Source of the DNA: an uncultured Paracoccaceae bacterium
Lineage (GTDB): Bacteria; Pseudomonadota; Alphaproteobacteria; Rhodobacterales; Rhodobacteraceae
Assembly: GCA_937895435.1 (NCBI GenBank)
Contig: CALAXT010000056.1
Span: forward strand, 1-64,000
Direction of reading: 5' to 3'
Length of the DNA: 64,000 bases
The notes beneath the pieces are model-generated. The model was not told the origin of the DNA. It searched no databases and worked only from the letters and a program-made list of their open reading frames with translations. A program made the translations under genes and the position numbers. Below, in pieces: positions 1-64,000 of this stretch (its first letter is position 1; every line of letters starts with the position of its first letter).

Positions 1-611
1 TTTAAGCCTTTGCGCACCCAAAATAAAAACGCGGTCGCAAGAACCCCAATAACCAACGTGTAAGGATTGGTTTCAGAAATATGCGCAAAGATCGACCCCA
101 GCAAATCCACCAAAGTGTGGCCGCCCGCTTTTACGCCCAAAATATGCTTCAACTGGCTGGCCGCAATCAAAATGCCCGAGGCGGTGATAAACCCCGCAAT
201 GACTGGATGCGATAAAAAATTGGCCAAAAACCCCAGCCGCAACACCCCCATCACCAACAAAATTGACCCCGACAGCCCCGCCAGAGTCAGCGCAGCCACG
301 CCATAGCCCATACTGCCTTGCTCAGCGATTGTGCCAATCGCTGCCGCTGTCATCAACGACACAACCGCCACCGGCCCCACCGCCAACGCCCGGCTGGTGC
401 CAAAAATCGCATAAAGCAAGATTGGCGCGATTGAGGCATAAAGCCCAGCCTCAGGGGGCAAGCCCGCCAAAAGCGCGTAAGCCAAAGATTGTGGGATCAG
501 CATGATCGTAACGATCACCGCTGCCGTCACATCATTGGTCAGCGCCCCACGATTATATTGCGGGCCCCATTGCAGTATGGGCACAAAGCGTTTCAGACGG
601 GACATAGACAT
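1..611 (-). CDS. SulP-family anion permease, N-terminal part (cut by window edge)
   Basis: About 203 N-terminal residues of a SulP (SLC26-type) inorganic anion permease are visible; the rest, including any STAS domain, lies beyond the left edge. The reading frame starts MSMSRLKRFVPILQ and soon shows the family hallmark PQSLAYALLAGLPPEAGLY at about residues 36-54, followed by alternating hydrophobic helices. Family members move sulfate, bicarbonate or other anions across the inner membrane. It lies 93 bases downstream of the sulfur-oxidation genes on the same strand, so sulfate is the attractive substrate, but this is inference. Two in-frame ATGs (611 and 605) are possible and neither has a strong ribosome binding site. 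Confidence 0.85.
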   Translation of the reverse strand, partial: MSMSRLKRFVPILQWGPQYNRGALTNDVTAAVIVTIMLIPQSLAYALLAGLPPEAGLYASIAPILLYAIFGTSRALAVGPVAVVSLMTAAAIGTIAEQGSMGYGVAALTLAGLSGSILLVMGVLRLGFLANFLSHPVIAGFITASGILIAASQLKHILGVKAGGHTLVDLLGSIFAHISETNPYTLVIGVLATAFLFWVRKGL

Positions 612-685
612 CGCAACATTCCAGAATAAAATGGGCTGCCCTGCCCCATATTGGGGCAAGACCAACAGGCATAAGACCACGGCGT

Positions 686-713
686 GCAGATCAGGGCGTG
701 CAGATCAGGGCGT
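686..713. repeat. 14-bp tandem direct repeat over the stop codon of the flavoprotein gene
   Basis: GCAGATCAGGGCGT occurs at 686-699 and again, immediately adjacent, at 700-713. The stop codon of the phosphatase/SQR gene (705-707, read on the minus strand) lies in the second unit. It looks like replication slippage at the 3' end of the gene. Confidence 0.85.
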
Positions 714-2378
714 GGTGATTTTTTCAGGCTTTGCCATCCACTCTTTCCCGCGCAACATCGCTTTCCAGTAAATGGGCGGCAGCACCTTTTCTTTTAAAAA
801 CCACGCAGCGCGGGTTGGGGTTGTGCCATCAACCAGCCATTTGGGGAAACTGGGCAACATGACACCGCCATAGCCAAATTCCGCCAATACGATCTTGCCA
901 CGCTCTACCGTCAGTGGGCAGGAACCATAGCCATTGTACTGCGCAACAGCCCCACCACCCGCGATATCAGCGGCAATATTTTCCGCCACAATTGGTGCCT
1001 GAATACGCGCCGCTGCAGCCGTTTTGGCATTGGGTGCATTCATCGCATCGCCCAATGACCAGATATTGTCATAGTGTTTGTGGCGCAACGTCGCCTGGTC
1101 CACATCGACCCAACCCGCTGCATCAGCCAAAGGTGAGGCACGAATAAAGTCAGGTGCCGTTTGCGGGGGGCAGACATGCATCATGTCAAAACTCATCGAC
1201 ACCCGCTCTTTTGGCTGATCGGGGCGGGCCACTTCAAACCATGCAGTTTTTGACGCACCATCCACCGCAACCAAATTGTGAAAAAAGTTCAGCTGAGCGC
1301 CGTATTTCTGCACATATTTTTCAAGGGCAGGCACATAGTCTTTCACCCCAAACAACACACCACCTGCGTTGTTGAAATGAATATCAATATCCTTCAAAAC
1401 GCCCCGCCGGTACCAATTATCGCCAGAAAGATACATGGCCTTTTGCGGCGCACCTGCACATTTGATCGGCATCGGTGGCTGGGTAAAGATTGCCCTGCCC
1501 GATTTCATGCCCTGAACCAATTCCCAAGTATAGGGCGCCAGATCATAGCGATAGTTCGACGTCACGCCATTGCGCCCCAGCGTTTCCACCAGACCTTCAA
1601 TCCGGTTCCAGTCCAGCTTAATCCCCGGGCAAACGACCAGACGGGTGTATTTTACAACCCGACAGCCTTCCAAAATCACCACATTTTTGGCTGGCTCAAA
1701 CGCCGCGACGGCTGCTTTAATCCATTTCACCCCACGCGGGATTAACGAGGCCATGGTGCGCGCAGTATCCTCAGCATCAAAGATACCACCCCCAACCATC
1801 GTCCAGCCCGGCTGATAGTAATGCACATCGGCTGGGTCGATGACGGCAATGCTTTGATGTGGCAAACGCGACCGCAGGCTGGATGCAGCCGCAATACCAG
1901 CGGCCCCCGCGCCGACAATCACGATATCGTAGCTGGCATCCGCCAAATCCGTGGGCGCTTTGCCACCATTGGCAATACGGCGCACAGCGCCCGACATGTC
2001 ATATCCTGCAGCTTTGGCCGTTGACAAAATTTCAGCCAGCGGCAGCCGCCCACCCTCAGACAAAGACCAAAGCGTAGCAGACCTTGTGCCTGTGCGGCAA
2101 AACGCCAAAACGGGTTTTGGCAGGCTGTGCAATGCCGCATCAAACGCGGCCACGTCCTCGTCTGACACCGCGCCACTGACAACCGGTACATAAGCCGCCT
2201 GCATTCCCAAGGCTTCAGCCGCAGCTGAAATCTCGGCAAAGCTGGGCTGATCGCCCCCCTCACCATCGGGGCGGTTGCACATCACGGAACGAAATCCAGC
2301 AGCTTTAAGTGCTTCCATGTCAGACGGCGCAATTTGCGCCGTCACAGAAAGTGTCTTTGTGATTGATTTAATTTCCAT
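705..2378 (-). CDS. Fused cysteine-phosphatase-like domain and sulfide:quinone-oxidoreductase-like flavoprotein
   Basis: Two domains are visible in 557 residues. Residues about 1-110 are a DUF442/TIGR01244 phosphatase-like domain with the loop FCRTGTRSATLW. From about residue 150 a Rossmann FAD fold starts (DIVIVGAGAAGIAAAS) and continues as a sulfide:quinone oxidoreductase type enzyme with the cysteines of VVCPG, IKCAG and HVCPP and a second FAD contact SLGDAMNAPNAKTAAA. SQRs oxidise sulfide at the inner membrane and pass electrons to quinone. In related bacteria the DUF442 domain is linked to the persulfide-dioxygenase-like hydrolase, which here is the next gene upstream. Start at 2378 follows GGGGGAATAAA. 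The start region is duplicated in tandem (see the repeat at 2359-2422). Confidence 0.88.
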   Translation of the reverse strand: MEIKSITKTLSVTAQIAPSDMEALKAAGFRSVMCNRPDGEGGDQPSFAEISAAAEALGMQAAYVPVVSGAVSDEDVAAFDAALHSLPKPVLAFCRTGTRSATLWSLSEGGRLPLAEILSTAKAAGYDMSGAVRRIANGGKAPTDLADASYDIVIVGAGAAGIAAASSLRSRLPHQSIAVIDPADVHYYQPGWTMVGGGIFDAEDTARTMASLIPRGVKWIKAAVAAFEPAKNVVILEGCRVVKYTRLVVCPGIKLDWNRIEGLVETLGRNGVTSNYRYDLAPYTWELVQGMKSGRAIFTQPPMPIKCAGAPQKAMYLSGDNWYRRGVLKDIDIHFNNAGGVLFGVKDYVPALEKYVQKYGAQLNFFHNLVAVDGASKTAWFEVARPDQPKERVSMSFDMMHVCPPQTAPDFIRASPLADAAGWVDVDQATLRHKHYDNIWSLGDAMNAPNAKTAAAARIQAPIVAENIAADIAGGGAVAQYNGYGSCPLTVERGKIVLAEFGYGGVMLPSFPKWLVDGTTPTRAAWFLKEKVLPPIYWKAMLRGKEWMAKPEKITTP

Positions 2379-2410
2379 TTTATTCCCCCGGTGATTGATT
2401 TAATTTCCAT
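2342..2410 (-). other. 22-codon out-of-frame ORF created by the 32-bp duplication
   Basis: The upstream copy of the duplicated start region carries its own GGGGGAATAAA-ATG. Because the repeat is 32 bp, not a multiple of three, this ATG (2408-2410) reads a different frame: MEIKSITGGIKWKLN and so on, stopping at TGA (2342-2344) inside the beginning of the flavoprotein gene. It is best seen as a decoy or leader ORF that overlaps the true start at 2378; translation is inferred only from the copied ribosome binding site. Confidence 0.55.
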
Positions 2411-2422
2411 TTTATTCCCCCG
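2359..2422. repeat. Perfect 32-bp tandem duplication covering a gene start
   Basis: Bases 2359-2390 and 2391-2422 are identical over 32 bp. The unit contains the ribosome binding site, the ATG and the first six codons of the phosphatase/SQR gene on the minus strand. Only the 2359-2390 copy is in frame with the gene. Confidence 0.97.
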
Positions 2423-2439
2423 CCCCCACATGCACCCGC

Positions 2440-3324
2440 TCAGAGTCCGTTTACCGGAACTTTCAGCATCGCACGCCCATCTTTATCTGTCGGTATTTCG
2501 CCCGCCCGCATGTTCACCTGTAACGAGGGAATGATCAGCCGAGGCATGCCCAACTGGGCGTCCCGCTCGGTGCGAAAGCGCACGAATTCTTCTTTGGTTT
2601 TGCCTGCACCCACGTGAATGTTATGGGCCTTTTCTTCGCCTACAGTGGTTTCCCACTGAATGTCGCGACCATTGGGGCCGTAATCGTGACACATGAACAG
2701 CCGCATCTCATCGGGCAAAGACAGCACTTTTTGAATGCTGTCATAAAGTGCACCGGCGTCACCACCGGGAAAATCGGCGCGGGCTGACCCGCCATCGGGC
2801 ATAAAGAGCGTATCGCCCACAAAGGCTGCGTTGCCCATGACATGCACCATACACGCAGGCGTGTGGCCGGGGGTATAGATCGCAACAGCCGTCAGCCCAC
2901 CAATCTGATAGCTATCGCCGTCTTTAAACAGCGCGTCAAACTGGCTGCCATCGCGCTGAAATTCAGTGCCTTCGTTAAAGACTTTGCCAAACACATCTTG
3001 CACGACGATGATCTTGTCACCGATCCCGATTTTTCCGCCCAACCGCGCCTGGATATAGGGCGCGGCCGACAGATGGTCGGCATGAACATGGGTTTCAATA
3101 ATCCACTGCAACGCCAGACCTTGGGCTTTGACATGCGCAATCATCGCATCAGCATGGTCATAGGTGATCCGCCCTGCGGCGTAATCAATATCCATAACGC
3201 TATCAACGATGGCGCAAGCGTTAGAGCCGGGATCTTTCACAATATAGCTGATGGTGTTGGTCGCCTCATCAAAAAAGGCGGTGACCTCTGGTTTGACATC
3301 CATGGCTATGGGAAAGCTTGTCAT
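2440..3324 (-). CDS. MBL-fold metallo-hydrolase, persulfide-dioxygenase/Blh-like
   Basis: This 294-residue protein carries the metallo-beta-lactamase signature ETHVHADHLSAA, then HTPACMVH, the GDTLFMPDGGSARADFPGG segment and FMCHDYG, the metal-ligand order of the ETHE1/Blh branch. Those enzymes oxidise glutathione persulfide to sulfite, the step after sulfide oxidation. The start is placed at 3324 because AAGGAG ends six bases before that ATG; the ATG at 3327 would leave only three. Its 3' end is 61 bases from the flavoprotein start on the same strand, so the two probably work together: sulfide to persulfide, persulfide to sulfite. The exact substrate cannot be read from the sequence. Confidence 0.85.
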   Translation of the reverse strand: MTSFPIAMDVKPEVTAFFDEATNTISYIVKDPGSNACAIVDSVMDIDYAAGRITYDHADAMIAHVKAQGLALQWIIETHVHADHLSAAPYIQARLGGKIGIGDKIIVVQDVFGKVFNEGTEFQRDGSQFDALFKDGDSYQIGGLTAVAIYTPGHTPACMVHVMGNAAFVGDTLFMPDGGSARADFPGGDAGALYDSIQKVLSLPDEMRLFMCHDYGPNGRDIQWETTVGEEKAHNIHVGAGKTKEEFVRFRTERDAQLGMPRLIIPSLQVNMRAGEIPTDKDGRAMLKVPVNGL

Positions 3325-3356
3325 CATGATCTCCTTTGATCCAATGGGATGCGCGC

Positions 3357-3782
3357 TCAGGCTGCGCGCGTCAATTTTACGTTCAGCCACTTGGCCGCGA
3401 ATATGCCGCAGATCAAAGCTGCAACAAAAATGAAAACGCTGATCTGCCCAGTGCCCAGCGCGGGCAATGCACCGCCTGGGCAAAAACCCGCAATACCCCA
3501 GCCAATCCCAAAAATCCCAGATCCCAGCAGCAATCGCGGGTCAAGTTTGCGGTTGGTAGGCAACTGAAAGCTGGTTTCAAAAACGGGCGCAGGCCGCGCC
3601 AGCACCAAACGATAGCCGATAAAAGTCGTGATCACTGCCCCCCCCATTACAAACACCAAACTTGGGTCCCATGTGCCTGCAAAATCAAAGAAATTGATCA
3701 CCTTGGCGGGGTTCGCCATGCCCGAAAGCGCAATACCCACACCAAAAATCAGCCCAATCAAATAGCCAAAGACAAGACGCAT
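3357..3782 (-). CDS. pmpB: YeeE/YedE-family sulfur transporter half, PmpB-like (DUF6691)
   Basis: A 141-residue, mostly hydrophobic protein with about four membrane helices. It has GIALSGMANPAKVINFFD near the N-terminus and the GFCPGGALPALGTG motif with the conserved cysteine at about residue 106. This matches the second half of split YeeE/YedE proteins (pmpB), which import sulfur compounds such as thiosulfate. Its start lies three bases after the stop of pmpA, so the two are translated together. It lies just upstream of the metallo-hydrolase (32 bases) in the same transcription unit. Confidence 0.85.
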   Translation of the reverse strand: MRLVFGYLIGLIFGVGIALSGMANPAKVINFFDFAGTWDPSLVFVMGGAVITTFIGYRLVLARPAPVFETSFQLPTNRKLDPRLLLGSGIFGIGWGIAGFCPGGALPALGTGQISVFIFVAALICGIFAAKWLNVKLTRAA

Positions 3783-3785
3783 ATC

Positions 3786-4217
3786 TCAGGCCCCCAACAC
3801 GTGACGAATGATGTAAACGGTGACCGTTGTCGTGGCCATAAACGACAGGGTCGCCGCAATGGAGCGCGGCGACAACCGCGCCATGCCACAGACCCCGTGC
3901 CCCGAGGTGCAGCCCGACCCAAAGGTCACACCCACCCCCACGATAAACCCACCGATGATCAGCATCGGCAATGAGGCGGGCACCTGAACTGCAGGCATTG
4001 CACCGGTCACCCCCCACACCACGGCAGGTCCGGTCACCATGCCGGCCATCACCGCCGCACGCCAAACAAAATCACGCCGGGATACCGGGGCGATCAGACC
4101 GGCCAGAATGCCCGTGGCCCCCATGATTCGTCCCAAAAACAGCATCAGCAGTGTCGCGGCAAGGCCAATCAAAACCCCACCTGCCAGCGATTGAAAGGGC
4201 GTAAAATCTGTTTCCAT
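3786..4217 (-). CDS. pmpA: YeeE/YedE-family sulfur transporter half, PmpA-like
   Basis: This 143-residue membrane protein has the family motif GSGCTSGHGVCGM with two cysteines and about four hydrophobic helices. It pairs with pmpB to make one complete YeeE/YedE-type channel for reduced sulfur compounds. The start METDFTPFQS at 4217 is preferred over an upstream in-frame ATG at 4256, because family members begin close to this point and AAAGGG lies upstream. It is probably the first gene of the sulfur operon, with an inverted repeat upstream at 4353-4365. Confidence 0.85.
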   Translation of the reverse strand: METDFTPFQSLAGGVLIGLAATLLMLFLGRIMGATGILAGLIAPVSRRDFVWRAAVMAGMVTGPAVVWGVTGAMPAVQVPASLPMLIIGGFIVGVGVTFGSGCTSGHGVCGMARLSPRSIAATLSFMATTTVTVYIIRHVLGA

Positions 4218-4352
4218 TCCATTAAACCCTTTGTCTGCGGTGACCGGGGCCACCATGGCCAGTTCCGGGGCTTTTCATCGTGTCAGGCACGGCGTTGCCC
4301 CCACTCATTCCAAATATTATGTCATCTTTAATGCAAAACGTGGGCGGCTTCT

Positions 4353-4365
4353 GTGACCAAGTCAC
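4353..4365. promoter_or_regulatory. Inverted repeat GTGAC-N3-GTCAC upstream of pmpA
   Basis: GTGAC (4353-4357) and GTCAC (4361-4365) form a 5-bp inverted repeat with a 3-bp spacer, within TGTGACCAAGTCACCA. The half sites resemble Crp/Fnr-type operators, though the spacing is shorter than the classical one. It lies 136 bases upstream of pmpA and just after the Crp/Fnr-type gene. Binding by that regulator is a guess. Confidence 0.35.
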
Positions 4366-4404
4366 CAAAGCGGGCGAAAGCACGGGCCCAGGTCAAGATG
4401 GCCC

Positions 4405-5064
4405 CTAAGTCGCGGCTAAATGTATCAGATGGTTGCGGTCTAAAATCATCACAACGCCCCGTGCCTGCGCCACCCATCCGCGGCGCTGAAATTCCAACAG
4501 CTGGCGCGAAATAACCTCGCGGGCAGTGCCAAGTTCAACCGACAATTGTTGATGCGTGATACGCAGGCTGTCTTGGCCTTGCGACAAATCCAACAGCTTT
4601 TGCGCCAGCCGGATATCCATCCGCTGAAACGCAATTTCATCGATCAAAAAGAACAGGTCCGTCATTCGCTTGGAATAAGCAGAAAACACAAAATTGCGAA
4701 AGGCGGGCGCCCTCGCCACCAGATCGTCAAACACCTCCTGCGGGATGGCGACGGCCTCAATATCCGTCTCGGCAATGCCTTCGGCGGCATAGGCTTGGCC
4801 TGCCAACAAACAGGCCGCCGTCAAAACGCAGCTTTCCCCCGCCTGAATGCGAAACAGCACAATCTCACGCCCCGCATCCGAAACCTGTTGCACCCGGACC
4901 GAACCTTTCAGCATCAACAGCAGATTTTCCGCCCGCTTGCCGGGGCCAAACGCAACCGTGCCCTTGGGCATTGCCACCAAGCGGCCGCGCGCCAACAACA
5001 ATGCACGGATGTCGTCATCTAATCCGCGCAGCCCCTCAAAGCGGTCAATCCACAGTGGCGCCAT
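4405..5064 (-). CDS. Crp/Fnr-family transcriptional regulator
   Basis: The 219 residues show a cyclic-nucleotide-binding-type beta barrel (about 30-115), a long dimer helix, and a C-terminal winged helix with the recognition segment TAREVISRQLLEF. The N-terminal cysteine cluster of oxygen-sensing Fnr is absent; the only cysteines are C79 and C85 (ESCVLTAACLL) inside the barrel, so it is not a classical Fnr. Its ATG shares a base with the stop of the Rrf2 gene (TAATG), so the pair is translationally coupled. The sulfur genes start 187 bases downstream on the same strand and are a plausible target. The ligand is not known from sequence. Confidence 0.88.
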   Translation of the reverse strand: MAPLWIDRFEGLRGLDDDIRALLLARGRLVAMPKGTVAFGPGKRAENLLLMLKGSVRVQQVSDAGREIVLFRIQAGESCVLTAACLLAGQAYAAEGIAETDIEAVAIPQEVFDDLVARAPAFRNFVFSAYSKRMTDLFFLIDEIAFQRMDIRLAQKLLDLSQGQDSLRITHQQLSVELGTAREVISRQLLEFQRRGWVAQARGVVMILDRNHLIHLAAT

Positions 5065-5543
5065 TATGCCAATTCCACGGTCTGGGCCGTTTCCTGCGGC
5101 AAAGCCCCTGCACGCTCGGCTATTCGGTCAAGCAACGCACCCCGATTGGCCGCGATATCGGCAATGCTTAAACTATCGAGCACAGCCAAAAATGCCTGTG
5201 TCGCCTCTTGCAACGCGCGCGATAAACGACAAATGCCGATCAACGGGCAGGTATTGTGCACAGGGTTAAAACATTCAACGATGTCCAGCGGCCCCTCAGT
5301 CAGCCGCACCACAGCACCAACATTGATCTGATCAGCAGGGCGCGCCAAACGAAACCCACCGCCCCGGCCACGTACGGTTTCCAAATACCCCGCCTGCCCC
5401 AACGCATGCACAATTTTGACAATATGCGGACGTGCCAAACCATGCACGCGCACCACATCATCCACCCGCACAAGATCGGGCGCATGCAGCGCTGCAAACT
5501 GTAATGAGCGCAGCGCATAATTGGTGTAACTGGTAAGTTTCAT
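5064..5543 (-). CDS. nsrR: NsrR-like Rrf2-family iron-sulfur repressor
   Basis: A 159-residue Rrf2 protein: a winged helix from MKLTSYTNYALRSLQ, then three cysteines at C91, C99 and C105 (CFNPVHNTC, then GIC). This spacing (C-X7-C-X5-C) fits NsrR, the nitric-oxide-sensing Fe-S repressor, better than IscR. It faces cydAB, and the shared intergenic region holds two 11-1-11 inverted repeats of NsrR type, one next to each gene. The likely logic is autorepression and repression of the bd oxidase, released by nitric oxide. Family is clear; the NO role is inferred from cysteines, site and target. Confidence 0.82.
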   Translation of the reverse strand: MKLTSYTNYALRSLQFAALHAPDLVRVDDVVRVHGLARPHIVKIVHALGQAGYLETVRGRGGGFRLARPADQINVGAVVRLTEGPLDIVECFNPVHNTCPLIGICRLSRALQEATQAFLAVLDSLSIADIAANRGALLDRIAERAGALPQETAQTVELA

Positions 5544-5591
5544 TCTTGCCTCTTAGCCGATGGGGGCCCTTTGCACGTAGGGTTGACGTAT

Positions 5592-5614
5592 AAGTTATAT
5601 TTTAAATATTTGTT
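5592..5614. promoter_or_regulatory. NsrR-like operator next to nsrR
   Basis: Left half AAGTTATATTT (5592-5602), one base, right half AAATATTTGTT (5604-5614). The halves match as inverted repeats at 8 of 11 positions, and the 11-1-11 layout with an AAG...TTT/AAA centre is that of NsrR sites. It lies 48 bases upstream of the nsrR start. Confidence 0.6.
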
Positions 5615-5625
5615 TGACAATCCCG

Positions 5626-5651
5626 CCTGATCACCACCTCACCTGATCACC
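5626..5651. repeat. Direct repeat CCTGATCACC in the nsrR-cydA region
   Basis: CCTGATCACC occurs at 5626-5635 and 5642-5651, a 16-bp period, midway between the two NsrR-like sites. It may be a binding site for another regulator. No match to a known consensus is claimed. Confidence 0.6.
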
Positions 5652-5685
5652 CTGTCAACTGCAGATGCGACATCCCATCGCATCA

Positions 5686-5708
5686 AAGTTACATTTTAAA
5701 TATTTCTT
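5686..5708. promoter_or_regulatory. NsrR-like operator next to cydA
   Basis: Left half AAGTTACATTT (5686-5696), one base, right half AAATATTTCTT (5698-5708), 8 of 11 positions symmetric. It is nearly the same sequence as the site at 5592-5614 and ends 51 bases before the cydA start, where it would cover the promoter. Confidence 0.6.
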
Positions 5709-5759
5709 TTATTGAAACCTATGCTATACAGTTCTTTAGAAATCAGTTGGAGCCAACCC

Positions 5760-7169
5760 ATGCTGCAAGGTCTTAGCGCGGAGCTTCTGGCCCGCATCCA
5801 ATTTGCCTTTACCGTATCATTTCACATCATCTTTCCAGCCTTTTCGATTGGCCTGGCCAGCTATCTTGCCGTCCTGAATGCCCTTTGGCTGCGGACCAAA
5901 GATCAGACGTATCGTGCATTGTTTGATTATTGGAAAAAGATCTTTGCGATCGCATTTGGTATGGGTGTCGTGTCGGGCATTGTGATGTCGTATCAATTCG
6001 GCACGAACTGGAGCGTGTTTTCAGACAAAACCGGCCCAGTGCTTGGACCTTTGATGGCCTATGAGGTGCTATCGGCATTCTTTCTGGAAGCAGGGTTCTT
6101 GGGCATTATGCTTTTTGGCCGTGAACGGGTTGGCAACAGCCTGCACATGTTCGCAACTGCCATGGTGGCCTTTGGCACGCTGATGTCGGCCACATGGATT
6201 TTGGCCGTGAATTCTTGGATGCAAACACCCGCGGGCTACGGCATGAACGACTTGGGACAGTTTGTGCCAGAGGATTGGTGGGCCATCATCTTTAACCCAT
6301 CTTTCCCCTATCGTTTGGTGCATATGGTGCTGGCGGCCTATCTGACGACGGCCTTTGTGGTTGGCGGCGTTGGCGGATGGCATCTGTTGCGCAATCGCGC
6401 CGATACCGAGGCAAGGCGGATGTTTTCAATGGCAATGTGGATGGCCGTCATTGTGGCCCCGCTGCAGATTTTTGCGGGCGACATGCACGGGCTGAACACG
6501 TTAGAACACCAACCCGCCAAAGTCATGGCAATGGAAGGCCATTATGACAGTCACCCCGAAGGCGCGCCGTTGATTTTGTTTGGCATTCCAAACCCAACCG
6601 AAAAGCGAATTGACTATGCCATTGAAATTCCCAAAGCCTCAAGCCTGATCCTTAAACATGATCTAAACGCGCCCATGCTGGGTCTGGACACCATTCCAGA
6701 TGAGGATGAGCCCCCGGTTTTCATCGTGTTTTGGAGCTTTCGCGTGATGGTGGCCTTGGGCTTTGCCATGATGGGGCTTGGCGCTTGGGCGCTGTGGCGG
6801 CGCATGCGCGGCCAGCTTTATGAGGACCGCTGGCTGCACCGCGCGGCCATTGCGATGGGTCCAATGGGATTTGTGGCGGTGCTGGCGGGCTGGATCACAA
6901 CCGAGGTCGGCCGCCAGCCCTTTACCGTATACGGATTGCTGCGCACCAGCGACAGTCTGGCCCCCATTGCCGCACCGGCCGTAGCGACTTCGCTGGTGGC
7001 GTTTATCATCGTCTATTTCTTTGTTTTTGGCGCTGGCACATTTTACATTATGCGCATGATGGCCAAACCCGCATCAACCCCAAAATTGGGATTGCGCGCA
7101 GGCCCAATTCGCACCGCGGGCCTGACGCACGCACAACAACGCACGGCTCATACCGGGCAGAACGGCTGA
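5760..7169 (+). CDS. cydA: Cytochrome bd-type quinol oxidase subunit I (cyanide-insensitive type)
   Basis: A 469-residue multi-helix membrane protein starting MLQGLSAELLARIQFAFTV. The haem-ligand region FTVSFHIIFPAF, the second histidine segment FPYRLVHMVLAAY and GRQPFTVYGLLRTSDS are all present. The quinol-binding loop after GDMHGLNTLEHQPAK is short, as in CioA rather than the long-loop E. coli CydA. The enzyme oxidises ubiquinol with oxygen without pumping protons and tolerates NO, cyanide and sulfide. Start 5760 is chosen because TTGGAG lies seven bases upstream; earlier TTG/ATG codons at 5712 and 5721 lack a binding site. NsrR-like sites upstream and the sulfide genes nearby fit a role in stress respiration. 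Confidence 0.95.
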   Translation: MLQGLSAELLARIQFAFTVSFHIIFPAFSIGLASYLAVLNALWLRTKDQTYRALFDYWKKIFAIAFGMGVVSGIVMSYQFGTNWSVFSDKTGPVLGPLMAYEVLSAFFLEAGFLGIMLFGRERVGNSLHMFATAMVAFGTLMSATWILAVNSWMQTPAGYGMNDLGQFVPEDWWAIIFNPSFPYRLVHMVLAAYLTTAFVVGGVGGWHLLRNRADTEARRMFSMAMWMAVIVAPLQIFAGDMHGLNTLEHQPAKVMAMEGHYDSHPEGAPLILFGIPNPTEKRIDYAIEIPKASSLILKHDLNAPMLGLDTIPDEDEPPVFIVFWSFRVMVALGFAMMGLGAWALWRRMRGQLYEDRWLHRAAIAMGPMGFVAVLAGWITTEVGRQPFTVYGLLRTSDSLAPIAAPAVATSLVAFIIVYFFVFGAGTFYIMRMMAKPASTPKLGLRAGPIRTAGLTHAQQRTAHTGQNG

Positions 7170-7181
7170 CAGGAGCACATC

Positions 7182-8186
7182 ATGGTCTTTGATCTTGCAT
7201 TTATCTGGGCGGGTCTGATCGCCTTTGCCGTGCTGACCTATGTCGTGCTGGACGGGTTTGATTTGGGCGTGGGCATCCTGTTTCCCTTTGGCCGCAGCGA
7301 AAGCGACCGCAATGTTATGATGAATTCGATAGCCCCCGTGTGGGATGGGAATGAAACATGGCTGGTTCTGGGCGGTGGTGGGCTTTTTGCCGTATTTCCG
7401 TTGGCCTATGCTGTCGTAATGCCGGCGCTCTATATGCCAATTATTCTGATGCTGCTGGCACTGATTTTCCGCGGCGTGGCATTTGAATATCGCTGGCGCA
7501 CAGCGCGCTGGAAATGGGTATGGGATGTCGCGTTCTTTGGTGGATCACTGGTGGCAGCGTTTTCCCAAGGCATTGCGTTGGGTGCGTTGGTTCAAGGCAT
7601 CAAGGTCGTCAACCGTGCCTATGCTGGCGGATGGTGGGATTGGCTGACGCCGTTCTCCGTGCTGACAGGTGTTGCAGTTGTTGCAGGATATGCGTTGCTG
7701 GGGTCAACATGGCTGGTGCTGAAAACAACCGATCATTTGCAACGGCAGATGCGCAGTTACGCGTGGTTTTTGGCTGCAGCTACCCTCGGATTCATCGCCA
7801 TGGTCAGCTTGGCCACACCGTTTCAAGACCCAGTTTACTTTGATCGTTGGTTCAATCTTCCCGGCAGCGCATTTAGCTTTATGGTACCGATTTTGGTAGC
7901 TGTGGCCAGCTGGTTGCTTTTCACCGGGCTCAGCGACCAAAAGGACCTGCAACCATTTTTGTCCGCACTGGCACTGTTTGTGCTAAGCTTTGTTGGGATT
8001 GGTATCAGCTTTTACCCCAATATTGTGCCCCCCAGCCTGACCATTTGGCAGGCTGCAGCCCCCGATGAAAGCCTGCGGTTTGCCCTTGTTGGCACGGTTG
8101 TCTTGGTGCCGATCATTCTGATCTACACCGCCTATGCCTATTGGGTATTTCGCGGCAAGGTGCGCCCTGAAGATGGCTATCACTGA
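7182..8186 (+). CDS. cydB: Cytochrome bd-type quinol oxidase subunit II
   Basis: A 334-residue membrane protein with the CydB start FIWAGLIAFAVLTYVVLDGFDLGVGIL and the segment APVWDGNETWLVLGGGGLFA, both diagnostic. It forms the heterodimer with CydA. The gene begins 12 bases after cydA with AGGAG upstream and is followed after 30 bases by the tiny third-subunit gene, so the three form one operon. Confidence 0.95.
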   Translation: MVFDLAFIWAGLIAFAVLTYVVLDGFDLGVGILFPFGRSESDRNVMMNSIAPVWDGNETWLVLGGGGLFAVFPLAYAVVMPALYMPIILMLLALIFRGVAFEYRWRTARWKWVWDVAFFGGSLVAAFSQGIALGALVQGIKVVNRAYAGGWWDWLTPFSVLTGVAVVAGYALLGSTWLVLKTTDHLQRQMRSYAWFLAAATLGFIAMVSLATPFQDPVYFDRWFNLPGSAFSFMVPILVAVASWLLFTGLSDQKDLQPFLSALALFVLSFVGIGISFYPNIVPPSLTIWQAAAPDESLRFALVGTVVLVPIILIYTAYAYWVFRGKVRPEDGYH

Positions 8187-8216
8187 TCGTTGCGCCACAT
8201 CACAGCCGGGGGAGAT

Positions 8217-8309
8217 ATGAAAAAAATCATCTGGTTTGTGGCACTTTGGGTGGTGAGCGTTTTGGTGCTGGGGATCATTGCCATGGCAATTCGCACGGTG
8301 CTTTTGTAA
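8217..8309 (+). CDS. Small single-helix bd oxidase subunit, DUF2474/CydX-type
   Basis: A 30-codon ORF, MKKIIWFVALWVVSV at the start and MAIRTVLL at the end, preceded by GGGGGAG four bases before the ATG. It encodes one membrane helix with two lysines at the front and a short positive tail, the pattern of DUF2474/CydX/CioX proteins that stabilise bd oxidases. Position directly after cydB supports this. It is short enough to be missed by automatic gene calling. Confidence 0.8.
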   Translation: MKKIIWFVALWVVSVLVLGIIAMAIRTVLL

Positions 8310-8455
8310 CGCAGCACAGAACGCGCCTGCCCATCTCGTCACATTCGGGGCTGGCCCGCGCGCGGGGAATGTGGCATTAGGGGTGCCCTGTCGGATTTTT
8401 TCGGCCCGTTTTACCTGATTGCCCCTGCCAATCCCCGCCCCTGAAAGGGATCACC

Positions 8456-9505
8456 ATGCGCGCCACACGCTTTGCCTTTGCAATGGAAACCGCAGGGCTG
8501 GCCCTGCCCGAGTTGGGCGATATTGCCGTGTTCGCCCCAACCATGGGCGATGACCTGTCAGCGATGCCTGCCGCGCGCCTGCTGGTGATCACCGGGTTTA
8601 AACCAGATTATGATGCCTTTGCCGTACAGGGCCTGCGCGTGGCAATCACCGCACCCGAGCCTGCAGCCACACAGGCAGCACCGTCAACAGCTTTGGTCTG
8701 TTTGCCACGCGCCCGTGACCGGGCACGGCTGATGATTGCGCAGGCCAATGCCACAGTCGCCCCAGGGGGAATGGTGCTGGTTGATGGGCAAAAGACTGAC
8801 GGCGTTGATGGGATGCTGCGCGACTTGCGGGGCCGTGTCACGCTGGATGGCCCAGTCAGCAAAGCTCATGGCAAACTTGCATGGTTCATGGCGCAGCCCG
8901 GTCTTTTTCAGGATTGGGCCGCATTGGCCACCCCCCGGGTTCTTGCAGACGGCTTTCGAACGGCACCCGGCGTCTTTTCTGCAGATGGGCCCGACCCTGG
9001 GTCGGTGGCACTGGCGGCCGCACTTCCTGCCAAACTTGGGGGGCGCGTGGCCGATTTGGGCGCGGGTTGGGGGTTTTTATCGGCCGCCATTTTGGCGCGT
9101 GAAGGTGTGCGCAGCTTGCATCTGGTTGAGGCCGATCATGCCGCATTGACCGCCGCCCAAGAAAACATCACCGATCCCCGCGCCGTCTTTCACTGGGCCG
9201 ACGCAACCCGGTTTGTCCCACCACAAAAGCTGGACACCATCGTGATGAACCCGCCCTTTCATACCGGACGTGGCGCAGACCCTGAATTGGGTGTGGCCTT
9301 TATTCGTGCGGCAGCAGGCATGCTGACACCGGGGGGGGTGTTGTGGATGGTGGCCAATCGGCACTTGCCTTATGAGCGTGCGCTGGTGGGCCTGTTTCAA
9401 GAGGTATCAGACCAAGCCATGGGTGGGGCCTATAAAATCACCCGTGCGGCCCGCCCAATTGTGGCAGCAAAAACCACTGCCGCAAAGACTCGCGCCCGGC
9501 GCTGA
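8456..9505 (+). CDS. rsmC: Class I SAM methyltransferase, RsmC-like (16S rRNA guanine-N2)
   Basis: A 349-residue protein in two halves: an N-terminal degenerate domain (1-165) and a C-terminal Rossmann methyltransferase with VADLGAGWGFLSAAIL (motif I), the acidic LVEAD, and the catalytic MNPPFHTGRG, the NPPF motif of N2-guanine RNA methylases. The NPPFHxG form and two-domain layout match RsmC (m2G1207 of 16S rRNA); RlmG is the closest alternative. It follows the cyd operon by 146 bases and looks like an independent unit. Confidence 0.85.
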   Translation: MRATRFAFAMETAGLALPELGDIAVFAPTMGDDLSAMPAARLLVITGFKPDYDAFAVQGLRVAITAPEPAATQAAPSTALVCLPRARDRARLMIAQANATVAPGGMVLVDGQKTDGVDGMLRDLRGRVTLDGPVSKAHGKLAWFMAQPGLFQDWAALATPRVLADGFRTAPGVFSADGPDPGSVALAAALPAKLGGRVADLGAGWGFLSAAILAREGVRSLHLVEADHAALTAAQENITDPRAVFHWADATRFVPPQKLDTIVMNPPFHTGRGADPELGVAFIRAAAGMLTPGGVLWMVANRHLPYERALVGLFQEVSDQAMGGAYKITRAARPIVAAKTTAAKTRARR

Positions 9506-9564
9506 ACTGGCGTAATCTTATATCTGATTTGTCCTTGCCCCAAGCTGCTGCACAGGAATCCCGC

Positions 9565-10374
9565 ATGTCATTTTCCGTTTCAGGCAAATCCGTCATCGTG
9601 ACCGGGGCCGCGCATGGCGTGGGCCGGGCCATTGCGCGCCATTTTCTGGACCGTGGCGCAAATGTGATGTTTGCCGACATCGACGAAGACGCATTGGACG
9701 ATGAGGTGGGCGTTGAGGCCCGCGCCGAGGGGGCTGTGCGCTATTTTGCTGGCGATTTGCGCCAGAAACTGGCCGTGGCAAATCTGCTGTCCGCCACGAT
9801 CGACGCATTTGACCGCATTGATGTGCTGGTTAATGCCAGTCGGCAATTCGTCTGTTCTGAACCGCTGGACACTGATGCCGATGGCGTGGCGCAATTGTTG
9901 GATCAAAATTTGCTGACCAGCCTGCGGGTCAGCCAAATGGTTGCACGCCGGATGATCACTCAGGCAGAGCGTGCTGGCCAAAACGAAGGCATAACCGGAT
10001 CGATCATCAACCTGTCGTCGATCGCCGCGCGGCTGACGCAGCCGCAGCTGTTGGCTTATTCCATAAGCTGCGCCGCTGTCGAACAGATGACCCGCAGCCT
10101 GGCCGTGGCACTGGCACCGCGTCGCATCCGTGTAAACGCGGTAGCCTTTGGCAGCCTGCTCAGCGCCAGCTTGGTTGATGCCATGCGCGAACATGAAGAA
10201 TTCCGCGATACCATAATCGCCCACACTCCACTGGGGCGCATTGCCTCACCGGGTGAGTTGGCGGAAACTGTGCAATATCTGGCCAGTGACAGTTCGGCCT
10301 TTATCACAGGTCAGGTGCTGACGGTCGACGGCGGGCGATCACTGTTGGATCCGGTCGGTGTGCCTGCGCATTAA
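9565..10374 (+). CDS. SDR-family oxidoreductase
   Basis: A 269-residue short-chain dehydrogenase/reductase. The cofactor motif TGAAHGVGRAIA is at about residues 12-23, D36 of MFADID suggests NAD preference, and the C-terminal ITGQVLTVDGG is typical. The usual YxxxK site is altered: after INLSSIA the sequence reads LLAYSISCAAVEQM, where the usual lysine is replaced (YSISC), so catalytic competence is doubtful or changed. Start 9565 is chosen because AGGAA lies six bases upstream; the TTG at 9529 has no support. hemF follows 68 bases later; a functional link is unknown. Confidence 0.85.
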   Translation: MSFSVSGKSVIVTGAAHGVGRAIARHFLDRGANVMFADIDEDALDDEVGVEARAEGAVRYFAGDLRQKLAVANLLSATIDAFDRIDVLVNASRQFVCSEPLDTDADGVAQLLDQNLLTSLRVSQMVARRMITQAERAGQNEGITGSIINLSSIAARLTQPQLLAYSISCAAVEQMTRSLAVALAPRRIRVNAVAFGSLLSASLVDAMREHEEFRDTIIAHTPLGRIASPGELAETVQYLASDSSAFITGQVLTVDGGRSLLDPVGVPAH

Positions 10375-10442
10375 AAAATCACAGCTTGCAAGCCCGCCTC
10401 TGTGGCGCGAATGTATCGCCGTTAGATACCAAGGGGGCCACG

Positions 10443-11333
10443 ATGACCGAACTATTCGCTTCTGAAAAATCAACTGCACATGCGTGGTTTCGCAATTTGC
10501 GCGATCAAATTGTTGCGACATTTGAAGGCTTAGAGACCAGCCACACCACCGGCCCCCATGCCGATATGCCAGCAGGCCACTTTGATGTCAGCGAAACCAA
10601 ACGCCACTCTGACGACGGATCAGATGCTGGTGGCGGGTTAATGAGTGTGATGCGTGACGGGCGGGTGTTTGAGAAAATTGGGGTCAATGTCTCGCAGGTT
10701 CATGGATCGTTGGGCGCTCGCGCCCAAGCTGCGATGGCCGCCCGCGGTGTGCCCGGGATGGCTGAAGACCCAAGATTTTGGGCCGCAGGCATCAGCCTTG
10801 TCGCGCACATGCGCAACCCGCGCTGCCCTGCGGTGCATATGAACACCCGGATGTTCTGGACACCGCACGCTTGGTGGTTTGGCGGCGGATCTGACCTGAA
10901 CCCTTGTATTGAATATGCTGAAGACACCGCATTTTTTCACGATATCCAAAAACAGCATTGTGACCCGCATGGCCCAACCCGCTATGCGGAATATAAGGCG
11001 TGGGCCGACGAATACTTCTTTGTGCCACACCGCAATCGCGCGCGTGGCGTGGGTGGGATTTTCTTTGACGATTTGAACACGGGCGATTGGGCCGCTGATT
11101 TCGCCTTTACCCAAGACGTGGGACGGGCCTTTTTGCGCGCATTTGTGCCCCTGATCGAAAAGCGTCGGGGCGAAGAATATACCGATGCCGACCGTGACGC
11201 GCAGCTGATCCATCGTGGGCTTTATGCCGAATATAATCTGGTCTATGATCGTGGAACGAAATTCGGGCTGGAAACAGGCCATGATGCCAATGCGGTGCTT
11301 ATGAGCCTGCCACCCTTGGCAAAATGGGTCTAG
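10443..11333 (+). CDS. hemF: Oxygen-dependent coproporphyrinogen III oxidase
   Basis: A 296-residue soluble enzyme that oxidatively decarboxylates coproporphyrinogen III to protoporphyrinogen IX in haem synthesis. Diagnostic segments are GGGLMSVMRDGRVFEKIGVN, HMNTRMFWTPHAWWFGGG, the catalytic region FFDDLNTGDW and YNLVYDRGTKFGL. Length is normal for HemF. ATG at 10443 follows AAGGGGG; an upstream TTG is not needed. Confidence 0.96.
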   Translation: MTELFASEKSTAHAWFRNLRDQIVATFEGLETSHTTGPHADMPAGHFDVSETKRHSDDGSDAGGGLMSVMRDGRVFEKIGVNVSQVHGSLGARAQAAMAARGVPGMAEDPRFWAAGISLVAHMRNPRCPAVHMNTRMFWTPHAWWFGGGSDLNPCIEYAEDTAFFHDIQKQHCDPHGPTRYAEYKAWADEYFFVPHRNRARGVGGIFFDDLNTGDWAADFAFTQDVGRAFLRAFVPLIEKRRGEEYTDADRDAQLIHRGLYAEYNLVYDRGTKFGLETGHDANAVLMSLPPLAKWV

Positions 11334-11459
11334 GGCACAACAGGTCTGGCAGCGACCCGCGGGTTTACAGCAATATCTTGCGGTTTCTTTTATCAAGCTG
11401 TCTAATCGTGGGCGATGCACCGGCAAGCGCCCCCAAAATTAAGCGAGCACAGAGCATAC

Positions 11460-13421
11460 ATGGCCAATGATCTTTTGTCGGGCGACAGCGCCTCTAACGC
11501 CTATGACGCTTCGTCTATTGAAGTGCTTGAGGGGCTAGAGCCGGTGCGCAAGCGCCCGGGCATGTATGTTGGTGGCACCGACGAACGCGCGCTGCATCAT
11601 CTGGTGGCCGAGGTGCTGGACAACTCAATGGATGAGGCCGTCGCTGGCCACGCCAGCCGGATTGAGGTGGAACTGCACCCCGATTATTCCTTGACGATCC
11701 GCGATAATGGCCGGGGCATCCCCACAGACCCGCATCCAAAATTCCCTGATAAATCCGCCCTAGAGGTGATTTTTTGCACGCTGCATGCGGGTGGAAAGTT
11801 TTCTGGCAAAGCTTACCAGACGTCAGGCGGGTTGCATGGGGTGGGTGCCTCCGTGGTCAACGCGTTGTCAGACCACATGCGGGTCGAGGTTGCGCGCAAC
11901 CGCGAACTTTTTGCGCTGGAATTTTCGCGCGGCATCCCCCAAGGCGCGTTGCAAAAGGTGGGCCCTGCCCCCAACCGGCGTGGCACTTCGGTGACCTTTC
12001 ACCCTGACGCCCAGATTTTCGGCAGCCACCGCTTTAAACCCGCGCGGATCATGAACATGGTCCGCTCAAAGGCTTATTTGTTTTCTGGCGTCGAAATCCG
12101 TTGGAAATCGGCCCTGCCAGATGGCGACATGCCCCAAGAGGCAGTGTTTCACTTTCCCGGCGGCCTGGCCGATTATTTGGCTGAGCAATTATCTGGTCTT
12201 TCGACCTATGCTGATCGTGCCTTTGCTGGGCGTGTCAGTTTTTCTGAAAAATTTGGCGTGCCGGGACAGGTTGAATGGGCGATCAATTGGACGCCAAGTC
12301 GCGATGGTTTTATCGGCAGCTATTGCAATACCGTCCCCACGCCCGAGGGCGGCACCCATGAGGCTGGGTTTTGGGCTGCAATTTTGAAAGGCATCCGTGC
12401 CTACGGCGACCTGGTGAAAAACCGCAAGGCAGATCAGATCACCCGGGAAGACTTGGTGACCGGTGGCTGCGCTTTGGTATCATGCTTTATCGCCGAGCCA
12501 GAATTTGTTGGCCAAACCAAGGACAGGCTGGCCACCACCGAAGCCGCGCGTTTGGTTGAGGGCGCCGTGCGCGACCACTTCGACAACTGGCTGGCGGCTG
12601 ATACAAAATCAGCTGGGGCGATCTTAGATTTTCTGGTGCTGCGGGCAGAAGAGCGGCTGGCGCGGCGCGCAGAAAAAGAAACAGCCCGAAAAACGGCCAC
12701 GAAAAAGCTTCGCCTGCCCGGAAAACTGGTCGATTGTTCGGCCACTGCGCGTGAAGGCACCGAGCTGTTTATCGTCGAAGGCGATTCCGCCGGTGGCAGC
12801 GCCAAAATGGCACGGGATCGACGCTATCAGGCGCTTTTGCCGTTGCGCGGTAAAATTCTGAACGTTCTGGGGGCAGCCAGTGCCAAAATGGGGCAGAATT
12901 CAGAAATATCTGACCTGTGCCAAGCCTTGGGCGTAGGACTGGGCAGCAAGTTCAACATTGATGACCTGCGTTATGACAAAATCATCATCATGACCGATGC
13001 AGATGTTGATGGCGCGCACATTGCCAGCCTGTTGATGACATTTTTCTTTAGCCAAATGCGCCCGATGATTGACACCGGCCATCTTTATCTGGCCTGCCCA
13101 CCACTTTACCGTCTGACCCAAGGCGCCAAACGGCTTTATGTTTCAGACGATGCCGAAAAAGACCGGATGATGGCCACAGGTCTGGGCGGCAAAGGCAAAA
13201 TAGACGTGCAGCGCTTCAAAGGGCTTGGCGAAATGGATGCCAAGGATTTGAAAGATACCACGATGAATCCGCTCAGCCGTAAACTGATCCGTGTGACGAT
13301 CACCGAAGAGACCCCCGGCGAGACCGGTGATTTGGTTGAGCGCCTGATGGGCAAACGCCCTGAAATGCGCTTTCAATACATCCAAGAAAATGCGCAATTT
13401 GTCGAAGAGCTGGATGTTTAA
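11460..13421 (+). CDS. parE: DNA topoisomerase IV subunit B
   Basis: A 653-residue GHKL ATPase/TOPRIM protein. The ATPase motifs are EVLDNSMDEA, IRDNGRGIP and TSGGLHGVGASVVNALS; the TOPRIM motifs are LFIVEGDSAGGSA and IIMTDADVDGAHI; the C-terminus is QRFKGLGEMDAKDL. The length and the lack of an inserted domain fit ParE rather than GyrB, and gyrA with a GyrA box is elsewhere in the window. ParE works with ParC to decatenate daughter chromosomes. The start MANDLLSGDSASNAYD (11460) is taken from family practice; an in-frame ATG at 11415 is the alternative. Confidence 0.93.
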   Translation: MANDLLSGDSASNAYDASSIEVLEGLEPVRKRPGMYVGGTDERALHHLVAEVLDNSMDEAVAGHASRIEVELHPDYSLTIRDNGRGIPTDPHPKFPDKSALEVIFCTLHAGGKFSGKAYQTSGGLHGVGASVVNALSDHMRVEVARNRELFALEFSRGIPQGALQKVGPAPNRRGTSVTFHPDAQIFGSHRFKPARIMNMVRSKAYLFSGVEIRWKSALPDGDMPQEAVFHFPGGLADYLAEQLSGLSTYADRAFAGRVSFSEKFGVPGQVEWAINWTPSRDGFIGSYCNTVPTPEGGTHEAGFWAAILKGIRAYGDLVKNRKADQITREDLVTGGCALVSCFIAEPEFVGQTKDRLATTEAARLVEGAVRDHFDNWLAADTKSAGAILDFLVLRAEERLARRAEKETARKTATKKLRLPGKLVDCSATAREGTELFIVEGDSAGGSAKMARDRRYQALLPLRGKILNVLGAASAKMGQNSEISDLCQALGVGLGSKFNIDDLRYDKIIIMTDADVDGAHIASLLMTFFFSQMRPMIDTGHLYLACPPLYRLTQGAKRLYVSDDAEKDRMMATGLGGKGKIDVQRFKGLGEMDAKDLKDTTMNPLSRKLIRVTITEETPGETGDLVERLMGKRPEMRFQYIQENAQFVEELDV

Positions 13422-13624
13422 TACCATTTTACCCCCCACCCATTGACACCAGCAGTGGCTGGGCCTATTGGCCACTCTTCGGTTGGGATTACCTGATCGA
13501 TTATTGGTGTTGGTGGCCCCTGCAAGGGGATGCCTGTCGCCCCGGGGAAAAACCCCAGTGGGAAAGGACAACGCCCTTCACATTGCGCAGCATTCCGCCG
13601 CGCCACAATTGAGGGAGATCAGCC

Positions 13625-14245
13625 GTGACAAAACGCACGTCTGCCAAACACAAACTTGATCGCCGCATGGGCGAAAACATTTGGGGCCGCCCCAAATCCC
13701 CCGTGAATAAGCGCGAATACGGCCCCGGCCAGCACGGTCAGCGCCGCAAGAACAAATTGTCCGATTTCGGCACCCAGCTGCGTGCAAAGCAAAAGCTGAA
13801 GGGCTATTATGGCGATATCACTGAAAAAGTGTTCCGTCGCTTTTATGCCGAAGCTGAGCGTCAAAAAGGCGATACCGGTGAAAACCTCGTGGGTTTGCTG
13901 GAGCGCCGCTTGGACGCTGTGGTCTATCGTGCGAAATTCGTACCGACCGTCTTTGCTGCACGCCAGTTCGTGAACCACGGCCACGTGACCGTGAACGGCA
14001 AGCGCGTCAACATCGGTTCCTACCGCGTCAAAGAAGGCGACGTGATCGCCGTGCGCGACCGTTCAAAGCAGCTGGCCATCGTGCTGGAAGCTGTGGCTTT
14101 GGCAGAACGTGACGTGCCCGATTACATCGAGGTTGATCACTCAAAAATGACGGCGACCTATATTCGCCAGCCCAAGCTGAGCGATGTGCCATATCCGGTT
14201 GTTATGGAACCGAACTTGGTCGTCGAATATTACGCGAAAAACTGA
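13625..14245 (+). CDS. rpsD: 30S ribosomal protein S4
   Basis: A 206-residue S4 with the N-terminal [20 protein letters not shown] and the S4 RNA-binding fold around [12 protein letters not shown] and [17 protein letters not shown]4 nucleates 16S rRNA folding and in many bacteria represses its own translation. The start codon is GTG with GGGAGATC upstream. It stands alone here, outside the alpha operon, with a 203-base leader that contains several short hairpins and a strong terminator 24 bases after the stop. Confidence 0.97.
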
Positions 14246-14268
14246 TCGCTCTGCCGATCATGCGACCC

Positions 14269-14297
14269 AAGGCCGCGCCCATCGGCGCGGCCTTTTT
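14269..14297 (+). terminator. Rho-independent terminator after rpsD
   Basis: GGCCGCGCC (14271-14279) pairs with GGCGCGGCC (14284-14292) around a 4-base loop, followed by TTTTT. It ends the rpsD transcript. Confidence 0.9.
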
Positions 14298-14345
14298 CAT
14301 TTCAAACGGCGCCTTTCGCGCCCTTTATCCAAGGGACCCAAGGAC

Positions 14346-15773
14346 ATGACACACACACAAAACATTCACGCAACCATCGACGGACCTTTGGTCATGATTG
14401 GTTTTGGTTCAATCGGGCGTGGAACCTTACCACTGATCGAACGCCATATCGGCTTTGATCGCGCCAACTTCACGATTGTTGAGCCCAGCGATGAATATGC
14501 AGCCCTGATGGCCGCCCATGGCATCCGCCACCACCAGGTGGCGTTGACCCAAGGAAACTATCGCCAGGTGATGGCTGATCTGTTTCCGGATGGGCGCGGG
14601 TTTTGTGTGAACCTGTCTGTCGACGTTGGGTCACTGGATATGATGGCGCTCTGTCAAGACTTGGGCGTTCTTTATGTCGATACCGTCATTGAACCTTGGC
14701 CGGGGTTTTACTTTGGCTCAGACATCCCCAATGCCGATCGCACCAATTACCCGTTGCGCGAAGAAATGCGGGCGCTGGCGGCCAAACATGTGGGCGGGCC
14801 AACCGCTGTGTCATGTTGTGGCGCAAATCCCGGAATGGTGTCTTGGCTGTTAAAAGAGGCGCTGTTGACGTTAGCGACCGATTTGGGCCACAGCATCGCC
14901 CCTGCCCCACAGACACAAGCAGCTTGGGCAAAGCTGATGTGTGATCTGGGCGTCAAAGGGGTACATATCGCCGAGCGTGATACCCAAATTTCCGCCCGCC
15001 CAAAACCGATGGGCACCTTTGTCAACACATGGTCTGTTGATGGCCTGCTGTCTGAGGGCTATCAACCTGCCGAACTGGGTTGGGGCAGCCATGAAAAGAC
15101 TCTGCCGCCGCTCGGGCACCGTTTTGAAACGGGCAGCCAGTGTGCCATCTGGATTGACCGCGCTGGTGCCGATACCCGCGTGCGCAGTTGGTGCCCGACG
15201 GCGGGCGCGCAGTATGGCTGGTTGGTCACGCATAACGAATCAATCTCAATCGCTGATTATTACACCCTTGGCGCAGGCGCTCAGCCCGACTTCCGTCCAA
15301 CGTGTCACTATGCCTATCATCCTTGCAATGACGCGGTCTTGTCGCTGCACGAAATCAACGGATCTGGCATGTTGCCGACAGAAAAGCACATTTTGACCGA
15401 GGATGAGATTGTATCGGGCGGTGATGATCTGGGCGTGTTGCTCTATGGCCATGCAAAGGGCGCTTTTTGGTATGGGTCACGGCTAAGCATTGAAGAAGCG
15501 CGCGCCAACGCACCCTATCAAAATGCCACTGGCATGCAGGTGACATCTGCAGTTTTGGCGGCCATTGTTTGGGCCGCGGAAAACCCTCAGGCGGGCATTG
15601 TCGAAGCTGATGAGATGGATCACGCCCGTTGTCTGGAAGTTCAGCGCCCCTACTTGGGCCGGGTTGAGGGGCATTACACGGATTGGACGCCGCTTGATCA
15701 TCGGCTCAACAGCTTTGCCGAAGCCCGCGATGACAGCGATCCTTGGCAATTCACGAACTTTTTGGCGGTCTGA
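14346..15773 (+). CDS. hss: Homospermidine synthase
   Basis: A 475-residue protein of the saccharopine-dehydrogenase-like fold. It opens with [18 protein letters not shown], an NAD-binding glycine motif, and continues with [14 protein letters not shown] and [18 protein letters not shown], characteristic of bacterial homospermidine synthase. The enzyme makes sym-homospermidine from putrescine (or putrescine and spermidine) with NAD. Start ATG 14346 has AAGGA upstream and follows the rpsD terminator by 48 bases. hisC begins 104 bases later. Homospermidine is a common polyamine in alphaproteobacteria, so the call fits the lineage. Confidence 0.93.
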
Positions 15774-15877
15774 CCCTACCAAAGGCCTCTGATCTAGGCC
15801 GGGGCAGATCCATGCAATATCTTGCTGGAAATGCCCCGGGCTGCGGGATAAAAGCATCTGCGCATTGGAGGAAATCA

Positions 15878-16963
15878 ATGACACAGGCCATTCAACCACA
15901 ACCCGGTATTCTTGACATTGCACTCTATCAGGGGGGCAATGCCCATCTGCCGGGCCGCAGCGATGTGGTCAAACTGTCATCGAACGAAAACCCTTTTGGC
16001 GCCAGCCCCGTGGCGGTGGCGGCTTTTGGGCGCACCGCGCAAAGCCTGCACCGCTACCCATCAACCGATCACGCCGCATTGCGCACAGCTATTGCACAGG
16101 CGCATGGGCTTGATCCTGACTGCATCATCTGTGGCGTTGGGTCAGATGAAATCATTACCTTTCTGTGTCAGGCCTATGCAGGTCCGGGCGACGAGGTGCT
16201 TTATACCGAACATGGCTTCTTGATGTATCGCATCAGCGCCTTGGCAGCGGGGGCCACCCCAGTGCAAGCGCCCGAACGTGACCGCCATGCCGATGTTGAT
16301 GCCCTGCTGGCCGCAGTGACACCCCGCACGCGTCTGGTCTTTATTGCAAACCCCAACAACCCCACCGGCACGATGCTGCCCGAACCAGAAGTGCGGCGGC
16401 TGGCCGATGGGCTGCCCCCAACAGCTATTTTGGTTTTGGATGGCGCTTATGCCGAATATGTTTCGGGTTTTGATGGCGGCGCAGCCCTTGTTGCTGCGCG
16501 CGATAACATCGTTATGACCCGCACATTTTCCAAAATTTATGGGCTGGGCGGGTTGCGCGTAGGGTGGGGCTATGCCCCCCGTGCAATTATAGATGTGCTC
16601 AACAGAGTGCGCGGGCCGTTTAACCTGTCGACAACGCAGCTTGACACCGCAGCCGCCGCGGTGAGCGATCAAGATTTTGTCAACCATTGCCGCGATGAAA
16701 ACACCCGGCTGCGTGCGAAACTGGCCGATGGCTTGGCCGCGCTTGGCGTTCCATCAGACACGTCAGAGGGCAATTTTGTTTTGGCCCGCTTTGCCGATGC
16801 AGACACCGCCGTCGCCTGTGATCTGCACCTGCAAAATCACGGTTTGATCGTGCGACGCGTGGCCAGCTATAATCTGCCACACTGCTTGCGGATTACGGTG
16901 GGGGATGCGCCTGCCTGTGATCGGGTCTTGGAAGCGGTTGCAAGTTTCATGGGCCATGCGTGA
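15878..16963 (+). CDS. hisC: Histidinol-phosphate (or aromatic) aminotransferase
   Basis: A 361-residue fold-type I PLP enzyme. Visible motifs are [13 protein letters not shown], the cofactor region [25 protein letters not shown], and the PLP lysine in [19 protein letters not shown]. This is the HisC family; members also transaminate prephenate or aromatic keto acids. Its stop overlaps the start of tyrA (TGATG), the same hisC-tyrA coupling seen in Zymomonas-type clusters, which suggests a double role in histidine and in tyrosine/phenylalanine synthesis. GGAGGAAATCA precedes the ATG. Confidence 0.92.
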
Positions 16964-17892
16964 TGGCTGTGCTTTATGAAAAGGTCGCACTGATTGGATT
17001 GGGGCTGATTGCATCGTCAATGGCGCATGCTATGCGTGCGGCAGGGCTGGCAGGCCATATAGCGGGCCATGCCAAAACCATGCAAACACGCCAGACGGCG
17101 CTGGAATTGGGCATTTGTGACAGCGTGCATGACAGCGCGGTGGGCGCCGTGATTGACGCCGACTTGGTTGTGCTTTGTGTGCCCGTTGGCGCGATGGAGG
17201 TGGTGGCAGCAGAAATCGCCCCCCACCTTAAACCCGGCGCAACCGTGACAGATGTGGGTTCTGTGAAACAGGCTGTGATTGCCGCAGTGGGCCCGCATCT
17301 GCCGCAAAGCGTGGCCTTTATACCCGGACATCCGATAGCAGGCACCGAACACTCTGGCCCACGTTCAGGATTTGCCAGCCTGTTTCGCAACCGCTGGTGG
17401 TTGCTGACCCCCCTGCCCGGCACCGATCCTGCCGCTGTGTCCCGCCTGCGCGCGCTTTGCGCCGGGATGGGGGCCAATGTGGATGAAATGGATGCAGCCC
17501 ATCATGATTTGGTGCTGGCTGTAACAAGCCATACGCCTCACTTAATCGCCTATACGATGGTTGGCGTTGCCGATGATCTGGGTCGGGTGACGGACAGCGA
17601 AGTCATCAAATATTCAGCCGCCGGATTTCGCGATTTTACCCGCATAGCAGCCTCAGACCCAACGATGTGGCGCGATGTGTTTTTAACCAACAAAGACGCA
17701 ACGCTTGAAATTTTGGGCCGCTTCACCGAAGAACTGTTCGCCCTGCAGCGGGCTATTCGGACAGGGGATGGCGATCATCTGCACGCCTATTTCACCCGCA
17801 CACGCGCCATTCGCCGTGGTATTATTGAGGCCGGTCAAGATACCGACGCCCCAGATTTTGGTCGCACACCACCCCCCAATCGCCTGGCCTAA
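16963..17892 (+). CDS. tyrA: Prephenate/arogenate (cyclohexadienyl) dehydrogenase
   Basis: 309 residues with an N-terminal NAD-binding motif ALIGLGLIASSMAHAM, the substrate segment GHPIAGTEHSGP (about 125-136), and the helical dimer domain with AVTSHTPHLIAY. No ACT or chorismate-mutase domain is attached, so it is the monofunctional TyrA/TyrC type making the tyrosine precursor. Start ATG 16963 shares one base with the hisC stop; the GTG at 16960 is the alternative. The C-terminus ends shortly before a convergent gene. Confidence 0.92.
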   Translation: MAVLYEKVALIGLGLIASSMAHAMRAAGLAGHIAGHAKTMQTRQTALELGICDSVHDSAVGAVIDADLVVLCVPVGAMEVVAAEIAPHLKPGATVTDVGSVKQAVIAAVGPHLPQSVAFIPGHPIAGTEHSGPRSGFASLFRNRWWLLTPLPGTDPAAVSRLRALCAGMGANVDEMDAAHHDLVLAVTSHTPHLIAYTMVGVADDLGRVTDSEVIKYSAAGFRDFTRIAASDPTMWRDVFLTNKDATLEILGRFTEELFALQRAIRTGDGDHLHAYFTRTRAIRRGIIEAGQDTDAPDFGRTPPPNRLA

Positions 17893-17904
17893 GACACTTA
17901 ATCA

Positions 17905-17928
17905 GCCCCCATGCAACTGTTTGGGGGC
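17905..17928. terminator. Possible bidirectional hairpin between tyrA and the DUF2125 gene
   Basis: GCCCCCA (17905-17911) pairs with TGGGGGC (17922-17928) with a 10-base loop between two convergent stops. There is no T tract on either side, so termination is only suggested by position. Confidence 0.4.
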
Positions 17929-17938
17929 ACGATGCCAA

Positions 17939-18958
17939 TCAACGGCCCACACTCACACGCGGCGCCAAACGGGGGGCTGGCCCCAAAACCAGTGGCCCAA
18001 GCCGGATAACCCCATCCTTCAGGCGCAAAGGCAGCTCAATTGCTGACGGATCAGGTGACAGGCCGGCCATCACCTCCATCATCCGGCTGAACTGTGCTGC
18101 ATCTTTGGGCCCAACCAAACCAAGCGCCACAATTAAATCACGCCCGGATTGCCAAGGCCGCGCCGCAAGTGTCAGCGTACCGTCCAACCCACCGTCAGAT
18201 AAAACAGTCAGCGCACCATTTGCGCTGAAATCGACATCGCCCAAACGCAAACTTGCCTCGCGCAGGGTAATGGCTTGGATCTGCGCGTTTTGCGTGCCAG
18301 CCATCACAAAGCGATCAAGCGGTGCATCAAACACCAGCGTTGCGTCCACCCGCAACCGATCAACGCCCCCCGCCCAGTCGAATGGCAGCCCCAACTGGGC
18401 GCGCAATGCCCGATCAAACCGCAGATCAGCGATCTCGAATCCGATGTCATGACTGTTCACCGCCGCCAAGCCCGGACGCGTGGCAAAGCGCATATTGGCC
18501 AAATCAGCCTGCCCACCATTGTCGGCGACCAACGCCAATTCCTGCCCCACCAAAACCATGTGATCCAGCGGCAGATTCGCAGCCACCCCCAGCGTCACGC
18601 TGGCGCGCAAATCCTTGCTGCGCAACGTGAAGCGGTTTTGACCAAGCTCCAGCGTCTGATCATGTGGCCAAACCGCAATCACACTGTTGGGGCGATAGCT
18701 TAGCGCCAGCGTTTGAAAAAACGGCGCTTGCCAAGCAAACCCCAGTGTCTCACTGCGCAAACGCGGGCGCTCTAACGTCAGATCAAATCGGTTGGGAAAA
18801 CCGCGCACAGCCAGGGCATCATATTCAGCCATCATGTCACCCGCCGACAGATCGGCCAGCCCCCGCACCACGGCCTGTTCCAGCGCGCGCGCCCCCCATA
18901 CCCAAAAGCTGCCCCACGCCGCCCCCAAGCTGATCACAATCACAAGCAGCAGGCGCAT
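17939..18958 (-). CDS. DUF2125-family periplasmic/membrane-anchored protein
   Basis: A 339-residue protein beginning MRLLLVIVISLGAAWGSFWVW, a signal anchor, followed by a long beta-rich region with repeated LRL/DLxF patterns (for example VRGFPNRFDLTLERPRL). The GFPNRF-type segment and length fit the alphaproteobacterial DUF2125 family, of unknown function; the fold resembles AsmA/YdgA-like lipid-binding beta proteins, but that is only an impression. Start 18958 follows AAGGGGGG; an upstream in-frame ATG at 19072 would delay the signal sequence. It faces the divergent cyclotransferase gene. Confidence 0.75.
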   Translation of the reverse strand: MRLLLVIVISLGAAWGSFWVWGARALEQAVVRGLADLSAGDMMAEYDALAVRGFPNRFDLTLERPRLRSETLGFAWQAPFFQTLALSYRPNSVIAVWPHDQTLELGQNRFTLRSKDLRASVTLGVAANLPLDHMVLVGQELALVADNGGQADLANMRFATRPGLAAVNSHDIGFEIADLRFDRALRAQLGLPFDWAGGVDRLRVDATLVFDAPLDRFVMAGTQNAQIQAITLREASLRLGDVDFSANGALTVLSDGGLDGTLTLAARPWQSGRDLIVALGLVGPKDAAQFSRMMEVMAGLSPDPSAIELPLRLKDGVIRLGPLVLGPAPRLAPRVSVGR

Positions 18959-19088
18959 CTTTGCCCCCCTTTTCACCCAACTTTGGCTAGTGTTTATAGG
19001 GCAGGATGCATAAGGGCCAGCCGCGATCATGACGCAGAGCCAGAGACGGACAAGGACGCAAGGGCGGGACACAACAGGGATCTGACAG

Positions 19089-19640
19089 ATGGATGAATCA
19101 TTTTGGGTATTTGGCTATGGATCATTGATCTGGAAGCCAGGATTTCTGCCAGCAGAACGCCACATAGCGCACCTGCCCGGGTATCGCCGCAGCTTTTGCA
19201 TGCAATCAGTTACCTATCGTGGATCACAGCACGCGCCGGGGCTGGTCTTGGCCTTGCAGCGTGATGCCACGGCAACCTGTGCGGGCGTTGCACTGCGGGT
19301 TGCCCCCGATGGCGCAAAAGCTACGCTGGATTATTTGCGTGAGCGCGAGCTGACATATTCAGGCTATCAAGAACGCCACCTGCCGATCACACTGGCAGAC
19401 GGCCGCAGCCCACAGGCGCTGGCCTATGTGATTGATTGCACCCACCCGCAATTTTGCGGTGGGCTAACATTGGAAAATCAGGCCCAGATCATCGCACGCT
19501 CGCGCGGCGAAATGGGCGAAAACAGCGCCTATCTGTTTGAAACCGCCCAAACCTTGGCAAGCCTTGGGCTGCAAGATCCAGATTTGTCATGGCTGGCACA
19601 ACGCGTGGCTGAACTGACGGGGAAACCGTCCAATCGCTAA
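19089..19640 (+). CDS. ChaC-type gamma-glutamylcyclotransferase
   Basis: 183 residues starting MDESFWVFGYGSLIWKPGF; the FGYGSL(I)W motif binds the gamma-glutamyl group, and the catalytic glutamate lies in RERELTYSGY. Family members cleave glutathione (ChaC) or gamma-glutamyl peptides, giving 5-oxoproline. The gene is plus strand, divergent from the DUF2125 gene, and 111 bases before the ExbB-like gene. Substrate is inferred from the family. Confidence 0.88.
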   Translation: MDESFWVFGYGSLIWKPGFLPAERHIAHLPGYRRSFCMQSVTYRGSQHAPGLVLALQRDATATCAGVALRVAPDGAKATLDYLRERELTYSGYQERHLPITLADGRSPQALAYVIDCTHPQFCGGLTLENQAQIIARSRGEMGENSAYLFETAQTLASLGLQDPDLSWLAQRVAELTGKPSNR

Positions 19641-19751
19641 GCCAATTTCCTGTATTTGGATGTTGGCACTGGCTGCGCCGCAGCATATTGTATAAACTGT
19701 GAAAAATTTAAGACCCATGAGATTCAGTCCCAACGGATATTGACGACACCC

Positions 19752-20963
19752 ATGCAAAAAGCCGCCCCACAATTTTCCCAACCCCTGCGCCAAATTGCGC
19801 TGATGCTGACTGTGGTCGGGCTTGCCGGTCTGGGTGGTTGGGTGGCTTTTCCCCGTGTGTCGCAGGTATTTTGGGAAAACCCTTATCTGAACACCGGTAT
19901 TTTTGCGGTGTTCTTGATTGGTGTCATCACCTGCTTTTCACAAGTCTTGACCCTGATCGGTTCGGTCAATTGGATCGAAGATTTTGTATCGCACCGTCCC
20001 GGCCATGAAAATGTCAAACCCACGCGTCTATTGGCGCCTTTGGCTGCGTTGCTGCGCGAACGCGGCAACCGGGTGCAGATATCTTCCACGTCATCGCGCT
20101 CAATCCTTGATTCGGTTGACAGCCGGATGGATGAGGGCCGCGACATCACGCGCTATCTGGTGAACTTGCTGATTTTTCTGGGCCTGTTGGGCACATTCTT
20201 TGGCTTGGCCACAACCGTGCCCGCTGTGGTGGAAACCATCCGATCGCTTGTCCCACAAGAGGGCGAGAGCGGTATGGTGGTGTTTGACCGGCTGATGGGG
20301 GGGCTTGAATCCCAGCTGGGTGGGATGGGCATGGCGTTTTCCTCATCGCTGTTGGGGTTGTCCGGATCCCTGATCGTGGGGTTGCTTGAGCTTTTCACCG
20401 GGCACGGCCAAAACCGCTTTTACCGCGAACTGGAAGAATGGTTATCCACCATTACCCGTGTCGGCCTGAGTGCGGGCGAGCATGAAGGTGCCGATGGCGG
20501 TGCCGCGGCCCATATCATTGACAATATGGCAGCCCAGATGGAATCGCTGCAAAATATCTTTGTCCAAGCCGAGGTCAGCCGCGCTGTGGTTGATGAACGG
20601 CTGGGCACGCTGGCAGATGCCGTCAACACATTGGCCAAACGCATTGAGGCTGAGTCTGAGGCCCGCGGCGATGCCGCTGTTGTCTTGATTGAACTGGCCA
20701 AGGGCCAAAATCGCATGCTGGATGTGCTGGAAAATCGAATGGGGGCAGAGGGGGGCAGTGGCGGCGGCATTGATGCCGAAAGCCGGATGCGCCTCCGGTC
20801 AATCGACGTTCAACTGCTGAAAATTCTTGAAGAGCTGGCCGCTGGCCGGTCAGAAAGCATGGCAGATCTGCGCGGCGATCTTGCTGAAATGACAGGTGCG
20901 ATCCGCAGCATGGCGCGGGCCTCGCGGTTAAATCCGCCCGCCGGCACCCCGCGGGCTGAGTGA
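19752..20963 (+). CDS. MotA/TolQ/ExbB-family stator subunit
   Basis: A 403-residue membrane protein with four predicted helices: 15-31, 47-70, 136-157 and 194-214. The third and fourth carry the TolQ/ExbB-like core (LIFLGLLGTFFGLATTVPAVV; GMGMAFSSSLLGLSGSLIVG). The remaining 190 residues form a cytoplasmic helical tail rich in A, E, R and L. Such proteins form the pentameric ring of proton-driven motors. Its stop overlaps the start of the OmpA-domain partner (TGATG), so a complex of the two is very likely. It is neither TolQ (no tolR/A/B here) nor MotA. The ribosome binding site is weak. Confidence 0.82.
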   Translation: MQKAAPQFSQPLRQIALMLTVVGLAGLGGWVAFPRVSQVFWENPYLNTGIFAVFLIGVITCFSQVLTLIGSVNWIEDFVSHRPGHENVKPTRLLAPLAALLRERGNRVQISSTSSRSILDSVDSRMDEGRDITRYLVNLLIFLGLLGTFFGLATTVPAVVETIRSLVPQEGESGMVVFDRLMGGLESQLGGMGMAFSSSLLGLSGSLIVGLLELFTGHGQNRFYRELEEWLSTITRVGLSAGEHEGADGGAAAHIIDNMAAQMESLQNIFVQAEVSRAVVDERLGTLADAVNTLAKRIEAESEARGDAAVVLIELAKGQNRMLDVLENRMGAEGGSGGGIDAESRMRLRSIDVQLLKILEELAAGRSESMADLRGDLAEMTGAIRSMARASRLNPPAGTPRAE

Positions 20964-22681
20964 TGGGACGCGCGCGCCGCGGATCCGGCCGCGAGCCTTT
21001 GTCGATATGGCCAGGGTTTGTTGACGCTTTCACAACGCTTTTGCTGTTGTTGATGTTTGTTTTGACAATTTTTCTTCTGGCGCAATTTGTGTTGCGCGAC
21101 ACAATCACCAGCCAAGAAACCAAGATGAGCGGTCTGGCCGATCAGGTCAGCGCGCTGGCCGACGCTTTGGGGCTGGAACGGCGCGAAACAGCGCGGCTGT
21201 CAGGCGAATTAGATTCAGCCCAAGACACCGCGCGCAAACAGGACCAGCTGATCGCCACACTGGGCGCGCAAGTGTCAGCCCAATCCACAGAACTTGACGC
21301 AGCCGGTGCCGAGATCACCCGATTTGAGGCCCAGGTGGCCGGGCTTTTGGCACAGCGCACAACGCTGAACACCGCTTTGAATGATCGCCAAACCCAAATT
21401 GAAGCCCTGACATCGACCCAAGAAGCGTTAAACTTGGCGCTTGCCCAAAGCCGCTCAGAGATCGATGCGCAAACCGAAGCCGCCCGGCTTGATGCTGCGC
21501 GCCGCGCCGCCTTGGAAGCATTGATCGAAGATCTCAAGCGCGATGCGGGTGCAAAAGAAACCGCCCTTGTTGAACTGCAATCCAGCCTAAAGGCGGTGCG
21601 TGACGACAAATTGGCCGAGGCCGCCGCCGCTGCCCTTTTGCGCGAAAAGCTGCAAAACGCCAATTCAGAACTGACCGCGATGACCTTGATGCTGGAAGAC
21701 AAGCGCAAAGCGGCCGAAGACACGCTAACCCTGTTGGCCGCAGCCCAAGCAGCCCGCGCCGACCTGCAAGCCCAGGTTGATGCCAACCAAGCCACAGCCT
21801 TGACGGAATCTGAACGTCAGGCCGCCCTGCTGTCCGTTGCCAACCGCCGCCTGCAAGACCAACAGGCCAAATCTGCCGAGGCAGAACGGCAGCTGGCCCT
21901 GCTTAACGAACAGACTGCCGCGTTGCGCCAGCAATTGGGCCAATTGCAAACCTTGTTAGATATTTCAGCTGAAAATGACGCGCAGGCACAGGTGCAGATC
22001 ACGGCACTTGGCAACCAGCTAAATCAGGCGTTGGCCAGCACCGCATCCGAGCAACGCAAACGCGCTGATCTGGAAGAGGCCGAGCGCAAACGCTTAGAAC
22101 AAGTCGCATCGCTGCAAGAAAAGCTGAACGTCGCCCTGAAAATTGCCGCTGATGAACAACGCCAACGCGCTGATCTGGAAGAGGCCGAGCGTAAACGTCT
22201 TGAGGCCGAGGCCAAAAAGCTGGAACGCTATAGATCAGACTTTTTTGGGACATTGCGCGATCTGATGGCCGAACTGGAGGGGGTTCGAGTGGTGGGTGAC
22301 AGGTTTGTCTTTTCATCCGAGGTGCTGTTTGAACCCGGCCAAACCGATCTGACCGCTGCCGGACAAGAACAGATTAAAGACGTCTTTGCGCGCTTGCGCC
22401 CGGTTCTTGACCGCATTCCCCCACAGATTGATTGGGTGATCCGGGTCGACGGCCACACTGATAACATTCCACTTTTGGGCACTGGTGCTTTTGTCAACAA
22501 CTGGCAGCTCAGCCAAGCACGCGCCCTGTCAGTGGTGTTGTTCATGATTGATCGGTTGGGCTTTCCCGCCGAACGCGCTGCGGCCACAGGCTTTGGTGAG
22601 TACCACCCCGTGGCCCCGGAAAACACACCCGAAGCCCGCGCCCAAAATCGCCGCATTGAGCTTAAGCTGACAGAACGCTAA
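20963..22681 (+). CDS. MotB-like protein: TM helix with Asp, long coiled coil, OmpA peptidoglycan-binding domain
   Basis: 572 residues. One helix at 20-44 (PGFVDAFTTLLLLLMFVLTI) has D21 at its cytoplasmic end, matching the proton-carrying aspartate of MotB/ExbD/TolR. Residues about 50-420 are almost uninterrupted coiled coil rich in A, L, E, Q and R, and include a 17-residue segment repeated with a 35-residue period. The C-terminal 140 residues are an OmpA-like domain (FEPGQTDLTAAGQEQ, VDGHTDNIPL, NWQLSQARALSV, NRRIELKL). Thus a proton-driven stator is held to peptidoglycan by a long spacer. Function is unknown. Translational coupling to the ExbB-like gene is clear. Confidence 0.82.
   Translation: MGRARRGSGREPLSIWPGFVDAFTTLLLLLMFVLTIFLLAQFVLRDTITSQETKMSGLADQVSALADALGLERRETARLSGELDSAQDTARKQDQLIATLGAQVSAQSTELDAAGAEITRFEAQVAGLLAQRTTLNTALNDRQTQIEALTSTQEALNLALAQSRSEIDAQTEAARLDAARRAALEALIEDLKRDAGAKETALVELQSSLKAVRDDKLAEAAAAALLREKLQNANSELTAMTLMLEDKRKAAEDTLTLLAAAQAARADLQAQVDANQATALTESERQAALLSVANRRLQDQQAKSAEAERQLALLNEQTAALRQQLGQLQTLLDISAENDAQAQVQITALGNQLNQALASTASEQRKRADLEEAERKRLEQVASLQEKLNVALKIAADEQRQRADLEEAERKRLEAEAKKLERYRSDFFGTLRDLMAELEGVRVVGDRFVFSSEVLFEPGQTDLTAAGQEQIKDVFARLRPVLDRIPPQIDWVIRVDGHTDNIPLLGTGAFVNNWQLSQARALSVVLFMIDRLGFPAERAAATGFGEYHPVAPENTPEARAQNRRIELKLTER
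22049..22204 (+). repeat. Two-copy 51-bp repeat in the coiled-coil coding region
   Basis: Bases 22049-22099 and 22154-22204 encode the same 17 residues (EQR(K/Q)RADLEEAERKRLE) with only a few silent differences and one K/Q change. The period is 105 bp, 35 residues, which equals five heptads, so a duplication keeps the coiled-coil register. Confidence 0.85.
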
Positions 22682-22836
22682 ATCCAGCAGAACAGACAGT
22701 ATTTTCACCCCCTGCCTTGGTCAATTGCACCCTATTGTCGTTGAGTTTCACACAACGCTCGGCAATGATCATGGCACGTCCTTGAGCGCAGGCCGAGTGC
22801 ACAAGGATCGCAATTTTACCAAATAGGAAATATCAG

Positions 22837-24678
22837 ATGCGCATTATTGAGCGGCTTCTGGGGGTCATTGATGCCTTCGGCCCTGCGGATGGTCCACCGC
22901 CGCAAACCTTGATTGCGTTTTTACGTTGGGCACTGGCAGGCAGCGGCCGGGGCTTGGCGCTTGGGGTGGCGGTGTCGGTTACATTGGGCACAACCGAACT
23001 GGTGGCGGCCTATTTCACGCGGTGGGCCATTGATTTATCAGCTACGATGGGGCCGGGAAATTTTTCAGCATTGCTGCCATTTCTAGGCCTGGCTGCGCTG
23101 TTTTTTATTGGCCTGCGCCCGCTGATTTTTGCGGCAGACAGTTCCATATCGAACATATTGCTCGGCCCACATCTGTTTCCATTGGTCCTTTCTCGGCTTA
23201 ATCGGCACACGCTGGGCCATTCACTGCGGTTTTTTGAAAACGACTTTGCCGGCCGTATCAGCCAAAAAGCCATTCAAACCGCCCGCGCCGTGTCAGATAT
23301 CGTGGTCGAATTTATTGATGTGGTTGTCTATACTGTGGCGATGTTCATTGGGGCGCTGGTGCTTTTGGCCAGTATTGATGGACGAATGTTGATTGTTTTT
23401 GCCGGCTGGTTTGTAATCTGGGCTGCATATTTGCGCCATTTCATTCCCCGCGTGCGCCAGCGCTCCGCCGAACGGGCCGAGGCGCGCACCAATGTCAGTG
23501 GCCAGATCGTTGATGCCTATTCCAATATCACAACCGTAAAGCTCTTCGCCCACGACACATTTGAAGATCGCGCTGCACTCAAATCTATGGAGCGTTTTCG
23601 CCAAAAAGCCGTGGCCTTTGGCATGACCTCAGCGCAATTTCGCTTTGGCTTGATGACGCTTGGTGGCACGCTGCCGCTGTTTACGCTGTCGACAGTGCTT
23701 TATCTTTGGTCGATTGGGGTGGCAACTGCGGGCGATATTGCGCTGGTGGCAATGGTGGCCACGCGGCTCAGCCAGATCACCAACCGTGTGAGTATGGCGG
23801 CCGTTTCCATTTTTGCCAATATTGGTGAGATTTCGGATGGCATTGCCACACTAACCCCTGTGCATGAAATCACCAACCGCCCAAATGCCCGCGATGAACT
23901 GCACGCCCAAGGCGCGATTGAATTCGATAACATCACATTTCGCTATGGTGCAGGCGCATCGGCCCTGAATGGTCTTTCGCTGCGGGTAGCGCCGGGGGAA
24001 AAGGTGGCCTTGGTCGGCGCATCTGGGGCCGGAAAATCAACAGTGATTTCGCTTTTGCTCAGGCTTTACGATGTAACGGATGGCCGTGTGTTGCTGGATG
24101 GTCATGACATCCGCGATCTGACTCAGACCGCACTGCGCCGTCAAATTGCCGTCGTGCGTCAAGAAACCGCCATGTTCAACCGCTCGGCCCGCGATAACAT
24201 TCGCTATGGCCACCCTGATGCCAGCGACGAAGAAGTGTACGATGCCGCCCGCCGTGCGTCAGCCCATGATTTCATTCTCAATCTGGAAGATTTTCGGGGG
24301 CGGCGTGGCTATGATGCGTTTTTGGGTGAACGCGGCGTAAAATTATCAGGCGGCCAGCGCCAACGTATCGCTTTGGCCCGCGCAATTTTAAAAGACGCCC
24401 CAATTTTGGTTTTGGATGAGGCCACCAGCGCGCTTGACAGTGAGGTTGAAGCCGAAATTCAATCTGCACTGGTCGATGTAATGGCAGGCAAAACGGTCAT
24501 CGCGATTGCCCATCGCCTAAGCACAATCGCCGCTATGGATCGCATCATTGTGATTGAGGGCGGCCAGATTGTTGAACAGGGCACTCATCAAGAGCTTTTA
24601 AAACAAAATGGTGCCTACGCCCGCTATTGGTCGCATCAATCAGGCGGTTTTATTGCCCAAGACCAAACCGCAGATTAG
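22837..24678 (+). CDS. ABC exporter with fused membrane and ATPase domains
   Basis: 613 residues: a six-helix type-1 exporter domain (about 25-340) and an ATPase domain with Walker A GASGAGKST, signature LSGGQRQRIALARAI, Walker B ILVLDEATSALD and the switch histidine IAHRLSTIA. It is a half-transporter that must dimerise. The inner helices carry no clear lipid A or peptide signature, so the substrate is unknown; multidrug or lipid export is the usual role of this branch. AGGAA lies eight bases before the ATG. It stands alone, 155 bases after the stator pair. Confidence 0.92.
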   Translation: MRIIERLLGVIDAFGPADGPPPQTLIAFLRWALAGSGRGLALGVAVSVTLGTTELVAAYFTRWAIDLSATMGPGNFSALLPFLGLAALFFIGLRPLIFAADSSISNILLGPHLFPLVLSRLNRHTLGHSLRFFENDFAGRISQKAIQTARAVSDIVVEFIDVVVYTVAMFIGALVLLASIDGRMLIVFAGWFVIWAAYLRHFIPRVRQRSAERAEARTNVSGQIVDAYSNITTVKLFAHDTFEDRAALKSMERFRQKAVAFGMTSAQFRFGLMTLGGTLPLFTLSTVLYLWSIGVATAGDIALVAMVATRLSQITNRVSMAAVSIFANIGEISDGIATLTPVHEITNRPNARDELHAQGAIEFDNITFRYGAGASALNGLSLRVAPGEKVALVGASGAGKSTVISLLLRLYDVTDGRVLLDGHDIRDLTQTALRRQIAVVRQETAMFNRSARDNIRYGHPDASDEEVYDAARRASAHDFILNLEDFRGRRGYDAFLGERGVKLSGGQRQRIALARAILKDAPILVLDEATSALDSEVEAEIQSALVDVMAGKTVIAIAHRLSTIAAMDRIIVIEGGQIVEQGTHQELLKQNGAYARYWSHQSGGFIAQDQTAD

Positions 24679-24689
24679 CAAAAACCCAA

Positions 24690-25196
24690 TTAGTTATACC
24701 GCAGCACAGCGTCATAGGCTTTTGCGCGGTAGACTAACGCACAGCAGAGCAACAAAGACATCATCGCGATGCGCACCATAAAAGCTTTTAATGCAAATTC
24801 TGCATAAAAGTTGCCATGCACGACGGTGTTCACCAGATCATTGAGCAAGAAAACAGATACAAACCCCAACGCAACAACCAATAATTTCATGATGCAGCGA
24901 TTTGTCGCAAACGCAAAAAGTACAGCTGATGAAAGCGAGACAATGGCAAGACCACGCAATTGAACAGACGCCTGCATCTCAGAGATACGGTTGAAATCAG
25001 AAATTCCGATCCACTGCAACAATTCAACCGGAAAGAAAAATGCGGTCGCGCTAACGATAAAAGCAACGCTTGCAACGATATAAATGGCCACTTTGAACCA
25101 AGGCGGTAAAAAAGCATGGGCAAATGCCCGCAGTTCGCGCTTGTCTTTGATAATTGCAGGCTCTGCAAACATATCAATTCTGCTTTGGTGGGTCAT
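24690..25196 (-). CDS. Unknown four-helix membrane protein in an A+T-rich patch
   Basis: 168 residues with four hydrophobic helices at about 33-56, 75-97, 102-122 and 135-158, a charged N-terminus (IIKDKRELRAFAHAF) and a short positive end. I do not recognise the family. GGAGAAG lies six bases before the ATG. The gene and its 228-base upstream region are visibly richer in A+T than their neighbours, which may mean recent acquisition. An operator-like inverted repeat lies about 160 bases upstream (25353-25379). It converges on the ABC gene with an 11-base gap and no hairpin. Confidence 0.7.
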   Translation of the reverse strand: MTHQSRIDMFAEPAIIKDKRELRAFAHAFLPPWFKVAIYIVASVAFIVSATAFFFPVELLQWIGISDFNRISEMQASVQLRGLAIVSLSSAVLFAFATNRCIMKLLVVALGFVSVFLLNDLVNTVVHGNFYAEFALKAFMVRIAMMSLLLCCALVYRAKAYDAVLRYN

Positions 25197-25352
25197 TTTT
25201 TCTTCTCCAGCGCACTAATGGGCGCAAACTCAAAGTATCATACCATATATTGCGGCATGACCGATGGTAAAAACAACTAAAAAACGCTTAATAATCGGAT
25301 TTTTTACAAAACATTCAATCTTTGATGTATTTTAATATCCAGCCACAACCCT

Positions 25353-25379
25353 GACCTGCATTTTAAATATGATCAGGTC
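25353..25379. promoter_or_regulatory. Inverted repeat with an NsrR-like core upstream of the orphan membrane gene
   Basis: GACCTG (25353-25358) and CAGGTC (25374-25379) flank CATTTTAAATAT (25359-25370). That 12-base core is identical to the centre of the NsrR-like site in front of cydA. The outer arms differ from NsrR consensus, so the factor is uncertain. Confidence 0.35.
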
Positions 25380-25424
25380 TTAAAAACTAACCATTCCTGA
25401 CCGCGGGTGCCCCCAATGGCCAAT

Positions 25425-26225
25425 CTAATGTTGTGACAAAATCGCCAACGCTTGGGCGTGAATTTCAGTATTTGCTGCCGCAAGCACCCGCCCACCCTTG
25501 GTTGCAGGGCCACCCTGCCAATCAGTGACGATCCCACCGGCTGCTTCTATCACCGCGATCGGCGCCAGAATATCATAGGGTTGCAGCCCTGCCTCAACCA
25601 CCAGATCAATCTGGCCAAGTGCCAAAAGCGCATAGGCGTAGCAATCCATACCATAGCGCGTCAACTGACACTGTTGGGCCAGCCTGCGAAAAGCTGCACC
25701 CTCTTCTTGGGTTCCGACTTCTGGGAAGGTGGTGAAAATAATCGCTGATGAAAGCGGCCGCGCGCGCCTTGTCGCCAAAGCTCGGGTGCCATGCGGACCC
25801 TCAAGCCGTGCCTGACCAAAGCCCCCCAGAAACCGCTCGCCAATATAGGGTTGATCAATTACCCCAAAGAGGGGGCCGTTGGCATTGCAAAGCGCCACCA
25901 AAACACCCCAAGTGGGCGTCCCGGACAGAAACCCCCGCGTGCCGTCAATCGGGTCCAACACCCAAGTCAGCCCTGATTTGCCGGTTGTGGCGGCCATCTC
26001 TTCGCCCATAATCGCATCATTAGGACGCAACTGGGCCAACACAGCACGCATGTCTTGTTCAGCTTGGCGGTCTGCGACCGTCACAGGGTCAAACCCACCA
26101 GCCAGTTTGTTGTCAGCCGTCAGATCAGCGGTGCGAAAATGGGCAAGTGCTGCCCCACGCGCCGCATCTGCAGCCGCATGGGCTGCGGCGCAAATAGCTG
26201 CAATTTCATTGGGGTCTAACAACAT
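25425..26225 (-). CDS. hisN: Histidinol-phosphatase, inositol-monophosphatase family
   Basis: 266 residues with the metal sites GEEM (about residue 72) and WVLDPIDGTRGFLSG (DPIDGT, about 90) and a C-terminal GLQPYDILAPIAVIEAAGG segment in which D precedes the usual metal-binding pattern. The GTRGFLSGTPTWG and YGMDCYAYALLALGQIDLVVE segments fit HisN, the histidinol phosphatase of alphaproteobacteria and actinobacteria. hisC and hisI are elsewhere in the window, consistent with a dispersed histidine pathway. Start 26225 follows AAAGGTG. Confidence 0.85.
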   Translation of the reverse strand: MLLDPNEIAAICAAAHAAADAARGAALAHFRTADLTADNKLAGGFDPVTVADRQAEQDMRAVLAQLRPNDAIMGEEMAATTGKSGLTWVLDPIDGTRGFLSGTPTWGVLVALCNANGPLFGVIDQPYIGERFLGGFGQARLEGPHGTRALATRRARPLSSAIIFTTFPEVGTQEEGAAFRRLAQQCQLTRYGMDCYAYALLALGQIDLVVEAGLQPYDILAPIAVIEAAGGIVTDWQGGPATKGGRVLAAANTEIHAQALAILSQH

Positions 26226-26296
26226 GGCGGGCACCTTTTGTGTTGGGGCATGCCCCAATTGCGCTACGCGCCGCCCTCGCAGAGGTCAAGAAGACA

Positions 26297-26324
26297 TCTG
26301 GGCCCGGATCTGGCCGGGCCCAGA
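26297..26324 (-). terminator. Hairpin terminator after the XRE regulator gene
   Basis: TCTGGGCCCGG (26297-26307) pairs perfectly over 11 bp with CCGGGCCCAGA (26314-26324), 12 bases after the regulator's stop on the minus strand. Downstream on that strand the sequence is TGTCTTCTT, a weak T-rich tail. Confidence 0.65.
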
Positions 26325-26336
26325 AATCACACAAGC

Positions 26337-26705
26337 TTACGCCGCGTCTGACAGAACGCGTGCCAGATCAAACAGACGGCGACGCTGGGGTTCTGGAATG
26401 GCATAGTAGGACCGCACCAGTTCCAGTGCTTCCTTATCGGCCAGGAAATCACCCGGCACCGCGGCGGCAGGCGCTTCGCCTTCGGCGCCGTCCAACCCTT
26501 CAAAAAAGAAGCTGATGGTCACGCCCAACGTGCCGGCAATCTGCCAAAGCCGTGACGCGCTGACGCGGTTCATGCCGGTTTCATATTTCTGAATCTGTTG
26601 GAATTTGATACCAACCTGATCTGCAAGTTGCTGCTGGGTCATACCGACCATCCAGCGCCGGTGACGAATCCGCTTACCGACATGAACGTCTACGGGATGT
26701 TTCAT
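26337..26705 (-). CDS. XRE-family helix-turn-helix regulator (PraR-like)
   Basis: 122 residues starting MKHPVDVHVGKRIRHRRW, with a Cro/CI helix-turn-helix (MTQQQLADQVGIKFQQIQKYETGMNRVSASRLWQIAG) and a C-terminal FFFEGLDG segment. The N-terminus and FFFEG motif match the alphaproteobacterial group that includes PraR, often linked to surface, biofilm or storage control; the target here is unknown. Start 26705 follows AAAGGTAA; an upstream ATG at 26807 adds residues that the family lacks. It is divergent from the Bax-inhibitor gene. Confidence 0.85.
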   Translation of the reverse strand: MKHPVDVHVGKRIRHRRWMVGMTQQQLADQVGIKFQQIQKYETGMNRVSASRLWQIAGTLGVTISFFFEGLDGAEGEAPAAAVPGDFLADKEALELVRSYYAIPEPQRRRLFDLARVLSDAA

Positions 26706-27068
26706 AAAGTTACCTTTCACAGTGCATGTGCCTTGCTCGCGATTAAGCAAGTTCCATGCCAACACCGACACTTCGTGCAATTTTTTGGCATAAATTATCT
26801 CTGACAATCAACCCAAAGATGTTTCAATGTATTCGGGCACCAAACGCAGAAATACAATGCCACCAGATACGGCACAACACCGCCCCGCAGCCCTGTCAAC
26901 GTCGCTCTTTTCGCTTAATGCAATTGCATTTTGCAAACACATCAGGTCATTTCATCGCATTGTGCACATCCTATTTTTTTTCCCGAGCCCAGGAATGTTG
27001 CCCCAGATGCAACCCTGCCAAAAATCCACAGTGCACCCCAGATGCTCTACTTTTTTCGTTGAAAAAGA

Positions 27069-27097
27069 CTTGAATTCCACACGCCTGCCCCCAATAT
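27069..27097 (+). promoter_or_regulatory. Candidate RpoH (sigma-32) promoter for the Bax-inhibitor gene
   Basis: CTTGAA (27069-27074) and CCCCAATAT (27089-27097) are 14 bases apart, close to the heat-shock consensus CTTGAA and CCCCATnT. Transcription would start near 27103, about 45 bases before the ATG. Confidence 0.5.
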
Positions 27098-27101
27098 CGA
27101 G

Positions 27102-27121
27102 AGACAAGCGGTGTCTGCCGC
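27102..27121 (+). ncRNA. Possible ybhL-type leader hairpin/pseudoknot
   Basis: AGACA (27102-27106) pairs with TGTCT (27112-27116), and the GCGG of the loop (27108-27111) can pair with CCGC (27118-27121), giving an H-type pseudoknot or two competing hairpins 26 bases before the start codon. A ybhL leader motif is known from alphaproteobacteria upstream of this same gene family; I have not compared it with the published consensus. Confidence 0.45.
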
Positions 27122-27147
27122 CTAAAAGAAACATGACGGAGGCTTTG

Positions 27148-27873
27148 ATGGCACAATATGATCAGGTCCGCTCGGTTGGGGCCGGCGCGCGGACAGCACA
27201 AATAGATGAGGGTCTGCGGGCCCACATGAACAAGGTTTACGCCCTGATGTCGTCTGGGATGGGTGTGACTGCGGCGGTTGCCTATTTCGTTGGTAGCAAT
27301 GAGGCACTTTTGGCTGCAATCTTTTCGGGCCCCATGCGTTGGGTCGTTATGTTTGCACCGCTGGCGGTTGTATTTGGCTTTGGTGCCATGATCCACCGTA
27401 TGTCGCAAACCACGGCACAAGCAGTGTTTTATGGCTTTGCTGGCCTGATGGGTCTGTCAATCAGCTATATTTTTGCGGTCTACACCGGGATCTCGATCGT
27501 CTCAACGTTTCTGACCACTACGATCGCTTTTGCGGGTCTTAGCCTTTACGGCTACACCACCAAAAAAGATTTGTCAGGGTTTGGCACATTTTTGGTGATG
27601 GGTGTGATTGGTCTGCTGGTGGCCTCAGTCATCAATCTCTTTTTGCAGTCAGACGCGATTGCTTTTGCCGTCTCGGTACTTGGGGTTTTGATTTTTGCAG
27701 GCCTGACCGCATACGATACGCAGAACATCAAAAATACCTATCTGCAGATGGCCTCGGCCAACGATCAAGAGTGGATGGGCAAGGCCGCAATCATGGGCGC
27801 GCTGAACCTCTATCTTGATTTCCTGAACATGTTTATGTTCTTGCTTCAGTTTCTCGGCCAAAACCGCAACTGA
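27148..27873 (+). CDS. Bax inhibitor-1/YbhL-family membrane protein
   Basis: 241 residues with a hydrophilic N-terminus (MAQYDQVRSVGAGARTAQID) and seven hydrophobic helices, ending with the family features GLTAYDTQNIKN and ALNLYLDFLNMFMFLL. BI-1 proteins are pH-sensitive calcium leak channels in the inner membrane; YbhL/YccA members also modulate FtsH. Start 27148 is chosen because ACGGAGG lies five bases before it, against an ATG at 27133. A heat-shock-like promoter and structured leader precede it, and a terminator follows at 27897. Confidence 0.92.
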   Translation: MAQYDQVRSVGAGARTAQIDEGLRAHMNKVYALMSSGMGVTAAVAYFVGSNEALLAAIFSGPMRWVVMFAPLAVVFGFGAMIHRMSQTTAQAVFYGFAGLMGLSISYIFAVYTGISIVSTFLTTTIAFAGLSLYGYTTKKDLSGFGTFLVMGVIGLLVASVINLFLQSDAIAFAVSVLGVLIFAGLTAYDTQNIKNTYLQMASANDQEWMGKAAIMGALNLYLDFLNMFMFLLQFLGQNRN

Positions 27874-27896
27874 TCAGGTCTGCAATAATTTTACAA

Positions 27897-27925
27897 GGGG
27901 TCGGCACGTTTGCCGGCCCTTTTTT
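27897..27925 (+). terminator. Rho-independent terminator after the Bax-inhibitor gene
   Basis: GGGTCGGCA (27898-27906) pairs with TGCCGGCCC (27911-27919), with one G-T pair and a 4-base loop, followed by six Ts. Confidence 0.88.
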
Positions 27926-27972
27926 GTTAACCAAAAGCGCAGGCACGACGGTACATCTGTGGCTCTTTGGCC

Positions 27973-28004
27973 AAAGAAAAAGCCGCGCCCTAGGGCGCGG
28001 CTTT
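27973..28004 (-). terminator. Terminator after rpmG
   Basis: A perfect 26-base palindrome, AAAGCCGCGCCCT (27979-27991) with its complement (27992-28004), lies 23 bases after the rpmG stop. On the minus strand it is followed by TTCTTTGG after its own Ts, giving TTTTTCTTT. It could also stop transcription from the other side. Confidence 0.85.
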
Positions 28005-28027
28005 CATCATACCAAAAGAGCAGGATC

Positions 28028-28195
28028 TTACTTGATCTTGCCTTCTTTATATTCAACGTGCTGACGCACAACCGGATCATATTTCTTGATCGAGAATTTC
28101 TCGGTCATGGTGCGGGCATTCTTTTTGGTCACATAAAAATGCCCAGTGCCGGCGGTCGAGTTCAGCCGGATCTTGATCGTCGTCGGCTTCGCCAT
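28028..28195 (-). CDS. rpmG: 50S ribosomal protein L33
   Basis: 55 residues: [20 protein letters not shown], then [20 protein letters not shown], ending EYKEGKIK. This is a complete cysteine-free L33, the zinc-independent form. AGGAG lies eight bases upstream of the ATG at 28195. It is a single-gene unit with a leader hairpin (28224-28241) and a terminator. It lies just downstream of rnpB on the same strand. Confidence 0.97.
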
Positions 28196-28223
28196 GTCTT
28201 ATACTCCTGCTGCGGGGCCACGT

Positions 28224-28241
28224 GGGGGCCGCTTGGCCCCC
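28224..28241 (-). promoter_or_regulatory. Stable hairpin in the rpmG leader
   Basis: GGGGGCC (28224-28230) pairs with GGCCCCC (28235-28241), a 7-bp G-C stem with a 4-base loop, 28 bases upstream of the rpmG start. A possible promoter is AGTCAA/CTTTTA (reverse complement TTGACT at 28281-28286 and TAAAAG at 28259-28264, 16 bases apart), so the hairpin would be in the 5' leader. Confidence 0.5.
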
Positions 28242-28352
28242 GAATTCCTAAGGCTTGCCTTTTACGCACAGGGCAGGCCAAGTCAACCGGTAATCGTTCA
28301 CTTTTCGACCAAAGCATCCGCTTTGCCCCATCATCAGATCATCATTGATCTA

Positions 28353-28752
28353 AATTGTGCGGAGGGCCTGTAAGCCGGATTTTGTTCCAGGGGTTACCCC
28401 CCTTCGGCGACCATTCCTCTGGCCAGGCCGTTACCGGCCCAGTCTAGCTGCCAACCCGGACCTCTCGGGCTGAAACATCCCTACGGTGCACCGTTACCGA
28501 TCGCCCGCACGAGGCCCCTATTTGGCATTGCTCCGGGTGGGGCTTGCCATGCCAGTTCTGTTGCCAGACCTGCGGTGGGCTCTTACCCCACCTTTTCACC
28601 CTTGCCACCGGTCAGACCGGGGCGGTTTGTTCTCTGTGGCGCTTTCCCTCGGGTTACCCCGGCCGGGCGTTACCCGGCACCCTTGTCTCATGGAGTCCGG
28701 ACTTTCCTCGCTGGGTTGCCCCAACGCGGCCGCCCGGCCCTCCGCACAGCGC
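28353..28752 (-). ncRNA. rnpB: RNase P RNA (bacterial class A)
   Basis: Read on the minus strand, the conserved parts are GAGGAAAGTCCGGACTCCAT near the 5' end, GGGTAACGCCCGGC, the ACAGAA segment (near 28557), and the closing AACAAAATCCGGCTTACAGG (28367-28386). The ends pair: 28736-28747 with 28357-28368 (GTGCGGAGGGCC with its complement), forming helix P1. This RNA is the catalytic part of RNase P, which matures tRNA 5' ends. Exact ends are uncertain by a few bases. It begins right after the amidase gene's stop on the same strand. Confidence 0.95.
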
Positions 28753-28756
28753 CCAT

Positions 28757-29449
28757 CTAGGGTGCTGGGGGCCTTGGGTCAACCGGATAAGTATCACCCA
28801 ACTGACGCATGACAGCGATGTCCTGCGCGTCAACATCGCCCACAGCACCGGGGCGAAAGCGCGCGCGAAACGCGGCCAACAGCGCCGCATGTCCCACCCC
28901 CGCCGGATATCCAAACCGCAAGGCTGCTTGGTCAAACGCTGCTGGCGTGGCCAGGCCCGGCGCTGGCGTGGTGGCAGCATCATCGGGCCAGACCGACAGC
29001 CTGGCATGCGCCAGCCTGCGCCAATCAAACCGGGGGCCAGGGTCACGCTTGCGCAATGGCGCCATATCGCTGTGACCAATCACACGATGGGCCGCAATAG
29101 ACCAACGCACGACAATCTCTGCCAGCAGCCGCTCTAACGCCAGCATCTGCGGCGCAGCAAACGGAGCATCGCCGGGGTTCGCCAGCTCAATCCCAATGGA
29201 ATGCGAATTGATATCATCAATCCCGGCCCACGCCCCTTGCCCCGCATGCCAAGCCCGCATCGGCTCAGGGACCAACGCATGTACACGGCCAGTTTCAGAA
29301 ATCAGATAATGGGCCGAAACCTCGGCCAATGGGTCACACAAGCGATCAAACGCCGCTTGGCAACTTTGCATCCCCGTGTAGTGCAGCACAATCAAACTGG
29401 GCGACACACCACCACGTCGTTCCCCAAAATTGGGCGACACGTCCGGCAC
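28757..29449 (-). CDS. N-acetylmuramoyl-L-alanine amidase, AmpD-like
   Basis: 230 residues with the amidase_2 zinc fold: LIVLHYTGM (first histidine), SHSIGIELANPG, and VIGHSDMAPLRKRDPGPRFDW with the second histidine and aspartate. A C-terminal helical peptidoglycan-binding-like part (QAALRFGYPAGVGHAALLAAF) follows. No signal peptide is visible, so a cytoplasmic AmpD role in peptidoglycan recycling is likely; E. coli AmiD is the exported alternative. The start is GTG at 29449. It lies 14 bases after the lipoprotein gene on the same strand. Confidence 0.87.
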   Translation of the reverse strand: MPDVSPNFGERRGGVSPSLIVLHYTGMQSCQAAFDRLCDPLAEVSAHYLISETGRVHALVPEPMRAWHAGQGAWAGIDDINSHSIGIELANPGDAPFAAPQMLALERLLAEIVVRWSIAAHRVIGHSDMAPLRKRDPGPRFDWRRLAHARLSVWPDDAATTPAPGLATPAAFDQAALRFGYPAGVGHAALLAAFRARFRPGAVGDVDAQDIAVMRQLGDTYPVDPRPPAP

Positions 29450-29463
29450 GGCGGGCCCCCGCG

Positions 29464-30210
29464 TTATTGCAGCGCCGCGCGAAACGGCCGCGGATCCCAG
29501 CTGCAGGCAAAACCATCCCCGTCTGGGTCAAGATTGCCAGGATCGCGGGTTGGGCCACCACGGGCTAAAAACGATTCCTGCGCCAAATCAGCAGACGTAA
29601 AGCGCGCGCAGGCCCGCTGCGACTGTTTTGCCCCCAGCAAGTTTAAACGTTTATAGATTGGCTCACCCGGTGCGTTCGTGCTTTCCAGCGCATAGCCCAC
29701 CAGAGACACAGCCCCCCCAGCGTTCACGCGTGCAGGCAATGCCTGCGGGGCAATCACAACATATTGCGCACGCTGATTGGCCAAACGCTCTTTATCGCTG
29801 GCAATTGATTCTCGTTCAGACACGGCAGAGAAATCCTGCTCATCCGACATCCGGGCCCCACCCTGCGCCAGCGCCATTTCGCCCGATTGCCGCGATATGC
29901 CAGCAGGAATCGAATCACGGGCAGAAAAGTCAATCAAAGGCTGCGCCGATCCCCCCAAAGCCACCAAGGGCGTTGGGCCATCACTGGACCCCACATCCGA
30001 TGACTGCGGCACGCCGCCAGCCGCGCTGAAATCTGTCATTGCAGACGCCTGCACATTTTGCACCGCGAGGGGGGATGCAACCACCGCATCCAAACGTGGG
30101 GCAGACCGGTCAGCACAACCCACCACCAACGTCAGCGCGGCAAGCCCCAGCGATCGTGTCAAAAACCGTGCCGCGATACGGCCATGTGTGCGTCCAACCT
30201 GCTGTGCCAT
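29464..30210 (-). CDS. Lipoprotein with Excalibur-like motif and three DFSA repeats
   Basis: 248 residues. The N-terminus has arginines, then LGLAALTLVVGC with a lipobox cysteine at 32. Three DFSA tetrapeptides occur at 60, 94 and 126 in a low-complexity region of A, S, G and D. The C-terminal part has DPDGDGFAC (228-236), an Excalibur-type calcium-binding motif, with a second cysteine in RACARFTSADLAQESF. Excalibur proteins are extracytoplasmic. Function is not known. The next gene is the amidase, suggesting envelope work. Start 30210 has AAAGGG upstream; 30300 is an alternative that overlaps gatA. Confidence 0.7.
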   Translation of the reverse strand: MAQQVGRTHGRIAARFLTRSLGLAALTLVVGCADRSAPRLDAVVASPLAVQNVQASAMTDFSAAGGVPQSSDVGSSDGPTPLVALGGSAQPLIDFSARDSIPAGISRQSGEMALAQGGARMSDEQDFSAVSERESIASDKERLANQRAQYVVIAPQALPARVNAGGAVSLVGYALESTNAPGEPIYKRLNLLGAKQSQRACARFTSADLAQESFLARGGPTRDPGNLDPDGDGFACSWDPRPFRAALQ

Positions 30211-30247
30211 CGCCGCGCGCCCTTTGTTTTTCTGCCTTTGTCCTGCC

Positions 30248-31735
30248 CTACCACCAGCGCGCAGGTTTGGCCGCGAAATTCGCCGCCCTTTCCAACACAA
30301 ATGCGTGGTTGAGCAAATCGCCCTCTTCCCAAGGGCGTCCGATCAGTTGCAGCCCCAGTGGCAGCCCCTGTGCATCAACACCCGTGGGCACCGAAATCCC
30401 CGGCAGACCAGCCAAATTGACCGTGACGGTGAACACATCGTTTAGATACATCGCCACCGGATCTGCATCGACCATTTCGCCCAAACCAAAAGCCGAAGAC
30501 GGCGTCGCGGGCGTCAATATTGCGTCGATCCCATCGGCAAACGCCATGTCAAAATCCCGCTTGATCAGGCTGCGCACCCGCTGCGCCCGACGGTAATAAG
30601 CGTCATAGAACCCAGCCGACAGCACATAAGTTCCGATCATGATGCGGCGCTGCACCTCTTTGCCAAAGCCTTCGGCGCGTGTTTTCTCATACATCTGCGT
30701 GATACCATCGCCGGGCACCAAAGCGGCACGGTGGCCATAGCGCACGCCATCATACCGCGCGAGGTTGGAAGAGGCCTCGGCCGGGGCAATCACATAATAG
30801 GCAGGCAGCGCGTATTTCGTATGAGGCAGGCTGATATCAACAATCTCAGCCCCTGCATCACGCAGCATATCGGCCCCATCTGCCCACAGCCGCTCAATCT
30901 CTGCAGGCATGCCCTCCATGCGATATTCCCGCGGTAAACCGATTTTGCGGCCCCGAATATCCCCTGTCAGCGCCGCTTCAAAATCAGGCACGGGCAGATC
31001 TGCACTGGTTGAATCTTTTGGATCATGGCCCGCCATAGCGCCCATCATAATGGCCACATCGCGCACGCTTTTGCCCATTGGCCCGGCCTGATCCAACGAT
31101 GACGCAAAAGCCACGATTCCCCAACGTGAGCAGCGGCCATAGGTGGGTTTCAACCCGACAATCCCGGTAAAAGCGGCAGGCTGACGGATGGATCCACCCG
31201 TATCAGTGCCCGTGGCCCCCAGACATAAATCAGCCGCAACAGCCGCCGCCGATCCCCCCGACGAGCCACCCGGTGTCAACGCAGCATCAGACCCGGCGCG
31301 CCGCCAAGGGCTGATGGCATTGCCATAGGCCGATGTTTCATTTGATGAGCCCATCGCGAACTCATCCATGTTCAATTTACCCAGCATCACCGCGCCCGCA
31401 TCAAACAACTGCTGCGTTACGGTAGATTCGTATTCAGGCTTAAACCCAGCCAGAATATTCGAGGCCGCCTGTGACGGCACGCCACGGGTGCAAAACAAAT
31501 CTTTGATCCCAAGCGGAATCCCACAAAGCGCGGGCGCGTCACCCGACGCCAAACGGGCATCTGCTGCCGCAGCTTGGGCTTGGGCTATTTCAGGTGTGTC
31601 ATGGACAAAAGCGTTCAGCGCCTTGGCGTCTGACGCGGCAGTCAGACAAGCCTCAGTCAGCTCTGCCGCACTCAGGGTGCGCGCGCGCAGCGCATCACGC
31701 GCTTGGGCGATGGTCAATGTATTTGCGCTGCTCAT
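30248..31735 (-). CDS. gatA: Asp-tRNA(Asn)/Glu-tRNA(Gln) amidotransferase subunit A
   Basis: 495 residues of the amidase-signature family with the Ser-cisSer-Lys site: [19 protein letters not shown] and [16 protein letters not shown]. GatA releases ammonia from glutamine to amidate mischarged Glu-tRNA(Gln) (and Asp-tRNA(Asn)). The start overlaps the gatC stop (ATGA). gatB is not in the window. Confidence 0.95.
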
Positions 31736-32019
31736 TCCACCACCTTTGGCACGGCAAAAAATCCCTCGCGCGCATCGGGCGCATTGGACAGGATTTGGGC
31801 TTGAATATTGCCATCAGTCACAACATCGGCGCGGCGCTTAAGCCGCATCGGCGTGACCGAAGTCATTGGCTCAACTCCCGTTACATCCACTTCGTTCAAC
31901 TGCTCCATAAAGCCCAGGATACCCGAAAGCTCTTGCGCCAGCGCCGGCAGATCGGCCTCATCCACGGCAATCCGGGCCAGTTTTGCCACGCGGTGCGCGG
32001 TGTCGATATCAATGCTCAT
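31732..32019 (-). CDS. gatC: Asp-tRNA(Asn)/Glu-tRNA(Gln) amidotransferase subunit C
   Basis: 95 residues, [19 protein letters not shown] at the start, then [20 protein letters not shown], all diagnostic of GatC, the small bridging subunit of the amidotransferase. Overlaps gatA by four bases, giving coupled translation. AAAGGAGA precedes the ATG at 32019. Confidence 0.95.
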
Positions 32020-32106
32020 GGGCTCTCCTTTCGCAACAGCTCCCCTTTACCGCGCCACCCCGCCCACGGCAAGACGCAGCCGCGGTGCTGGCCGGGTGGC
32101 CACCGC

Positions 32107-32565
32107 TTATGTGCGGCGCAATCCAGCAAAAAACGCGCGCATCAGCCTTTCAGACTCGACTGCCGCGATTCCATCATAAACCTCCGGACGGTGGTGACAT
32201 TGCGGGTGGCTGAACACACGCGGCGCTTGCGCCACCCCCCCTGATTTAGGATCACTTGCCCCGTAATAAAGCCGTCCAATCCGCGCCTGCGAAATCGCTG
32301 CGGCACACATCGGACACGGCTCAAGTGTGACATAGAGATCGTGATTGGTCAGCCGTTCCTGCCCCACAGCCATACAGGCCGCGCGCAGCGCCAAAATCTC
32401 GGCATGTGCAGTGGGGTCGGACAATTCGCGCACTCGGTTACCTGCCCGCGCCAAAATCTGGCCATCAGGGGCCACGATAACCGCCCCCACCGGCACCTCG
32501 CCCCGGTCACGCGCCGCACGCGCACAAGCCAGCGCATCTTCCATATAACTTTGAAATCGGGTCAT
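32107..32565 (-). CDS. tadA: tRNA-specific adenosine-34 deaminase
   Basis: 152 residues with the zinc-deaminase motifs TAHAEILAL (H, and catalytic E) and LEPCPMCAAA, plus GASDPKSGGV. TadA converts A34 to inosine in tRNA-Arg(ACG) and is essential in most bacteria. Start 32565 follows AAGGATG; longer in-frame starts up to 32943 lack a binding site and would overlap the divergent gene. It starts 94 bases from the pseudouridine synthase gene, which runs the other way. Confidence 0.93.
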   Translation of the reverse strand: MTRFQSYMEDALACARAARDRGEVPVGAVIVAPDGQILARAGNRVRELSDPTAHAEILALRAACMAVGQERLTNHDLYVTLEPCPMCAAAISQARIGRLYYGASDPKSGGVAQAPRVFSHPQCHHRPEVYDGIAAVESERLMRAFFAGLRRT

Positions 32566-32659
32566 GGCGCATCCTTGCCTTTGGTAAGCGTCCTGCGCAA
32601 GGTGCTTTCCCCCGGCCACCAACACCGCTATGCAGAGTGTTGGATCAGGAGAGCCCCGC

Positions 32660-33796
32660 ATGAAACCACCCGCCGCCAAAGCCAATGCCCCAACCCCCGC
32701 CAAACCAACTGGCGCGTCGGTGAAAACGTCGGTGAAAAAAACTGTAAAAAACACTGTGAGCAAGACACCCGAAAAGGCCAACGCAGGCGATCGCATTGCC
32801 AAGGTTCTGGCCCGCGCGGGCGTGGCCTCGCGCCGCGAGGCAGAGCGGATGATTGAACTGGGGCGTGTGGCGGTCAACGGCAAGCTGATCGACAGCCCGG
32901 CGCTGAATGTTGGAGGCCACGACAAAATCACGGTTGATGGCAAACCCGTGGCGCAGCCAGAACCGGCACGGCTTTGGCTTTATTACAAGCCCCTTGGCCT
33001 TGTGACATCAGAACGCGATGAAAAAGGTCGCCCCACGGTCTTTGATCATTTGCCCGAAGATTTGCCCCGCGTCATGTCGGTGGGCAGGCTTGATTTGAAC
33101 TCCGAAGGGCTGCTGCTCCTGACCAATGATGGTGAGATCAAACGCCGCCTTGAACTGCCATCGACCGGATGGCTGCGAAAATACCGTGTTCGGGTGAATG
33201 GCGCAGTGACCGACGCCTTGCTTGAACCGCTGCGCAAAGGTATCACGGTTGAGGGTGAACGGTTTCAACCAATGGCCGTCACACTCGATAAGGTGCAAGG
33301 TGCAAATGCATGGCTCACCATTGGCATCCGCGAGGGCCGCAATCGTGAAATTCGGCGGGCAATCAATCATATTGGTCTGATCGTCAACCGCCTGATCCGC
33401 ACCAGCTATGGCCCGTTCAAACTGGGCGTGATGGAACCCGGCACGGTTGAAGAAATTCGCCCAAAGATCATGCGCGATCAGTTGGGCCTGACCGAAGTGC
33501 CTGAACCAGAAAGCGCTACCCCCCCGACAGGGGCAAAGCCGCGCACAGCAAAGCCCCAGATTGGGAAAAGTAGTGGCCGCTCGGCTGGGAAACCCGGCGG
33601 AAAGCTTGGTGCAAAATTCGGCACTGATTTGACCCCCGAGGGCACTGGTACGAAATTTGGTGCAAAATTTGGTGCACGCGGCAAGTTTGGCGCAAAAGCA
33701 CCCAGCAGCGGTCGCGCAACCCAAATGGGCGGCGCGCGGCCAACTGGCGCGCCCCGCCCAAGTGGTGGCACCAGGGGCGGGCCCAAGGGCCGCTAA
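32660..33796 (+). CDS. rluB: RsuA/RluB-family rRNA pseudouridine synthase with low-complexity ends
   Basis: 378 residues. A basic low-complexity start (KPPAAKANAPTPAKPTG, SVKKTVKNTVSK) leads into an S4 domain (RIAKVLARAGVASRREAERM) and the catalytic domain with VMSVGRLDLNSEGLLLLTND (catalytic aspartate) and EGRNREIRRAI. The last 85 residues are low complexity with repeated KFGAK/KFGAR units and G/P/R-rich end. RluB modifies U2605 of 23S rRNA; RsuA and RluE are alternatives. AGGAGA precedes the ATG. Confidence 0.88.
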   Translation: MKPPAAKANAPTPAKPTGASVKTSVKKTVKNTVSKTPEKANAGDRIAKVLARAGVASRREAERMIELGRVAVNGKLIDSPALNVGGHDKITVDGKPVAQPEPARLWLYYKPLGLVTSERDEKGRPTVFDHLPEDLPRVMSVGRLDLNSEGLLLLTNDGEIKRRLELPSTGWLRKYRVRVNGAVTDALLEPLRKGITVEGERFQPMAVTLDKVQGANAWLTIGIREGRNREIRRAINHIGLIVNRLIRTSYGPFKLGVMEPGTVEEIRPKIMRDQLGLTEVPEPESATPPTGAKPRTAKPQIGKSSGRSAGKPGGKLGAKFGTDLTPEGTGTKFGAKFGARGKFGAKAPSSGRATQMGGARPTGAPRPSGGTRGGPKGR

Positions 33797-33841
33797 AGGC
33801 CCCGCGGAACACACGGGGCTTCACCCAAGCACTTGCATTGA

Positions 33842-34261
33842 TCAGGCGCCTGCGTTGATTTTGACGCGTTTGCCACCTTGGGCGGTGGCGGCGCGGCGCG
33901 CCACCCGGATTGTTAAAACCCCGTCTTTCAATGACGCCTCAACGTTTGTCTCATCAGCATCGGCAGGCAGCCTAAAACTGCGCAAAAACGCCCCAAACTG
34001 GCGTTCTGAGAAATACCATGTGTCATCGCTATCTTCGCGATAAGATTGCTTTTCACCGCGCACATTTACCATACCACGCTCAACCGTCAGATGGATATCG
34101 TCTTCGGACACGCCCGGCAGTTCAATCGCAATGGAATAAGCATCGCTTGCCGATGACGCTTCCGATGCAGGGGCGATCCAATCGGCAATCTTGGCGCCCA
34201 GACCGCGCAGGGGTTCATAAAAATTGGGCCAAAAGCCGGGGGCTTGGGTTTTTTCAATCAT
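33842..34261 (-). CDS. Hsp20/alpha-crystallin-family small heat-shock protein
   Basis: 139 residues with a typical ACD: YSIAIELPGVSEDDIHLTVE, RQFGAFLRSFRLPADAD and ASLKDGVLTIRV. The C-terminal I-x-I anchor is KINAGA-like and incomplete. It is a holding chaperone in the cytoplasm. Start 34261 follows AAAAGGAG; the longer ATG at 34285 lies inside that site. A perfect Fnr-type box (34346-34359) is 85 bases upstream, shared with the divergent kinase gene. Confidence 0.92.
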   Translation of the reverse strand: MIEKTQAPGFWPNFYEPLRGLGAKIADWIAPASEASSASDAYSIAIELPGVSEDDIHLTVERGMVNVRGEKQSYREDSDDTWYFSERQFGAFLRSFRLPADADETNVEASLKDGVLTIRVARRAATAQGGKRVKINAGA

Positions 34262-34345
34262 GGCGGGTCTCCTTTTCTTTTGCACGCAGGCATGGTTGCA
34301 CCACTGTATAAGACGCAGCTTGGCCTCGGCTGACCGCCCGGCGCC

Positions 34346-34359
34346 TTGATTGGGATCAA
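34346..34359. promoter_or_regulatory. FnrL/Fnr box between hsp20 and the sugar kinase gene
   Basis: TTGATTGGGATCAA is an exact match to the Fnr consensus TTGAT-N4-ATCAA. It lies 85 bases upstream of hsp20 (minus strand) and 62 bases upstream of the kinase (plus strand), so it could serve either gene. Confidence 0.7.
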
Positions 34360-34420
34360 ATCCGTTGCCCCAAACCGCACAACGCCCTAGTCACAGCAAG
34401 GTCTGATAAAAGGTGCGAAG

Positions 34421-35347
34421 ATGATCCTGTGCTGTGGCGATGCTCTGATTGATATGCTGCCTGTGACCGATGCGACGGGCACACCCGCGTTTGCGCCCGC
34501 CACTGGGGGGGCTGTGTTTAACACGGCCATAGCGTTGGGGCGGATGGGGACCGATGTTGGGTTTTGTTCAGGTATATCCACCGATATCTTTGGCACGGCG
34601 CTTTGTGCGGGGCTGAAGGCGGCTGGGGTCGAATTCCGCCATGTGATCTTTTCAGACCGCCCCACGACGCTCGCGTTTGTCACGCTGCGCGACGGCCAAG
34701 CCCGCTATACGTTTTATGATGAAAACACCGCTGGTCGGATGATCACCCCCCAAGATATGCCGCTGCTTGGCCCAGAAACACGCGCGCTGTTTTTCGGGGG
34801 GATCAGTCTGGCTGCAGAACCCGCCGCAGGGACCTATGCCACGTTTTTAACCCATAACGCCGCCAGCCGTGTCGTGATGCTTGATCCAAACATCCGCCCC
34901 AGCTTTATCCGCGACACGGCCAGCTATCGCACGCGCCTGTCCGCGATGATTGCGCGAAGCGATATCGTCAAACTGTCAGACGAAGATCTGCACTGGCTGC
35001 AAGGGCCGGGCACATTGGCTGATTTGGCACGCACCATGCTGAGCATGGGGCCTAAGCTTGTGCTGATTACCGAGGGTGCAAAGGGGGCACATGGCTATTT
35101 TGGCGCGCACCATGTGTTTGAACCGGCACAAAAGGTCGTGGTGGTCGACACCGTCGGGGCGGGCGATACGTTTAACGCGGGCGTGCTGACCGCTTTGGCC
35201 CGCACAGAGCGGCTGGAAAAATCTGCCATTGCAGCACTTGATGCGCCGATGGTGGCACAGATGCTGCGGCTGGGAAATGCAGCGGCGGCAATCACGGTAT
35301 CGCGGGTTGGTGCGAACCCGCCCTTTGCACATGAAATCACGCTCTGA
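34421..35347 (+). CDS. PfkB-family carbohydrate kinase (fructokinase-like)
   Basis: 308 residues of the ribokinase fold: GDALIDMLP near the start, [15 protein letters not shown] (substrate loop), and [19 protein letters not shown] with the catalytic aspartate. This branch is usually annotated fructokinase; the sugar cannot be fixed from sequence. The stop overlaps the start of dtd (TGATG). AAAAGGTG precedes the ATG, and an Fnr box lies in the promoter region. Confidence 0.9.
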
Positions 35348-35790
35348 TGCGCGCGCTTGTTCAACGCGTGAGTGCTGCGGATGTCAAAGTGGATGGATCT
35401 GAGATTGGCCAGATTGGGCCGGGCCTTTTGGTGTTTGTCTGCGCGATGCAGGGCGACACCACCGCTGAGGCTGAAAAAATGGCTGCGCGCCTGTGCAAAT
35501 TACGTATTTTCAAAGACGACGGTGGTAAAATGAACCTCTCGTTACAAGACACAGGCGGTGCGGTCCTGGTGGTCAGCCAGTTTACACTGGCAGCCGACAC
35601 ATCGCGCGGCAACCGCCCCGGCTTTTCTGCCGCCGCCGCACCAGATGTTGGGCGCACACTTTATGAACATTTCATCGCCACGCTGCGCGGGCTTGGGGTG
35701 ACGGTGGCCACCGGATCTTTCGGGGCAGATATGGCGGTGCATCTGGTCAATGATGGGCCGGTCACCCTGTGGCTGGACAATGGCGTCTAA
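35347..35790 (+). CDS. dtd: D-aminoacyl-tRNA deacylase
   Basis: 147 residues with the two Dtd motifs, SQFTLAAD (about 77) and [11 protein letters not shown] near the C-terminus. It hydrolyses D-amino acids wrongly attached to tRNA. It is translationally coupled to the kinase gene upstream and overlaps the convergent permease gene by four bases at its stop. Confidence 0.95.
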
Positions 35791-37019
35791 GCGGCCCACC
35801 CCGCCAGCACCAACAACAGCGCGCAGGCCAGTGCCCCGGCCCATGGCACCCAACCAAACACAACAAACCCACCAATGGGTGCCGGCTCTCGGCGCGCTTT
35901 GATCCGCCCCAGTGCCACGCAAACCAACACAAAGACCCCGAGCGTCACCACTGAGGTTCCCTGCGCAAGCGCAGCAATTGGAAATGCCAGCGCCAAAGCC
36001 AGAACCCCAGCACCCGACACTAAGGTCGCCGTCACAGGCGCCGCGGTTCTCGGATTGACCCGCCCCAGAGCGGCTGGCAACGCTCCCTGACGCGCCAACC
36101 CATAAATCACCCGACCCGCCATCAAGATCTGCACAACAATCCCATTCACCGTTGCCGCCACCGCGATCAGTGTGATTGCCAGCGGTGACAGCCCTGTGCT
36201 GCGTTCAAACACAAGCGCCAGCGGCGCGGCGCTCTGCGACAGCTCGGCCCGGCTTGCAACCGACAACGCTGAAATAATAACCAAAATATAAAGCATGCTG
36301 GTCAGCACCAAAGTCAGAAAGATCGCGCGCGGTAAAACCTTTTGCGGCTCACGGGTTTCCTCGGCGATGGAATCGATGTCTTCAAAGCCGATAAAGGCGA
36401 AAAACGCCAAAAGGCTGGCACCAAAAACACCAGCCCACAGCGCGGGCGACAGGCTAAGGGGCAGCGCACGTACCGCTTGCCCCACCAAATCCGCCCCAGA
36501 CCACGCGGCCCCACCAACCAAAAGCAAAAGCCCGCCCACCTCAACCAAGGTCAAGACCCCCGCCAGCATCACCGATTGGCGCACCTTCAAGCAGGCCACA
36601 GCCGTACAACATGCAATGACCGCAAACAGCAATACAGCCCCCGGCAGGCCCGCCAATTGCGCCAAATAGCCGACCGCGCCATGCGCGATCGCCGCAGCCG
36701 ATATGACGCCCACCCCCGCCACCATCAGCCCGACAACCGGAAACAGCCATGAAACGCCAAACCCCGCACGCACAAAATGCGCCTCAGCGGCGGCAAAGGG
36801 CATCCGACCTGTCAGTTCGGCAAAACAGGCCGCGGGCAACACCATAACCAGCGCAGCCACCAAAAAAGATACTGGCGCGTAATCCCCAGCCTGTGCCACC
36901 ACCGCCCCCACCAGCGCATAGATCCCAGCCCCAACCGTCACACCCAAGCCGTAAAGCACCACATGCCACAGCCCCAATGAGCGGCGCAAACCAAGTGGCG
37001 GTGTCGAATGAGCAGGCAT
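35787..37019 (-). CDS. APC-family amino acid permease
   Basis: 410 residues with about 12 membrane helices. The start [20 protein letters not shown] leads to [17 protein letters not shown], the first-helix glycine motif of APC transporters, and [17 protein letters not shown] in the sixth helix. It probably imports an amino acid or amine; no finer call is possible. Start 37019 is chosen because the hydrophobic core begins about 20 residues later. The end overlaps dtd by four bases, convergent and without a hairpin. Confidence 0.87.
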
Positions 37020-37178
37020 GTCACGGCCCCGTTTAAACGCACAAATCTGAAATCTTGTAGCAGCATGGGGCAGCCCCCAGCCCGGCACAAGCAAGAATTG
37101 CCGCTTGCCCAACCAACCACCACAGTGTTTTCTGTCTGACATGATGCCCAAGCGGCTGCACAGATGAAAGAGCCCAAG

Positions 37179-37631
37179 ATGAACACCGATCTGACCATTC
37201 GCGCCGTTCATCCCCAAGATCGGGCCAATTGGGGCCAGCTTTATGCAGGCTATGCGGCGTTTTACCGGGTGGAACAGACCGAAGCGATGCGTGACACGGT
37301 TTGGGCTTGGCTGCACGATCCAGCACATGAAAGCTACGGTTTGGTGGCACAAAACAGCTCGGGAAATTTGTTGGGGCTTGTACATTTTCGGGCATTTGCG
37401 CGGCCATTATCGGCCACCAGGGGGGGGTTTCTGGACGATCTTTTCGTGGCCCCTGATGCGCGCGGCGGCAAGGTTGGTGTGGCACTCATTGCCGCCCTAC
37501 GCGCCCACGCAAAAGCCCAAGGATGGAGCGTGCTGCGCTGGATCACGGCTGAAAACAACTATCGCGCCCGCGCGCTGTATGACCAGCTTGCCACCAGAAC
37601 AGCATGGGTCACCTATGATCTTAAGCCGTGA
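37179..37631 (+). CDS. GNAT-family N-acetyltransferase
   Basis: 150 residues: IRAVHPQDRANWGQLYAGY, FLDDLFVAPDARGGKVGVAL (the acetyl-CoA-binding motif A, with RGGKVG in place of RGxGxG) and WITAENNYRARALYDQLA. The acceptor is unknown. Start 37179 has GAAAGAG six bases upstream; the ATG at 37164 has no ribosome binding site. It is a single plus-strand gene between two minus-strand ones, converging with ccdA. Confidence 0.88.
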   Translation: MNTDLTIRAVHPQDRANWGQLYAGYAAFYRVEQTEAMRDTVWAWLHDPAHESYGLVAQNSSGNLLGLVHFRAFARPLSATRGGFLDDLFVAPDARGGKVGVALIAALRAHAKAQGWSVLRWITAENNYRARALYDQLATRTAWVTYDLKP

Positions 37632-37634
37632 CGC

Positions 37635-38414
37635 CTAGCTCAGGGAAGCCAGCGCTGGAAACATTTCCAGCAACCAAAACGATACCCGCGAAAAAACACC
37701 CGTCATCAAGGCGACACCCACCAAAACCAGCATTGCGCCCATGACCTGCTCAATGCGCTTCATGTGCCGCTTCAGCCGGGCCATAATACCCACAGCACGC
37801 TGCACAAAAAGCGCAGTCAGTAAAAACGGCACCCCAAGCCCCAGCGCATAAACCCCCAAAAGCAAAGTACCGCGCGGCAGTGACCCCTCTGAGGCGGCAA
37901 GCGTCAAGATGGCGCCCAGTTGCGGCCCGATGCATGGTGTCCAACCAAAGGCAAAGGCCAATCCCAACACATAAGCGCCAAGTGCCGATCCGCCACGATC
38001 GCCCGCATCCATCCGCACATCCCGGTCTAACAGCGCGATTCGAAAGACACCCAAAAAATGCAGTCCAAAAACGGTGACCATCGCGCCGCCAACCACCGAA
38101 AAAACTTCACGGTTGATCAGAAAAAATGCCCCAAAGGCTGATGCTGCCAAGCCCAGCAACAAAAACACCGTCGACAGCCCCAGCACAAAGCCGAATGCAG
38201 CGCGCAGCAATTTACCCCGGCTTTGGCGCGGGGTGGTTTGCGCATCCCCCCCCTGCGGAGCCGCCAAATCTGACAGGCCCACACCGCTCATATAAGCCAG
38301 ATAGGGTGGCACAATTGGTAAGACACATGGGCTTAAAAAAGACAAAACACCCGACAAAAGGGCGACCGTCAAGGCGGGCCAAAGCCCAGCCACAATCAAA
38401 TCAACGCCAAACAT
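37635..38414 (-). CDS. ccdA: Cytochrome c biogenesis protein CcdA-type thiol electron carrier
   Basis: 259 residues, six helices, with the two redox cysteines in SGVLSFLSPCVLPIVPPYLAY (first helix) and GWTPCIGPQLG (fourth helix). CcdA moves reducing power from thioredoxin across the inner membrane for cytochrome c maturation or periplasmic thiol repair. Start 38414 follows CAGGAG; the ATG at 38474 lies upstream without support. It is a single gene between a GNAT gene and rne. Confidence 0.93.
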   Translation of the reverse strand: MFGVDLIVAGLWPALTVALLSGVLSFLSPCVLPIVPPYLAYMSGVGLSDLAAPQGGDAQTTPRQSRGKLLRAAFGFVLGLSTVFLLLGLAASAFGAFFLINREVFSVVGGAMVTVFGLHFLGVFRIALLDRDVRMDAGDRGGSALGAYVLGLAFAFGWTPCIGPQLGAILTLAASEGSLPRGTLLLGVYALGLGVPFLLTALFVQRAVGIMARLKRHMKRIEQVMGAMLVLVGVALMTGVFSRVSFWLLEMFPALASLS

Positions 38415-38501
38415 GCGCGTCTCCTGAAAATCGCCCCTGATGCAGCCCAGGCCTGCCAGTACGGTGCAGCCCAAGCGAAGAGATCAGGGCAGATTTGGGG
38501 C

Positions 38502-38533
38502 CTATCACCGGGAACACAAGCCCCCGGTGATAG
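38502..38533 (-). terminator. Hairpin after rne
   Basis: CTATCACCGGG (38502-38512) pairs perfectly over 11 bp with CCCGGTGATAG (38523-38533), nine bases after the rne stop. No T tract follows on the minus strand, so it may mark the transcript end by stability rather than classical termination. Confidence 0.6.
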
Positions 38534-38541
38534 ATATTCGC

Positions 38542-41343
38542 TTAACGTCCGCGTGACCACCAACCGCGCTTTTTCGGCGCAGCAGGCTCTTCTGGTTTTG
38601 TCAGTTCTTCTGGCACAGCAGCCTGATCGGGCTGCGCGGCGGCAGGCTCGGGTGTGGCAATCACAGCCGGGGCCACCACCGGCGCTTCTTCAACCGCGAG
38701 CGGCGCTGGGGCCAGTTCTTGTGCAACGGGGGTGGGCTCAGTTGCTGGCGCGGCCCCCTCTGCTACGACCGTATCTTCCGCCACAGGCGCTGCAACCACT
38801 TTGGGTTTGCGTGTGCGGGTGGCGGGCTTGCGCTTGGGCTTTTCTGCCACAGGCTCGGCTGCCGCATCCGTGGCTTTGTCCGGGGCCGCAACCTCTGCCT
38901 CAGGGGCAGACGGCACAGCTTCCTCAGGGGCATCCGCAACCACGACGGCATCGGCGTCCACCGCAGATTTGGGCTTGCGGGTGCGGGTGCGGCGACGCGG
39001 TGCAGGCTTTTCAGCGGCCTCATCAGAAGCGACACCCTCAGCCTTGGGGCTATCAGCCTGAGGCTGGGGTTCTGCAACAGCATCTTCTGCACTGACGACA
39101 TCGCTTTCGGCCTGCTCTGCATCATCGCCTGCGCCATCGCTGCCGCCGTTTGCCGAACCGGGTTTACGACGACGACGACGACGGCGCTTTTTGCGCCCTG
39201 ACCCATCGCCACCATCAGCATCAGACCGGGTGCCGGCATCAGTGTCATCAATAGCGTCACTTGCCTCATCTTCGATCAGATCATCCTCGATCTCATCGGC
39301 ATCATCGACATCAGACATACCCGAAGCATCGAGCAATACGACATTCAGGTTCTGCTCAACCACGACACGGGTCGCCACTTTGAACTTTTCGATTGTGAAA
39401 TCCGGGCTGACCAAGGCCGGATCTGCCTCAACCCGCACGGCCATGCCATAGCGCGCCTCAATACCGGCAATATGTTCACGTTTTTGGTTCATAAGGAAGT
39501 TCAGAATGTTGACAGGCGCTTTCAAAAGCACTTCTTTTGAGCGTTTGCGCGTGCCCTCTTCTTCCAGTTGGCGCAAAATCGACAACGCCAAACTGTCATC
39601 CGAGCGGATCAGACCAGTGCCATGGCAATGCGGGCATGGCGCGGTAGAGGCTTCAAGCATACCTGGGCGCAAGCGCTGCCTGCTCATTTCCAGCAGGCCA
39701 AAGCCGGAAATTCTGCCCACCTGAATGCGGGCGCGATCGGTCTTAAGCTTGTCTTTCAGCCGTTTCTCAACGGTCGCATTGTTGCGGCGTTCTTCCATGT
39801 CGATGAAATCGATCACGATCAAACCAGCCAAATCGCGCAGACGCAATTGACGCGCGACTTCTTCCGCCGCTTCCACGTTGGTTTTCAGCGCGGTCTCTTC
39901 AATTGAGCCTTCCTTGGTGGCCCGACCAGAGTTAACATCAATTGCTACAAGCGCTTCGGTGATGCCAATCACGATATAGCCGCCCGATTTCAACTGAACG
40001 ACGGGATTAAACATGCTGGCCAAAAAGCTCTCAACACCATAGCGCGCAAAAAGCGGCATCTGTTCGGTGTAATGCTTTACGTTTTTGGCGTGGCTGGGCA
40101 TGATCATACGCATGAAATCTTTGGCCACCCGATATCCATCGGCACCTTCAACCAGCACCTCTTCGATATCACGGTTGTAAAGATCGCGGATAACCCGCTT
40201 GATCAGCGTACCCTCTTCATAGATTGGTGCAGGCGCTATCGATTTCAGCGTAAGATCCCGGATCTGATCCCAAAGCCGCTGCAAATATTCATAATCGCGC
40301 TTGATCTCGGTTTTTGTGCGCTGGCTGCCGGCGGTGCGGATAATCAAGCCTGCACCTTCCGGCACTTCAATTTCGCCCGCGATTTCTTTCAGTTTCTTAC
40401 GGTCAACTGCGTTGGTGATCTTGCGTGAAATACCACCACCACGCGCCGTGTTTGGCATCAAAACGCAATAGCGCCCTGCCAGCGACAAATAGGTTGTCAA
40501 CGCAGCACCCTTGTTACCGCGCTCTTCTTTGACAACCTGCACCAGCATGATCTGGCGCACTTTGACGACTTCTTGGATCTTATAGCGACGATGGCGCGGT
40601 TTGCGCGGGCGGCTGATTTCCTCAGACACATCTTCATCCGCGATCGATTCGATTTCATCATCAAGATCAGAGGCGTGATCGACTGAATGATAATCGCGCG
40701 TTGCAGACTCAGGCTCGGCATCACGGTCATCTGACGGCGTATTTTCTGCCGAGTCATCGCCGACTTCGGGGCTGGTTTCAGAATCAGCGGTTTCAGCGCC
40801 AATCGGCGCGGGCTCGGATTCGGACTGCAGCACATCGTCAGGCGCTGGCAAAGATTGGGGGGCAGATGCTGTGTCAAACAGACTGTCCGCACCGTCATCC
40901 TCGCCCAAATCCACCACATCCATGCCGGAAATCTCACCGGTCACGACGCTGTCGGCATCTTGCGCCACCGCCGCTTTGCTCGAACCATTGTTCGATCCGC
41001 GCTTGCGCGACCGGCGGGGCCGCTCGGTGGTTTCTTCTTCATCCATTGCGCGGGCATGCTCGCGCTCTTCAGCAAGCAAAGCCTCACGGTCAGTAACTGG
41101 GATTTGGTAGTAATCAGGATGGATCTCTGAAAACGCCAGGAATCCATGGCGGTTTCCACCGTAATCCACAAAAGCAGCCTGCAACGAGGGCTCAACCCGT
41201 GTCACCTTGGCCAAGTAAATATTGCCTGCAAGCTGACGCTTATTTACAGTTTCAAAGTCAAATTCTTCAACTTTGGTTCCATCCACCACCACAACGCGGG
41301 TTTCTTCCGCGTGGGTGGCATCGATTAGCATTTTCTTTGTCAT
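38542..41343 (-). CDS. rne: Ribonuclease E
   Basis: 933 residues. The order is: MTKKMLIDATHAEETRVVV, an S1 domain split by a 170-residue acidic/charged insertion (about 95-265, as in alphaproteobacterial RNase E), then the RNase H-like and DNase I-like catalytic parts (IVIDFIDMEERRNNATVEKR, RISGFGLLEMSRQRLRPG), the zinc-link CPHCHGTG, and about 330 residues of low-complexity acidic, then R/K-rich (KKRRRRRRRKPG), then A/P/V-rich sequence for degradosome partners. It is the main endonuclease for mRNA decay and rRNA processing. Start 41343 follows AAAGAGA. A long leader (41344-41763) suggests autoregulation. Confidence 0.95.
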   Translation of the reverse strand: MTKKMLIDATHAEETRVVVVDGTKVEEFDFETVNKRQLAGNIYLAKVTRVEPSLQAAFVDYGGNRHGFLAFSEIHPDYYQIPVTDREALLAEEREHARAMDEEETTERPRRSRKRGSNNGSSKAAVAQDADSVVTGEISGMDVVDLGEDDGADSLFDTASAPQSLPAPDDVLQSESEPAPIGAETADSETSPEVGDDSAENTPSDDRDAEPESATRDYHSVDHASDLDDEIESIADEDVSEEISRPRKPRHRRYKIQEVVKVRQIMLVQVVKEERGNKGAALTTYLSLAGRYCVLMPNTARGGGISRKITNAVDRKKLKEIAGEIEVPEGAGLIIRTAGSQRTKTEIKRDYEYLQRLWDQIRDLTLKSIAPAPIYEEGTLIKRVIRDLYNRDIEEVLVEGADGYRVAKDFMRMIMPSHAKNVKHYTEQMPLFARYGVESFLASMFNPVVQLKSGGYIVIGITEALVAIDVNSGRATKEGSIEETALKTNVEAAEEVARQLRLRDLAGLIVIDFIDMEERRNNATVEKRLKDKLKTDRARIQVGRISGFGLLEMSRQRLRPGMLEASTAPCPHCHGTGLIRSDDSLALSILRQLEEEGTRKRSKEVLLKAPVNILNFLMNQKREHIAGIEARYGMAVRVEADPALVSPDFTIEKFKVATRVVVEQNLNVVLLDASGMSDVDDADEIEDDLIEDEASDAIDDTDAGTRSDADGGDGSGRKKRRRRRRRKPGSANGGSDGAGDDAEQAESDVVSAEDAVAEPQPQADSPKAEGVASDEAAEKPAPRRRTRTRKPKSAVDADAVVVADAPEEAVPSAPEAEVAAPDKATDAAAEPVAEKPKRKPATRTRKPKVVAAPVAEDTVVAEGAAPATEPTPVAQELAPAPLAVEEAPVVAPAVIATPEPAAAQPDQAAVPEELTKPEEPAAPKKRGWWSRGR

Positions 41344-41763
41344 GTGTTCTCTTTGTACCACGACGCTGGCGCAGGCTAAAAAGCCCAAATTCATGCGGTC
41401 GGGGTGTTGCTATGGCAAGGGGACACGCAAAGACGATCGCATCCGCCCCAAGGGGGGGATGATCGTCTGTGCACAGCGGCGTCGCGGTTCCCATCACGGT
41501 TCTATCCAAGGCGTGGCTTGCGCGGCGCCCATCTCTAAAGCCCCTCGCGTGACGCGGCGGGGCAATTCTGTGACCTTGCGGCCGATCGGTTTGCAAAAAT
41601 GGCGGAACGGGCACCTGCCCTTTCGCCGCTTTTTGCCCCGAAACTCTCGGTCAGGCTGTCGTGAACGACAGAAGCATTGACTGGTTAGACATTAGCGGCA
41701 GAGCGTTGCGAAATACAATGCCCAATTTTGTGATCACCCCACAACCCAAGGGCGATCTTAACG
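41344..41763 (-). promoter_or_regulatory. 420-base region upstream of rne with a strong hairpin
   Basis: No convincing gene is found. A compound hairpin lies at 41432-41467: GACGATC with GATCGTC (7 bp), then ATCC with GGAT and CCCC with GGGG, interrupted by a 2-base bulge and one G-G mismatch. It lies about 90 bases upstream of the rne ATG. RNase E mRNAs commonly have long structured leaders that RNase E itself cleaves; this could be one. The region also separates rne from the dctD stop. Confidence 0.5.
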
Positions 41764-43095
41764 CTAAAGCGTATAATCAGCCCGGCTTAATGCGTATTTC
41801 GCCATTTTTTCATTCAGGGTGCGCCGGGGCAAACACAGTTCTTCCATTACCGCAACAATACTGCCCCGATGACGACGCATGGCGTTGTCGATCAACATGC
41901 GTTCGAAATCATCTACATAATCTTTCAGCGGCTTGCCTTCGGTTGTCAGGGCCATGCCAACCTGTTCGTTGTCGTCCATCAAAAGTGACGCAATCGATCC
42001 CGATCCGCGGCGATTTTGCAGCACGGCGCGTTCGGCCACATTGATCAATTGGCGCACATTGCCCGGCCAAGGCGCCTGCAACAGTTGTGCGGCTTCTTGT
42101 GCAGCCAATTTTGGCGGCTCGCAGCCATATTCATCGGCGAATTGCGCGCCTATTCGCTCAAACAGCACCAAAACATCATCACCGCGTTGGCGCAGCGGCG
42201 GCAGGGTAATTTGCAAGGCCGATAGTCGATAGAAAAGATCGGCGCGCAACGCGTCTTCGACCGTTTTATCGGGCATGTGATGGTTGCAAATCGCAATAAT
42301 CCGGGTTTCGGGTGGCGTTCCTTGATCGTTGACAAAGGTCAACAGGCGGGCCTGCAACGCGGGCGAGAGCGCCTCAATATCTTCCAGACAAATCGTGCCA
42401 CCACGCGCCTCTTCACACAGCGCAACACCACCGTCGGTATCGCCATCAAAAAGCCGCATCGCTAACCGCTCTTCGCTGAGCGCGGCACATGAAATCGTGG
42501 CAAATTTACGACCTGCCCGCGGCCCAACCGCATGCAGCGCATGTGCCACCAGGGTTTTGCCAGTGCCCGTTTCGCCATCAATCAGCACATGACCATCGGC
42601 CTGCCCCAAATCCAGAATATCTTCACGCAGCCGAACCATCGGAGCCGACGCACCAATCAGTTTTTGCATTAACACCGTGCCATCGGCCAATTCGCGGCGC
42701 AGCGCGCGGCTGTCTAATGCCATGCGCCGGGCATGGCTGGCTTTTTTAGCAAGTTCGGTCATCCGGTCTGGGTTAAAGGGTTTTTCTAAAAAATCAAAAG
42801 CGCCAAGCCGCATCGCCTCAACCGCCATCGGCACATCACCATGCCCCGTGATCAAAATAACCGGCAGCGCCGAATCAAGGGTCATCAAGCGGCGCAGCAG
42901 CGCCATTCCATCCATCCCCGGCATCCTGATGTCACTGACCACAACGCCCGCATAATCCGGGCCGATGCTGCGCAGCGCAGCTTCGGCTGACTCAAATGTT
43001 TCGGTATCAAATCCAGACAGGGCCAGCCACTGGCTGATGGATTGCCGCATGTCTTTTTCATCATCGATAATCGCCACTTTCATTGCGCGCGCCAT
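41764..43095 (-). CDS. dctD: DctD-like response regulator lacking the GAFTGA loop
   Basis: 443 residues: receiver domain (phosphoryl site D55 in VVVSDIRMPG, lysine in FLEKPFN), AAA+ domain with P-loop GETGTGKT (174-181), GGTICLEDIE (232-241) and RADLFYRLSALQI, then a Fis-type helix-turn-helix (RHRGSIVAVMEELCLPRRTL). Between the P-loop and Walker B the usual ELFGHExGAFTGA is missing; the sequence reads RLAMRLFDGDTDGGVALCEEA. Walker B is LEDI rather than LDEI. Without GAFTGA the protein should not remodel sigma-54 polymerase. It pairs with the adjacent dctB. Start 43095 follows AAGGATAA. Confidence 0.88.
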   Translation of the reverse strand: MARAMKVAIIDDEKDMRQSISQWLALSGFDTETFESAEAALRSIGPDYAGVVVSDIRMPGMDGMALLRRLMTLDSALPVILITGHGDVPMAVEAMRLGAFDFLEKPFNPDRMTELAKKASHARRMALDSRALRRELADGTVLMQKLIGASAPMVRLREDILDLGQADGHVLIDGETGTGKTLVAHALHAVGPRAGRKFATISCAALSEERLAMRLFDGDTDGGVALCEEARGGTICLEDIEALSPALQARLLTFVNDQGTPPETRIIAICNHHMPDKTVEDALRADLFYRLSALQITLPPLRQRGDDVLVLFERIGAQFADEYGCEPPKLAAQEAAQLLQAPWPGNVRQLINVAERAVLQNRRGSGSIASLLMDDNEQVGMALTTEGKPLKDYVDDFERMLIDNAMRRHRGSIVAVMEELCLPRRTLNEKMAKYALSRADYTL

Positions 43096-43118
43096 GGTGT
43101 GTTATCCTTTGTTTGCGG

Positions 43119-44903
43119 CTATTGCGCCGCGGCGGTGACATCGGCCAAAATTGGCAATGCCACTTCGAAAATCGCGCCACCTTCTGCAGCGTTTCGCGCA
43201 GTCAGACGCCCCCCCAAGTCCTTGACGATGCCAGATGAAATGGCAAGCCCCAGCCCGACACCCTCACCCGGGGCTTTGGTGGTAAAAAACGGCTCAAAGA
43301 GGTTTTCCAGATCGGTGATGCCATCGCCGTTGTCGCGCACACACAAAACGGCCGTTTGCCGATCAAACGGACCGGTGGGAAGGTCTTGGGCCAGTGTGAT
43401 ATCAATTTGGGGCGCGCGATGATTTTGGATGGCATCCAGTGCATTACGCAGCAAATTGATAATCACCTGTTCAAGCCGGATACGATCGGCCTGCACCATC
43501 ACCGCATGGCGCGGTAAGCTGCGGGTTATCTTGACCGCTCGGGTTTTCAGCTGCGGCTCCATCATCGCCAACGCACCAGACACACAGCTGCGCAGATCCA
43601 CCGGCTCAAACGCCTCACCGCCTTTGCGTGCAAAGCTTTTCAGCTGTCGGGTGATGGCGCCCATCCGCTCAATCAAATCATCAATCCGCTGAAAGCTGGA
43701 AAGCGCCTCATCGGGGCGGCGGCGTTGCAGCAAAAGCCGCGCCCCCGCCAGATAGGTCTTCATCGCGGCCAACGGCTGGTTCAGCTCATGGCTGACCGAG
43801 GCAGACATTTCCCCTAAGACCGCCAGCTTTGAGCTTTGCGCCAACGTCTGTTCGGCGACAGCCAGTGATTTCTCAGCTTTTTGGCGCTCGGCAATTTCGC
43901 GCTGCAGCTGGGCATTCAACCGTCGCAACCCAGCCGATTCACGCTGAAAGAAATTTGACCGCGACAGCGCGCGGCGCGACAACACGTAAAACGTTCCCGC
44001 CAACAAAATGGCAAAAGCCATGATTTCCAACGCCAAAATGGCATTCACCCGTTCACGGACTGACGCGAATTTGGTAAAACTGACGATGCGCCAGCCGCGA
44101 AATGGAATGCGCGCATCGTTGCGCAGCACCGCTTCGCCATCAACATAGGTATCGGGCTGGTCACGCGCCCAATCGGCCGTCAGCCGCAGCGCGCGCTCAA
44201 TGGCCGAGGGCGGCGACTGTACCGAAAGCGCCTCATCAAGCGTGCGCCCCCGCCACAGCGGCTCGGTCGCCAAAATGATCTGCCCCAGACTATCTGTCAC
44301 CAAAACCGCATCACTAAAGCCCGCCCAAGACCGCTCAAATTTCATCAGATCAACCGCCACCACCACGACACCCAACAGCCGGTTGTCCGCCGTCACCGCC
44401 CGGGCATAGGTGAACGCATATCCCCCACCCAAGCTTGGATCAGCCGAAAACAGCGTTTCTTTTGAGCGTTGCGCCGCAATAAAATATGGCGATTCACGCG
44501 CGCTGCTGCCCAAAACATTGCGATTGGTGGCCGCAACCACCCTGCCCTGCGCATCCATCAGCTGAATTGAGGCCGCGCCAATTTCCGATTGAAACGTAAT
44601 CAACCGCGCCGATGTTTGCGCAAAATTGCTGTTATCCAACGCCCGGATCAGTTCAGGGTCTTTTGATAACAAAAGTGGCACAACCGAATTGCGCTGCAAT
44701 TCACTGACAATATTGCCCGAATAAAACGCCAGTCGCAATTCAGCACGGCTGCGGGTCGTTTCGGTGAACTGGTCCGACAAAAACCAATTTGTCATGTAGA
44801 TCACAGCGACGGCAAACAGGACCAATCCGGGCGCCAACAGGCGCCATATCCACGAAAATCGTGTTCGGGGCGGCGCCCGAAATATGGCTTTTAACCACTG
44901 CAT
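43119..44903 (-). CDS. dctB: DctB-like sensor histidine kinase
   Basis: 594 residues. Helix 1 (about 19-42) and a second helix (about 295-316) enclose a periplasmic double-Cache sensor domain; then a short coiled coil, the H box ASVSHELNQPLAAMKTYLAG with the phosphoryl histidine, the N box INLLRNALDAI, and G boxes DNGDGI and GEGVGLGLAISSGIV. This architecture is that of DctB, which senses C4-dicarboxylates. The gene lies 23 bases before dctD on the same strand. No TRAP dctPQM genes are in the window, so the target is unknown. Confidence 0.92.
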   Translation of the reverse strand: MQWLKAIFRAPPRTRFSWIWRLLAPGLVLFAVAVIYMTNWFLSDQFTETTRSRAELRLAFYSGNIVSELQRNSVVPLLLSKDPELIRALDNSNFAQTSARLITFQSEIGAASIQLMDAQGRVVAATNRNVLGSSARESPYFIAAQRSKETLFSADPSLGGGYAFTYARAVTADNRLLGVVVVAVDLMKFERSWAGFSDAVLVTDSLGQIILATEPLWRGRTLDEALSVQSPPSAIERALRLTADWARDQPDTYVDGEAVLRNDARIPFRGWRIVSFTKFASVRERVNAILALEIMAFAILLAGTFYVLSRRALSRSNFFQRESAGLRRLNAQLQREIAERQKAEKSLAVAEQTLAQSSKLAVLGEMSASVSHELNQPLAAMKTYLAGARLLLQRRRPDEALSSFQRIDDLIERMGAITRQLKSFARKGGEAFEPVDLRSCVSGALAMMEPQLKTRAVKITRSLPRHAVMVQADRIRLEQVIINLLRNALDAIQNHRAPQIDITLAQDLPTGPFDRQTAVLCVRDNGDGITDLENLFEPFFTTKAPGEGVGLGLAISSGIVKDLGGRLTARNAAEGGAIFEVALPILADVTAAAQ

Positions 44904-44997
44904 AAGCGTCAGTCTATCTGGTCACCCCGGGGCGCTCAAGCACCACCAAAGCCCCACCCTATCACAAGCCCGGCATGGCCAAGCGAAACAGACCACC

Positions 44998-45666
44998 CTA
45001 GACAGACAGCAGGCTTTCACAAACCGCCGCAAAAAGTGCACGCCCGTCAGCGCCGCCTTGTGCAGGATCGATTGCGCGTTCTGGGTGCGGCATCATGCCC
45101 AAAACCCGGCGATTTTCTGACAAAACGCCTGCAATATCATCGCAAGACCCATTAGGGTTGCTGACATAGCGCAGTGCCACCCGATCTTCGGCCCGCAAAC
45201 GCGCCAACGTTGCATCATCCGCGGTATAGTTGCCATCATGATGCGCAATCGGCAACGAAACGATCGCGCCGTGATCCCAACCAGCCAAAAATGCGCAATC
45301 ATGCGCCTCAACCCGCAGATCGACGCTGCGGCAAATGAATTTTAGCCCAGCATTACGCATCAGCGCCCCAGGCAGCAGACCAGATTCGGTCAATACCTGA
45401 AAGCCGTTGCAAATGCCCAAAACATAGCCGCCCCCGGCTGCAAAACCCGCAACCGCACGCATAATCGGGGCCTGCGCGGCAATCGCACCACAGCGCAGAT
45501 AATCGCCATACGAAAAGCCCCCCGGAATACCAACGATATCTATGCCCGCAGGCAGGGCTGTATCTTTATGCCAGACCCGAACCACTTCGGCACCTAGCGC
45601 GGCAAAAGCGCAGGCCAGATCTCGATCACAATTTGATCCGGGAAACGTGATAACCGCCGCGCGCAT
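44998..45666 (-). CDS. purQ: Phosphoribosylformylglycinamidine synthase subunit I (glutaminase)
   Basis: 222 residues of a class I glutamine amidotransferase: [23 protein letters not shown], catalytic cysteine in VLGICNGFQ, and MMPHPERA with the histidine and glutamate. PurQ supplies ammonia to PurL for formylglycinamidine ribotide in purine synthesis. Its ATG overlaps the purS stop (TGATG). purL is not in the window. Confidence 0.97.
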
Positions 45667-45905
45667 CAGATCAGCTCAACCCGGTAGCTTTCGATGACCG
45701 TATTGGCCAACAGCTTTTCGCACATCTGCGCCACCTCTGCTTGTGCCTTGGCACGATCAGTCTGGGTCAGATCCAGTTCAATTACCTTGCCCTGACGCAC
45801 ACCCGTCACCCCGGAAAATCCCAGCGTGCACAAAGCATGGCGCACCGCCTCACCCTGGGGATCCAGAACGCCCTCTTTCAGCATCACATGCACCCGCGCC
45901 TTCAT
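45666..45905 (-). CDS. purS: Phosphoribosylformylglycinamidine synthase subunit PurS
   Basis: 79 residues, [20 protein letters not shown] and [19 protein letters not shown], diagnostic of PurS, the small subunit that joins PurQ to small PurL. It lies 51 bases after purC and overlaps purQ by one base, so purC-purS-purQ form an operon. Confidence 0.96.
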
Positions 45906-45956
45906 GCCATATCCTTTGTCGCATCAGAAACAACGCCCCCAAGGTGGGCTGGCGTC

Positions 45957-46721
45957 TTAGTTGATTAATGTGGGTTTTGTTGCGTGTGTCACGTTTGAGG
46001 GCAGCACCCCCAGACGGCGCGCAACTTCGGTGTAGGCGTCCGTCAAACTGCCCAAATCACGGCGAAACACATCTTTGTCGAGCTTCTGGCCGGTCTTCAT
46101 ATCCCACAGGCGGCAGCTGTCTGGGCTGATTTCATCGGCGATGATCAAGCGGTGAAACTCACCTTCCCAAACCCGGCCAATTTCAATTTTGAAATCCACC
46201 AGCTTGATCCCGACACCCAACATAATGCCTGACATGAAATCATTTACCCGCAGCGCCAGCGCCACGATATCATCCATGTCCTGTTGGCTGGCCCAACCAA
46301 AGGCAATGATATGTTCCTCAGACACAAGCGGGTCACCCAACTTGTCGTCTTTGAAATAAAACTCAACAATCGGGCGCGGAAGGGCCGTGCCCTCGGGGAT
46401 ACCGAGCCGCTTTGAAATCGACCCAGCGGCCGTGTTGCGCACCACCACCTCAAGCGGGATGATTTCGACCATGCGGATCAACTGTTCGCGCATGTTCAGA
46501 CGGCGGATAAAATGGGTTGGCACACCAATAGATGCCAGACCATTCATAAAAAACTCGCTCAGGCGATTGTTCAACACGCCCTTGCCTTCGATCACGTCGC
46601 GTTTTTCACCATTCCCGGCGGTGGCATCGTCTTTAAAATACTGCACCAAAGTGCCGGGCTCAGGGCCTTCATAAAGGATCTTTGCCTTGCCCTCGTATAC
46701 TTTTTTGCGACGCTGTGCCAT
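45957..46721 (-). CDS. purC: Phosphoribosylaminoimidazole-succinocarboxamide synthase
   Basis: 254 residues starting [20 protein letters not shown], with the SAICAR synthase motifs [30 protein letters not shown] and [16 protein letters not shown]. It joins aspartate to CAIR in purine synthesis. It is the first gene of the purCSQ unit. Start 46721 fits the family N-terminus; a longer frame to 46916 lacks support and has only a weak ribosome binding site either way. Confidence 0.97.
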
Positions 46722-46944
46722 GAAGGGAATACCGCCTTTCCGGGACGTTCGTGAAATTGCAAGCCCTGCACCGATCGCGCGCTGCAAGCGTTTAAATCCC
46801 CTATAGGCCAAGCCCGGCGCGCTCGCAAGCCGCAGGCGCGGCGATTGCGGGGCGGTTTTTCGATCCAGATGCGACATCACGGGGCTTGTGCAAAGGCCCT
46901 CCCCCGGCCATATCACAGAGGTATTGCAACCCTAGGGGATCCCC

Positions 46945-47259
46945 ATGACAACCTTTGATGACCGTGAAAACGCGTTTGAGGCAAAATTCGCCCATGATGC
47001 CGAAATGCAGTTCAAAGCCGAGGCCCGCCGCAACAAACTGGTGGCCCTGTGGGCTGCAGATCTGTTGGGCAAAGACAGCGCTGCGGCACAAAGCTATGCC
47101 GCCGAAGTGATCGCCGCCGATTTCGAAGAGGCCGGCGACGCTGATGTTTTGCGCAAACTGGTCGCAGATCTGGGCGACAAGTCAGACGAGGCGCAAATTC
47201 GCGCAAAACTGCATGAGTGCCTGGTTCAAGCCAAGGCCCAACTGATAAACGAAGGCTGA
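46945..47259 (+). CDS. F1-ATPase inhibitor subunit zeta (DUF1476)
   Basis: 104 residues: MTTFDDRENAFEAKFAHDAE, then RRNKLVALWAADLLG, a four-helix protein. This is the DUF1476 family, whose Paracoccus member is the zeta subunit that blocks reverse rotation of the F1-ATPase with its N-terminal segment. It is divergent from purC and stands alone. The inhibitory role in this organism is inferred from the family. Confidence 0.92.
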   Translation: MTTFDDRENAFEAKFAHDAEMQFKAEARRNKLVALWAADLLGKDSAAAQSYAAEVIAADFEEAGDADVLRKLVADLGDKSDEAQIRAKLHECLVQAKAQLINEG

Positions 47260-47387
47260 CTAAGCCCTGTTTTCCCAGCCAATATCGAATGCGTGCATAA
47301 TGATCATGCGCGCATTTGGTTTGTGATTCGCACCAAAAACTGGCAGATGGCAGGCCAGATCGCACCAGATCAAAAAGGATCCCCATC

Positions 47388-48413
47388 ATGTCCAGCACAG
47401 CCCCCACCGACCTTTTGTCGCAAATGCTCGCCACCCACGATTGGTTGTTGGCAGATGGTGCGACAGGCACGAACCTTTTTAACATGGGTCTGTCGGCTGG
47501 TGAGCCGCCCGAGATGTGGAATGTCGAACACGCCGACCGTATCCGCGCACTTTACCAAGGCGCAGTTGATGCGGGCAGCGATGTGTTTTTGACCAACAGT
47601 TTTGGTGGCAATGCGTCACGTCTGAAACTGCATGGCGCGCAGGGCCGCGTAGGCGAATTAAACAGGGTCGCTGCTGAAATCGGGCGCGATGTTGCTGATA
47701 AAGCCAACCGCAAGGTGGTTGTGGCGGGGTCTGTCGGGCCAACGGGCGAGATTTTTGCCCCCATGGGCACAATGACCCACGCACTCGCCGTCGAAATCTT
47801 TCATGAACAGGCCGAGGGCTTAAAGGCCGGTGGTGTTGATGTTTTGTGGGTGGAAACGATTTCTGCCGCTGAAGAATACCGCGCCGCTGCCGAGGCCGCC
47901 AAGCTGGCAGGCATGGCTTGGTGCGGCACCATGAGCTTTGACACTGCCGGACGCACCATGATGGGCCTGACCTCAGCGGGGATGGCTGCACTGGTTGACA
48001 GCCTTGATCATCCGCCACTGGCCTTTGGCGCGAATTGTGGCGTGGGGGCATCAGATCTGCTGCGGACTGTTTTGGGCTTTGCCGCTCAGGGGCACGAACG
48101 CCCGATTATTGCCAAAGGCAATGCCGGCATTCCAAAATATCACGATGGCCATATCCACTATGATGGCACGCCTGAGTTGATGGCTGAATATGCCGTACTG
48201 GCCCGCGATTCCGGCGCGCGCATCATTGGTGGTTGCTGTGGCACCATGCCCGAACATCTGCGCCACATGCGCTCGGCGCTGGAAACCCGGCCCAAAGGTC
48301 CACGCCCGACGCTGGAGACCATCGCCGAAAAATTGGGGGGCTTTTCTTCAGCATCAGATGGCACAGGCAGTGATCAGCCAGCCCCCCGCGAGCGCCGCCG
48401 CGCCCGCAGCTGA
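47388..48413 (+). CDS. bmt: Homocysteine S-methyltransferase (betaine-type/split MetH component)
   Basis: 341 residues of the homocysteine-methyltransferase fold: LADGATGTNLFNMGLSAGEPP, FLTNSFGGNASRL, GSVGPTGE and the zinc-binding FGANCGVG and IIGGCCGTMPEH cysteines. The next two genes are a corrinoid protein and DUF1638, so the likely role is the homocysteine half of a three-part cobalamin-dependent methionine synthase rather than a betaine enzyme alone. AAGGA precedes the ATG at 47388. The last 30 residues are a charged tail rich in R and P. Confidence 0.88.
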   Translation: MSSTAPTDLLSQMLATHDWLLADGATGTNLFNMGLSAGEPPEMWNVEHADRIRALYQGAVDAGSDVFLTNSFGGNASRLKLHGAQGRVGELNRVAAEIGRDVADKANRKVVVAGSVGPTGEIFAPMGTMTHALAVEIFHEQAEGLKAGGVDVLWVETISAAEEYRAAAEAAKLAGMAWCGTMSFDTAGRTMMGLTSAGMAALVDSLDHPPLAFGANCGVGASDLLRTVLGFAAQGHERPIIAKGNAGIPKYHDGHIHYDGTPELMAEYAVLARDSGARIIGGCCGTMPEHLRHMRSALETRPKGPRPTLETIAEKLGGFSSASDGTGSDQPAPRERRRARS

Positions 48414-48461
48414 TACCCCCATAAACCACTTGAATTCGCACAAAAAATTCGCGTCATAACA

Positions 48462-48476
48462 CATAAAATTTTTATG
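48462..48476. repeat. Palindrome CATAAAA-T-TTTTATG upstream of the corrinoid-protein gene
   Basis: A 7-1-7 palindrome at 48462-48476 sits in an A+T-rich stretch 150 bases before the corrinoid-protein start and is flanked by GCGTCA at 48451-48456 and 48477-48482 (the second overlapping the palindrome's edge). It resembles an operator; the factor is unknown. Confidence 0.4.
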
Positions 48477-48625
48477 CGTCAGACACGCAAATTAACCCAC
48501 TCTGCGCGATTGTGACCCAACCTGGTTTATGGGCGTCGGTTGCAGGCGCGCAGATGTCGCAATCAAAACAGTCGGCGCGCCGCTTTCAGATCATCTAGCG
48601 GTTAGAGTGTATTAAGGAGAGGCCC

Positions 48626-49327
48626 ATGGCCGAGGACGACGAGATCATTCTTTCCGAACTGCCTGACGATGAACTTGTCTTGCAGATGTATGATGACCTT
48701 TACGATGGTCTCAAGGAAGAGATTGAGGAGGGTGTGAACATCCTGCTTGCTCGGGGATGGACCCCCTATGAAATCCTGACCAAGGCGCTTGTGGCAGGCA
48801 TGACGATTGTGGGCCACGATTTCCGCGATGGGATTTTGTTCGTGCCCGAAGTGCTTTTGGCGGCCAACGCTATGAAGGGTGGCATGTTCATCCTGAAACC
48901 GCTGCTGGCCGAAACCGGCGCGCCGCGCGTGGGCAAGATGGTGATTGGCACCGTAAAAGGCGACATTCACGACATTGGCAAGAACCTTGTCGGTATGATG
49001 ATGGAGGGCGCTGGGTTTGAGGTTGTCGATCTGGGCATCAACAACCCAGTTGAAAAATATATTGAAGCCTTAGAACGCGAAGGCGCTGATATCCTTGGCA
49101 TGTCAGCACTGCTCACCACCACCATGCCCTATATGAAAGTTGTGATCGACACGATGATCGAAAAAGGCATGCGCGATGATTACATCGTGCTGGTGGGCGG
49201 TGCCCCGCTGAACGAAGAATTTGGCCGCGCCATTGGCGCTGATGCTTATTGCCGCGACGCGGCTGTAGCAGTGGAAACCGCAAAAACCTTTATTGCGCGC
49301 AAGCACAATCAAGGGGCGGTGGCCTGA
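48626..49327 (+). CDS. Cobalamin-binding corrinoid protein (split MetH component)
   Basis: 233 residues: an N-terminal helical cap (residues 1-95, LNTLLARG-like EGVNILLARGWTPYEIL) and a B12-binding Rossmann domain with the cobalt-ligand motif GDIHDIGKNL, then VVDLGINNPVE and LVGGAPLNEEFG. This is the corrinoid module of methyltransferases; in Roseobacter-type methionine synthases it carries the methyl group between a pterin protein and the homocysteine methyltransferase encoded just upstream. AAGGAGAGG lies five bases before the ATG. No cobalamin riboswitch was recognised. Confidence 0.92.
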   Translation: MAEDDEIILSELPDDELVLQMYDDLYDGLKEEIEEGVNILLARGWTPYEILTKALVAGMTIVGHDFRDGILFVPEVLLAANAMKGGMFILKPLLAETGAPRVGKMVIGTVKGDIHDIGKNLVGMMMEGAGFEVVDLGINNPVEKYIEALEREGADILGMSALLTTTMPYMKVVIDTMIEKGMRDDYIVLVGGAPLNEEFGRAIGADAYCRDAAVAVETAKTFIARKHNQGAVA

Positions 49328-49995
49328 TACCCGACATCACCATCTGCAGCCCAGTTCTGCCCGATGATGTGGTTCTGAGCGAACAAGGTTTTGACGCGCG
49401 CGGCCAACAGGCTGGGCGCGTTTTGCTTTTGGCCTGTGGGGCGCTGGCGCGCGAAATTTTGGCCCTGATCCGGGCCAACGGCTGGCGGCATATGGATTTA
49501 ACATGCCTACCCGCCAATTTACATCTGTGGCCCGAGCGAATTCCGGATGCCGTGGCCGATGCAGTTGAAAAGCACCGCGCCAATTATCGAAAAATCTTTG
49601 TCGTTTATGCCGATTGCGGCACCGGTGGGCTGCTGGCCACGCGCTGTGAACGGCTGGGGGTCGAAATGATCGCCGGGCCACATTGTTATGCCTTTTTTGA
49701 AGGCAATGATCAGTTTGCCGACCATGCTGATACCGAATTTACCGCGTTCTATCTTACCGACTTTCTTGTGCGCCAGTTTGATGCGTTTGTTTGGCGGCCG
49801 ATGGGGCTCGATCGTCATCCACAATTGCGCGACATGTATTTTGGCAATTACACCCAGCTCATTTATCTGGCACAAACCGATGATAGTGACTTGGATCGCC
49901 AAGCCCAAGACTGCGCGGACCGACTGGGCTTGGCCTATGTGCGCCGCTTTACCGGATACGGTGATCTGGCGACCGCTCTGGCGGCCCAAGTTTAA
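49327..49995 (+). CDS. DUF1638 protein, methionine-synthase-associated; start uncertain
   Basis: About 222 residues: LLLACGALAREILALIR, IFVVYADCGTGGLL, MIAGPHCYAFFEGN and FLVRQFDAFVWRPMGLDRHP, all typical of DUF1638. It is located directly after the corrinoid gene and is thought to help that split methionine synthase, perhaps as a partner or reactivase. The start is odd: the upstream stop reads TGATAC, so an ATA (49327) sits where an ATG would overlap; CTG (49324) is also in frame, and the first GTG is at 49369, already inside the conserved region. The TTG at 49249 would overlap the previous gene by 79 bases. Confidence 0.8.
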   Translation: MPDITICSPVLPDDVVLSEQGFDARGQQAGRVLLLACGALAREILALIRANGWRHMDLTCLPANLHLWPERIPDAVADAVEKHRANYRKIFVVYADCGTGGLLATRCERLGVEMIAGPHCYAFFEGNDQFADHADTEFTAFYLTDFLVRQFDAFVWRPMGLDRHPQLRDMYFGNYTQLIYLAQTDDSDLDRQAQDCADRLGLAYVRRFTGYGDLATALAAQV

Positions 49996-50005
49996 ACAGC
50001 GCCAA

Positions 50006-50428
50006 TCAGGCCTCGGCGCAAAATGTACGCAAACGATCAACCATCGCGCGCAATCCGTTTGAACGCTGTGCCGACAAATGCGTGTTCAGCCCCAACCGTT
50101 CCAATTCAATCATCGTATCAACAGCCAGCGCCTCGGACGGTGTCAGGCCCGCGTAAAGCGCATTCAAAAGCGCGATTAAACCACGCACGATCATGGCGTC
50201 GCTTTCGCCCATGAATTGCAACCGCGCCACACCATCCGCACCAATTTCCCAGCGCGGCACAATCCAAACTTGGCTTGCGCAGCCTGTGACCTTGGTCGCG
50301 GGCACCCGCAGCGCTTCATCGAGGGGCGGCATGGCACGCCCCAGATCAATCAGGTGGCGATAACGGTCTTCCCAGTCATCCAGAAATTCAAAGGTATCAG
50401 CAATGTCATCAAACGCAGGCGTGGCCAC
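50006..50428 (-). CDS. sufE: SufE-family cysteine desulfurase partner
   Basis: 140 residues: FEFLDDWEDRYRHLIDLGR, then the sulfur-acceptor cysteine in KVTGCASQVWIV, and LGLNTHLSAQRSNGLRAM. SufE takes sulfur from SufS and passes it to the Fe-S scaffold. It is a minus-strand gene that converges with the DUF1638 gene with an 11-base gap. GAGAACCGCC lies upstream of the ATG. Confidence 0.93.
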   Translation of the reverse strand: MATPAFDDIADTFEFLDDWEDRYRHLIDLGRAMPPLDEALRVPATKVTGCASQVWIVPRWEIGADGVARLQFMGESDAMIVRGLIALLNALYAGLTPSEALAVDTMIELERLGLNTHLSAQRSNGLRAMVDRLRTFCAEA

Positions 50429-50579
50429 GGCGGTTCTCCCATATTCTTAGACCCAGCTAGGGCGTTTGGTGGCAAAGGTCCAGACCGGCACCACTGGCTT
50501 TTCTTGGCCATGATGATAGTCTGGCAACCGTTCCAGTCGGGCGCACAGCCCCTGTCAGGCTATCAAAGGATTCAAATTG

Positions 50580-51056
50580 ATGCGCGCCACGCTGCCAAAG
50601 GCCCTGATAATCGTTTTGCTTTTGGGCGGCTGCAGCGGCCTGCGCGAATCGCGGGTAAACCCGTTTAACTGGTTTGCTGGCACACCAAGCGACCGCCCAG
50701 CCGTCACGATTGCTGAGCAAGACCCCAGCGAAATAGGCACCGTTTTGATCGATCAAATCACCGATATCCGCATGGAACCGGTGCAGGGTGGGGCTTTACT
50801 GCGGGTTACGGGGCGAATGGCCAGCCAAGGCGGGTGGGATGCGCAGCTCAAAGCCCCGAAAAAAGATTTGGGAAGCCCACCGGAAAGCAGCCTGGTGGTG
50901 CGATTTTTGGTGCGTCAGCCCCCTGCCCCACAGCCAACGTTGTCGGCGGCAGCGCGCAGTGTCACTGCCGCACTCTTTATCGACCGCGATCGGCTGGAAG
51001 AGGTGCGCACCATCACCGTTCAGGGCGCACAAAACGCACAAAGCCTGCGGCGATAG
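50580..51056 (+). CDS. Hypothetical lipoprotein
   Basis: 158 residues. MRATLPKALIIVLLLGGCSGL is a lipoprotein signal with the lipobox LGGC. The rest is mixed alpha/beta with no recognised motif (NPFNWFAGTPSDRPAVT, then a possible beta-sandwich). The end is rich in A and Q. It is a lone plus-strand gene between sufE and rnd. AAAGGA lies nine bases before the ATG at 50580. I do not recognise the family. Confidence 0.72.
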   Translation: MRATLPKALIIVLLLGGCSGLRESRVNPFNWFAGTPSDRPAVTIAEQDPSEIGTVLIDQITDIRMEPVQGGALLRVTGRMASQGGWDAQLKAPKKDLGSPPESSLVVRFLVRQPPAPQPTLSAAARSVTAALFIDRDRLEEVRTITVQGAQNAQSLRR

Positions 51057-51099
51057 CGACAGGTTTGGGCCGCACAAAAGATTGGTCTGTGCGGGTGGA

Positions 51100-52257
51100 T
51101 TACAGCACGACCACGCGCACAGCGCCGCCTTGGGCAGTCAGCGCCACTTCACCACGGCACAGACGCAGCGCGTCTTGGCCAAACACCTCAGCCCGCCAGC
51201 CCTGCAACGCTGCAACATCGCGCTGCCCCGCCGCCAGCAAATCAAGATCACTGGTGGGCGCGATCAGCTTTTGCGCAACGCCTGATTCTTCTGACTTGGC
51301 CTTTAGCAGCACGCGCAGCAAATCGGCCAGTGCTGGGTTAACCTGAAGATCATCGCGATTGTCATAGGGTTTGGGCAGATCGTCCGGCTTTGCATCCAAC
51401 CCGGCGCGGACCGCGGCCAATATGCCCTCTACAATGTCAGGCTTGCGCCCTTCGCGCAGCAAAAGCCGCGATTTTCCAAGATCTTCTTGGGTGGTTGGCC
51501 GGGTTGAGGCCAGCTCAAGCATCGCATCATCTTTGTAAACACGGCTACGCGGGATATTGTGGGCTTGGGCGTAGGTTTCACGAAACCGCGCCAATTCCCG
51601 CACCACCCCCAAAAACCGCGCCGAGCTGCTGCGGGTTTTCACCCGCCGCCACGCATCCGCGGGCTCGACCCGATAGGTGGCGGGATCATTCAGGATCGCC
51701 AGCTCTTCCTCCACCCAAGCCTGCCGGCCCGTGCGTTCCAACTGTGCCGATAGAAACTCATAAACCCCACGCAAATGCGTCACATCCGCCAAGGCATAGC
51801 TCTTTTGCGCATCTGACAGCGGGCGCCGTGACCAATCGGTAAACCGTGACGATTTATCCACTGTCTCGCGTATGATACGCTTAACCAGTGTCTCATATCC
51901 GACCTGCTCACCAAACCCACAGACCATCGCAGCCACCTGGGTATCAAAGAGCGGGCTGGGCAGCACACCACCCTCAATGAAGAAAATTTCCAAATCTTGC
52001 CGGGCGGCATGAAAAACTTTGATCGTCTTTTCGTGCCGCATAAGATCATAAAGCGGTTCAAGCGACATGTCCGGCCCCGCGATTGGGTCCACCAAGACGG
52101 CAGGCCCCGCCTTGCCGGGCAAGGCCAATTGGATCAGGCAAAGTTTTGCCCAATATGTCCGCTCGCGCAAAAATTCAGTGTCAATCGTGACATAAGGAGC
52201 TTCTTTGGCCTGCTGACAAAAGGCGGCCAATTCTTCGGTGGTGGTTACTGTCTGCAT
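51100..52257 (-). CDS. rnd: Ribonuclease D
   Basis: 385 residues with the DEDD exonuclease motifs VTIDTEFLRERTYWAKL, KVFHAARQDLEIF and KSYALADVTHLRGVYEFL, followed by HRDC-type helical domains. RNase D trims tRNA 3' ends. Start 52257 has no obvious ribosome binding site; the ATG is preceded by a 70-base structured element (52267-52336) that ends nine bases before it, so translation may be controlled by RNA structure. Confidence 0.95.
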   Translation of the reverse strand: MQTVTTTEELAAFCQQAKEAPYVTIDTEFLRERTYWAKLCLIQLALPGKAGPAVLVDPIAGPDMSLEPLYDLMRHEKTIKVFHAARQDLEIFFIEGGVLPSPLFDTQVAAMVCGFGEQVGYETLVKRIIRETVDKSSRFTDWSRRPLSDAQKSYALADVTHLRGVYEFLSAQLERTGRQAWVEEELAILNDPATYRVEPADAWRRVKTRSSSARFLGVVRELARFRETYAQAHNIPRSRVYKDDAMLELASTRPTTQEDLGKSRLLLREGRKPDIVEGILAAVRAGLDAKPDDLPKPYDNRDDLQVNPALADLLRVLLKAKSEESGVAQKLIAPTSDLDLLAAGQRDVAALQGWRAEVFGQDALRLCRGEVALTAQGGAVRVVVL

Positions 52258-52266
52258 ACCGTCGCG

Positions 52267-52336
52267 CTTTTCTGGGGCAAATGCCGAAGGCCTGCCGCCA
52301 CCGGTGGTCCACCTTTAGGCACTGAACCCAGAAAAG
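52267..52336 (-). ncRNA. Structured leader in front of rnd
   Basis: CTTTTCTGGG (52267-52276) and CCCAGAAAAG (52327-52336) are perfect 10-bp inverted repeats that enclose a 50-base interior containing the palindrome CCACCGGTGG. On the minus strand the element lies between the purN stop and the rnd ATG. The outer stem would end nine bases before the start codon. Confidence 0.5.
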
Positions 52337-52368
52337 AAAAGCCCTTGGTCTGTCTGACGCAGCGGCGC

Positions 52369-52980
52369 CTAAGTCTGATCGCCCGCCTCTAACCGCACCA
52401 AATCCCGCTCGCCCAGAGCAAACCGCGCCAAAACGGCAGGATACAACTGATGTTCCATTGCCAGAACACGGGCACCTAACGTTTGCGGAGTGTCACCAGG
52501 TAAAACCGGCACACGGGCTTGACCCAGAATTGGGCCCTCATCTAGGGCGGCGGTAACCTCATGCACCGTGCAACCGGCCTCATGTTCGCATGCGGCCAAC
52601 GCGCGGGCATGGGTATCAAGCCCACGGTATTTTGGCAAAAGGGACGGGTGGATGTTTAGCAAACGGCCAGCATAATGCGCTACAAACTCTGGCCCTAAAA
52701 TGCGCATAAACCCTGCCAAGCAGACAATATCTGGCTGAGCGGCATCAATCAAATCCATCAATGCCACTTCGAATGCGGCCCGGTCACCACCAAAGCCGCG
52801 GTGATCAAGCACCGCGGTCGGCACCCCCAAATCAGCTGCCAATTGCAGCCCGCCCGCATCTGCACGATTAGACACCACCAAAACGGGCCGGGCTGGGTGG
52901 GTGCCATACATACTGCGCACAAGCGCCACCATGTTTGACCCACCACCAGAAATCAGCAGCGCAACCCGCGCATGGCTCAT
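52369..52980 (-). CDS. purN: Phosphoribosylglycinamide formyltransferase
   Basis: 203 residues: [29 protein letters not shown], the catalytic [16 protein letters not shown] and a final aspartate in [14 protein letters not shown]. PurN formylates GAR with 10-formyl-THF. Its ATG overlaps the purM stop (ATGA), so purM-purN form a coupled pair, as in E. coli. Confidence 0.97.
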
Positions 52981-54044
52981 GCCAATTGTCCGTTGTAGTG
53001 CACACCGGTCGTCGCTGTGATCTCACCCAAGCGGTGAACACTCTGCCCTTCTGCTTGCAAAAGCGCCGCCAGCGTTTCAGCCCGATCAGCCGCCACAACC
53101 ACAACCATCCCGATGCCACAGTTAAAGGTTTTCAGCATTTCCGCTTGTGAAATACCACCATGCTGGGCCAACCAGCCAAACACGCCCGGCATCGCCCATG
53201 CCCCCAAATCAATCTGTGCGCCCATATTGTCAGGCAGCACGCGCGGCAGATTTTCTGTCAGGCCACCGCCGGTGATATGGGCCATGGCATGGACACCGCC
53301 GGCGCGCAGAGCAGCCAAAGCCGGGCGAACATAAAGCCGCGTTGGCTCTAAAAGTGCGGCCCCAAGGCTGCGCGGCGCGTCGGAACCCGGCACAGCAAAG
53401 GGGGCTGGCGCGTCCCACCCAAGCCCGCTGCGGTCGACAATTTTGCGCACCAGCGAAAAGCCGTTGGAATGCACACCGCTGGCGCCCAAGCCCAACAACA
53501 CATCGCCCACCGCCACATCACGCGGCAAAGCGCCCCCGCGCTCCATCGCACCCACCGCAAACCCTGCCAAATCAAAGTCACCACCGTGATACATCCCCGG
53601 CATCTCGGCTGTCTCGCCCCCAATCAGCGCGCAGCCACTTTGGGCGCAGCCATCGGCAATGCCCTCAATCACTTGTGCGGCTTGATCAAGCTCCAGCTTG
53701 CCTGTCGCGAAATAATCCAGAAAAAACAACGGTTCGGCACCTTGGCAGATCAGATCGTTGACGCACATCGCCACAAGATCAATGCCCACACTGCCAACAT
53801 GACCAGTTTCAATTGCAATGCGCAGCTTCGTGCCGACCCCATCGGTCGCAGCCACCAAAACAGGGTCCGCGTACCCCGCTGCTTTCAAATCAAACAGCGC
53901 GCCAAACCCACCCAAACCTGACATCACCCCATCGCGACGCGTCCGGGCAGCGGCCGGTTTGATGCGTTCGACCAAAGCATTTCCGGCATCAATATCGACG
54001 CCCGCATCGGCGTAGCTAAGCCCGTTTTTTGTCGTCTCGGTCAT
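52977..54044 (-). CDS. purM: Phosphoribosylformylglycinamidine cyclo-ligase
   Basis: 355 residues: [19 protein letters not shown], the phosphate loop [55 protein letters not shown] and [16 protein letters not shown]. It closes the imidazole ring to give AIR. Start 54044 follows AAGGGTGG. The longer frame (to 54227) has no ribosome binding site. It runs into purN with a four-base overlap. Confidence 0.97.
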
Positions 54045-54232
54045 CGCGCCACCCTTGTCGCTTTTAGAAAACCCACGCATTGCGTTATTTGTGCCTCGCA
54101 TAAACCATCGGCCCTCGCACCGCAACGGGCCAGCATGGGGGCTGCATGGGGGCAAATGCCCAAGCTGGGGGCCCGATCTGCGCCCCATCTGGCTTGACCA
54201 ATGCCAGTGGTATGCTAGGAACGCCACAGGTT

Positions 54233-54308
54233 GGGCCTGTAGCTCAATGGTTAGAGCAGGGCGCTCATAACGCCTTGGTTGGGGGTTCGAGTCCCTCCGG
54301 GCCTACCA
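54233..54308 (+). tRNA. tRNA with CAT anticodon, probably tRNA-Ile2 (k2C-modified)
   Basis: A 76-base cloverleaf: acceptor GGGCCTG pairs with CGGGCCT, then A-CCA encoded; the anticodon loop CTCATAA holds CAT at 54266-54268. Anticodon CAT could be Met or Ile2. The acceptor pairs C4-G69 and C5-G68 are the TilS identity features of Ile2 and differ from the U4-A69/A5-U68 of elongator Met, so Ile2 is favoured. Confidence 0.9.
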
Positions 54309-54345
54309 ACCGTAAAACGCACGCACGCGCAACCCTGCGCCAAAA

Positions 54346-55461
54346 TCAGGCCCCAAGACTGAGGCCGGCGATAAAGGCGCGCCCCTCGGGTGACAGGTCA
54401 CTGTCAGACAAAATCTTTTTGACTTGCGCCAAAGCATCGTTTGCGGCGTCTAGCTCTGGCAGGGGTTTGATCTGGGTAATTTTATCAAAATCTGCAAAAA
54501 ACTGACCATCATCGCGTTCAGAAAATGAGGCGCAAAGAAAGCTATTTGCCGCTTCAAATTGCCAGGCAAGGTTCTGGCGATTTTCTGCGCCAAACATTTC
54601 AACATCATGGTTTGGCGGCAGCGAAAGCTTGTCAGACAGGCCCATCAAGAACTTCCGCACCCGACGCGCCTGCGGTTCTGGCAATGCATGATTGGCACGA
54701 CGTGCAATTTCCATCAAGCTTGTTGGAATGCTTGGGTTTGCATCAGAAAACCGCCGCAAATTTTCCGGGAATTTAAGCCCTGAATGCTGCAAAAAATCCT
54801 CGACTGATCCGCCCGAGGCCCGAATGTCAGAATAATCACGCACGACAAACCGTGCTGTGTCAAAAACTTCTGTCCAGGCTTCCAGCATCAACTGATAGTC
54901 GAAATGGATGGAACGCGCGTACTGCCCGACCGCGTCATCGCGCAGGGCGGCCACAGTGTGGCCAAATTTCAATCGCTGCCCATGCCAAGAAATCAAATAA
55001 TCGTCTGGCCGACGCAATGTGGCAACAATCGTTACATCCGACACATCAAATGCAGTCTTCAGCAACTCTATCAACCGAACATCAGCAGCGGCAAAGTTTG
55101 AAAGAACCTCACCACACAAAATCATCGCACGCGGCTTGAGGGTTGCGATCTGTTCATTGATTGCCACAAACATCTTTCGAAAGTGCGGCAAATTTTTGTG
55201 AAACGGGGGCACTGTCCCGTGCGCAACATCGGCGATCATGCGAAAGGCCAGCGCATTGTGCGGCTCACGCACATTGATGGGCAGATCCCCCTCAAAATCG
55301 GCACCGTTCAGCGCTGCGGCAATATTATGGCTAAAGCCTTGGCTTTCGACGCTGGGATAAAGAATGCCCGCCTTGAGCAGCCCAAGATAATTCTGGGACA
55401 AAAACCGCTGAAGTGAGGTTGAACCGACCTTATGATGGCCCATAAAAATGACAAGCTTCAT
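54346..55461 (-). CDS. Sulfotransferase-like P-loop protein
   Basis: 371 residues. The N-terminus has MKLVIFMGHHKVGSTSLQRF, the phosphosulfate-binding loop (HxKxGSTSLQ) of P-loop sulfotransferases, and VTIVATLRRPDDYLISWHG is the second substrate segment. No signal peptide. Members sulfate sugars or lipids at the surface, or act on unknown acceptors. The base composition is somewhat lower in G+C than its neighbours. It is a minus-strand single gene, 38 bases after a plus-strand tRNA. Confidence 0.8.
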   Translation of the reverse strand: MKLVIFMGHHKVGSTSLQRFLSQNYLGLLKAGILYPSVESQGFSHNIAAALNGADFEGDLPINVREPHNALAFRMIADVAHGTVPPFHKNLPHFRKMFVAINEQIATLKPRAMILCGEVLSNFAAADVRLIELLKTAFDVSDVTIVATLRRPDDYLISWHGQRLKFGHTVAALRDDAVGQYARSIHFDYQLMLEAWTEVFDTARFVVRDYSDIRASGGSVEDFLQHSGLKFPENLRRFSDANPSIPTSLMEIARRANHALPEPQARRVRKFLMGLSDKLSLPPNHDVEMFGAENRQNLAWQFEAANSFLCASFSERDDGQFFADFDKITQIKPLPELDAANDALAQVKKILSDSDLSPEGRAFIAGLSLGA

Positions 55462-55565
55462 ACCCTGGAACTTTCAATCTGGTTGTGGTCTGCGCAACAT
55501 TCCCCAACATGATTTGTCACTCGTAATGCCGGATCTACATCAAATCAACACAGGATGCCCGGCAA

Positions 55566-56489
55566 TCAGCGCTCTATGCCCCGCAATGCCAATCCAAGGG
55601 TCTGTGCCGCCCCATGTAGCGCAGATATCAGCATATCATGCCCTGCCCCCAGTGTGTCTTGGCCACGCGCCAGCAGAGCAATATCACGGCTCGCATTTGC
55701 AATTTGCAGGGGCCGCACCGTGACCTCATCGCGAAAAACGGCCTGACGGCGAGTGAAAAGTTCGGGCAAGATTGCGACGCCAATCCCTGATGCGGCCATC
55801 AACACAATCGAATCCAGCGTTGTGCCTTCGTAATCATCTGACACGATCCCCCCACAATCAGCCGCCAGCGCATACACAATCCGCGACAACCGGTGCCCCT
55901 GATCCAGCGTCAGCAGTTGCCGGCCGCGCAGATCTTCTGCCCGCACCCCAGATTGCGAACGGGCCAAAATATCATCGCGCGCCACCGCAACCCAGAGCGT
56001 TTCGTTAAACAGACGCCGCTGATGCGTGTTGGGGTGATCCTCGGGGGTTGAGATGATCAGATCAAACTGGCCAGATTTCAGACCACGTTCCAGATCACGG
56101 GTATTTTCTTCGCGCACGATCACCCGCAGGCCGGGCTGCTGGCGGTGAATGTCATGAATGACCTGAGGCAACAAATAGGGCCCAATTGACGGCAAGACAC
56201 CCAGCCGCAACCGCCCCGAAAACGGCAAATCGCTGGCCATCGCACTGCGCAGATCGCGCATGTCGCGCAGAATTTTTTGCGCACGCAAGATCAGCTCTTC
56301 GCCCTTGGCGGTCGCCTGCAGCCCTCCCCGGCCACGCTCAAAGATTCGCAACCCCAGCTCGGTCTCAACAGCAGCGATCTGGGCAGACAGGCTGGGCTGG
56401 CTGACATTCAATGCCTCAGCCGCCAATCCAAACCGCCCCAACCGATGGACGGTCACAATGTAATCCAACTGACGCAAGGTGGGACGCAT
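55566..56489 (-). CDS. LysR-family regulator, OxyR-like but without its redox cysteines
   Basis: 307 residues: helix-turn-helix LAAEALNVSQPSLSAQIAAVE and effector domain with LEDGHCLRDQ-like LLTLDQGHRLSRIV. OxyR has Cys199 at that H-C position and Cys208 nine residues on; here Arg200 replaces the first and only C212 is present, so peroxide sensing by a disulfide is not possible in the same way. It is divergent from the bicarbonate transporter gene and probably controls it. An operator-like repeat lies between them at 56503-56527. Confidence 0.88.
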   Translation of the reverse strand: MRPTLRQLDYIVTVHRLGRFGLAAEALNVSQPSLSAQIAAVETELGLRIFERGRGGLQATAKGEELILRAQKILRDMRDLRSAMASDLPFSGRLRLGVLPSIGPYLLPQVIHDIHRQQPGLRVIVREENTRDLERGLKSGQFDLIISTPEDHPNTHQRRLFNETLWVAVARDDILARSQSGVRAEDLRGRQLLTLDQGHRLSRIVYALAADCGGIVSDDYEGTTLDSIVLMAASGIGVAILPELFTRRQAVFRDEVTVRPLQIANASRDIALLARGQDTLGAGHDMLISALHGAAQTLGLALRGIER

Positions 56490-56502
56490 ATCATAGCCTT
56501 AA

Positions 56503-56527
56503 ACTATATATTATGTTTAATTATAGT
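56503..56527. promoter_or_regulatory. LysR-type operator candidate ACTATA-N13-TATAGT
   Basis: ACTATA (56503-56508) and TATAGT (56522-56527) form an inverted repeat in the A+T-rich divergent region between the LysR gene (starts 56489) and the transporter (starts 56584). Size and position suit a LysR binding site. Confidence 0.5.
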
Positions 56528-56583
56528 ATTGGATTAATGAAAAATCACAAGGCATCTGGCACATAAATCTGAAAGGACGCATG

Positions 56584-57546
56584 ATGCCCGACATTCTCGA
56601 TACGCTTGCCAGCAATTTGGTCGTACCAACTATTTTGTTTTTTGTTTTGGGATTGCTGGCGGCCTTTGCGCGCAGCGATCTGTCAATCCCGGGCGGCGCG
56701 GCCAAATTCATGTCGCTTTATCTGCTGCTGGCCATTGGTTTTAAGGGCGGCAACAGCCTGGCACAGCATGGGATGGGGCCCGATCTCTTTGCCGCTATGG
56801 CAGCGGGTGTTGCGCTATCATTCTTTGGTCCATTTGTGGCCTATGGGCTGTTGCGGACCATGACGGGGCTTGACCGGCTGAACGCTGCCGCAGTTGCCGG
56901 GCATTATGGCTCAATTTCCATTGTGACCTATGTCACGGCCACACATTTGCTTAGCCTGATGGAGATCGCACAAAGTGGTGCAATGGTTGCTGTTGCAGCG
57001 ATGATGGAAGTCCCCGCGATCATATCTGCGTTGTGGCTGGCGCGCAGATCAGCCGGGCCCAGCCTGCAACAATCGGGTGTGATGCGCGATATTTTGGCCA
57101 ATGGGTCCATCGTTTTGCTGGCAGGGGCCTTTGTGATTGGCGCTGTTACGGGCGGGCGGGGGATGGATATGGTGGCGCCCTTTGTGGTGACACCGTTCAC
57201 GGGCATCTTGTGTTTGTTCTTGTTGGATATGGGGCTGTCCTCGGGGCGCAGCCTGATGCGCAATGCCCATATGCTAAGCGTTGGGTTATTTGCCTTTGGC
57301 GTCATCATGCCACTGACGGGGGCGACCATGGCATTTGGTTTGGGCCATATCTTCGGTATCACGGGGGGGGATCTGTTTTTGTTGATGGTCCTGGCAGGAT
57401 CAGCCTCTTACATCGCGGTGCCCGCCGCGATGCGGGTGGCATTGCCACAGGCCGAGGCCGGTATTTATCTGACACTGTCGCTTGGGGTTTCTTTTCCGTT
57501 CAACGTCACAATCGGGCTGCCACTTTATCTGTGGGCCGCGCTGTGA
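56584..57546 (+). CDS. SbtA-type sodium-dependent bicarbonate permease
   Basis: 320 residues, ten hydrophobic helices in two inverted halves. Hallmarks are KFMSLYLLLAIGFKGGN, the AAAVAGHYGSISIVTY half and the second-half glycine-rich GSASYIAVPAAMRVALP. SbtA imports bicarbonate with sodium in cyanobacteria; members in proteobacteria are less studied. Start 56584 is chosen over 56581 because AAAGGA lies six bases before it. Control by the divergent LysR protein is likely. Confidence 0.88.
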   Translation: MPDILDTLASNLVVPTILFFVLGLLAAFARSDLSIPGGAAKFMSLYLLLAIGFKGGNSLAQHGMGPDLFAAMAAGVALSFFGPFVAYGLLRTMTGLDRLNAAAVAGHYGSISIVTYVTATHLLSLMEIAQSGAMVAVAAMMEVPAIISALWLARRSAGPSLQQSGVMRDILANGSIVLLAGAFVIGAVTGGRGMDMVAPFVVTPFTGILCLFLLDMGLSSGRSLMRNAHMLSVGLFAFGVIMPLTGATMAFGLGHIFGITGGDLFLLMVLAGSASYIAVPAAMRVALPQAEAGIYLTLSLGVSFPFNVTIGLPLYLWAAL

Positions 57547-57562
57547 AAACAGAAGAAAAATT

Positions 57563-57646
57563 TGGTGCGGGTGGTCGGACTCGAACCGACACTCCTTGCG
57601 GAAAGGGTGTTTGAGACCCTCGCGTCTACCGTTCCGCCACACCCGC
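57563..57646 (-). tRNA. tRNA-Leu (CAA anticodon)
   Basis: Read on the minus strand: acceptor GCGGGTG with CACCCGC, a long variable arm, T loop TTCGAGT and encoded CCA at 57563-57565. The anticodon stem AGGGT/ACCCT carries the loop CTCAAAC with anticodon CAA (57611-57613). It reads UUG codons. T-rich sequence follows. Confidence 0.95.
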
Positions 57647-57824
57647 ACGAACGTACCCATCGGTAGTGGCAGGAACAACACCCGCCATGGGAACAGCGCT
57701 TCCTTAGCCTGCGGCTTTGCGCGCGTCAACGCCGAGTTGACCGCCAAATCACATTGGCCCTTTCCGTTTGTCGGAAATCGCGCGATACCGTGACAAAATC
57801 CATGACCAACACCACAGGTGCAAA

Positions 57825-58298
57825 ATGACCCGTGCCCAGATCAGCCTTGTCGCAGCCGTCGGATCTACCTTGCTTTTGGCGGCAGCTTTTGGGTTTCAGG
57901 CATTGGGATATGCGCCATGCAAACTGTGTTTGTGGCAACGCTGGCCGCATGGGCTTGCGATGGTTTTGGGGGGATGGGCGCTGTTGGCGGTGATGGGGCG
58001 CGCGCCCCTGCCCCGCATCGCTGTGTGGCTGGGTGCCAGTGCTGCAGCCACAAGCGCAGTGCTGGGGGGGTATCACACCGGTGTGGAACAGGGCTGGTGG
58101 CCAGGCCCTGATTCTTGCACGGGCCAACCGATTGCCGGGCTGAGCCCCGCTGATCTGCTGATGCAAATCATGGCAGCCCCTATCATTCGCTGTGACGACA
58201 TTGCTTGGTCGTTACTGGGCTTGTCGATGGCCTCTTGGAACATGCTGGCGTCGGGTGGTTTGGCTGTCGTGTGGCTGTTGGCTACGCGCCGGACTTAG
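57825..58298 (+). CDS. dsbB: DsbB-type disulfide bond formation protein
   Basis: 157 residues, four helices: the first redox pair in APCKLCLWQRWPHG, the second pair in the periplasmic loop PDSCTGQ and IIRCDD. DsbB oxidises DsbA and passes electrons to quinone. Start ATG 57825 follows CAGGTG; an upstream in-frame codon at 57768 adds no hydrophobic residues. It lies before gyrA on the same strand with a 125-base gap. Confidence 0.92.
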   Translation: MTRAQISLVAAVGSTLLLAAAFGFQALGYAPCKLCLWQRWPHGLAMVLGGWALLAVMGRAPLPRIAVWLGASAAATSAVLGGYHTGVEQGWWPGPDSCTGQPIAGLSPADLLMQIMAAPIIRCDDIAWSLLGLSMASWNMLASGGLAVVWLLATRRT

Positions 58299-58423
58299 AC
58301 CAGCCACCCTGCACGCCAAACGATCGCAAATGCTTGCGGTGGTATGAGTGATTGCACCCCATATCCACGATGGTCTATAAGAGGCGCGACTATATCTAGC
58401 ACCCAAAGTAAAGGCCCTGCCCC

Positions 58424-61183
58424 GTGAGTGATCGCCCCGACGCGCCCAACGATGTGCCCGAACCCGCAAACGTCGGACCATCTGAAACCGGACCCACCGG
58501 ACGCGCACCCTATGATGGACCGTCGATCTCTATCTCGGAAGAGATGAAGACCAGCTATCTTGATTATGCGATGAGCGTGATTGTCAGCCGCGCTATTCCT
58601 GATCTGCGCGACGGATTAAAGCCTGTGCACCGCCGGATTCTTTACGCGATGCACGAAACTGGCAACACACATGAAAAGTCATACCGCAAATCGGCCCGCC
58701 CGGTTGGTGATGTGATGGGCAAATATCACCCCCACGGCGATAGTGCGATTTATGATGCACTGGTGCGGATGGCGCAGCCATTTTCAATGTCATTGCCACT
58801 TTTGGATGGTCAGGGCAATTTCGGATCGATGGATGGTGATAGTGCTGCGGCGATGCGCTACACTGAGGTGCGGATGGATAAGCCTGCGGCGTTCTTGTTG
58901 GCCGATATCGACAAGGAAACCGTTAATTTTCAAGACAACTATGATGGCAAAGACCGTGAACCAACGGTTTTGCCAGCCCGTTTCCCCAATATGTTGGTCA
59001 ATGGCGCTGGCGGTATTGCTGTGGGTATGGCCACCAATATTCCGCCCCATAACTTGGGCGAAGTTATTGCCGCCACTTTGGCCCTGATTGAAACACCCGA
59101 TCTGACATCTGAACAGCTGATGGAATATGTGCCCGCCCCAGACTTTCCGACCGGCGCACAGATTATGGGCCGCTCAGGTGCGCGCAAGGCCTATCTTGAG
59201 GGACGGGGCTCGGTGATTATTCGCGCCAAAACCCGTGTTGAGGAATTCCGCAAAGACCGCTTTGCCATCATCATTGATGAAATCCCCTATCAGGTGAACA
59301 AATCAGCGATGATCGAAAAGATCGCCGAACAGGTGCGTGATAAAAAGATTGAGGGCATCTCGCATGTCCAAGACGAATCTGATCGTACAGGCGTGCGTGT
59401 GGTGATTGAGCTGAAGCGCGATGCGACGCCTGACGTTGTGCTTAACCAATTGTTCCGTTTTACACCGATGCAAACCACATTTGGCTGCAACATGTTGGCA
59501 CTGAACGGTGGCCGGCCCGAACAGCTGACGTTGCGCGACTTTCTGACCAACTTTATCGCATTCCGCGAAGAAGTCGTGGCACGCCGCACCGCCTACGAGC
59601 TGCGCCGCGCCCGCGAACGCAGCCACATTCTGTGCGGTCTGGCTGTGGCTGTGACCAATGTTGATGAAATCGTGGCCACCATCCGCGCCTCAGCCGATCC
59701 GGCCACCGCGCGCGAACGGTTGATGACGCGGCGCTGGCCCGCAGGCGATATTGCTGAATATATTCGCCTGATTGATGACCCCAGCCATACCGTGAACGAT
59801 GATGGCACCTATAACCTGTCCGAGGCGCAGGCCCGCGCGATTCTTGAATTGCGGCTGCAACGCCTGACCGCGATGGGTGTGCGTGAAGTGACCGATGAGC
59901 TGCGCGAATTGGCCGCCAAAATCAAAGATTACCTGGACATCCTGCGCTCACGCGACCGGATCATGGCGATCATCAGCACCGAACTGATAGAGGTGCGCAA
60001 CGCCTTTGCTGTGCCGCGCCGCACAGAAATCGCCGATTGGGCCGGCGATATGGATGATGAAGACCTGATTGAACGCGAAGATATGGTGGTGACCATCACA
60101 TCAGGTGGCTATATCAAACGTACCCCCTTGGCCGAATTCCGCGCACAGCGCCGGGGTGGCAAGGGTCTGGCCAGCATGTCGACCAAAGAAGACGATGTGG
60201 TGACCACGCTTTTCGTGGCCAACACCCACACGCAACTGTTGTTCTTCACCACCGATGGTATGGTCTATAAGCTCAAGACATGGCGGCTGCCGATGGCGGG
60301 CCGCTCGGCCCGCGGCAAGGCGATTGTGAACATTTTGCCCATCGCGGTCGGCGTGTCGATTGCGGCCTTGATGCCGGTGGATGCTCCGGATACCGAATGG
60401 GAAAACCTGCAGATTTTCTTTGCCACCTCGGATGGCGATGTCCGGCGAAATGCGCTCTCTGATTTTACCAATGTCATGCGCAACGGAAAAATCGCGATGA
60501 AGCTGCCCGAGGGTGTGCAACTGGTCAACGCGCGCATCTGCGCCGACACCGATGACGTGATGTTGGTCACTGCTTTGGGCCGTGCCATCCGGTTTGCCAG
60601 CACGGATGTGCGCATTTTCAAGGGCCGTGATTCGACGGGCGTGCGTGGCATTCGATTGGGGGCCACAGACCAAGTGGTGTCGATGTCGGTCATTCGCCAT
60701 TTTGAGGCAACGCCCGCTGAACGCGCCGCCTATCTGAAGATGCGCCGTGCCCAAGAGGGCGCGCTGGATGATGGTGCCGAAGCCGATGACGAAGAAGACA
60801 TGGTTGAGGCAGGGCAACTGTCACTTGAACGGTTTGCAGAAATGTCTGCGTCGGAAGATCTGATTTTGACCATCACAGCAATGGGTGCCGGCAAGCTGTC
60901 GTCCAGCCACGATTATCCGCTGCGCGGACGTGGGGGCCAAGGGGTCACGGCGATGGATCGTGCGATGCGGGGCGGGCCTTTGGTGGCCTGTTTCCCGGTG
61001 GAGCGCAGCGATCAGATCATGATGGCAACCTCAACCGGGCAATCGATCCGCTGCCCAGTTGAGGGTATTTCGTTCCGCTCACGGTCGGCTGGCGGTGTGC
61101 GGGTGTTTAACACGGGCGGCGATGAGGTTGTGGTGTCTGTCGCACGTATCGCCGATCAGGGCGAGGATGACACGGCTGAGTAA
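58424..61183 (+). CDS. gyrA: DNA gyrase subunit A
   Basis: 919 residues with the winged-helix catalytic core: [31 protein letters not shown], the quinolone-pocket segment [20 protein letters not shown] (serine and aspartate intact), and catalytic tyrosine in MRYTEVRM. The C-terminal beta-propeller has the GyrA box [10 protein letters not shown], so this is GyrA and not ParC. Start codon is GTG with AAAGG upstream. The 116-residue gene at 61167 begins within its last 17 bases. Confidence 0.97.
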
Positions 61184-61517
61184 TCAGACCAATACACTTG
61201 CCCCAAGGCTGCGCCAATTTTTGGCGCAGCGCCCCTGTGATGCCCCATGCCTAAGCTACGCGCAGGTGATTGCAGCATTGGATATTCCACCACCAGCAAT
61301 GGCGCGTCTGACACAGACGTTAGAAGAGCTAATGACCGTTGACACCGCCCAAGGTCACCCCCTGATTGCCGCGCGCGTTGTCAGCCGCGGCCCCGCAGCC
61401 CTGCCGGCGCGTGGCTTTTTTGACCATGCCGCAACCCTTGGCCATGACGTCAGCGATGCGGCCGCATTTCATCGCGCGCAATTGGCAGACCTTGGCAAAA
61501 CGCCCCCCCTGCCCTAA
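61167..61517 (+). CDS. Unknown 116-residue protein coupled to gyrA
   Basis: 116 residues, [19 protein letters not shown] with an acidic-basic helical character; the middle ([28 protein letters not shown]) looks like a winged-helix DNA-binding segment, and the end [21 protein letters not shown] is conserved-looking. I do not recognise the family. The ATG (GAGGATG) lies 17 bases inside gyrA. It is followed by trmFO after ten bases. Confidence 0.7.
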
Positions 61518-61527
61518 AAGAAGCGCC

Positions 61528-62880
61528 ATGGATCAACATCTCAATATCATTGGCGGCGGCATGGCTGGCTGCGAAGCAGCCTGGCAAGCGGCCGAGGCCG
61601 GGCTTTCAGTTAGATTGCATGAAATGCGCCCCACAGTCGGCACCTTTGCCCATCAAAGTGGGGATTTGGGCGAAATGGTTTGTTCAAACTCGTTTCGTTC
61701 AGATGATGATGAACAAAACGCTGTCGGACTTTTGCATTGGGAAATGCGTGCGGCCAATGGGCTTATCATGGCGATGGCCGATCAACACGCCCTGCCCGCA
61801 GGCGGCGCACTGGCTGTAGACCGTGAGGCCTTTGCCCAATCTGTTACCGCGCGGCTGCGCGCCCATCCGCGCATCACAGTGGTCGATGGCGAAATCACCG
61901 AATTGCCGCAAAGCGGCCATTGGATTATTGCCACAGGTCCGCTGACATCTGGTGCATTGGCACAGGCCATACAGGCGGAAACCGGCGCGGAAGCATTGGC
62001 ATTTTTTGACGCCATCGCACCGATCATCCACGCCGACAGCATTGATATGTCAAAGGCATGGCGGCAATCACGTTACGACAAAGGCGACACCGAGGAAGAG
62101 CGCACCGCCTATATCAACTGCCCAATGTCGCATGTGCAATATGATGCCTTTATTGATGCACTGCTCGCGGCCGAAAAAACCACGTTTCACCCCGGCGAAA
62201 CCGCAGGCTATTTTGATGGTTGCCTGCCCATTGAGGTGATGGCCGAACGTGGCCGTGAAACCCTGCGCTTTGGCCCGATGAAGCCGGTTGGGCTGACCAA
62301 TGCCAATGATCCCGCCACCAAACCCTATGCGGTCGTTCAACTGCGCCGCGACAATGCTTTGGGCACGCTTTACAACATCGTGGGCTTTCAAACCAAAATG
62401 AAATACGGCGCGCAGGTCGCGGTGCTGCGGATGATTCCCGGATTGGAACACGCCGAATTTGCCCGGTTGGGTGGCATTCATCGCAATACATTTCTAAACT
62501 CACCGCGGCTGCTAGATGCGCAGATGCGGCTAAAAACTCAGCCCCATATCCGTTTTGCCGGCCAAATCACCGGGGTCGAGGGCTATGTCGAATCAGCGGC
62601 GATGGGGCTTTTGGCAGGCCGTCTGGCAGTGGCCGAAATCACGGGCCAACACTTGCAGCCGCCCCCCCCCGACACCGCAATGGGGGCACTGATCACCCAT
62701 ATTACGGGCGGGGCAGACGCAAAGACCTTTCAACCAATGAACGTAAATTTTGGCCTGTTTCCACCCATTGATGCCAAAGGTGGGCGGCGTGGGCGTAAAG
62801 ACCGCTATCGCGCCTATACTGATCGGGCCAAAGCCGCGTTTTTAGCCTGGCTGGGACAGGCCGCGCAGGATGCCGCCTGA
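61528..62880 (+). CDS. trmFO: Methylenetetrahydrofolate-tRNA-(uracil-5-)-methyltransferase
   Basis: 450 residues starting [20 protein letters not shown] with an FAD-binding motif; [16 protein letters not shown], and [17 protein letters not shown] are family signatures. TrmFO methylates U54 of tRNA with methylene-THF and FADH2. gluQRS overlaps its end by 11 bases, so the two are coupled. Start 61528 fits the N-terminal FAD motif. Confidence 0.95.
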
Positions 62881-63724
62881 TCGCCCCTATCGCACCCGAT
62901 TTGCGCCCTCGCCCACGGGTTTGTTGCATTTGGGCCATGCCTTTTCGGCACTTACAGGTTGGGCACGGGCGCAGGAAATGGACGGCACATTTCTGCTGAG
63001 GATCGAAGATATCGACACGCCGCGCTGCACACAGGCGTTTCGAGATGCCATTTTTGACGATCTGCACTGGCTGGGCCTGGTTTGGCCAACGCCGGTGATC
63101 GAGCAGTCGCAAAGACGCATGGCCTATGACAGGGCACTGTCCGGGCTGATCGCGCGCGGGCTTGTCTATCCCTGCCGGTGTACCCGCACGGAAATACGCG
63201 CCGCACTTTCCGCACCACAAGAGGGCGCGCCCGCGCCCACCGCGCCCTATCCCGGCACCTGTCGCCACCGCCCCCCCTCTGACGCCGGGCCAAAGGATGG
63301 CTGGCGGCTAAACCTTGATGCCGCTCTGGAGTCACTTGGCGACACGACGATGGGTTTTTTTGAGAACGGGCCACTGCACCCAGGCTGGCACAATGTCACA
63401 AGTCTGGCGCTTTTGCATGCGCATGGCGATATCATTTTGGCACGACGCGATATCGGCATCTCGTATGCGCTGGCGGTGGTGTTGGATGATGCCGCACAAG
63501 GGATCACAGAAGTTGTACGTGGTGAGGATCTTTTTGATGCGACACCCCCACAAATCTTGTTGCAAAATTTGCTAGAACTTCCCACCCCAACCTATTGGCA
63601 CCACGCCCTTATTCGAGATGAGTTTGGCAAACGCCTGGCCAAGCGGGATGGGGGGCGCGCGCTGCAAGCGGTTCGGGGGGAAGGGCTGCGCCCCAGTGAT
63701 ATTATTGCACAGCTTGGCTTTTGA
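62870..63724 (+). CDS. gluQ: Glutamyl-queuosine tRNA(Asp) synthetase
   Basis: 284 residues of a truncated glutamyl-tRNA-synthetase core: [18 protein letters not shown] (HIGH-type), zinc ligands CRCTRTE and YPGTCRH, and the KMSKS-type KRLAKRDGG. It lacks the anticodon-binding domain, as GluQRS does, and attaches glutamate to queuosine-34 of tRNA-Asp. The start ATG overlaps trmFO by 11 bases. Confidence 0.95.
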
Positions 63725-63725
63725 T

Positions 63726-64000
63726 TTAGGGCGAAAGCGGCTGTAGAATTTCCACCTCATCGCCAGCACGGATTGCGCTGTAAAAACAGCTTTGCCGGTT
63801 TGTATGGCAGGCAGGCCCCGTTTGTTCCACCATGACCAACAGACAATCGCGATCACAATCGACCCGCATTTCCACCAAACGCTGCGTATGGCCCGAGCTC
63901 TCGCCCTTGACCCAAAACGCCTGCCGCGACCGTGACCAATACGTCACCAGCCCCGTTTCCAAACTGCGCCGCACGGCGTCTTGGTTCATCCAAGCCATCA
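63726..64000 (-). CDS. hisI: Phosphoribosyl-AMP cyclohydrolase, C-terminal part (cut by window edge)
   Basis: About 91 C-terminal residues: YWSRSRQAFWVKGESSGHTQ, the metal motif MRVDCDRDCLL, and CHTNRQSCFY. These are the zinc and magnesium ligands of HisI, which opens the purine ring of PR-AMP. The N-terminal part and start lie beyond the right edge. Its end is one base from gluQ, convergent. Confidence 0.93.
   Translation of the reverse strand, partial: MAWMNQDAVRRSLETGLVTYWSRSRQAFWVKGESSGHTQRLVEMRVDCDRDCLLVMVEQTGPACHTNRQSCFYSAIRAGDEVEILQPLSP

Follow-up and report, generated by a model that had tools for sequence, protein, structure and literature searches.

A widespread alphaproteobacterial gene pair with a predicted coiled-coil shaft of heptad-constrained length is a candidate ion-driven motor

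RESULTS

The window, i.e., the whole 64,000-nucleotide stretch of DNA analyzed here, carries two overlapping genes, A and B, which are linked and widespread in Alphaproteobacteria, retain a set of invariant residues, and specify a shaft whose length is constrained in heptads. As a whole, these features are best explained by a motor driven by ions whose unbroken coiled-coil shaft reaches the cell wall, a reading in which we have moderate confidence. The initial annotation of this DNA had proposed a stator-like pair, and this proposal is supported; its interpretation as a whole is supported in part.

Gene A resembles a divergent MotA/TolQ/ExbB protein

Gene A (forward strand, 19,752–20,963, with an ATG start at 19,752, the same reading frame as annotated initially) encodes 403 amino acid residues with four predicted transmembrane (TM) helices and a helical cytoplasmic tail, and would be the motor (channel) subunit. 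Its hydrophobic segments comprise residues 11–36, 43–75, 131–161, and 191–218, with a charged loop after the second segment and a helical tail beyond the fourth. The helices of the AlphaFold2 model of A coincide with these segments, and the block means of pLDDT are 85–98 for residues 11–230. Foldseek matched the model to TolQ, ExbB, and ZorA with a probability of 1.00, where the best E-value was 4.5e-3 and no match reached 0.001. The VIA-align comparison covered approximately residues 31–250, and its rows 1–22 were all TolQ, ExbB, or ZorA with Z of 9.8–11.9; for helical bundles, Z below ~13 can mean a common arrangement, and a designed bundle scored 9.6 in row 23. The four-helix MotA/TolQ/ExbB core that had been claimed for A is thus supported by the four hydrophobic segments and by the matching fold, with the correction that A remains below the cut-off of Pfam MotA_ExbB (E 0.098). 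This low score points to a divergent member of the superfamily, which is how A is best classified from its sequence and model.

Two conserved motifs mark the core. The TM3 motif GLLGTFFGL, which includes T148 (20,181–20,207), has G144, L145, G147, T148, F149, G151, and L152 invariant in all 34 aligned A proteins. Within the TM4 motif GMGMAFSSSLLGLSGS (20,322–20,369), the same holds for G191, F196, S199, G202, L203, and S206. A therefore has both the TolQ/ExbB/MotA helical core and the conserved TM3 and TM4 motifs by which superfamily membership is judged, though its Pfam score is below the cut-off and its Foldseek E-values exceed 0.001.

Gene B combines a TM helix, a coil, and an OmpA-like domain

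Gene B (forward strand, 20,963–22,681, again in the frame annotated initially) encodes the putative axle subunit of 572 residues. Its ATG start at 20,963 was preferred to a GTG at 20,960, which was set aside. The stop codon of A and the start codon of B share one base in TGATG (20,961–20,965), as the initial annotation had noted.

The arginine-rich N-terminus of B is followed by a single hydrophobic segment (residues 12–50), in agreement with the single helix carrying D21 that had been described. D21 (codon 21,023–21,025), the putative ion-carrying aspartate in the only TM helix of B, sits within WPGFVDAF. W16, P17, V20, and D21 are invariant in all 37 aligned B proteins, so that B has the one TM helix with a conserved aspartate by which this subunit of the superfamily is recognized. 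In the longer homologue L110, which is outside the 37-protein alignment, WTG replaces WPG and the aspartate is kept.

The OmpA-like domain that had been reported in B was recovered at 22,325–22,651 (Pfam E 2.5e-14). It carries GHTD and LSQARA and is presumed to bind peptidoglycan. H498, D500, R520, and NRRIE of this domain do not vary among the same 37 proteins, and its top PDB matches are MotB, MotS, and PomB. The model of B shows a helix at residues 17–358 and again at 370–436, followed by the OmpA fold; with a mean pLDDT of 76.5 and pTM of 0.38, the relative placement of these parts means little. The charge pattern predicts a cytoplasmic N-terminus and a periplasmic location of the coil and the OmpA-like domain, in line with the periplasmic coil proposed earlier.

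B passes the cut-offs of NCBIfam NF006542 (697.8 bits versus 388) and NF006543. The families NF006542–NF006546 (PRK09039) are named only 'peptidoglycan -binding protein', a name that gives neither partner nor mechanism. The B family is therefore catalogued already, though apparently unstudied.

Shaft length varies mostly by whole heptads

The coiled-coil shaft of B spans residues ~46–425 (21,098–22,237), i.e., ~380 residues, close to the ~370 estimated initially. It contains no proline, and B as a whole lacks proline from residue 18 to 457. Its LIVMF residues recur with a periodicity of 3.5 residues (z 11.9 versus shuffles). This periodicity was found in all 145 homologous coils (z >3), and 139 of these coils are free of proline.

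Shaft length was defined as the distance from D21 to a conserved SxFF ahead of the OmpA-like domain and includes ~25 membrane residues. Because the VD of the aspartate motif is itself part of the anchor pattern, the shaft-length sets are silent on D21 conservation. Loci without the two anchor motifs in a single frame were excluded (3 of 61 discovery loci and 5 of 92 hold-out loci, including the two-base stretch L310). Loci L090, L110, L123, and L135, with a missing motif, were left out of the family comparisons of coil length and of tail versus coil.

The shafts of 145 B proteins range from 140 to 2197 residues (~15-fold), with 406 residues in the window. Their lengths modulo 7 gave 22, 4, 3, 86, 5, 1, and 24 proteins for remainders 0–6. 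The modulo-7 hypothesis was set on 58 discovery proteins, 31 of which had remainder 3, and was then tested on 87 hold-out proteins. Remainder 3 was found in 55 of these, with 12 expected (binomial p 1.7e-25), where the raw p-value is inflated by relatedness because the discovery and hold-out genomes share families and some genera. Two further tests reduce this kinship effect but do not remove it: the distinct lengths modulo 7 gave chi-square p-values of 3e-12 and 4e-15 (the latter for the hold-out set), and 14 of the 35 hold-out lengths unseen before had remainder 3 (p 1.7e-4). A third set, mostly of named Rhodobacteraceae records with complete B in 74 of 80 loci, had remainder 3 in 35 of 74; this set is not independent and partly overlaps the earlier ones, since at least L353, L369, and L375 equal previously used contigs in length. 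Shaft lengths were flat for moduli 3, 4, 5, 6, 8, 9, 10, 11, and 13. The control regions were also flat modulo 7, both the A tail (n = 57) and the linker of the neighboring gene product X described below (n = 18, low power). Remainders 0 and 6 correspond to shifts of three or four residues. Such shifts are stutters, which coiled coils tolerate. A 14-residue step in shaft length was not seen (22 versus 17 distinct lengths), making a hairpin whose arms pair less likely.

In places, the change of shaft length looks recent, as judged from repeats in the DNA. The shaft in the window contains an in-frame partial duplication (22,049–22,197), with 44-nt copies at 22,049–22,092 and 22,154–22,197 that lie 105 nt (35 residues, five heptads) apart. 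The longest coil, that of L110, contains nearly seven in-frame 339-bp repeats, and this repeat unit of 113 residues is not a whole number of heptads.

The length rule indicates that the heptads of the coil have to run on without a break, and it is evidence against a disordered linker. By itself, it is no demonstration of torque along the coil. Heptad-true insertions and deletions are expected in any coiled coil that needs to stay folded; end-to-end phase coupling is therefore not proved. The pair could instead be an ion channel that the coil merely holds by the wall, bearing neither torque nor tension. Such a long passive tether would fit rods that often exceed the needed length and that differ within one genus, as among the Roseovarius records (430, 440, 472, and 605). 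However, a heptad-true helix free of proline, as kept in 139 of 145 coils, is not needed by a passive linker, and we consider this explanation improbable.

The preferred reading, a force-bearing shaft, has to accommodate the length of the rods. Two thirds of them (98 of 145) exceed 30 nm, and the shortest are ~17 nm. The periplasm is usually 20–30 nm deep; therefore, not all shafts can stand straight and radial. The shortest rods could span from the inner membrane to the wall, while those >30 nm must tilt, run along the wall, or writhe. The coils have a median of 460 residues in the window's family versus 198 elsewhere (Mann-Whitney p 5e-9, 24 versus 32 loci), a contrast that rests on one clade.

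The tail of A and the side of the output

The initial annotation held that the output must be in the envelope. This does not follow, since the A ring may move and the cytoplasmic tail of A could be the output. MotB is held by the cell wall. If the wall holds B in the same way, the moving part would be the A ring. The A tail (residues 241–403; 20,472–20,960) is predicted to be cytoplasmic and helical. It extends ~160 residues past the core with conserved positions, and many A proteins have such a predicted helical tail.

In this alternative, B would be a fixed anchor with the coil as a mere tether, and the bundled cytoplasmic tails, turned by the A ring, would act on a cytoplasmic partner, as proposed for ZorA. 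Besides the conserved tail, the MotB-like OmpA residues kept in B are consistent with this. So is the hhalign comparison, where the A profile matched ZorA with a probability of 72 and E 4e-6 (one ZorA sequence), compared with 22 for the TolQ/ExbB set and ~0 for the MotA and PomA-like proteins of its own genome. By this one profile comparison with a single sequence, ZorA would be the nearest characterized relative of A among the four sets. On the other hand, the A tail is cut down or nearly absent in several relatives with frames of 285–312 residues (L102, L104, L105, L106, L128, and L136), which retain the coil and the OmpA-like domain of B, and A tail length follows no heptad rule. We judge an output in the cytoplasm to be rather unlikely. 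An outside output through the shaft is favored because the coil and the OmpA-like domain are constant, whereas the tail is short in several relatives.

The lengths of tail and coil are correlated in other families (0.59, n = 30, kinship not removed); those of the window's family are uncorrelated (0.08, n = 24).

The pair is a widespread chromosomal locus

In the profile search suggested along with the initial annotation, 37 genomes of the window's family were sampled and 35 had A (its own genome and 34 of 36 others). Elsewhere in the class, 24 genomes from other families were sampled and 13 had A, giving 48 of 61 genomes in total. Among 150 genomes sampled across the phylum, three strong A matches lay outside the class (G389, G444, and G455; E 4e-97 or lower), and the remaining matches outside it had E 1e-18 or weaker. 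At E 1e-3, the count for B was 255 of 289 and includes other OmpA proteins; a hand count of best E ≤1e-30 gave ~196 of 289.

In 74 of 75 hold-out loci found via B alone, all from other families, A precedes B in the same orientation, within ~120 nt in 73 cases and at ~0.5 kb in one. Both genes are present in 55 of the 60 loci fetched around A or B matches, and A adjoins B in these. A went undetected in the B-bearing loci L116, L117, and L276; L123 and L135 have no B carrying the anchor motifs; and L108 (genome G041) has A alone, the B of G041 being on another contig.

The pair matched no phage record at E 1e-3 and had one match in the plasmid collection, a 3.7-Mb Sinorhizobium meliloti replicon labeled pSymB. 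There, one gene bears the name MotA/TolQ/ExbB proton channel family protein and the other 'peptidoglycan -binding protein'. The orthologues in S. meliloti are LZK74_31000/30995. The pair is a chromosomal locus widespread in Alphaproteobacteria and not a defense island. With FliG as the sole flagellar marker, 38 of the 48 A-positive genomes had a match and 10 had none (7 of these 10 are at least 90% complete); among the 13 A-negative genomes, the numbers were 9 and 4.

In its own genome, the Pfam MotA_ExbB search listed three other proteins, A not being among them. From their sequences, these appear to be TolQ, flagellar MotA, and a PomA-like protein encoded before an OmpA protein. TolQ and Pal of this genome are on contig C23, and flagellar MotB is also present. 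These systems are separate from A and B, which would make the pair the fourth such system in the genome. The initial reading would have failed with a coil predicted to be cytoplasmic or with a pair tied to a Tol or Mot system, and neither was found.

Neighboring genes and the associated protein X

Clusters of homologous open reading frames among 61 loci comprise ChaC (25), ABC transporter (26), inositol monophosphatase (27), EF-P (24), and ClpA (16). Within the window's family, DUF2125 and ChaC genes tend to flank or adjoin the pair, often with ClpA further out; in the window itself, an ABC transporter gene lies downstream of the pair. The usual order in other families is thiE or GAPDH, EF-P, inositol monophosphatase, X, A, and B, often followed by an ABC transporter gene on the opposite strand.

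An X gene precedes A in 61 of the 74 hold-out loci, and 3 of the remaining 13 are on contigs that end too early to tell. By eye, X appears to have a signal peptide; it also has a stretch rich in Pro and Ala and, at its C-terminus, an OmpA-like domain, where GHTD is replaced, e.g., by AYA, and RRLSLxRAL is largely retained. X therefore looks like a secreted protein. Its profile scored ≥85 bits in 12 of 24 class genomes of other families; the 37 genomes of the window's family yielded no X, their best match being 45.1 bits. The top match in the window's own genome (44.2 bits) is a lipoprotein bearing GHTD. A strict X-A-B unit is weakened by three of the 12 X-bearing genomes, in which X occurs without an A match (G038, G040, and G057). 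Moreover, the annotation of the S. meliloti locus lists no X in the interval from inositol monophosphatase to A. Coils of other families are not longer in loci without X (median 191 versus 214), and X linker and shaft lengths are uncorrelated (Spearman 0.12, n = 18).

The neighborhood also bears on whether the pair is a Zorya-like anti-phage motor. The PADLOC models ZorA1 and ZorB3 matched A (E 4e-10) and B (E 2e-18), respectively. However, the ZorC, ZorD, and ZorE models matched none of the eight neighbors, the housekeeping neighbors recur across families, no phage record matched, and the sole match in the plasmid collection was the large Sinorhizobium replicon. In addition, when scored against the A profile, the one clear ZorA retrieved (L180) reached just 6.7 bits per domain. 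We give an anti-phage role hardly any credence, and membership of the pair in Zorya was dropped on the absence of ZorC/D/E and on the 6.7-bit score. The same score led us to drop the PADLOC-based view that ZorA is clearly nearest to A, with hhalign as the remaining support; a search of the plasmid collection for further ZorA found none. Other PADLOC matches among the eight neighbors were those of the ABC transporter to the mad3, mad8, and AriA models, taken as shared ATPase sequence.

DISCUSSION

We propose that A and B are the two subunits of a motor in the MotA/TolQ/ExbB superfamily, driven by protons and probably built of five A subunits around two B subunits. The ion path would run by D21 of B and the T148 region of A, and the passing ions would make the A ring rotate relative to the B dimer. 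Starting at the membrane, this dimer would extend into the periplasm as one parallel, unbroken coiled coil, in the window ~57 nm long if straight, at the end of which the OmpA-like domains would grip peptidoglycan. The coil would thereby act as a torque- or tension-bearing shaft between the energized inner membrane and the wall. X, with its Pro-rich linker and an OmpA-like domain without GHTD, may be a secreted partner of the system in many other families. The likely job of the motor would be force-dependent upkeep of the envelope. The superfamily is the basis on which proton use, the 5:2 stoichiometry, rotation, and a role in the envelope are inferred.

A broader and more tentative proposal, which we regard as possible, is that Alphaproteobacteria have a further energized envelope motor, X-A-B, beside Tol and Ton. 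Its single coiled-coil axle, lengthened or shortened mostly by whole heptads or stutter steps from ~17 to >300 nm, would serve as a drive shaft resembling a rope, twisted against the wall and able to act beyond the depth of the periplasm. The Zorya motor would then be a relative recruited for defense.

If the motor reading is correct, an energized link between inner membrane and wall exists, as yet unstudied, in much of a class to which symbionts, pathogens, and abundant marine lineages belong. The length-modulo-7 rule would be a cheap and strong handle on the passage of force in such motors. A shaft that varies 15-fold, mostly in heptad register, could be shortened or lengthened freely in a model species, which would make torque versus tension directly testable. 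New here are X beside the pair outside the window's family and the shaft length held modulo 7; these observations and the class-wide spread of the pair go beyond the initial annotation.

Within the part of the literature covered, our search found no study of or experiment on the pair, and a study or essentiality data may exist. No pair like A and B was found in the partly available literature on CenKR and DalA. The Rgs polar-growth proteins of Sinorhizobium were considered as the identity of A and B and rejected, since the terms 'MotA', 'ExbB', and 'OmpA' are absent from the text of that paper.

Among known systems, TolQR and ExbBD share with the pair the core fold of A and a GxxGT-like TM3 motif. 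They differ in that A has an extra N-terminal TM helix and B has an OmpA-like domain and a long coil. Moreover, the neighbors scanned include no TolR, TolA, TolB, Pal, or TonB gene, as had been noted initially. MotAB and PomAB resemble the pair in the four TM helices of A and the OmpA-like domain of B, but no flagellar gene is among the neighbors scanned, again as annotated, and the pair occurs in 10 genomes without a FliG match. In the available part of a study of non-flagellar complexes of this type, their B subunits are said to be without discernible OmpA homology (PMC12505986), a picture that the pair does not fit. The likeness to ZorAB, noted in the initial annotation, is a fair comparison: A has a cytoplasmic helical tail and finds its best hhalign match of the four sets in ZorA. 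As far as the accessible text of PMC11890865 describes, ZorB has one conserved aspartate and a peptidoglycan-binding domain, as in B, and ZorA has a cytoplasmic helical tail. However, the ~160 residues of A past the core compare with several hundred in the ZorA of L180, and zorC/zorD or zorE, which accompany zorAB, were missing from the eight neighbors scanned with PADLOC. Unlike ZorAB, the pair described here is a widespread chromosomal locus with a short A tail, a long and probably periplasmic B coil, and X in many families.

Further motor-like and flagellar genes in the genome of the window

The 2.66-Mb genome that carries the window (G000) also encodes a further PomAB-like pair on contig C40 (G000:C40:28058-29986; loci L002 and L007), which consists of an A frame of 256 aa and an OmpA-type B frame of 488 aa with a low-complexity linker. 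Two FliG matches, on G000:C18 and G000:C27, suggest that this genome has two flagellar systems. In the window itself, a 168-aa ORF on the reverse strand (24690-25196), judged by eye to be hydrophobic, lies between an ABC transporter and an inositol monophosphatase gene; no Pfam match was found for this ORF.

Variation among related loci

Protein X, which is Pro-rich and has an OmpA-like domain without GHTD, is encoded at L131:5373-6455 and was also present at 61 hold-out loci, i.e., loci of other families found through B alone. Several copies of X share a short N-terminal motif resembling VIIGG...VxVDLxALD after a likely signal peptide, and this motif is perhaps a binding peptide.

The longest B coil occurs in a homologue of 2363 residues (L110:9406-16497). 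This coil contains nearly seven in-frame tandem repeats of 339 bp each with a 92-96% match, and the array looks like a recent expansion.

The 3.7-Mb Sinorhizobium meliloti record CP090106.1, labelled as plasmid pSymB, may be a mislabelled chromosome, as its genes include purE, thiamine phosphate synthase, and rpmE.

Very large MotA/ZorA-like frames were observed in other Pseudomonadota (L190, L192, and L198), where they span 839-847 aa within the loci (open frame up to 1633 aa) and score weakly against the ZorA1 profile.
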